A DNA stretch of 32,767 bases from Candidatus Pacebacteria bacterium CG10_big_fil_rev_8_21_14_0_10_56_10. Its GTDB lineage: Bacteria > Patescibacteriota > Microgenomatia > UBA1400 > PJMF01. The stretch spans positions 2,150-34,916 of the forward strand of contig PFDK01000007.1 in assembly GCA_002772645.1 (NCBI GenBank), written 5' to 3'. Position 1 is the first letter of the stretch; every line of letters starts with the position of its first letter. Below are positions 1 to 32,767 of this stretch, piece after piece. The notes below the pieces were generated by a model that did no database searches, was not told where the DNA came from, and saw only the letters and a list, made by a program, of their open reading frames with translations. The position numbers and the translations under genes were made by a program.

Positions 1-94
1 GCTCTGGGTCGTCTAGCAGCCGCTGATTTTCGGCTAGCTGAGCGTCGATCGCCTCAAGTTGAGAGTGGTAGGGATTGCTGGTGACGTCGTTCAT
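1..94 (-). CDS. prfA: Probable peptide chain release factor 1, N-terminal fragment (truncated by window edge)
   Basis: Minus-strand reading MNDVTSNPYHSQLEAIDAQLAENQRLLDDPE resembles the RF1 N-terminus; directly downstream of rpmE, a common rpmE-prfA arrangement. Confidence 0.5.
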   Translation of the reverse strand, partial: MNDVTSNPYHSQLEAIDAQLAENQRLLDDPE

Positions 95-177
95 GAGAGC
101 GTTCGTTGTTGGTGGCGCTAGGCAAAACCTGCTCGCAGTGGGTTCATAGTAGCATGTCCCAGTACCACTGGGCGGAG

Positions 178-597
178 CTACTTGGCTGGGGAGGGGCCTG
201 TCGATGGACTGGCAGCTGAACCGGCGGACGGACCGGTAGCGGAACTTGCGGATTTACCCGCAGATTTTTTCTTGAGCTGATGGCGTTGTTCGCGCAGTAA
301 CTGCTGGTATGATTTGTGCTCCTGCGCGCCGGACTGTCCACCGCGGCCGGTTTTTTTGGCCCGCTTACTCTGGCCGCCAGCTTGCTGACTGACTTTAGCT
401 CGTTCCACCTTCTGCATAAACCTGTCGACCCGCCCTTGGGTGTCGACGAACTTCATCTCACCGGTGAAGAAGGGATGGCACTGGCTGCAGATCTCAACTT
501 GAATTGACTGGCGTGTCGAACCAGTGGTGAAGGTGTGGCCGCAAGCGCAGGTGACTACCGTGTCGTGATGCCACTGGGGGTGGAGACCTTTTTTCAT
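178..597 (-). CDS. rpmE: 50S ribosomal protein L31 with long basic/low-complexity C-terminal extension
   Basis: [60 protein letters not shown] is a clear L31 core with CxC..CxxC cysteines. Confidence 0.93.
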
Positions 598-626
598 GCC
601 GATACTTCTGCTTTCCAGAGGTAGCC

Positions 627-659
627 ATTATACCATCTCGGTTAGGCCGCTGGTATAAT
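627..659. promoter_or_regulatory. Divergent extended -10 promoter pair (TGGTATAAT on each strand)
   Basis: Plus strand TGGTATAAT at 651-659, 8 nt before ATG 668; minus strand TGGTATAAT at 627-635, upstream of rpmE. Confidence 0.65.
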
Positions 660-667
660 CCCCGCCG

Positions 668-1435
668 ATGGACCAAGAAAGACGACCACCTCTGACTCCT
701 TGTGAGTACGTTGGGCTAGTCACTGACAACCGAGCCAACGTCCGGCTGGCGCTACCGGTTGGGGTCGACGGTTCACTAGGCGTCAATGTTGCCGTGCTCC
801 TCAAGATGATGAGCTTGGGAGGAATCTTGTCTTTGGATGTTGGTTGGGATGATGATCGCTCTCGGAATCAGCAGGTTCAGATCGTCAGTGTCAACGCCGA
901 CGGCAGTAGCGTGGCGAGCAGTGCCTCCAGTCAAGAAAAGCAGTACGATGCCGATTCTTCGCCTGAGATGCTATTGCTCAAAGAAGCCAGCTGGGCTGAT
1001 GTTCGGGTGGTGCTTAACCGCCAAGCTTTGCAGTCAGACATCGCGGGGCGTGGGGAACTCAGAAACGCCCAAACTTGGGCAGGTCAGCTAGACTTAGTAA
1101 TCAAGTCTAGCTTATTGGGAGTCAGCAAGAAGTTTTTGTTAACTGAGTACACCAGAGGGCAGTTAGGGGTAATCGCCTTTTTTCACTCATCAGCACTACT
1201 TGAGCTAGTACCAAACTACCCTGGAGAGCCGTTGGGAAACAGGTTGATGCACCTACTAATGATATTGACTTTCGAGAGGTATTTTTTGAGTATTCTTGCT
1301 CTTGTTGGCAAAAAAGATTTCATCAGGACAGATAATTTTGTTCCGCTTTTCGGGTTTGAGGGGGAACGAGTACTCCGACTGTGGCTGATGATGAAACGAA
1401 ACGAGTTGGTGGGCGTGATGACCGACGAATCCTGA
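668..1435 (+). CDS. Hypothetical protein
   Basis: 255 aa ORF with promoter immediately upstream; no family recognised. Confidence 0.7.
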   Translation: MDQERRPPLTPCEYVGLVTDNRANVRLALPVGVDGSLGVNVAVLLKMMSLGGILSLDVGWDDDRSRNQQVQIVSVNADGSSVASSASSQEKQYDADSSPEMLLLKEASWADVRVVLNRQALQSDIAGRGELRNAQTWAGQLDLVIKSSLLGVSKKFLLTEYTRGQLGVIAFFHSSALLELVPNYPGEPLGNRLMHLLMILTFERYFLSILALVGKKDFIRTDNFVPLFGFEGERVLRLWLMMKRNELVGVMTDES

Positions 1436-1540
1436 GCTCCCGTCAGCGCCCCAAACCACTTTCAGCGTTTTTTAAGTCGATGGGGGATGAACTTATGGTA
1501 TGCTGACCATACTTAAGTGTAAAAATGTGTGAAAAAATAG

Positions 1541-1825
1541 AGCGACAAGGAGGTCTGCTGTAGAAAACATCGAGTGAACAAGCGTGTGGCCCCACCGGAC
1601 GTCAGCAGAGCTGGCTTCGGGCAGGGGAGACGAGGAGCAGGGTTTGTCGAGGGCCAAAAGGTGGCTGGGGCAAACAATCGGGCTTGTTGCTGGCCGAAAC
1701 TTAAGGTTTAAGGAAGCGGCAGAGCATCTGCGGAAACCTGCTGGGCGACTTGGCGTCCAGGATGGTGGGGTTAAAACCGGGCGGTAACTTCCGGCACAGA
1801 GCCCGACCTAACCCAAGCGTTTTCT
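1541..1825 (+). ncRNA. Structured leader RNA upstream of glmS, possible divergent glmS ribozyme
   Basis: Non-coding 5' leader with several inverted pairs: CGACAA/UUGUCG 1542/1644, UCUGCUG/CAGCAGA 1554/1603, GCAAACAA/UUGUUGC, AGGUUU/AAACCU, GCAGA/UCUGC, CGGGC/GCCCG. Contains GACGAGGAGCAGGGUUUGUCGAG, like the glmS ribozyme core GACGAGG..GGGUUUAUCGAG, and lies directly 5' of glmS. Confidence 0.45.
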
Positions 1826-1917
1826 AGTTCCCATCTTATTTTTAAGCACCGTGTATCGCCCAGCTCCAGGTTGAGACGGGGTGACTGGTGTGGTGTCATC
1901 TTAATCGAAAGGAACAG

Positions 1918-3792
<1,875 letters not shown>

Positions 3793-3808
3793 CCGGGCCT
3801 GGCATTAG

Positions 3809-4094
3809 ACCCGACTTTCGCTAATTAGTAACCGCTTAATTTGCTATTTGATGACTAGCCCCATAGGGAATAATTTCTTTGAGGGTGTTTTTTTGGCGGA
3901 CATTTTCCGTGTGCCATTAGTGGGCCATTAGTGTGCCATTAGTGTGCCGTTTTGGCCCACGCGCTTAAGTGAGTTTTTTAGATGTGCCAAGAAAATAATG
4001 CCATTGCCAACTGGAAAAACATCTTTAGTGACCACACTTGGCTTGCCCTCAGCCTGGAAAGAAACACAAAAATCAAAAAGCGCGAAAGTCGGGT
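3809..4094. repeat. 13-bp perfect inverted repeat flanking a 286-bp non-coding segment
   Basis: ACCCGACTTTCGC 3809-3821 and GCGAAAGTCGGGT 4082-4094. Confidence 0.75.
3909..3952. repeat. 11-bp tandem repeat (GTGTGCCATTA), about 4 copies
   Basis: gtgtgccatta gtgggccatta gtgtgccatta gtgtgccgttt read directly. Confidence 0.85.
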
Positions 4095-4113
4095 TAGAGG
4101 TTCGACGGTAGAG

Positions 4114-5415
4114 TTAGGATTTAGTTTTTGAGCTTAGCCACTCGGCCACCTCGTCCAACGATAGCGTCTGCTGACGGCCGGTAGCCAGTTCCTTAACTGT
4201 CACCTGCCGCTCGTTAGCTTCGGTTGGGCCGATCATCGCCACCCAGGGGATCCGCTTTTGGTTGGCTACCTTTAGCTGTTTGCTCAATGGGTCCAGTGCT
4301 GGGTAGATCTCGGTAGAGATGCCGGCCTGCCGGAGCCGATTGCCCAGCTCCAGTCCGGCCGCCACCGTGTCTTCAAACAGGGCTACCATCACTTGGGCCG
4401 GGCCGGCCGCCACCGTCAGCAAGCCCCGTTCCGCCGCCGCTTCCAGTGTCCGGTCGAAACCGATCCCGAAACCGACCGCCGGCACACTGGCCCCGGCCAG
4501 TTCTTCGATCAGGTTGTCGTAGCGACCGCCACCGCCCACCGAACCACCACCCACAGCTTTGTCCGGTTGACCGCCCAGCTTGCCCTCAAAAATCATGCCG
4601 GTGTAGTAGTCCAGACCGCGGGCCAGCCGAGGATTAAAGACCAGCGCTTCGGCCGGTACCCCTAACTTGATAGTTTTGTCTACAATTTCAGCTAAATACT
4701 CTGACTGATCGGTATTTTCAAGTACGGAGAAAATTTGCTTTACTGTCGCTGCAGTCAGCCCTTTGGCTACCAGTTCGTCACTCACAGCTTCGGGTTCTTT
4801 CTTGTCCAGTTTGTCGATGCTCTGGATGATCGAAAAGACGTCTGTTTGGCCGGTAGTAAACTCCGAGACGGCGGCCACCAGCAGTCGGCGATCGTTGAGC
4901 TTGATCACCAAGTCGTCAAATCCCAGGTCGGCATAGACGGCGTAGAACACTGCCAGGATCTCGGCATCGGCCAGCGGTGAGCTTGACCCAAAAATGTCAC
5001 AGTCGGCTTGGCGGAACTGGCGGTAGCGGCCTTGCTGGGGCTTCTCGGTCCGAAAAACATCCTGAAGCTGATAACGCCGCCAGTAACGAGGTAGTTGAGA
5101 ACGGTACTGGGCCAGCAGTCGGGCGGTGGGCACGGTCTGGTCGTAGCGCAGACCCACCCGGCGTCCGCCGCGATCCTCGAAAATGTACACTTGCCGGTCG
5201 GCCTCGGCGCCGTACTTGCCCAGCAGCAAGCTGGCGTACTCCAGCGCTGGTGTCTCGACTGGCTCAAAACCAAACCGCTCGAAAGTCTGGCGAATGCTGT
5301 TCTCCAGCCGAGTCCGGGCCCGCATCTGACCAGGCAAAAAATCCTGAAATCCTTTCAGGTTCTGAACAGGTTCTGCTGGTGGAGTGCCAGACGGCACGGC
5401 CGGTTGGTCGATCAT
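4114..5415 (-). CDS. hisS: Histidine--tRNA ligase
   Basis: Class II motifs: GFQDFLPGQ, RYDQTVPTARLLA, YWRRYQLQDVFRTEKPQQGRYRQFRQADCDIFG, ARGLDYYTGMIFE, GGGRYDNLI. ATG at 5415 preferred over GTG at 5421. Confidence 0.96.
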   Translation of the reverse strand: MIDQPAVPSGTPPAEPVQNLKGFQDFLPGQMRARTRLENSIRQTFERFGFEPVETPALEYASLLLGKYGAEADRQVYIFEDRGGRRVGLRYDQTVPTARLLAQYRSQLPRYWRRYQLQDVFRTEKPQQGRYRQFRQADCDIFGSSSPLADAEILAVFYAVYADLGFDDLVIKLNDRRLLVAAVSEFTTGQTDVFSIIQSIDKLDKKEPEAVSDELVAKGLTAATVKQIFSVLENTDQSEYLAEIVDKTIKLGVPAEALVFNPRLARGLDYYTGMIFEGKLGGQPDKAVGGGSVGGGGRYDNLIEELAGASVPAVGFGIGFDRTLEAAAERGLLTVAAGPAQVMVALFEDTVAAGLELGNRLRQAGISTEIYPALDPLSKQLKVANQKRIPWVAMIGPTEANERQVTVKELATGRQQTLSLDEVAEWLSSKTKS

Positions 5416-5451
5416 ACTCACCCTTTAGATTGGTCGATCATACTCACCCTT
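5404..5451. repeat. Direct duplication (22-bp identical unit, 26-bp period) spanning the hisS RBS and start codon
   Basis: ttggtcgatcatactcaccctt at 5404-5425 and 5430-5451. Confidence 0.9.
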
Positions 5452-5515
5452 GGCGCCATCTTACACCACAGCTGCCTCAAGTTACTTTCAATCACTATTA
5501 TACCCCTCTATACCC

Positions 5516-6769
5516 CTATACCTCGGTGAGCTCCTGGGGCCCATTTTCGGTCAACGCCACCGTATTTTCGTGACGGATACCAAACTTTCCCTCGAGGTAA
5601 ATTCCTGGCTCGATGGTTACTACCATGCCGAGCTCAAGCTGTAGGTTTGGTTGACCGCCCAGCGACGGCGGCTCGTGGACCTCCAGGCCTAAGCCATGGC
5701 CAGTGGTGTGGATAAAAGCGTCCCCAAAACCGGCAGCGGCTATCGCATCCCTGGCGGCCGCGTCAACCTCCTTGCCCCGGGGCAGTGGCGGTTTGAGCGC
5801 CGACACCGCCGCTTGGTAAGCGCGGTCGACGGCCTGGCGCGCCCGTTGATATTGTTGAGGCTGCCGATGGTGATCGCCGAACCACCAACTGCGTGTCATG
5901 TCGGCTTTGTAACCTTGCAGGGACATGCCGCAGTCTATCAGCACCGGCGTGTTTGGTTCCAGCAGAGTAGTGTCGGGCTGGTGGTGGGGCAAGGCACCGT
6001 GACTGCCGAAAGCCACGATAGTGGGAAAAGCTGGCCCGGTAGCGTCATCACCGCCCAGGTTTTCCAGCAGCCGGTCGAGCTGCCTTTTAACCTCGATCTC
6101 AGTCTGGCCGGCCCTCAGCTGTCGACTGACGGTGTGCAGTGCCTGGGAAGTAAGGCGAGCGGCCCGTCGCATCACCTCAAGTTCCGTCCGGTCTTTGATC
6201 AGCCGCCAGCGGCTAACAAAGTCGTCGGGTTGGGCGGTCAACTGGACGGTTTGCCCGGTGTTACCGAGCTGATCGGCCAGGCGCCTCACCACTCGCTCTA
6301 TCGCCCGCAGTTCAGCTACTTTTAAGGTGGCTTGGTCAATCAGGATGGTTACCTCGTTGGGCCGGTCATCACTCCCGCCATCACTCTTGCCATCACTCCC
6401 GCCATCGCTTTTCGGCGCAGTCGTGTCAGCACCCCGCTCGGTAGGCAGCAGCTCAGCCACCAACGCACTTAAGTGGCGCTCAATATCGGTCGGCCGGCAA
6501 CCGCTCTGGGCCTCGAGCTCTCTTAACCGGGGTGGGGGACTAAACTGGGTAGACCATAGTTGGGCGCGGTTGGCAGATACCGCCAGTACGGCTTCGCGCT
6601 CCTCGGGCACCAAAAAAGTGAAACCGCTCAAGTAACGGATGTCGGCCGGCCGGGTAATCAAGACCAGTTGATCGGCCGCCAGTGACTGTTGAAGGCGCCT
6701 CAAGCAGAGACGGAAAAAATCACCACCACTAACACCACCACCGGCGGCACTACGGGCGAGACTGGTCAT
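5516..6769 (-). CDS. M24 family metallopeptidase (Xaa-Pro aminopeptidase-like)
   Basis: LITRPADIRYLSGF, PTIVAFGSHGALPHHQPDTTLLEPNTPVLIDCGMSLQGYKADMTRSWWFG, HTTGHGLGLEVHEPPSLG, GMVVTIEPGIYLEGKFGIRHEN. Confidence 0.93.
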   Translation of the reverse strand: MTSLARSAAGGGVSGGDFFRLCLRRLQQSLAADQLVLITRPADIRYLSGFTFLVPEEREAVLAVSANRAQLWSTQFSPPPRLRELEAQSGCRPTDIERHLSALVAELLPTERGADTTAPKSDGGSDGKSDGGSDDRPNEVTILIDQATLKVAELRAIERVVRRLADQLGNTGQTVQLTAQPDDFVSRWRLIKDRTELEVMRRAARLTSQALHTVSRQLRAGQTEIEVKRQLDRLLENLGGDDATGPAFPTIVAFGSHGALPHHQPDTTLLEPNTPVLIDCGMSLQGYKADMTRSWWFGDHHRQPQQYQRARQAVDRAYQAAVSALKPPLPRGKEVDAAARDAIAAAGFGDAFIHTTGHGLGLEVHEPPSLGGQPNLQLELGMVVTIEPGIYLEGKFGIRHENTVALTENGPQELTEV

Positions 6770-8000
6770 CGAGCGTCGTTAGCAGTCGTACCACCAGCGC
6801 AGTTTTGCCGCTGGCCGTCTCCAGCCCGGCTACCAGTACTTGCAAGTCTGGCGACATGTCGTCATTGCGCAGTTGGTCACCAACTAAATCTTGGTAGGCG
6901 GTTTGACGGTTCAGCTCGAACGTGAGCTCTTCGCCGGTATCACGCCGGACAATGTTCAGCTCAGCGCTACTGACATCAACTACGCTGCCCATCGCTACCA
7001 CTATCGGCCGTGGCCGTAAACTATCTTCGAAAATCACTACCTTCAGCGGCTGAAACGTTTCCTCCTCACTTACCCCCAGCACCGTGGCCCAGTTGCCCAC
7101 CTCGATGTCGTCTACCTCCACACCACGACCATTTTCTTCCAACACCACCTTTTCGGTTAGCGGAATGATTGACAGGCCCTTGGGCGTTTCCAGGGTGATA
7201 GTCTCCTGACTGATCCGTTCCACTTCACCGATAAAACCACGGCGCTGTTGGCCGATCTGCGACAAAACTCCCTTGATCTGATCTTTCTTTTCATCGACGA
7301 TCCGTTCGATCCGCTCTTTGAGCTTTCTGGTAGCGTTGGGATCAAACTGCTGACGGCCACTAGGACTGACCTCTGGACTGACCTCCGGACTGGCGTCGCC
7401 ACTCTGGGCGTACGCCGGTTTGGCCAGTCTGCCGACCAGCGCTCTCCACTCGTCAGCGAACCTGGCAGCGAACCTGCCACTAACACCGAGATCAAAGCCG
7501 GCTGAACCGGACTGGTCTTGGCCGGCCGAGCCATCATCGCTGCCGTTCTGCTGGTCTGGCACGGGCACGAACTCCTCGGTAGTGAGCACCACCACCCGTT
7601 CTTGTTTGCTAACTCGACCATCCTCATCGACAGCGTGAACGGTGATGACGTTGCCGCCATTGCTCAGCTCGGTGGTGATCGAAAAACTGCCGGAGTCATC
7701 GGCCGTGGTCACCGTCGGTTTCTCGCCGATAAAGATGACCACCAGTGAGCCGGCAGTAGTGGTACCGGCAATGGTGACTTGCTGATTGTCGGTCACCGAC
7801 TCGTCTTCGGGACTGGCCAGGGTCAGCGTTCCCAGCGACTCGAGCTGAGCATCGCTTGCCGCCGGCGGGCTCTGCAGGGTGTCGTCTTGAGCTACCCGGC
7901 CGATTGTCTCGACGGTACTGCGAGCTTGGTAAAACCCGTAGGTGATAATCAGGCCCAGAATCAAGCCGATGCTGACTGCCACCACCACTTCTTTTCGCAT
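6750..8000 (-). CDS. Membrane-anchored protein with Ig-like domain, function unknown
   Basis: N-terminal TM (VVVAVSIGLILGLIITYGFY) and bacterial-Ig-like segment ASPEDESVTDNQQVTIAGTTTAGSLVVIFIGEKPTVTTADDSGSFSITTELSNGGNVITVHAVDEDG. Confidence 0.8.
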   Translation of the reverse strand: MRKEVVVAVSIGLILGLIITYGFYQARSTVETIGRVAQDDTLQSPPAASDAQLESLGTLTLASPEDESVTDNQQVTIAGTTTAGSLVVIFIGEKPTVTTADDSGSFSITTELSNGGNVITVHAVDEDGRVSKQERVVVLTTEEFVPVPDQQNGSDDGSAGQDQSGSAGFDLGVSGRFAARFADEWRALVGRLAKPAYAQSGDASPEVSPEVSPSGRQQFDPNATRKLKERIERIVDEKKDQIKGVLSQIGQQRRGFIGEVERISQETITLETPKGLSIIPLTEKVVLEENGRGVEVDDIEVGNWATVLGVSEEETFQPLKVVIFEDSLRPRPIVVAMGSVVDVSSAELNIVRRDTGEELTFELNRQTAYQDLVGDQLRNDDMSPDLQVLVAGLETASGKTALVVRLLTTLDDQSRP

Positions 8001-8155
8001 GAGAGGCCATTATAAGCTATTCTTAGCCTAGGCCAAGTCAACCCCACCAGCTAATTTTTAGGTGGGCCGCCGGTTGGGACTGGACGAGCCGGCTATTCTG
8101 CGGTATTACAGACTTGCCCGGAAAGTAACGGCAATCATAAAGTAACGGTAAACAT

Positions 8156-8821
8156 ATGGAACTTAGCTATCACGGTCACGCCGCTTTTAAGCTCAAAGGC
8201 AGTGCCGGCACTGTTGTCACTGACCCTTTTAACCAGCACGTTGGGTTGGAACTGCCCAGCTTGAGCGCCGACGTTATCACCGTCTCTCACCACCACGACG
8301 ATCACGACAACGTCTCTGCCGTTAGCGGCACCAGCCGCCGCGACCGGCCGTTCATCATCGACCAAGCAGGGGAGTACGAAGTGGCTGGCATCTCGGTATT
8401 CGGCGTGCCCAGCTTTCACGACGACAGCCAGGGGTCTGAGCGCGGCCCTAACATCATTTTTACGGTACTGATCGACGGTGTTAAGGTCTGCCACTTAGGG
8501 GACCTGGGCCATCAGCTGGACAAAACCACCCGCGACGACATCGGCCAAGTTGACATCCTGCTTTGTCCGGTCGGCGGTACCTACACCATTGGCCCGGAGG
8601 AGGCCATCAGTGTCATCGCCGCCCTGGAGCCGAGCATCGTCGTGCCAATGCATTTTAGGACCGACCGCCACGACCAAAACATGTTTGGCCAGCTCAAGAC
8701 GCTGACCGAGTTTGTCCACAAGTTCGGCACTGACGAGCCAGAGCACCTGCCCAAACTGCGGGCTGAAGCTGATCGGCTCCCGGAAGAAACACAACTTGTT
8801 GTGCTCTCGCACCCCGGTTAG
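8156..8821 (+). CDS. MBL-fold metal-dependent hydrolase (UlaG-like)
   Basis: MELSYHGHAAFKLKG...VVTDPF...VITVSHHHDDHDN...FHDDSQG...HLGDLG. Confidence 0.9.
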   Translation: MELSYHGHAAFKLKGSAGTVVTDPFNQHVGLELPSLSADVITVSHHHDDHDNVSAVSGTSRRDRPFIIDQAGEYEVAGISVFGVPSFHDDSQGSERGPNIIFTVLIDGVKVCHLGDLGHQLDKTTRDDIGQVDILLCPVGGTYTIGPEEAISVIAALEPSIVVPMHFRTDRHDQNMFGQLKTLTEFVHKFGTDEPEHLPKLRAEADRLPEETQLVVLSHPG

Positions 8822-8822
8822 T

Positions 8823-10130
8823 ATGCCACCACGAGTGCCGCCCCATGATTTGGAAGCCGAGCAGGCTGTCCTAGGGTCGATCCTGATCGATCAGGAGGCG
8901 ATGGTCCAGGTGGCCGAACTGCTGACAGCCGAGAGTTTTTATCAACCCGCTCATCGGCTTACTTACGCGGCTATGCTGGAACTGTTCGACAAGCGCCAGC
9001 CCATCGACGCCGTTACCCTGACCAACGTGCTCAAGAAAAAACGTCAGCTGACCGGTGCCGGTGGGGCCGCCGCCATCACCAAGCTGAGCACCAACGTCTC
9101 GACCGCCGCCAACGTGGTCAACTATGCCCAGTTAGTAGCGGAGACGGCGTTGAGGCGCAGTATCATCACCACTGCCGGCCGGTTGGGCGAGCTGGCGTTT
9201 GACGAGGCCAAGGATGCCAAAGACATCCTTGATCAGACTGAGCAGAGCATTTTTTCGCTGTCCCAGGCCCAGGACGCCACCGCTTTCGTGCCGATCAGGG
9301 AGACGCTGGCCGAGAGTTTCGAGCGGCTCGACGAGCTCCAGAAAAGCGACGGAGAACTGCGCGGTCTGGCTACCGGCTTTGCCGACCTGGACCGGTTGCT
9401 GGCCGGTCTCCAGCGGTCCAACTTGGTGATCTTGGCCGCTCGGCCGGGTATGGGTAAAACGGCGCTGGCGCTCAACATCTCTCAGCACATCGCCGTCACG
9501 CTCAAGAAACGGGTCGGTTTTTTCTCGCTGGAAATGAGCAAGGAAGAGTTGGTTGACCGACTGCTGGTGGCCCAAGCCGACATCGACGCCTGGCGCCTCA
9601 AGACCGGCCGACTGGACCAGCAGGACTTCCTGAAACTTTCGGACGGGATGGGCGTGCTGGCCGACGCGCCGTTGTTCATCGACGACACACCCGGCCTGTC
9701 AATTTTTGAGATGCGCACCAAAGCCCGCCGGCTGGCGGCAGACCAGGGCATCGACGCGCTGGTCGTTGATTACCTCCAGTTATCGCACGGCCGGACTAGG
9801 GACAACCGCGTTCAAGAAGTGGCCGAAGTTTCCCAGGGGCTGAAAAACATCGCTCGGGAGTTGCGTATCCCGGTGCTGACCGTCTCCCAGCTCTCCAGGG
9901 CGGTCGAGAGCCGAGGCGAAAAAATTCCACAGCTTTCCGACCTGCGCGAGTCTGGTTCGATTGAACAGGATGCCGACGTAGTCATGTTTTTGTACCGCCA
10001 GGACGACGACCAGCCCGGCTCGATGAACCTCAAGATCGCCAAACACCGCAACGGCCCAATCGGCCAGGTTGACCTCTTTTTCCGAGGTGAGCGGATGAGG
10101 TTTTACGGGATGGAGACTAAGCGGACTTGA
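8823..10130 (+). CDS. dnaB: Replicative DNA helicase
   Basis: PHDLEAEQAVLGSILID..., Walker A ARPGMGKTALALN, VDYLQL, SQLSRAVESR, DLRESGSIEQDADVVMFLYR. Start set at ATG 8823. Confidence 0.96.
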   Translation: MPPRVPPHDLEAEQAVLGSILIDQEAMVQVAELLTAESFYQPAHRLTYAAMLELFDKRQPIDAVTLTNVLKKKRQLTGAGGAAAITKLSTNVSTAANVVNYAQLVAETALRRSIITTAGRLGELAFDEAKDAKDILDQTEQSIFSLSQAQDATAFVPIRETLAESFERLDELQKSDGELRGLATGFADLDRLLAGLQRSNLVILAARPGMGKTALALNISQHIAVTLKKRVGFFSLEMSKEELVDRLLVAQADIDAWRLKTGRLDQQDFLKLSDGMGVLADAPLFIDDTPGLSIFEMRTKARRLAADQGIDALVVDYLQLSHGRTRDNRVQEVAEVSQGLKNIARELRIPVLTVSQLSRAVESRGEKIPQLSDLRESGSIEQDADVVMFLYRQDDDQPGSMNLKIAKHRNGPIGQVDLFFRGERMRFYGMETKRT

Positions 10131-10184
10131 GGGCGAGGTAAGAGTTGCTGTCCCTGGTGAGCGGTCTTTACCAGCCGGTCGTCG

Positions 10185-10421
10185 CTAACCCAAGAAGCCA
10201 AACAGCAAGTAGACTAGCACGCTGGCCAGAGAGAGGAACACTAAACTGTAGCCAACGTTGGTTTTGATCAGAGTGCCGCCCTTGCCGTTGACTTGGGTCC
10301 GGTCGGTGCTGATCAAGATCACCAAGCTAATGATCAGCCAAGCAGCTCCGCGCCACAGCACCGCCCAGATACTGTCGACCACCAGCAAAGCCTCCAATAC
10401 CGCTCGCAGAAGAGCCACCAT
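10185..10421 (-). CDS. Small two-TM membrane protein, hypothetical
   Basis: 78 aa with two hydrophobic helices. Confidence 0.5.
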   Translation of the reverse strand: MVALLRAVLEALLVVDSIWAVLWRGAAWLIISLVILISTDRTQVNGKGGTLIKTNVGYSLVFLSLASVLVYLLFGFLG

Positions 10422-10489
10422 ATAGTCTCACTATTACTGACTCGATAGTAAAAATCAAGTCTGATTGGTAGAATTAATGCTCGCCGATC

Positions 10490-10574
10490 GCCACGGTGGC
10501 GGAACTGGTAGACGCGCAAGTCTCAAAAACTTGTGAGCATCACGCTCGTGTCGGTTCGATCCCGACCCGTGGCA
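10490..10574 (+). tRNA. tRNA-Leu (anticodon CAA), no encoded CCA
   Basis: Acceptor GCCACGG/CCGTGGC, anticodon arm CAAGT-CTCAAAA-ACTTG, long variable arm, T-arm GTCGGTTCGATCCCGAC. Confidence 0.95.
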
Positions 10575-10592
10575 CGCGACAGGCAAAAAAAC

Positions 10593-11075
10593 CTACTTGA
10601 GCAAGAACACCGCCGCCAGCACCACTACTTGCGGGCCCAGGCCCAGCGCAATGCTCGAGGTGGAGTGATGGAAGAACTGGTGGAGGTCGTTGAGCGGCTT
10701 GAGCAAGGCCGGCTCCCAGTTTAGGAAGTTGCGCGGCGACTCCAGCAGATCAGGCATTAAGCTAACTGCCAGTCCGGCCCAGGCCGGCCAGTTGATCGCG
10801 GCTTGGCCATGCTGCCAAAACAGGTACACTAGTCCGACCGTCACTACCAGCTCAAATGCTTCCAGGATCAAGGCCGTTGATTTTTTACGCCGGCCGGTAG
10901 ACAGGCCGGTGCCCACGTCCCAGTGCGGGATCCAGTCTTCTAAGTAGTGCGACGCGAAGATCAGCGGCACGTACAAACCAGGGTGGGGGAGCTTAGTGGC
11001 GATAAAGGCCCCAGTCACCCCATGCGCGATCGACAGCATGGGTGGTATTGTAACGCGGCAGCGGTTCAACGGCAA
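10593..11075 (-). CDS. Hypothetical membrane protein
   Basis: 160 aa, several hydrophobic helices, His-rich motifs (SHYLEDWIPHWD, HQFFHHS); true start may be the internal MLSIAHG. Confidence 0.7.
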   Translation of the reverse strand: MPLNRCRVTIPPMLSIAHGVTGAFIATKLPHPGLYVPLIFASHYLEDWIPHWDVGTGLSTGRRKKSTALILEAFELVVTVGLVYLFWQHGQAAINWPAWAGLAVSLMPDLLESPRNFLNWEPALLKPLNDLHQFFHHSTSSIALGLGPQVVVLAAVFLLK

Positions 11076-11163
11076 AGGGACCGATCCCTGGAACCATTTG
11101 AAGTCTTCACAGACCTGATTAATTATAGGAAAATGCGGTTAGCGTTTCTTAAAGTCGCAACTC

Positions 11164-12675
11164 ATGGCACCGACTCTCGCCGAACAGATCACACCGCAGC
11201 TCACAGCTTCCCGGCCCAACCTAGAAATCAACAGATTGTCTCCTCAAATAGAACTTTACGGTGGGCATCCGCACCGGGTAGAAACACGTGCAGTTACCTA
11301 TCTGTTTTGGAATACATTTGTCAGGGTTACTTCAGGTGATACCAGTATGGTACTTCGGGTGATAATGAGGAGTGACGATGATCTCGATATGGTTTCGTAC
11401 GATGTTTTTCAGAGCTTACTATCATATCAGTACCCCGACGTTGACCGTGGCAATTGGGAAAGGAAGATTATGTTGCTTGACTCGAGGACGAACCTGGAGC
11501 GGGAACTCGAGCCCGGCAATAGACGGCTTCGCCATCAGCAAACAACTGCCTTGCTTGACGCCTACCAACAACTTTTCGCGTCAGAAATAGACTTCATCCT
11601 AACCCCGGTTAGAGAGGGTTCGCTAGGCGGCCCAGGTCCCGACTTTACGGGGCGCCAATTTACACGGCGGCAAGACAGATTTGATCCACACGCTTGGGAT
11701 ATCGAACAAGAGGTGGCCATTGCTCGGATGATTAACACGCTTATCACTGATGCCAATCCTCGAAAATACAGGAAAACCATTCAAGAGTTTAGGGAAGCAG
11801 TGGTAGAACACTACCAAGTATTTGCCCAGCCTTTCGTTGATCTTCTCAACGCCCAACTCCGCCGGCTGGAATTTAGCGAAGTAGTAACTAACAACTCACC
11901 GGTTGATGCCAGCTTTTTTGACGACCGACGCCGTGAACAGGTAATCGAGTTAGACTTAATGAGCAGAAAGGTAGAGCAGGTTGTTAAGTACCCGTATCCT
12001 ACTTTCAGCGGGTTTGTCTACATTACTCTGTTTAACGTCTGGGGTAGTAAAGGCATCGATCAAGAGTTTGAAGTGGTGCGAGTTATCCAGACAAAGCCCT
12101 TGCTGGACCAGATTGACGGGCTGCGGGTAGACAGTAACTGTACTGACGGTGTTCACAACCTGGATAGTCACTGCGACTGTCGACAACAGCTTGAAATGGC
12201 ACTGTATGACTATGGCCTCAAAAATGACAGGAACGTAGTTATTGTCCAAATGGCTGATCACGAGGGAAGGGGGCACGGTACGGTCCTTAAAGGGGCTTTG
12301 CAACACGCTCCGGTGAGAAGACTGCAACTTCAACAGCCGGATATGGCAGTGAGCCATGCCCAAGTTGCCGAACTAGTTTTTGCCCAGGCTGACCTGCCGT
12401 CCGACATGAGAAGCTATGGAGCAGCTCAAGCTGTTATTCGGTTCTTAAATATTGAGCACGTGACGGCGGTCCTGACGAGCAACGGCGACAAGGTCAAAGC
12501 ACTGGAGGCGATAGGTGTTGGGTACCGGCAAGTGATTCAGCTCGAAACACCGAATGCCCAGCTCACTCAAGAAGCCAGAAATACCCTAAATTACAAACAA
12601 AACGGGGGGAGAGTTACCAATGCCGACAGGAAGCCAATAAATTATTCTGGCTCTGACCAGGCAGACACGCAATGA
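11164..12675 (+). CDS. GTP cyclohydrolase II (RibA)-like C-terminal domain with about 300-aa N-terminal region of unknown family; URC1-like candidate
   Basis: RVDSNCTDGVHNLDSHCDCRQQLEMAL (three zinc-site Cys), MADHEGRGHGTV (catalytic EGR), DMRSYGAAQAVIRFLNIEHVTAVLTSNGDKVKALEAIGV match the RibA order of motifs. Confidence 0.8.
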   Translation: MAPTLAEQITPQLTASRPNLEINRLSPQIELYGGHPHRVETRAVTYLFWNTFVRVTSGDTSMVLRVIMRSDDDLDMVSYDVFQSLLSYQYPDVDRGNWERKIMLLDSRTNLERELEPGNRRLRHQQTTALLDAYQQLFASEIDFILTPVREGSLGGPGPDFTGRQFTRRQDRFDPHAWDIEQEVAIARMINTLITDANPRKYRKTIQEFREAVVEHYQVFAQPFVDLLNAQLRRLEFSEVVTNNSPVDASFFDDRRREQVIELDLMSRKVEQVVKYPYPTFSGFVYITLFNVWGSKGIDQEFEVVRVIQTKPLLDQIDGLRVDSNCTDGVHNLDSHCDCRQQLEMALYDYGLKNDRNVVIVQMADHEGRGHGTVLKGALQHAPVRRLQLQQPDMAVSHAQVAELVFAQADLPSDMRSYGAAQAVIRFLNIEHVTAVLTSNGDKVKALEAIGVGYRQVIQLETPNAQLTQEARNTLNYKQNGGRVTNADRKPINYSGSDQADTQ

Positions 12676-13487
12676 AGTTCTTGGCAAAACTACAGGCCAG
12701 CATTGCCCGCAAAAAATCAAATGTCTGTGTGGGACTTGATAGCCGCTACGACCGCATCCCTGACGCGTTCAAAAACGGTGCCGGCGTTGCCGAGTCAATT
12801 CTTGCTTTCAATACCTCGGTCATTTCTCAAACTTACCAGTTGGCCGCCGCCTATAAAAGCAACCTGGCCTTCTACGCCGGGTTCGGCAGCGACGGCCTGA
12901 AAGGTCTGGAGCTGACCAACCGCTACTTGCGCCAACACCACAGCGACATTCCGGTGTTGGCCGACTGCAAGCGGTCGGAGATGGGCGCTTCCGTTTCTCT
13001 GGTCAAACAGGAAATTATTGAGTGGTTGAAGTTTGATTGCGTGATGGTTACGCCGTGGTTTGGTTTTGACACGGTCGAGGACTACTTGGACGATCCCCAA
13101 ATTGGCGTCTGTGTGTATGTTCACGACAGCAACCCTAGCGCTGCAGAATTTCAGGAGCTCAAGCTGAGCAGCGGTCAGCGCCTTTACGAGTACGTTGCAG
13201 AACGGGTGGCTGGGCACTGGAACCGGAACGGCAATGTTTTTGTAGAAGCGGGCGCAACTTACCCCTGGGCCCTCCAGCGGGTACGCCAGATTGTGGGTGA
13301 GGAGATGGTGATGTTGACCGCCGGCGTTGGTGCTCAGGGCGGCAAGCCGGAAGATCTAAAGGGCGCCTTTGGTCGGCACGGTAACGCTTTACTGGTTAAC
13401 TCGTCCCGGGGCATCATTTTCGCGGATGATCCGGCCGCGGCTGCCCGGGAGCTGCAAAAACAACTCGACCGCTGTAAGGAGGATTAA
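12672..13487 (+). CDS. pyrF: Orotidine 5'-phosphate decarboxylase
   Basis: VCVGLDSRYDRIP..., YKSNLAFYAGFG, VLADCKRSEMG, VMVTPWFGFDTVEDYL, LLVNSSRGIIFA; ATGA overlap with the upstream gene. Confidence 0.92.
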   Translation: MKFLAKLQASIARKKSNVCVGLDSRYDRIPDAFKNGAGVAESILAFNTSVISQTYQLAAAYKSNLAFYAGFGSDGLKGLELTNRYLRQHHSDIPVLADCKRSEMGASVSLVKQEIIEWLKFDCVMVTPWFGFDTVEDYLDDPQIGVCVYVHDSNPSAAEFQELKLSSGQRLYEYVAERVAGHWNRNGNVFVEAGATYPWALQRVRQIVGEEMVMLTAGVGAQGGKPEDLKGAFGRHGNALLVNSSRGIIFADDPAAAARELQKQLDRCKED

Positions 13488-13509
13488 AGAATCGGCCGAG
13501 GCTAGCCTG

Positions 13510-13553
13510 ATCAGCCTCAGGAGCCGCCATCAGCCTCAGGAACCGCCATCAGC
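13510..13553. repeat. 19-bp tandem repeat (atcagcctcaggarccgcc), about 2.3 copies
   Basis: Read directly. Confidence 0.8.
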
Positions 13554-13615
13554 TTTATCAGCACATAGCCTGGTGGCCTGCCGGTGGCGTATGGTGGTGT
13601 ATCATTAAGGCCACC

Positions 13616-14446
13616 ATGGTACCAACCCTGCTGCGGCTCGGCCCGGTAGCATTCCAGACGCTCAATGTGATGGTGACGTTTGCCTTTTTAGCTGGCGCGT
13701 TCATGTTTTGGCGCAAAGGTCGTGAAGAGCACTACGACGAGGTTGAGATCTTTGACGGCTTTTTACTGTCCACGCTGTTTGGGCTGGTGGTCGGCCGCTG
13801 GGCATTCGTGATGCTCAACTTTGAGCAGTTTGGCCTGGATGTGATTGGCTGGCTGGACGTGGTTGCCCGGCCCGGCCTGAGCATCTTGGCCATGCTGGTT
13901 AGCTCGGCGCTATACCTGACCAAGTACGCCCGGACCAAAAAATGGGATGCTTTTGAAGTGCTTGATTTCTGGGCGCTGGCAGTCAGCTTCAGCTTGATTT
14001 TCGTCTGGATCGGACTGTTCGCGGCTGGCCAGGTGGCGGGCACGCCCACTCAACTGCCCTGGGCAGTGCCGCTCCCTGGTTTGGACCAGCGAGTTCACCC
14101 GGTGCCGTTGTACTTTGTGTTGTTCTACTTTGGACTGTATGGGTACCTGCTGTGGGCCGAGTGCCGTTACCGGACTTTTGGCTGGTATCGATCGCGCCGC
14201 AGTACTGCCCAGACCGGTTTTTTACTGAGCGTGTTCCTGTTGGGGACCGGGCTGTTCGTGACTGTGACCAGCTTTGTCACCCAGCCGCTGTGGCAGTTGG
14301 CCGATGCCAGCGGCCAGCTGGTGGGCGGTTTGGTCTTGGCCGGACTGGGAGGGTTAATGCTGTACGTTCGCTCCGGCCGCAAACTGCCGTTGGTGACGTC
14401 CCGCCGCCGCCCGCCGCCTGCCCCCAGTTTTGAGATCCAGCCTTGA
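13616..14446 (+). CDS. Prolipoprotein diacylglyceryl transferase-like membrane protein (divergent)
   Basis: Polytopic; GTPTQLPWAVPLPGLDQRVHPVPLYFVLFYFGLYG resembles Lgt GRPTxLPWGV...HPxQLYE; adjacent to lspA. Confidence 0.7.
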   Translation: MVPTLLRLGPVAFQTLNVMVTFAFLAGAFMFWRKGREEHYDEVEIFDGFLLSTLFGLVVGRWAFVMLNFEQFGLDVIGWLDVVARPGLSILAMLVSSALYLTKYARTKKWDAFEVLDFWALAVSFSLIFVWIGLFAAGQVAGTPTQLPWAVPLPGLDQRVHPVPLYFVLFYFGLYGYLLWAECRYRTFGWYRSRRSTAQTGFLLSVFLLGTGLFVTVTSFVTQPLWQLADASGQLVGGLVLAGLGGLMLYVRSGRKLPLVTSRRRPPPAPSFEIQP

Positions 14447-15033
14447 GCAGACAGCCTAGACCGACAACTACTAGTACTGGGACGGGTACCGCCCATAGCA
14501 ACTACCAACAGTCAGCCACCAACAACAACCAGCAAGTGAGTAGTTTTGGGCCCCACCGCCGTTTTTTTGACCACTATTTGCACCGGCGCTGCCTTCGACG
14601 GCAGTTGGCAATGGTGGTCATTTTAGTAACAGTAGGGTTAGACCAAGTGACCAAGCGGCTGGCCGCCTCAGCCGGACTGGTAACGCTCAACGCCGGCGGC
14701 AGTTTGGGACTTGGCGCCGGTTTGGGCCATCTGTGCTGGACGGTTGGCTCGCTGGGGGTGATTGGCTGGCTGTGGTGGCAGTTGGTCAGACCTCGCCCTG
14801 CCCACCAAGCAAAGGAGCGATGGTCAGACTTGGGCCTGGCCCTGCTGGTCGGTGGGGGAGTCTCTAACGTACTAGACCGGCTGGCATTCGGGGCCGTCCG
14901 CGACTGGCTGCCCCTACCCCTGCTCGGCTTGTCCAACAACCTGGCTGACTGGGCTATCACTGCCGGTTTGGCCGCGGTGGTATGGCGGGCGCTAGTACGC
15001 AGAAGGAGCAGTCTCACTAAAAAAACTAGTTAG
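14443..15033 (+). CDS. lspA: Signal peptidase II (lipoprotein signal peptidase)-like
   Basis: LDQVTKRLA, GGGVSNVLDRLAFGAVRDWL and SNNLADWAI match LspA catalytic-Asp motifs; start may be ATG 14611 instead of TTG 14443. Confidence 0.75.
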   Translation: MSRQPRPTTTSTGTGTAHSNYQQSATNNNQQVSSFGPHRRFFDHYLHRRCLRRQLAMVVILVTVGLDQVTKRLAASAGLVTLNAGGSLGLGAGLGHLCWTVGSLGVIGWLWWQLVRPRPAHQAKERWSDLGLALLVGGGVSNVLDRLAFGAVRDWLPLPLLGLSNNLADWAITAGLAAVVWRALVRRRSSLTKKTS

Positions 15034-15079
15034 GAAAACTAAAGGGTCGCCCAACAACCAAAACCACCCAGGACTAGGT

Positions 15080-15982
15080 ATGACAACCATCGACATTATT
15101 TACCAGGATGATGACCTGCTGGTAATCAACAAACCGGCCGGAATGGTCGTCAACCGGGCCGAGTTGGCACCCAGTCCAACGGTTCAGGACTGGGCAGAGG
15201 AGCGCCTTGGTTTGGTTGCCGTTGACCGAACCAACCGCCGGGCCGATCGAACCACCCAAATTACCCCAACCAGCCAGTTTAGCCCACCACCGCCCAACCA
15301 TCCCGATATCACTCTGCCGCCCGAGTTCGATCCTCAGTACGGTACGCCAGAGGAGATTTTTCGCCAGCGCGGCGGCTTGGTCCATCGTCTGGACAAAGAC
15401 ACCAGCGGAGCACTGGTGATCGCTAAACATCCTACCGCTCTGGCCCAGTTGCTGGCTGACTTTAAACAGCGCCGGGTGATTAAAACCTACACCTGCTTGG
15501 TCCATGGTCGGCTGAGCACTTCCCAAGAAGTGATCTCCTTGCCGATTGGCCGCTCCTCGGTTGATCCCACCAAGTTCACCGTTCGGCCCGACGGTCGGCC
15601 GGCTGTGACTGCCTACCGCTTGGAGCGGTACCTGACCGGACTTGATCCGACGGCCTTGGCCGCCGCCTTGCCTGACCAAGCAGTCCGGACCTTGACGGCT
15701 CAGGCCCGCAGTTACCAGGGGTTCTCGCTGGTGACGTGCTGGCCCAAGACCGGCCGCACCCACCAGGTCCGCGTGCACTTGGCCCACCGGGGGCACCCGT
15801 TAGTGGGTGACAAGACTTACGCCGGCAAGAAACGTCGCCGTCTCGACAAGCTGTGGTGCCCGCGCCAGTTTCTTCACGCCAGCCGGATCGAGCTGCCGCA
15901 CCCGCGCGGCCGGCAGCCGCTGGTGGTCCAGGTACAGCTGGCCGACGACCTGGAGCACAGCCTCAAACTACTGCGATCTTAA
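15080..15982 (+). CDS. RluA/RluD-family pseudouridine synthase
   Basis: DDDLLVINKPAGMVV, GLVHRLDKDTSGALVIAK, KTYTCLVHG, PKTGRTHQVRVHLAHRGHPLVGDKTYAG. Confidence 0.94.
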   Translation: MTTIDIIYQDDDLLVINKPAGMVVNRAELAPSPTVQDWAEERLGLVAVDRTNRRADRTTQITPTSQFSPPPPNHPDITLPPEFDPQYGTPEEIFRQRGGLVHRLDKDTSGALVIAKHPTALAQLLADFKQRRVIKTYTCLVHGRLSTSQEVISLPIGRSSVDPTKFTVRPDGRPAVTAYRLERYLTGLDPTALAAALPDQAVRTLTAQARSYQGFSLVTCWPKTGRTHQVRVHLAHRGHPLVGDKTYAGKKRRRLDKLWCPRQFLHASRIELPHPRGRQPLVVQVQLADDLEHSLKLLRS

Positions 15983-15989
15983 AGCGGCC

Positions 15990-16046
15990 TGCCTTTAACA
16001 AACGGTGCCTTTAACAAACAGCCTTTAACAAACGGTTTAACAAACA
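15990..16046. repeat. Degenerate tandem repeat (gcctttaacaaacrg), about 4 copies
   Basis: Read directly. Confidence 0.75.
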
Positions 16047-16047
16047 G

Positions 16048-16076
16048 TTGCGGCTAGCCGCAAGATTGCGTATAAT
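16048..16076 (+). promoter_or_regulatory. Promoter with a perfect 16-bp palindrome over the -35/spacer (possible operator)
   Basis: TTGCGGCTAGCCGCAA 16048-16063; TTGCGG, 17 bp, then TATAAT 16071-16076. Confidence 0.6.
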
Positions 16077-16134
16077 TGCGGTGTTTTCACTGTCCAGCTA
16101 GCAACTATCTAGCAACTATGCGAGTAATGAAGTT

Positions 16135-17487
16135 GTGGTAAATCCGCAGGAGTCGGCACTGGGCTTTCACCATTATCCCGACCAAGGTGCCGGCGGAGGC
16201 GCTCACTCTGATCATTCTGAGGTGCGCCAACCGTCAAAGGAGCGCCGGGTCACGCTTTCACCGGCCATCGCCAAAGAGATCGAAGTCTTCGGCAATCGGG
16301 TGACAGTGTACTCCGCTCCGGGTGGAACTCTGATCGACCCTACCCTGGATAGACGCTTCGAGGGGGCGGTGGGAGACAACGCCTACAACTTCTTTGTGGA
16401 CTTCGGCGATTTGTTCGAAAGCCTTGGCATGGTTGGTCAGGTTCCCGAGGACCAAGTTTGGCGGCAACCGGAGGAGCTGCCCGCCGGGCTGGAAGTTTAT
16501 GACCTGCTTGCCAGCTGGGACCCGGAGGGTGATGATGAGGTAGTGGCCGCTCTTAACGGCATCGAAGGGCTTGACGAGAAGTTTGGGCTGTTTGGCTGGC
16601 TTGACGCCAGGTTGTGTGCTGAGTATCAGCAGCACGACCAGATAATAGCCAGGCAAGAAAAACAGTGGTTGGAACGACACCGGCCGAACAAACCTTTGCC
16701 GGTTAGCGATTACACGGCGGTCGGGGTAGTCAGGGCCGGGGTGCTGGCCAACCAGGTACTGGGTTTTGGCCCCGAGCTACAAGTGCTGGTCAACGCCAAA
16801 AGGCACAACAAGCGCGTTAACCATAAAGAGCTGGGCATTGGTTTGAACTTAACAGAGGCGCAGATCAATCGGCTGACAAACACCGACAATTTGCTGATCA
16901 GGGAGCGGGCCATTGCCTCCGGCTCGTCGGTGCTGGCTTTGCTGTCCGTCTTGAGATCCAAAGGCGAACTGCCGCCCAACCTTCACGTCGGGGCCACCGT
17001 TGGCGATCAGCGCGGAGTTGAGCAAATCCTCAAGTTTATTCGCTCCAAAGACGGCGACCTCGAGAGAACAGTGACCATGTTTTTGGGCAGTTTGGCTACA
17101 GAAATGAGTAGCGGCGACCACCCTTACTACATTCTACGGCCACAGCGCCCCGGCAACGATCGACAGTCCTTTGCCGTATCTGATGGAGGTGACTACGCCG
17201 ATTTATGGTTGCCACCGAACTTGAGAAAACAGTGGCAGGCTTACTACCAACAGCCCCACATTGAAGGGTTGCTGGAGCTGATGCCTGAGTTACGGCCTAG
17301 TGATGGCGGGCTAGCTTTGTCCTTCGCTGGCGAGGTCATTGCGCCGGGCGATGTTGTTGATGCCCAAACGGTTTTGAGCCTGAGGGACTACTACTTTCAT
17401 GTAAACAGCGGTAGTAAAAATGAGTTCGAACGAAGATTTGCCGTTGGCCAAGTACTGGCGGGTGTTGAGTACCAGTTAACTTTTTAG
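16135..17487 (+). CDS. Divergent uracil-phosphoribosyltransferase-like (PRTase fold) protein with long N-terminal extension
   Basis: VGVVRAGVLANQVLGFGPELQV...R, LLIRERAIASGSSVLALLSVLRSKG (cf. VVDPMLATGGSAxAAIxxLKxxG), DGGDYADLW (cf. GDAGDRLFG). Confidence 0.5.
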   Translation: MVNPQESALGFHHYPDQGAGGGAHSDHSEVRQPSKERRVTLSPAIAKEIEVFGNRVTVYSAPGGTLIDPTLDRRFEGAVGDNAYNFFVDFGDLFESLGMVGQVPEDQVWRQPEELPAGLEVYDLLASWDPEGDDEVVAALNGIEGLDEKFGLFGWLDARLCAEYQQHDQIIARQEKQWLERHRPNKPLPVSDYTAVGVVRAGVLANQVLGFGPELQVLVNAKRHNKRVNHKELGIGLNLTEAQINRLTNTDNLLIRERAIASGSSVLALLSVLRSKGELPPNLHVGATVGDQRGVEQILKFIRSKDGDLERTVTMFLGSLATEMSSGDHPYYILRPQRPGNDRQSFAVSDGGDYADLWLPPNLRKQWQAYYQQPHIEGLLELMPELRPSDGGLALSFAGEVIAPGDVVDAQTVLSLRDYYFHVNSGSKNEFERRFAVGQVLAGVEYQLTF

Positions 17488-17531
17488 TAGACTGCCTAAA
17501 GCCGGCAGGCATTAATTAAAGATTCCGCAAA

Positions 17532-17925
17532 ATGGATAAAATGTTTCTTGACCATACCGTCGAAACAAGTAAAGTTTTTGATGAAGCTGTTAAGGCAGTA
17601 GAACTTGAAACTGCCAAAGCGGGATTTAAAGTGCTTCATGTCCATGATGTCAAAAAAATCGATTAGAGCTAAGGGCTTTGAAATCGAACCGTTTAAAATT
17701 TTTGAAGTATGTAATGCTAAATCCGCTTACACCGTTTTACAAGCCGATGTAAAGATTGGCCTTTGTCTGCCTTGTAAGATAAATGTCTATCTAAAAGACA
17801 ACAAAACATTTATTTCCGGTATGCGGCCGATTGTTTTGACGCGGTTTTTCCCCGACGCCAATTTGGGCGACCTACCTAAAGAAGTTGATAAAACCATCAG
17901 AACTATTATTGATAACGCTAAATAA
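17532..17925 (+). pseudogene. DUF302 family gene split by +1 frameshift at an A7 tract (pseudogene, slippage or sequencing error)
   Basis: Frame 1: MDKMFLDHTVETSKVFDEAVKAVELETAKAGFKVLHVHDVKKID* (stop at 17664). Frame 2 continues SIRAKGFEIEPFKIFEVCNAKSAYTVLQADVKIGLCLPCKINVYLKDNKTFISGMRP. Removing one A in 17652-17658 restores one ORF. Confidence 0.75.
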
Positions 17926-18063
17926 CGTTAGAATCAAAGATTGCTTTTTAGCAGCCACTGCGCTTTAATAATCTCTAACAACAACACTTGCAGCGAAAGC
18001 ACCTGGTTGTTTTCGCTCCCAAGCAACGAACCGCCCAGCCATCAGTCGGTAGGGGAGAGGAAA

Positions 18064-18115
18064 ACCAAGCGAGCTGAAACGAGCAGGTGTTTTTTATTTA
18101 TAAGCTCGCTGTGGT
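18064..18115 (+). promoter_or_regulatory. Leader hairpin upstream of the PRTase gene
   Basis: ACCAAGCGAGCT 18064-18075 pairs with AGCTCGCT-g-TGGT 18103-18115; loop contains TTTTTT. Confidence 0.45.
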
Positions 18116-18136
18116 GAATGATGGGACTTTAAGTTC

Positions 18137-18757
18137 ATGAAGCACCCAGAGCGTCTCAGTACCGCCGACAAACTAGCTGTTCTGCGCCAGCGGTTCAAGG
18201 AGGCAGCCGTAGTTAAAGATGCCGGCAAAGGGTACATCGCGGTGGAGCCGTTTAATTTGGTGATTGACCCCAAAATTTTACAACTGGCTTCGGAGTGCTG
18301 GGCCGAGCATTATCACGGTCACACCACCATCGATGCCGTCGTGGGGGTACCCGATGCCGGCAGCCGGTTAGTTTCGGTCCTGGCGGGCATGCTCGATGTC
18401 ATCAAGATCCTGCCTTCCAAGCGGGCCGGGCGACTCCCTGGGTCTTGGCAAGACATTGTCAGCTACTCCAACTCATCTTTCACGACCAACACCGAGAATG
18501 TCATCAGCCACATCGGCTTCGTCAAATCGGGCGACCAAGTTTTGGTGGTCGACGACGTGGTGGCCCACGGCAGTACTGCTATTGCCGCCATCACCGCTCT
18601 TCAGCAGGCTGGCGTGCAAGTAGTGGGACTGGCAGTGCTGTTCAGTAAACAGTGGCAGGGCGGCGTTGACAAGATCGAACGGCAGACCGGCGTCAAGGTG
18701 TGCTCGCTGATCCAGGTCGTCAAGCTGGGTGCCGACGGCCAAGTACAACTGAGGTAA
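18137..18757 (+). CDS. Purine/xanthine phosphoribosyltransferase-like protein
   Basis: QVLVVDDVVAHGSTAIAAITALQQAGVQVVGLAVLFSKQWQGGVDKI: PRPP motif with Xpt/Apt-like layout. Confidence 0.8.
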   Translation: MKHPERLSTADKLAVLRQRFKEAAVVKDAGKGYIAVEPFNLVIDPKILQLASECWAEHYHGHTTIDAVVGVPDAGSRLVSVLAGMLDVIKILPSKRAGRLPGSWQDIVSYSNSSFTTNTENVISHIGFVKSGDQVLVVDDVVAHGSTAIAAITALQQAGVQVVGLAVLFSKQWQGGVDKIERQTGVKVCSLIQVVKLGADGQVQLR

Positions 18758-18767
18758 AAGGGATAGC

Positions 18768-19595
18768 TTGCTTGAAATTGTTATTGGCACCGGCAAGAAA
18801 CATGATCCGTCTCGACTCGAGAACATCTACCCTGGGTCAACTGTCAAGGTCATCGACCCCGAAGTTTTGTTTGGGGAACTGGAACCGCTAGTAGAAAACA
18901 GGCTATCACCTCCTCAAAAACCGGCAACCTGGAAAGTAGAGCAGGTAGCAGAGCAGCAGAGACGCGCGGCTGCGCGGCTACCTATAGCTGCGGCGCTACC
19001 TATAATAATGGCCAGCGACGTGATGTTCTTGCGTCCCAGTGATGGCCAAATTCAATCTAACCCAAACCGCGTTGGTCGGCGGCAGGACTTAACTGCGCTC
19101 GAAGAAGAAGCCGTCGGGTGGTACACCAAGGAAGCATTCGATGCCCAGTGGGTAGCCTGGTACGCGGTGATGGCCCAAGATGACCACACCGAGCAGGTAG
19201 TTCACAAGCTGGGCTGGGTGGGGATCACCGCCTCTTTTGCCGAACCGTTAACAAGAGAGGAAGTCCAGTCATCATTCGACCCAGGTATCAACCCCCGGAT
19301 TCCCATGCTCGAGCTAGCTGAAGCTAATGGTGCTCAGCTGGCCGCCTATTACCCCGGCGGCGACACCAGGGAAACTATAACATTTGAACTGGCCCGGTTG
19401 CTGATCATCGATAAACTTTTGCCGGCCTGGGCCTTGTGGGCCCTAATTAGGGACGAAGGATACCCTTTACCTCCAAGTGAAGTCAGAGTTAGTAAAGTCA
19501 AAGGTCAACACTCAAACGGCAACTGGCTGACGATCAACAGCATTGGTTGGTATAGATACCTTGTCGAGTCTGGTCCGAACGGACCGATCCAGTAG
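18768..19595 (+). CDS. Hypothetical protein, weakly Maf/NTP-pyrophosphatase-like
   Basis: LEIVIGTGKKHDPSRLENIYPG, LPIIMASDVMFLRPSDG and WVGITASFAEPLTREEVQSSF loosely resemble Maf-fold positions; TTG start. Confidence 0.4.
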   Translation: MLEIVIGTGKKHDPSRLENIYPGSTVKVIDPEVLFGELEPLVENRLSPPQKPATWKVEQVAEQQRRAAARLPIAAALPIIMASDVMFLRPSDGQIQSNPNRVGRRQDLTALEEEAVGWYTKEAFDAQWVAWYAVMAQDDHTEQVVHKLGWVGITASFAEPLTREEVQSSFDPGINPRIPMLELAEANGAQLAAYYPGGDTRETITFELARLLIIDKLLPAWALWALIRDEGYPLPPSEVRVSKVKGQHSNGNWLTINSIGWYRYLVESGPNGPIQ

Positions 19596-19652
19596 TTGCA
19601 GTCCAGTAGTTGCGATTGACGCGGAGTGGCCGGTCTGGTTTGATAGACGAAG

Positions 19653-19958
19653 ATGTTCCGCAGCAGGCCTCGTCGCACTCGTCGTGCCACCGGTCAACTG
19701 CCTCGGTTGCCCAGTACTCTCATCTTTGACCGTTCTCAACTAGAGCGACTAGGCTGGAAGTTTGTTCACAGCGGCGCTTACGATATTGAGGGAAGAGTAG
19801 ACACTTTTGCCAAGGATAACTTAGAGCTGGTCATTGCCGCCACAGTTTCTAATGATGTCAATCCTGCTGACCGAGTAGCGCAGGTTAGGGTCACAGTCCG
19901 GTCGGCCAGTTCGTCTTTACCAACCACTCTGCCGGTGACTCTCGGCATCGTCAACTAA
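19653..19958 (+). CDS. Hypothetical protein
   Basis: 101 aa ORF between same-strand genes; no family recognised. Confidence 0.4.
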   Translation: MFRSRPRRTRRATGQLPRLPSTLIFDRSQLERLGWKFVHSGAYDIEGRVDTFAKDNLELVIAATVSNDVNPADRVAQVRVTVRSASSSLPTTLPVTLGIVN

Positions 19959-20038
19959 CTGTCGGTCTTTACTCTTTGGGGACCGCCTTTAGTTGTTGTG
20001 ACAACGCCACGATGAGTTAAGATAGCGGGGAGGTAGTT

Positions 20039-21415
20039 ATGCCTTCTACCAACAAGACTTCGTCATCGGACCAAGTATTTCAGATCATCAACCGTGAGCG
20101 TCGTCGCCAGCGCCAGGTAATTGACCTGATCCCGTCGGAGAACCACGCCTCGCCGGCGGTCCACCGGGCAGTCGGCTCGGTGCTGATGCACAAGTACGCC
20201 GAAGGTTACCCTCGCCAGCGCTACTACCAAGGCAACGCCCACGCCGACCAAGTAGAGGACATCTGTCGCCGCCGGGCGCTGGAGACTTTTGGGCTTCAGT
20301 CCCATCTTTGGGGAGTCAACGTTCAGGGGTACTCGGGCTCACCAGCCAACCTGGCCGTGTACAATGCTTTGCTCCGGCCGGCCGAGACCATCATGGCTAT
20401 GTACTTGCCCGATGGTGGACACCTCTCCCACGGCTGGAAGTTTAAGCAGTTCAGTACCTTGGTGGGCAAGATCTGGAACATTCACTACTATCACGTGGCT
20501 GGCGACCAGCTCACCTTCGACTATGACCAGCTGGAACAAGAAGCTGTCCAGGCCCAGCCGCAACTGATCATCTCTGGCGGCACGGCCTACCCGCGCCAAA
20601 TTGATCACTATCGGATGGGCCGGATCGCCAAGCGAGTGGGCGCCTACTACTTAGCCGACATTTCTCACGAGGCGGGCCTGATCGCCGCTGGCGTCAACGC
20701 CGCGCCTTTTCGCTACGCCGATGTAGTAATGACGACCACTCATAAAACTCTGCGCGGCCCGCGCGGGGCGTTGATCTTCGGCCGCCGCCGGTCACGGATC
20801 AAGCCGGAGGTTGACGTGGCCTACCAGATAGACCGGTCCATTTTTCCCGGTATACAGGGTGGACCGCACCTCCACACCATCGCCGGCGTGGCTGTGGCGC
20901 TCAGAGAAGCTCAGCGACCGGCCTTCCGCCGCTATGCCCAGCAAGTTCTTGACAACACCCAAGTAATGGCCCGAGAGTTTAAACGGGCTGGCTATCGGTT
21001 AATCAGCGGCGGCAGTGACAAGCACTACGTCTTGGTTGATGTCCACTCACACGGCGTGGAGGCCTGGCTGGCGGCCTGGGCGTTGGAGTACGCCGGCATA
21101 GTGTTGAACCGCAACACCATACCCAACGAGAGCGGTTCACCTTACTATCCTTCGGGCGTCAGGCTGGGCGCGCCGGTCGTCACTACCCGAGGAATGAAGA
21201 CGGCGGACATCGAGCAGGTGATGGAGTGGCTGCTGGACGGCTTGGAGTACTCTCGCCGATGGCAACTGCCCGGCGGCGGCCAAGGCAACCAACGCCGTCA
21301 GCGCCGAGCGTACATCAGCCAGTTCTTAAGCGAGTTGCCGCGGGACCGTCATCTCAACAAGCTCCGCCGTCAGGTGACCGTTTTTGCCAAACAGTTCCCG
21401 GTGTTTAGCTGGTAA
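20039..21415 (+). CDS. glyA: Serine hydroxymethyltransferase
   Basis: IDLIPSENHASPAVHRAVGSVLMHKYAEGYPRQRYYQGN, VNVQGYSGSPANLAVY, THKTLRGPRGALI; GGAGGT RBS upstream. Confidence 0.96.
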   Translation: MPSTNKTSSSDQVFQIINRERRRQRQVIDLIPSENHASPAVHRAVGSVLMHKYAEGYPRQRYYQGNAHADQVEDICRRRALETFGLQSHLWGVNVQGYSGSPANLAVYNALLRPAETIMAMYLPDGGHLSHGWKFKQFSTLVGKIWNIHYYHVAGDQLTFDYDQLEQEAVQAQPQLIISGGTAYPRQIDHYRMGRIAKRVGAYYLADISHEAGLIAAGVNAAPFRYADVVMTTTHKTLRGPRGALIFGRRRSRIKPEVDVAYQIDRSIFPGIQGGPHLHTIAGVAVALREAQRPAFRRYAQQVLDNTQVMAREFKRAGYRLISGGSDKHYVLVDVHSHGVEAWLAAWALEYAGIVLNRNTIPNESGSPYYPSGVRLGAPVVTTRGMKTADIEQVMEWLLDGLEYSRRWQLPGGGQGNQRRQRRAYISQFLSELPRDRHLNKLRRQVTVFAKQFPVFSW

Positions 21416-21462
21416 CTTGGTGAGTTGGTGAGTTGGTAAGGCGTCGGTCCAGAGAGAACAAC

Positions 21463-22320
21463 ATGCGAAAAATTGGAGCCCACCTTTCCGCGGCCGGTGG
21501 TGCCGACAAAGCTGTCGAGCGGGCCGCCGCCATCGGCGCTAACTGCCTGCAGCTTTTTTCGGGCAGCCCTCGGGTATGGGCCCGCCGAGAGCTGGAAACA
21601 GTAGCCTTCGACAAAGTAGCGGCCAAGCAACAGGAACTGTCGGTCGCGCCGATCTTTACGCACGCGATTTACTTGACTAACTTGGCTTCGCACAAATCAG
21701 ACTTGGTCGACAAGTCACTCCGCGTGCTCAAGTACGACCTGGAGTTTAACAGTCGGCTGGGCGGCTCGGGAGTAGTGGTTCACTTGGGTAGTCACCAGGG
21801 CAGGGGCTGGCCGGCGATCCGCCGACAGGTGGCAGAGGTACTAGGCCGGTTGCTGGCCGACGCGCCGCGCAACTCGACCCTGCTGATCGAGAACTCGGCC
21901 GGCCAGCAGGGGAAAGTAGGCAGTGACTTGGCGGAAGTTAAGTGGCTGCTCGATACGGTTGGCTCTCGGCGGCTGGGCTGGTGCGTCGATACCTGTCACG
22001 CTTGGGCAGCCGGCTACTACTTGGGCAAGAGCGCTCCAGTCTCGGACGTCGAGTTTAAGTCGCTCATCGATGAGATTAACCGGCTCGAGCTATGGATTGA
22101 CCTCAAGTGTGTCCACGTTAATGACAGCCGCGACCCCTTTAACTCCGGCCGTGACCGCCACGCCAACCTCGGTGAGGGCCTAGTTCCCAGGGCAGATCTG
22201 CGCTACTTTTTAAACCAGCGGCACCTGCGCCACTTACCACTGATCTTAGAAGTGCCCGGGTTTGACGGCGACGGGCCCGATGCTCGCAACGTAGAGCTGT
22301 TGCGCCGCTTACTGCGATGA
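21463..22320 (+). CDS. nfo: Endonuclease IV (AP endonuclease)
   Basis: MRKIGAHLSAAGGADKAVERAAAIGANCLQLFSGSPRVW, LLIENSAGQQGK, GWCVDTCHAWAAGY, CVHVNDSRDPFNSGRDRHANLGEG. Confidence 0.95.
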   Translation: MRKIGAHLSAAGGADKAVERAAAIGANCLQLFSGSPRVWARRELETVAFDKVAAKQQELSVAPIFTHAIYLTNLASHKSDLVDKSLRVLKYDLEFNSRLGGSGVVVHLGSHQGRGWPAIRRQVAEVLGRLLADAPRNSTLLIENSAGQQGKVGSDLAEVKWLLDTVGSRRLGWCVDTCHAWAAGYYLGKSAPVSDVEFKSLIDEINRLELWIDLKCVHVNDSRDPFNSGRDRHANLGEGLVPRADLRYFLNQRHLRHLPLILEVPGFDGDGPDARNVELLRRLLR

Positions 22321-23297
22321 TGGTGTTTGACGGTCACGCTACTGCCCAGCGCCGCCTAACCACCCTTAGCCGGCGGGTCGACGCCTTGGCCCAACAGGGC
22401 ATTTTCCTCAAGATAGCCGCTATTCTCTACACCGAAGACCAAGGGAGCACATTATATACTCAACTCAAGCAGTCTGCCGCCCGGCAAACGGGGATCGAGT
22501 ACGAAGTGTTCCGTCACTCGCTGACCGCTCCCCTGACCCAAGTTTTAGCGAACATCGACCGGCTCAACCGCGACCCGACGGTGACCGGCATCATCATTCA
22601 GAAACCGCGGCACACGACTTGGCAGCGGGCCGCCGGAGTAGCCGCCGCTGGTCAGTCAGCCGCCGTGCGCCGGGCTTTCACCAGCTGGTGGCGCCTCCAG
22701 ACCGGCCGGCTGAGCTTGGCCAAGGACGTGGACGGTCTCTACCCTGAGGTGCTGGCGGCCATCAAGGCCGGTACTTGGCAAGAGCAAGGGTTGGTCTTGC
22801 CGGCCACCGTCCGGGCAGTAATGAGTATCTTAGCCGAAGCCGAGCGGCAGCTGCCGGAGTTTAAACTGGCCCGGCAGCGGGTAGTTATTCTGGGCAAGTC
22901 TGACTTACTGGGCCGGCCGTTGTTTTTTTACCTGCGCCAGCGCGGCGTAGACGTGGAACTGCTTGGCCGCGCTGGCCTGGCCCAGCGCCTTGAGCAGGGC
23001 AGGGGAGTTACCGACGCGGGAGTGGTGATATCGGCTACCGGTCATCATCACTTGCTGACCGGCGAGCTGGTGGCGCCAGGAGCAGTGCTGGTTGATGTCG
23101 GCGAGCCACGGCCGGATATCAATCTGAGCTCAGTCGGGGAAAAGGCCGCTTTTGTGACTCCGGTACCTGGCGGAGTAGGGCCGATGACAGTGGTCAGCTT
23201 GCTCGAGAATTGTTTGAGATTGGCCGTCCGCCGACCAGAACCAGCCGCTAACCAGAACCGGCCGCCACCGGTCGCGTTAGAGGCTTGGCCTGACTAG
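22317..23297 (+). CDS. folD: Bifunctional methylenetetrahydrofolate dehydrogenase/cyclohydrolase (FolD)
   Basis: TGIIIQKPRH, KDVDGLYPE, VILGKSDLLGRPLFFYLRQRG, VISATGHHHLLTGELVAPGAVLVDVG, FVTPVPGGVGPMTVVSLLENCL; ATGA overlap with nfo. Confidence 0.92.
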   Translation: MMVFDGHATAQRRLTTLSRRVDALAQQGIFLKIAAILYTEDQGSTLYTQLKQSAARQTGIEYEVFRHSLTAPLTQVLANIDRLNRDPTVTGIIIQKPRHTTWQRAAGVAAAGQSAAVRRAFTSWWRLQTGRLSLAKDVDGLYPEVLAAIKAGTWQEQGLVLPATVRAVMSILAEAERQLPEFKLARQRVVILGKSDLLGRPLFFYLRQRGVDVELLGRAGLAQRLEQGRGVTDAGVVISATGHHHLLTGELVAPGAVLVDVGEPRPDINLSSVGEKAAFVTPVPGGVGPMTVVSLLENCLRLAVRRPEPAANQNRPPPVALEAWPD

Positions 23298-23449
23298 ATC
23301 TACCTCGAGCGTGGTACAATACCGTCCTGACTACCAAGTACTGCGCGGCAGCCGAGCTTTACGTCCTGACGTTATCGGCCAGTCGCAAGATCGCGGCCAG
23401 CGTCTACCCGAACGTCAACCCGGGCTGACCGCGAACCCAAGGACACGAC

Positions 23450-24271
23450 ATGGCACCTCTCAACCTCAGCGACTTGCCCGACCAGGCTCCCGAGTTTGAC
23501 CTCCAGCAGATGTTGGCAGCCGGCGTCCATTTTGGCCACCAGGTCCGCAAGTGGCATCCGGCTATGGCCGACTGGATCTACGCTGAGAAAGAAGGCGTCC
23601 ACATTTTTGACCTGGTCAAGACAGTCCGCCAGCTCACCATTGCCTACAACTACGCCTACCAGCTGGGCGCCGACAACAAAGTGCTGGTCATGGTGGCCAC
23701 CAAACGCCAGGCAAAAGATATTGTCGAACAAGCCGCCGCCGACAGCGGTGCGATGTTCATTACTTCGCGCTGGTTGGGCGGCACTTTGACTAACTGGAAC
23801 CAAGTCAAAAAGTCGCTCCAGCGGATGATCGATATCGAGCAAGGGCTGGTCAGTGGCGAGTACGACCACTACACTAAGTTTGAACGTAACCAACTGGAGA
23901 AAGAACAGGGGAGACTGGAGCGGTTTTTCCGGGGTATCAAAGCGCTGAGCAGCTTGCCGGACGCGCTGTTCATCGTTGACCCCAGGACCGAAAGCATCGC
24001 CGTCAAGGAGGCTATCAAGCGGGACGTGCCGCTGATCGCCCTGATTGACTCTAACACCGACCCGCGGCCGATTGACATTCCTATCCCGGCCAACGATGAT
24101 GCGATGGGCAGTATCGAGTTTATTGTCCAGGCTGTGGCCGCCGGCTACCGGGCCGGAAAGTCCGACCGACCGACCGGCACCGCTAAAAGCGGTCCTGACA
24201 ACAACAGCTCGGCTAGTCAGACAAGACCGTCTGCCGCTGCCCCGGTCCAGGCTGGATCGTCTGACTGCTAA
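23450..24271 (+). CDS. rpsB: 30S ribosomal protein S2
   Basis: MLAAGVHFGHQVRKWHPAMADWIYAEKEGVHIFDLVKT, SRWLGGTLTNW, PLIALIDSNTDPRPIDIPIPANDDA. Confidence 0.97.
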   Translation: MAPLNLSDLPDQAPEFDLQQMLAAGVHFGHQVRKWHPAMADWIYAEKEGVHIFDLVKTVRQLTIAYNYAYQLGADNKVLVMVATKRQAKDIVEQAAADSGAMFITSRWLGGTLTNWNQVKKSLQRMIDIEQGLVSGEYDHYTKFERNQLEKEQGRLERFFRGIKALSSLPDALFIVDPRTESIAVKEAIKRDVPLIALIDSNTDPRPIDIPIPANDDAMGSIEFIVQAVAAGYRAGKSDRPTGTAKSGPDNNSSASQTRPSAAAPVQAGSSDC

Positions 24272-24284
24272 CTGGAACCGCATT

Positions 24285-24746
24285 ATGTCAAACTTCTCCG
24301 CCGCCGACGTCAAACAGCTCCGCCACCAAACTGGCGCCGGGGTGCTGGACTGCCGGCGGGCATTGGAACAAGCCGATGGCGACATGGCTAAAGCCGTCGA
24401 GCTGGTCAGGGCCAAAGGTTTGGCCCGGGCCGAGAAAAAGGCCGACCGGCCTACCAACGAGGGTTACGTAGCCGCGTACGTTCACCAGACCGGCAAAATT
24501 GCGGTCCTGGTGGAACTGCTCAGCGAGACAGACTTCGTGGCCCGTAACGACCAGTTCCGTCACCTTGCCCGGGAGATTGCTATGCAGGTGGCGTCGATGG
24601 CGCCGACCACGGTCGATGAGTTGTTGGCTCAAGAGTACATCCGCGACAGCAGTCAGACACTCGAGCAGCTTGTCAAACAGACCAGTGGTACGCTGGGGGA
24701 AAAACTGGCCGTCAGTCGTTTTGTTCGCTACCAAGTCGGTGAGTAA
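24285..24746 (+). CDS. tsf: Elongation factor Ts, compact (153 aa)
   Basis: VKQLRHQTGAGVLDCRRALEQADGDMAKAVELVRAKGLARAEKKADR, AVLVELLSETDFVARND, RFVRYQVGE. Confidence 0.95.
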   Translation: MSNFSAADVKQLRHQTGAGVLDCRRALEQADGDMAKAVELVRAKGLARAEKKADRPTNEGYVAAYVHQTGKIAVLVELLSETDFVARNDQFRHLAREIAMQVASMAPTTVDELLAQEYIRDSSQTLEQLVKQTSGTLGEKLAVSRFVRYQVGE

Positions 24747-25902
24747 CTCCTTTTCGTTTACCCTCGAGGCAAAGCGCGGTCATGCCCGAGCAGGGCTCAT
24801 CACCACTCCTCATGGCCGGGTCCAGACTCCCATCTTCATGCCGGTCGGTACTCAAGCCACGGTCAAGTCGCTTGACTCGGCCGATCTGGAACAGTTGGGC
24901 GCCGAGATAGTTTTGGCCAACACTTACCACCTTTACTTGCGGCCCGGGGCGGCCAGAGTAGCTCAGTTGGGCGGTCTCCACCGCTTCATGAACTGGCCTC
25001 ACCCCACCCTCACCGACTCGGGGGGCTTCCAAGTCTTTTCTCTCGATGGTTTGATCGATGCCGACGGAGTAACTTTCCGTTCCCATCTGGACGGCAGCAC
25101 CCACCGTTTCACTCCGGATACAGCCGATAGCTTACAGCACCAACTGGGCGCCGACATCATCATGGCTTTTGACGACTGCACTCGAGATAGCGCCGACCAA
25201 CACCAAGCTGCTGCCGCTCTCGATCGGACCAGCCGCTGGGCGGAGCAATCACTGGCCGCTTGGGAAAAGCGCCGCCGGTTGAGCGCCCAGGGCAGCTACC
25301 AAGCGCTGTTCGGCATTATCCAGGGCGGCCAACATCACCACCTGCGCCGCCTGGCCGCCCGCAGTATTTGCCAACTGCCGTTTGACGGCATAGCTCTGGG
25401 CGGGGAGACCATTGGCTACAACTCGGCCGGTACCGTCCAAGTCATGGACTCTGTTCGGGAGCTGTTGCCCGTGGACAAGCCTCACTACGCCATGGGCCTG
25501 GGCCGCGATCCGGCCGATGTGGTCCTCGGTGTCAATCTGGGATTCGACATGTTTGACTGTGTCGGGCCCAGCCGGCTGGCCCGCAACGGCGCCTTGTTCG
25601 CGGGCCGGCTGTCAATCGAGCAGCCGGCCCAGGGCCAAACCACGGCCAACGCCGGAGCGTTCTCGTTCCGGTCACCGTATCGGCGCGGCCGGCTCAGCAT
25701 CGCCAGGCAGGAGTTTGCTAGCGACCGGCGGCCCATCCAGCCGGACTGTGACTGCGCCACCTGTCAGGCCGGTTACACCCGGGCATACTTACACCACCTC
25801 TACAAGACCAAAGAGCTATCGTACTTCCGCCTGGCTACCCGACATAACTTGCGTTTCATGGTTGGGTTGACCGAACAGATGCGCTCCGCCCTTGTTAGGT
25901 AG
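24739..25902 (+). CDS. tgt: tRNA-guanine transglycosylase
   Basis: IFMPVGTQATVKSL, LANTYHLYLRPG, TDSGGFQVFSL, IMAFDDCTRD, GIIQGGQ, GGETIG, DCDCATCQ..YTRAYLHHL; GTG start overlapping tsf by 8 nt. Confidence 0.95.
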   Translation: MSNSFSFTLEAKRGHARAGLITTPHGRVQTPIFMPVGTQATVKSLDSADLEQLGAEIVLANTYHLYLRPGAARVAQLGGLHRFMNWPHPTLTDSGGFQVFSLDGLIDADGVTFRSHLDGSTHRFTPDTADSLQHQLGADIIMAFDDCTRDSADQHQAAAALDRTSRWAEQSLAAWEKRRRLSAQGSYQALFGIIQGGQHHHLRRLAARSICQLPFDGIALGGETIGYNSAGTVQVMDSVRELLPVDKPHYAMGLGRDPADVVLGVNLGFDMFDCVGPSRLARNGALFAGRLSIEQPAQGQTTANAGAFSFRSPYRRGRLSIARQEFASDRRPIQPDCDCATCQAGYTRAYLHHLYKTKELSYFRLATRHNLRFMVGLTEQMRSALVR

Positions 25903-25962
25903 GCCAGCTGTTTCGACAGCGGTTGGACAGCGGCCCGACTGATATCCGTCGTACAATTTAAG

Positions 25963-27012
25963 ATGATGATGGTTGTCCGTCGCCCAGCCAAACAGCGCAT
26001 TGCTAAACAGCGCATTGCCAAGCAGCGCCGTCCTACTTTTCTTAGCTACCTGTGGAGCAAGTTCAAGTTAGTGGCAGGAGTGATCAGTGGCACCGTGATA
26101 GTGGTTGGTGGGGTAGTGGTGGTGGGCTTGTTGACGTTGCCCGAACTCGACCGGCCCATCAATCTTGTCTGGCTTGACCGCCAAGACAGCCAGCGGGTGG
26201 TTCTGCTGGCCCTTCGGCCTCACCGCCCCGCGGCGTATTGGTTTGAGTTCAGTCCGGGCCTGACCACCCCGGCTTTGGGCAGTGATCAGCCGCTGGAAGT
26301 TGCCCAGCTGGCCGGTCACTTTGCCCGGTACGACACTTTTGTTGGTCCGGAGCCTGGCCCAGCAGCTCTGGCTACCACCGGCTCACTCGGTCCGGCTGCC
26401 GGTCACTTTACCATCGCCGGTTTCAGCGCCGCCTTGACCATTCTGCTCGACGATGTGATGGTGGCGGACCAGTTGCCGGCCGGTCCCAACAAGCTCCAGT
26501 TGTGGTGGTGGCTGGTCAGCCACTCCGCCGCCTTGGTGGGGCAGGGTACCGACTGGCAGCAGCTCTGGGCGTGGTCCGGTTTTCTGTTCCAGCTTTCCAG
26601 TGACCGGTTGTTTGCCCCAACCATAGAGGATTGGTCAGACTGGGCAGATCACCAGCTGAGCCTGCGCCGGCCTACTAAGTTAAGCTGTCAGGTGGCGGTG
26701 ATCAACGCTACCCAGACTTCCGGCTTGGCTACTGCCATGACTAATTTGCTCGAGTCTAACCAGTTATCGGTGATCAGAGTAGGTAACGCTCCCGAACCGA
26801 ACGGCCAGACGCGACTAGTCACTGCCGAGCAAGGCCGCTGCCGCCAAGAGGTACAACTGCTTCAAGCCGCTCTGCCGATCAGCACTGCCGCCACCACCGA
26901 CCAGCCCACCGCCGACCGGTACCGGGCTCCGTTGGTCTTGTTTTTGGGAAGTGAGGTGGAGCAGGCCTGGCTAGGCTTACTGGCCGCTCCCCGCACTGTC
27001 CGTGGGCAGTAA
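25963..27012 (+). CDS. Membrane-anchored protein with C-terminal LytR_C-like domain
   Basis: N-terminal TM; CQVAVINATQTSGLATAMTNLLESNQLSVIRVGNA resembles LytR_C. Confidence 0.7.
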   Translation: MMMVVRRPAKQRIAKQRIAKQRRPTFLSYLWSKFKLVAGVISGTVIVVGGVVVVGLLTLPELDRPINLVWLDRQDSQRVVLLALRPHRPAAYWFEFSPGLTTPALGSDQPLEVAQLAGHFARYDTFVGPEPGPAALATTGSLGPAAGHFTIAGFSAALTILLDDVMVADQLPAGPNKLQLWWWLVSHSAALVGQGTDWQQLWAWSGFLFQLSSDRLFAPTIEDWSDWADHQLSLRRPTKLSCQVAVINATQTSGLATAMTNLLESNQLSVIRVGNAPEPNGQTRLVTAEQGRCRQEVQLLQAALPISTAATTDQPTADRYRAPLVLFLGSEVEQAWLGLLAAPRTVRGQ

Positions 27013-27049
27013 GAACGGCCGAAAGAAAGTCCTTTAGCACTACCACCGG

Positions 27050-27784
27050 TCAATCGTCGTTATCGCTGGAGACATCCTTGAGAGTTTTCTCGGCGTCTGT
27101 ATCGGTGTTGACGATGGTTAGCGGCACGTCGTCCTCCAGCAAAAAACGCTCGTCGACATCATTGATCGCCGCCAAGTTGACTCGATTGAGCGGGAACGAG
27201 TTAATGTTCTCGTTGCGCTTGGACCGGAAAGTTTCTTTTAAGTAGACACTACAGCACTTACCATCGGCAGAGTGAATAAAACAGCTGTACGAGTTGCGCC
27301 GCTTCATCAGCTTAGTCAGCCTGAACGACAGGTCTTCGGGCAAGGCCCCCAGATAAGTGCTGTTAGAGCTTTCTACTGAGATGTAACGGCTCTTGGGTAC
27401 CAGCTGACAGAGGTCGCCGACGGCTACTGATTCCAGCACTGCTTTGCTGGCCAGCCGGTGCAGTTCGACAATTTTGGTTTTGCCCGGCTCTTCAATGAAG
27501 TGCTCGCGCGAAAAACTGACTGTCGCCGGTTTTTTCTGTTTGATCTTATCGAGCTGTTTGCGGGCGATTGGATTGGACTTGTCGATGTCCAGCACTTGTT
27601 TAAAACTGTGGCGGGCCTTGCTGAGCATGCCCAGCTGGAAGTACGCTACCCCCTGGCGGTTGAGCGCTCCCACGTTAGCCGGATCGTAGTTGAGCAGGGC
27701 GGAGTTGTGTTCCACCGCTGCCTGCCAGTCCAGCCGCTTGGCAGCTTGGATAGCTTGACGTTGAAACTGAGAAATCTTGTTCAT
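27050..27784 (-). CDS. TPR-containing protein
   Basis: Tandem TPR-like units WQAAVEHNSALLNYDPANVGALNRQGVAYFQLGMLSKARHSFKQVLDIDKSNPIARKQL. Confidence 0.75.
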   Translation of the reverse strand: MNKISQFQRQAIQAAKRLDWQAAVEHNSALLNYDPANVGALNRQGVAYFQLGMLSKARHSFKQVLDIDKSNPIARKQLDKIKQKKPATVSFSREHFIEEPGKTKIVELHRLASKAVLESVAVGDLCQLVPKSRYISVESSNSTYLGALPEDLSFRLTKLMKRRNSYSCFIHSADGKCCSVYLKETFRSKRNENINSFPLNRVNLAAINDVDERFLLEDDVPLTIVNTDTDAEKTLKDVSSDNDD

Positions 27785-27867
27785 GGGAGCAGATTTACCG
27801 GACAAGGATACTGGCCAAAGCCGGCATTGTCAACTTGGGTACCAACCACGTACAATCTGACCATCAT

Positions 27868-28446
27868 ATGGCCGGACACAGCAAATGGGCCAACATCAAG
27901 CATCGCAAGGGCGCCATGGACGCCAAGCGTGGTCGCGTCTTTAGCCACCTGAGCAGGGCAGTGAGGATGGCGGTCAAGGACGGTGGTTCAGGTGACCCTA
28001 AGTCCAATCCAACCCTGCGGACACTGATCGACAAGGCCCGGGCAGCCAACATGCCCAAAGACAACATCCAGAAAGCTATTAACAAGGGCTTAGGGAAAAG
28101 CGGGTCCGGCGTCCAGTTCCAAGAGGTGACGTACGAGGGGTATGGTCCGGGCGGCGTGGGGCTGTTAGTCGAGGTCGTCACCGACAACACCAACCGGGCA
28201 GGTGCCGACGTCAAGTCGCTGTTCAGCAAGGCCGGCGGCTCGCTAGGCAGCCCCGGATCGGTCTCGTACCTGTTTGAGCGCCGCGGTAACGACTACCAAC
28301 TGAAGATGCCGATGCCTCTGCCCGATGACGCCAGCCTTTCTCGGCTCCGCCAGTTGGTAGACGAGATAGAGGAACTCGATGATGTGGAGGCCGTGTATAC
28401 CGGAGTAGAGATGCCGGACGAGGGTGGAGAAGCCAACTGGGCTTAA
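27868..28446 (+). CDS. yebC: YebC/PmpR family transcriptional/translational regulator
   Basis: MAGHSKWANIKHRKGAMDAKRGRVFSHLSRAVRMAVKDGGSGDPKSNPTLRTLIDKARAANMPKDNIQKAI. Confidence 0.96.
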   Translation: MAGHSKWANIKHRKGAMDAKRGRVFSHLSRAVRMAVKDGGSGDPKSNPTLRTLIDKARAANMPKDNIQKAINKGLGKSGSGVQFQEVTYEGYGPGGVGLLVEVVTDNTNRAGADVKSLFSKAGGSLGSPGSVSYLFERRGNDYQLKMPMPLPDDASLSRLRQLVDEIEELDDVEAVYTGVEMPDEGGEANWA

Positions 28447-28476
28447 CCGACTGGTCCGGTCCGGTCAAGATCAATC

Positions 28477-29244
28477 ATGCGCCGTCGGGAAAAATTTGTC
28501 ATCACCGCCACCCTACTGACGCTGGGCCTAGTTGCTGTCCAGTTGCTGTCCCTTGAGGTCCGTTACCTGGCAGTAGCGGTGTTTATGGTGTTATCGTACC
28601 TGTTGTCCGGCTGGGCCTTGTCCGACGACCTACAGCGCTTTGAACTGCTGGCCATCGTGCCGTTTCCCGCCTTGTTCGCCGGCGCCGTCAGCTTGTTTTA
28701 CTTCCTGCTGCCGACCAACTTGCTCAGCCGGGTCGCTATCCTCAGCCTGTTCGGTATTGGTCAGTACGCTTTACTGCTGACGTCCAACATCTACTCGGTG
28801 GCCAAGGGCCGGACCATCCAGCTGGTCCACGCTGCCCACGCGGTAGCCTTCATCTTCACCTTGTTGACATCGCTGCTGTACACCAACACCATCTTTTCGC
28901 TCAAACTACCGTTTTACGCCAATGGCAGCCTGATCGGCTTGGTCCACTTGCCGCTGATTTTTATGTCACTGTGGTCGATGAACTTTGAACAGCGGATCGA
29001 GCGGCGGGTAATCGGGCTGTCTGCGCTGATGACACTACTGCTGGCTGAGCTAGGCCTGGTGTTGTCATTTTTACCCCTAAACGTCTGGAACAGCGCCTTG
29101 CTGGTGATGGCTTGGCTGTACATTGGCTTGGGCATTCTCCACAACTACTTGCGGGGTGTGTTGTTCAGTAACACCCTGCGCGAGTACTCGCTGGTAGCGG
29201 CGGTAGTCGGGGTGATTTTTGCGTTCTTGTTTCCCCTAAAGTAG
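28477..29244 (+). CDS. Polytopic membrane protein, hypothetical
   Basis: 255 aa with about 7 hydrophobic helices. Confidence 0.75.
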   Translation: MRRREKFVITATLLTLGLVAVQLLSLEVRYLAVAVFMVLSYLLSGWALSDDLQRFELLAIVPFPALFAGAVSLFYFLLPTNLLSRVAILSLFGIGQYALLLTSNIYSVAKGRTIQLVHAAHAVAFIFTLLTSLLYTNTIFSLKLPFYANGSLIGLVHLPLIFMSLWSMNFEQRIERRVIGLSALMTLLLAELGLVLSFLPLNVWNSALLVMAWLYIGLGILHNYLRGVLFSNTLREYSLVAAVVGVIFAFLFPLK

Positions 29245-29367
29245 GCAGGCCGACGGTGGCCAACCGCTGTGGGCCTAGGCGGGGCCCAGGCAGGGGAGAG
29301 CGCTTACCGGTGGGCCGTTAAGTTGACCGGTGCTAACCGGCGGCCAAGTCGCCACTTAAGAGGGGTG

Positions 29368-29755
29368 GGCTGGGGAGTTAAGTTCGACGGTAAACATAAA
29401 AGTAAGCACAACCGATTGCGCCGGCAGTCGCAAAAAAAAGGGGAGAGCACCAGGCTTCACCAGAGGAGAAGAACTACAAATGATCTACTTTGATAGAGTA
29501 GACCCGCCTGTGGATAACTCCATATATATAGGACTTATAACGATCTTCAAGTTGTAGTACTCCAGGCGTTAGTGGTTGGTTACCAGGCTAGCCTGGGAAA
29601 TCTGGCAGAGGCGGTACCGGTCTGCCTAGGCAAGGGTGCAAGAATACTTAACCCGAAAGACCATCAATCTGAACTCACTTGAGAAGAGAGCGATGGATAC
29701 CGCCGCCAGCCGCCGCCGAGAGTGGCCCGTTTGAGACGAGGTAGCCACTTTTTTT
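29368..29755 (+). ncRNA. Candidate structured ncRNA, tmRNA-like 5' motif (tentative)
   Basis: TTCGACGG at 29383-29390 (conserved in tmRNA 5' ends); tandem stops TGA TAG inside hairpin CTACT..AGTAG; palindrome CCAGGCTAGCCTGG; hairpin GGCAGA..TCTGCC; ends in intrinsic terminator. No convincing T-arm found. Confidence 0.25.
29721..29755 (+). terminator. Intrinsic terminator
   Basis: AGTGGC 29721-29726 / GCCACT 29744-29749 followed by T7. Confidence 0.65.
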
Positions 29756-29970
29756 GGCAACTTAACCACCATTGGGTTGGCGCTGACCGCGCCCTTAGCT
29801 CCCTACTGTGACTGAGAGGAGCACTTCGACCGAGATTTTCTATGTCGCACAATATAACTTTTACGACGTAAGCAAAAAAAGAGCCTGCCCAGCATGACGC
29901 TTCCATCTGTGTGGCTGAAAATTACAGCAACTCCTGCCGGTTTTCAAATAATCATTATTTTTATTAGTTT

Positions 29971-30035
29971 ACCGCATAATTCCCTGGCCTGCGGACCCGC
30001 CAGGCCTACTTCAAGTTCGGCAGAAATTATGCGGT
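29971..30035. repeat. Large nested inverted repeat (11-bp perfect outer arms, inner CCTGGC/GCCAGG)
   Basis: ACCGCATAATT 29971-29981 / AATTATGCGGT 30025-30035; inner arms 29983-29988 / 29999-30004. Confidence 0.85.
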
Positions 30036-30943
30036 TATTTATGGGCTCGGCCCGGCTAAGTCGCCAAAATTATACGGCAATGGCGGTCGCGCGCCTTTTA
30101 ATGCCCACCAGCGCAACCGGCGTGATCTCAGCCAGTCGACGATCGGATGGATGGCCTATTGGTCAGCCTGATCAGGAAAGAGACGATTTTGAGCCTCTGA
30201 CGAGCTCGTTGGGATGATGACTTACACCTTTTAACCTATACATCAAGGTATTACTGAGTAACGACCACATTGCGTCATCAAAGTATCTGTCGGCCTAACG
30301 GTTCACTGGCTGGTACCGGCCCACCACTGCCTAGCCGTGTCGACCAACTCGTGCCGACCACCGGCTCGAGCTTGGGTGGTAGCCGAAGATAGGTTGCTTG
30401 GTTGGCGTGGTCGGTCCACCACTGCTAAAGGTAGTGAAGTTGAAGAGCGCCGACATCGTTATCGGCGTGGTTGGTGGTGTTGATAGGTGGACTGGCACCG
30501 GTCGCACTGGCGCACCGTCTGGGGCCCGCCGGCCCGCATCTACGGTTACCGGCCCAACGGCCGCCCAACGTCCTCGATATGTTCTAAAATATATCAAAAA
30601 ACATCACACCCGCGTTGACCAACAAAGTAAAAAAGCTTGATAAGAAGCGATAATCCCCTCTTTTATCCGAGTTGGCACTCCCCCCTTCCGGCTGACAACA
30701 ACTTATAGTACTTCTGCCCACTTCTCTACCCCGAGCTTTTCCTCGAGTTGACATCAAGTACCGGTAAACACATCCTCTAGTATATCTCAAAATATATCAA
30801 TATAGATCAGTACCATCTGAGGTCACGAGTTAAAAAAGACTGATCTACGGCCCTTTTTTTCGAAATTCACTCTTCTAGCAGTAGTAGTAATCTGATGCCA
30901 GCAACTCATAGTAATTTTAGGTCTAGTGTGATAGGTTGAGGTG

Positions 30944-31876
30944 ATGAGCGATACCAGCAACCGCGGTTCCAGTGAAGCATTTTTGGAACACTTGGAAGTT
31001 GAACGTAACTTAAGCCGGTTGACGATCCGCAACTACCGCCACTACCTCAACCGGTTTAGTGACTGGTTCGAGTCCCAAGGTCACCACCGCGTCACCGAGC
31101 TCAACCAAGACCTGCTGCGCGGTTACCGCGTCTACTTAGCTCGCTTCGTGGACGAGCAGGGCCGGACGCTGTCCAAGCGCACTCAAAGCTACCACATTAT
31201 CGCCCTGCGGTCATGGATGAAATGGTTGGTTAAACAAGATGTTGAAGTACTCAATCCTGAGAAAATAGACCTACCTAAAGCTGAATCTCACCAAACAAAA
31301 TTTTTGAGCTCCCAGCACATAGAACGACTGTTGGCCCAGCCTAAACTGTCCGATCAGACCGGTTTGCGCGACCGGGCCATCATGGAGGTGCTGTTCTCTA
31401 CCGGCTTGCGTGTCAGCGAGTTGGTCAGTCTCAACCGCGACCAACTGGACACCTCCCGTCGGGAGTTCGGCGTGGTGGGCAAGGGCCGCCGACCGCGGGT
31501 GGTGTTCTTAAGCGACCGAGCTGCCGATTGGCTGGAACGGTGGCTGCGGTCCAGGAAGGACGACTGGCGGCCGGTCTTCATCAGGATGTCGGGCAGCCAG
31601 CCCGACATCACCAGTGACGGTGAGCAGATGCGCTTGACCACTCGCAGTGTTCAGCGGCTGGTAGACAGTTACTCGCGTCGGGCAAAACTGCCCATCAAGA
31701 TCAGCCCGCACAGTATTCGCCACAGCTTCGCCACCGACTTTTTAGCTAACGGCGGCGGCCTACGCGATATTCAAGAAATGCTGGGCCACAAAAGTATCTC
31801 CACTACCCAAATTTATACCCACTTGACCCGTCCCCAACTCAAACGACTCCATCAAAAGTTCCACTCCAAGCTATAG
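30944..31876 (+). CDS. Tyrosine recombinase, XerC/XerD-like
   Basis: SAM-like N-domain; STGLRVSELVSL (Arg), SPHSIRHSFAT (HxxR), LGHKSISTTQIYTHL (H/W...Tyr). Confidence 0.94.
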   Translation: MSDTSNRGSSEAFLEHLEVERNLSRLTIRNYRHYLNRFSDWFESQGHHRVTELNQDLLRGYRVYLARFVDEQGRTLSKRTQSYHIIALRSWMKWLVKQDVEVLNPEKIDLPKAESHQTKFLSSQHIERLLAQPKLSDQTGLRDRAIMEVLFSTGLRVSELVSLNRDQLDTSRREFGVVGKGRRPRVVFLSDRAADWLERWLRSRKDDWRPVFIRMSGSQPDITSDGEQMRLTTRSVQRLVDSYSRRAKLPIKISPHSIRHSFATDFLANGGGLRDIQEMLGHKSISTTQIYTHLTRPQLKRLHQKFHSKL

Positions 31877-31879
31877 TTG

Positions 31880-31899
31880 AGTACATTACTGTACTTTTT
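31880..31899 (+). terminator. Possible intrinsic terminator of recombinase gene
   Basis: AGTAC attact GTACT followed by T run. Confidence 0.45.
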
Positions 31900-32199
31900 G
31901 ATTGCTTTACAAAAATAAATAAACTCCAAAAGTTACCAGGCTTAATTACTGCTTAGTTAGCAGTCAGTACTCTAGACTGCTAAAATTCATCAATTGTAGA
32001 TTTAGCGCTATACATCAATCTAAAACTCAAATTATCACTATAACTTCACTAGGATCTTTTGATATATTAATTAGCATTTTGAGATATTACCGACCGTGCC
32101 GCAACCATCAAGTTTGAACCACCAACTTCTCCGCCACCAACCCCTCCCCCATCAACCAAGCGATGACTGAATCGTGATACAATGTGTGTCTCAACTCGA

Positions 32200-32273
32200 G
32201 GGCCGGTAGCTCAGTTGGCCAGAGCGCCTGTATGGCATACAGGAGGTCAGGGGTTCAAGTCCCCTTCGGTCCA
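32200..32273 (+). tRNA. tRNA-Ala (anticodon GGC), no encoded CCA
   Basis: Acceptor GGGCCGG/TCGGTCC, anticodon arm CCTGT-ATGGCAT-ACAGG, T-arm GGGGTTCAAGTCCCC. Confidence 0.95.
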
Positions 32274-32313
32274 CTGTCTGCTCCGGTCCCTTAAAGCCAG
32301 CCACCGCCCGCTG

Positions 32314-32520
32314 TCAAGCAGTTTCCGACTGACTGGCAGAGCGAACGATCGTGTAGATCGCCGACAGACCGACCAAGATGTAGACCACTCGGGTGATGAA
32401 TGACATCGCGCCGAAGATGGTCGCCACCAGGTCGAGGCCGATCAAGCCGACCAACCCCCAGTTAATGCCGCCGATCACCACCAGCACCAGCGTTACCCAG
32501 TCGAGAGGATTCATTTTCAT
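32314..32520 (-). CDS. DUF378 family small membrane protein
   Basis: MKMNPLDWVTLVLVVIGGINWGLVGLIGLDLVATIFGAMSFITRVVYILVGLSAIY is typical DUF378. Confidence 0.9.
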   Translation of the reverse strand: MKMNPLDWVTLVLVVIGGINWGLVGLIGLDLVATIFGAMSFITRVVYILVGLSAIYTIVRSASQSETA

Positions 32521-32650
32521 GAATGTCTCTCCCCTATTACTACTATTATTCAACTATTCAACATACCATACCGGCGTAATCTGTCGCCACAATGGTACAA
32601 TTTGATCGTCAGTTAGGGAAAACTTGACATAGCCGGCGACGGCGCTTGCC

Positions 32651-32727
32651 GGGCCTATAGCTCAGTTGGCTAGAGCGTTCGATTCGCATTCGAAAGGTCG
32701 CCGGTTCGAATCCGGCTAGGTCCACCA
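32651..32727 (+). tRNA. tRNA-Ala (anticodon CGC), CCA encoded
   Basis: Acceptor GGGCCTA/TAGGTCC, anticodon arm TTCGA-TTCGCAT-TCGAA, T-arm GCCGGTTCGAATCCGGC, CCA at 32725-32727. Confidence 0.95.
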
Positions 32728-32767
32728 AACAGGAAAATTGAGCATCACCGCGAGAAGTTAAATGAAC

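Follow-up and report, generated by a model that had tools for sequence, protein, structure and literature searches.

Two adjacent genes in the genome of Candidatus Pacebacteria bacterium CG10_big_fil_rev_8_21_14_0_10_56_10 are named ribA and pyrF by automatic annotation, and their translational coupling raises the question of whether the encoded proteins act in riboflavin and UMP synthesis, as these names imply, or in some other pathway that they share. OMP decarboxylase (OMPDC) is among the most studied of catalysts, and a natural, cyclohydrolase-linked clade of this family in which the catalytic Asp has become Glu and a new His-Asp-Glu set has appeared would be a rare instance of active-site repurposing. 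Annotation of such genes as pyrF and ribA also means that metabolic models of CPR (Patescibacteria) organisms would credit them with pathway steps that the genes probably do not perform. The question is a testable one, since both proteins of this small pair lend themselves to direct assay.

The host genome (G000) is a 0.95-Mb draft of CPR type that is 94% complete, and the window, by which we mean the whole stretch of 32,767 nucleotides that was analysed, is part of a 99.9-kb contig. The remaining genes of the window are ordinary housekeeping genes together with a few unknowns. Searches at the level of the genome were targeted searches only.

Architecture of the RibA-like protein

The first gene of the pair and its features are as follows:

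11164..12675, + strand: RibA-like (GCHII-fold) coding sequence, 503 aa (open reading frame and PF00925)
11164..11967, + strand: N-terminal extension, residues 1-268 (no Pfam, NCBIfam or PDB match)
11686..11958, + strand: part of the extension, residues 175-265, conserved in a Doudnabacteria relative (sequence match)
11968..12603, + strand: GTP cyclohydrolase II (GCHII) domain, residues 269-480 (AlphaFold; best Foldseek match E. coli GCHII 2bz0, E 1e-9)
12139..12180, + strand: zinc site CX2GX7CXC with exact spacing, C326-TDG-VHNLDSH-C337-D-C339 (alignment)
12262..12270, + strand: EGR catalytic motif, residues 367-369 (alignment)
12322..12324, + strand: L387, at the position of the RibA Tyr in KxxAYALQ (alignment)
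12403..12411, + strand: D414-M-R416, equivalent to Asp-x-Arg128 of E. coli GCHII (alignment)
12672..12675, + strand: ATGA, a 4-base overlap of the RibA-like stop and the OMPDC-like start (sequence)

The only occurrence of PF00925 in the genome is at residues 320-452 of this protein (E 1.2e-9; 38.4 bits against a cut-off of 23.3). The sequence-only reading of this DNA had recognised the zinc-site Cys residues, the EGR and the D-x-R in the C-terminal part, as well as the ATGA coupling, and all of these are borne out by the alignments. CX2GX7CXC is the defining zinc motif of GCHII, and the Asp-x-Arg128 of the E. coli enzyme forms the guanylyl adduct (PMC10366380). The best matches in both the PDB and Foldseek are GCHII entries, with UTP cyclohydrolase ranked behind them (2e-7). 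The AlphaFold model is confident from about residue 269 and has no confident part before it; because the first GCHII strands already lie at residues 269-309, with residues 269-320 belonging to the fold, the unrecognised N-terminus amounts to some 265 aa and not the roughly 300 aa first proposed.

The match between this protein and the Doudnabacteria copy spans residues 175-317 (29% identity, E 5e-15), which indicates that at least that part of the extension is real. The true start codon is uncertain: codon statistics are weak across the first ~75 codons of the reading frame, and translation could instead begin at Met62 (nt 11347), leaving an extension of about 205 aa. Searches of 57 relatives, of 48 genomes sampled from the family and of 383 from the class gave no full-length homologue of the extension, and peptide-pattern scans of collections of genome contigs and viral contigs with the RibA-like protein returned no relatives. 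A phmmer search aligned residues 133-223 with PDB chains that are unrelated, and these matches were regarded as chance (E 0.4); the resemblance of the N-terminus of the G176 RibA-like protein to a decayed second GCHII domain was not significant (E 0.03). The AlphaFold models of both N-termini are of low confidence.

The RibA-like protein and riboflavin synthesis

An intact zinc motif, a retained catalytic Arg and GCHII enzymes as the top PDB and Foldseek matches are all features that an ordinary, fast-evolving riboflavin GCHII would display. Such an identity is nonetheless highly improbable. Against the TIGR00505 model the protein scores 42.7 bits, far under the cut-off of 205.85, and with a profile drawn from canonical RibA domains of CPR genomes it reaches 53.8 bits, where genuine RibA proteins score 220-298. 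Lumazine synthase (RibH, PF00885) was not found in the 94% complete genome, and RibD is represented solely by a short RibD_C/DHFR-like protein; the pathway check covered these two families. No other riboflavin family was found among the window ORFs scanned, as the sequence-only reading had stated. By comparison, a genome of the same family as the host (G015) encodes an ordinary RibA inside a RibA-RibH-RibD cluster.

The active site itself provides a further distinction. The Tyr of the KxxAYALQ motif, which is replaced by Leu387 in the window protein, is present in all 24 ordinary CPR RibA sequences aligned. Across 12 genomes it is kept in each of the seven with RibH and lost in each of the five that lack it (p 0.0013), the latter being the host, G014, G266, G352 and G176. 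Relative to E. coli RibA (PDB 2bz0), with which it shares the fold, the zinc motif, EGR and the Asp-x-Arg128 equivalent, the window protein differs in this Leu, in its N-terminal extension and in a 7-residue insert after the EGRGHG loop, as well as in the coupling of its gene to an OMPDC-like gene and in being encoded by a genome without lumazine synthase. It is very unlikely that it participates in riboflavin synthesis, and in this respect the earlier proposal of a non-riboflavin role stands.

Replacement of the active-site Tyr is also a feature of GCHII paralogues from Streptomyces, which form an altered product. To our knowledge these paralogues have no linkage to OMPDC-like genes.

Several unusual RibA-type genes were encountered in other genomes. 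In G222 (L045:8705-9301) a RibA-like protein lacking the Tyr is encoded with sulfatase-like genes on one side and an ABC transporter on the other. In G014, of the same family as the host, a Tyr-less RibA-like gene (L035:1681-3005) is followed by a gene for a small unrecognised protein that by eye resembles nucleoside deoxyribosyltransferases and has no Pfam support. An apparent triple fusion of DHBP synthase, GCHII and RibD (731 aa; L029:730-2925 in G125) is an ordinary riboflavin protein in an unusual form.

Relationship to URC1 and UTP cyclohydrolase

URC1, a GCHII homologue of uracil degradation, had been put forward as the model for this protein. On such an account the partner would supply UMP, and the substrate of the cyclohydrolase would be a uracil nucleotide whose pyrimidine ring it opens. 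Linkage to a gene of the OMPDC family accords with this, as do a UMP kinase gene downstream of one relative (G148) and a dTMP kinase gene upstream of another (L050). A GCHII homologue of solved structure acts on UTP (7eev, 7ej3), and the Foldseek alignment to UTP cyclohydrolase is the longer one, covering 282 columns compared with 193 for RibA, although the N-terminal part of this longer match falls in a region of low confidence. UTP cyclohydrolase and URC1 also have in common with the window protein the GCHII fold, an N-terminal extension and a role outside riboflavin synthesis.

The detailed comparison is less favourable. A profile built from the paired proteins scores 93.5 bits to E. coli GCHII, twice the 45.8 bits to UTP cyclohydrolase. 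The N-domain PF12471 (GTP_CH_N) gave no match in the RibA-like protein up to E 10, and the zinc motif is CDC rather than the CTC of UTP cyclohydrolase. The loci examined contained no other recognisable URC gene. The identification with URC1 has accordingly lost ground, and we regard it as unlikely. The GCHII tree contains no URC1 rows, since plasmid records, searched with PF12471 as a possible source of URC1 sequences, gave none.

A divergent OMP-decarboxylase-family partner

The second gene and its diagnostic residues are:

12672..13487, + strand: OMPDC-family paralogue, 271 aa, member of the KxxEM clade (family model and tree)
12963..12983, + strand: motif DCKRSEM, residues 98-104; ordinary sequences have DAKR[GAN]DI (alignment)
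13122..13127, + strand: H151-D152, invariant in the clade; ordinary pyrF has R/K/L-T (alignment)
13245..13247, + strand: E192, found in every clade member; each of the 33 ordinary sequences compared has V (alignment)

The name pyrF given to this gene by the sequence-only reading holds at the level of the family model and fails at the level of the active site. The protein scores 57.6 bits against PF00215 and 184.8 bits against TIGR02127 (pyrF_sub2; cut-off 110.6), and it shares with ordinary pyrF_sub2 proteins (PDB 3qw3) the TIM-barrel family, the D-x-K and the phosphate-binding Gln and Arg. Thus D98, K100 and K62 are kept, along with the phosphate-site residues Q222 and R246. The catalytic D-x-K-x-x-D is, however, incomplete, as its third Asp is replaced by Glu103, giving D-x-K-x-x-E-M where ordinary proteins have D-x-K-x-x-D-I.

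Together with its nearest relatives the partner forms a separate clade of eight sequences (support 100/99). Glu replaces the catalytic Asp in seven of these eight, whereas Asp is found in all 33 ordinary sequences, and nine residues are common to all eight members and absent from ordinary OMPDC (S102, M104, T127, W129, F130, T134, H151, D152 and E192). Placed via the family motifs, these nine positions would lie in active-site segments or near the catalytic motif. The hosts comprise several CPR families, Doudnabacteria, Levyibacteriota and one bin labelled as a delta proteobacterium, and this distribution, which does not track host groups, suggests transfer. Further copies of the OMPDC family in G176, G352 and G148 indicate paralogy. 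In the host the partner is the sole family member found, and dihydroorotate dehydrogenase was not found there or in G148. The separate clade, the remodelled active site and the missing dehydrogenase together undermine the earlier idea that the coupling is to an OMPDC supplying UMP; it is unlikely that the partner is a plain UMP-making enzyme, even though the Asp to Glu change need not abolish OMPDC activity.

Recurrence of the gene pair

Analysis of the clade shows that a GCHII-like gene lies directly upstream in six of the seven loci with upstream sequence, whereas none of the ordinary pyrF loci, 53 in number, has one there (Fisher p 1.4e-7). The six paired loci are those of the window, G176, G364, G259, a Levyibacteriota contig and a Doudnabacteria contig, the last with a decayed copy; at the seventh, in the delta proteobacterium bin (L052), a PfkB kinase gene adjoins the partner and no cyclohydrolase gene is adjacent. 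With at least five separate genomes or lineages carrying the pair, its recurrence reflects more than chance. The ATGA overlap is found in the window, G176 and G259. Neither a canonical RibA with a complete riboflavin pathway nor an unconserved linkage of the two genes was found, and their adjacency is conserved across several lineages. An assembly or binning artefact is hardly credible: the host genome is a fragmented draft and there is no genome of the same genus for comparison, but the window lies in a long contig and the pair is present in independent assemblies.

A single PfkB subfamily (33-45% identical) adjoins the partner in G176, G364 and L052; no PfkB gene of the G176/G364 type was found in the stretches examined around the window pair. 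In G364 the cyclohydrolase carries a fused HAD-like domain, which Pfam matches weakly and below its cut-off, and a gene for GTP cyclohydrolase I lies two genes upstream. A more distant version in G352 consists of a long RibA-like protein, an OMPDC-like protein with the usual Asp and a guanylate-kinase-like protein. In G269 (L046:8526-11603) a run of genes for a RibA-like protein (EGRGNG), a HAD phosphatase, a PfkB kinase and an SDR reductase looks like a related pathway that has no OMPDC-like gene. In G148 the OMPDC-like gene is followed downstream by a UMP kinase of archaeal type (L098:1129-1830), and with the dTMP kinase upstream in the Doudnabacteria locus (L050) and the guanylate-kinase-like neighbour in G352 it makes a link of the pair to nucleotide metabolism in general likely.

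Some loci depart from this pattern. In the Doudnabacteria RibA-like gene (L050:603-1291) the core that bears the zinc site and EGR, equivalent to residues 318-401 of the window protein, is missing and the frame changes, while the downstream partner stays open to the contig end. This represents either decay or misassembly of a contig of 3x coverage, and loss of the zinc core means that the cyclohydrolase may be dispensable in this organism. As the paired cyclohydrolase halves are only ~20-28% alike and the GCHII tree is dominated by the long branches that join them, a single origin of these proteins is not proven. The system is also rare, with five clade members in a class sample of 383 genomes and that of the window alone in a phylum sample of 384. 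Scans of viral contigs with a peptide pattern of the partner gave no relatives, matches in phages and plasmids were of RibA type or ordinary pyrF only, and no description of the pair was found in the literature.

These observations also bear on whether the partner could be a working OMPDC for salvage of orotate or orotidine, with the cyclohydrolase as an unrelated or regulatory neighbour. Such a role would fit the TIGR02127 scores of the clade (178-188 bits, well over the cut-off), the retention of D98, K100, K62, Q222 and R246, the lack of a second OMPDC-family gene in the host and the PfkB neighbours, which could phosphorylate orotidine. It would leave without explanation the clade-specific H151, D152, E192 and W129, the Asp to Glu change, the coexistence of ordinary copies elsewhere and a pairing that recurs beyond chance; moreover, the phosphoribosyltransferase-like protein encoded at 18137-18757 of the window is no clear pyrE, its closest relatives being xanthine/adenine enzymes. 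Salvage of this kind is in our judgement improbable.

A proposed pathway

Both genes are unusual, and neither lumazine synthase nor dihydroorotate dehydrogenase was found in the host, which together argue for a role distinct from riboflavin and plain UMP synthesis. On balance we consider it probable that the two proteins are neofunctionalised enzymes of one nucleotide pathway that is neither of these. It is plausible, if more tentative, that this is an undescribed pathway, comprising the pair and an optional PfkB kinase and carried between very small genomes, in which the cyclohydrolase opens a ring and the repurposed OMPDC fold processes the product.

In such a scheme the RibA-like protein would bind a nucleoside triphosphate. 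The likeliest candidate is GTP or else a modified purine nucleotide, a weak preference drawn from the profile scores against RibA and UTP cyclohydrolase. The roles of zinc and Arg and the release of pyrophosphate are established features of GCHII chemistry; by analogy R416 would attack the alpha-phosphate with release of pyrophosphate, and zinc-bound water would open the base ring. With the Tyr missing, the ring-opened 5'-phosphate product at which the reaction stops, or which it releases, is probably a different one. The OMPDC-like protein could then bind this nucleotide via Q222, R246 and the D98-K100 pair and either decarboxylate it or cleave a bond in a related way, the altered base being recognised by H151, D152 and E192. 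Handling of the sugar phosphate might in several relatives fall to a PfkB kinase, to a HAD phosphatase that is fused or encoded nearby, or to an NMP kinase.

Other genes of the window

Two further window proteins are phosphoribosyltransferase-like. The one encoded at 16135-17487 carries a trace of uracil phosphoribosyltransferase only (E 0.047), and that at 18137-18757 comes nearest to xanthine phosphoribosyltransferase, its matches falling below every cut-off shown. The ORFs at 18768-19595 and at 10593-11075 (minus strand) have no convincing family match, the latter appearing to encode a small membrane protein. No homologues of the proteins starting at 16135, 18137 and 18768 were found beside other pairs, where the matches were ordinary pyrE-type proteins only. 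Finally, glyA (SHMT), an endonuclease IV-like gene and folD lie consecutively on one strand at 20039-23297.
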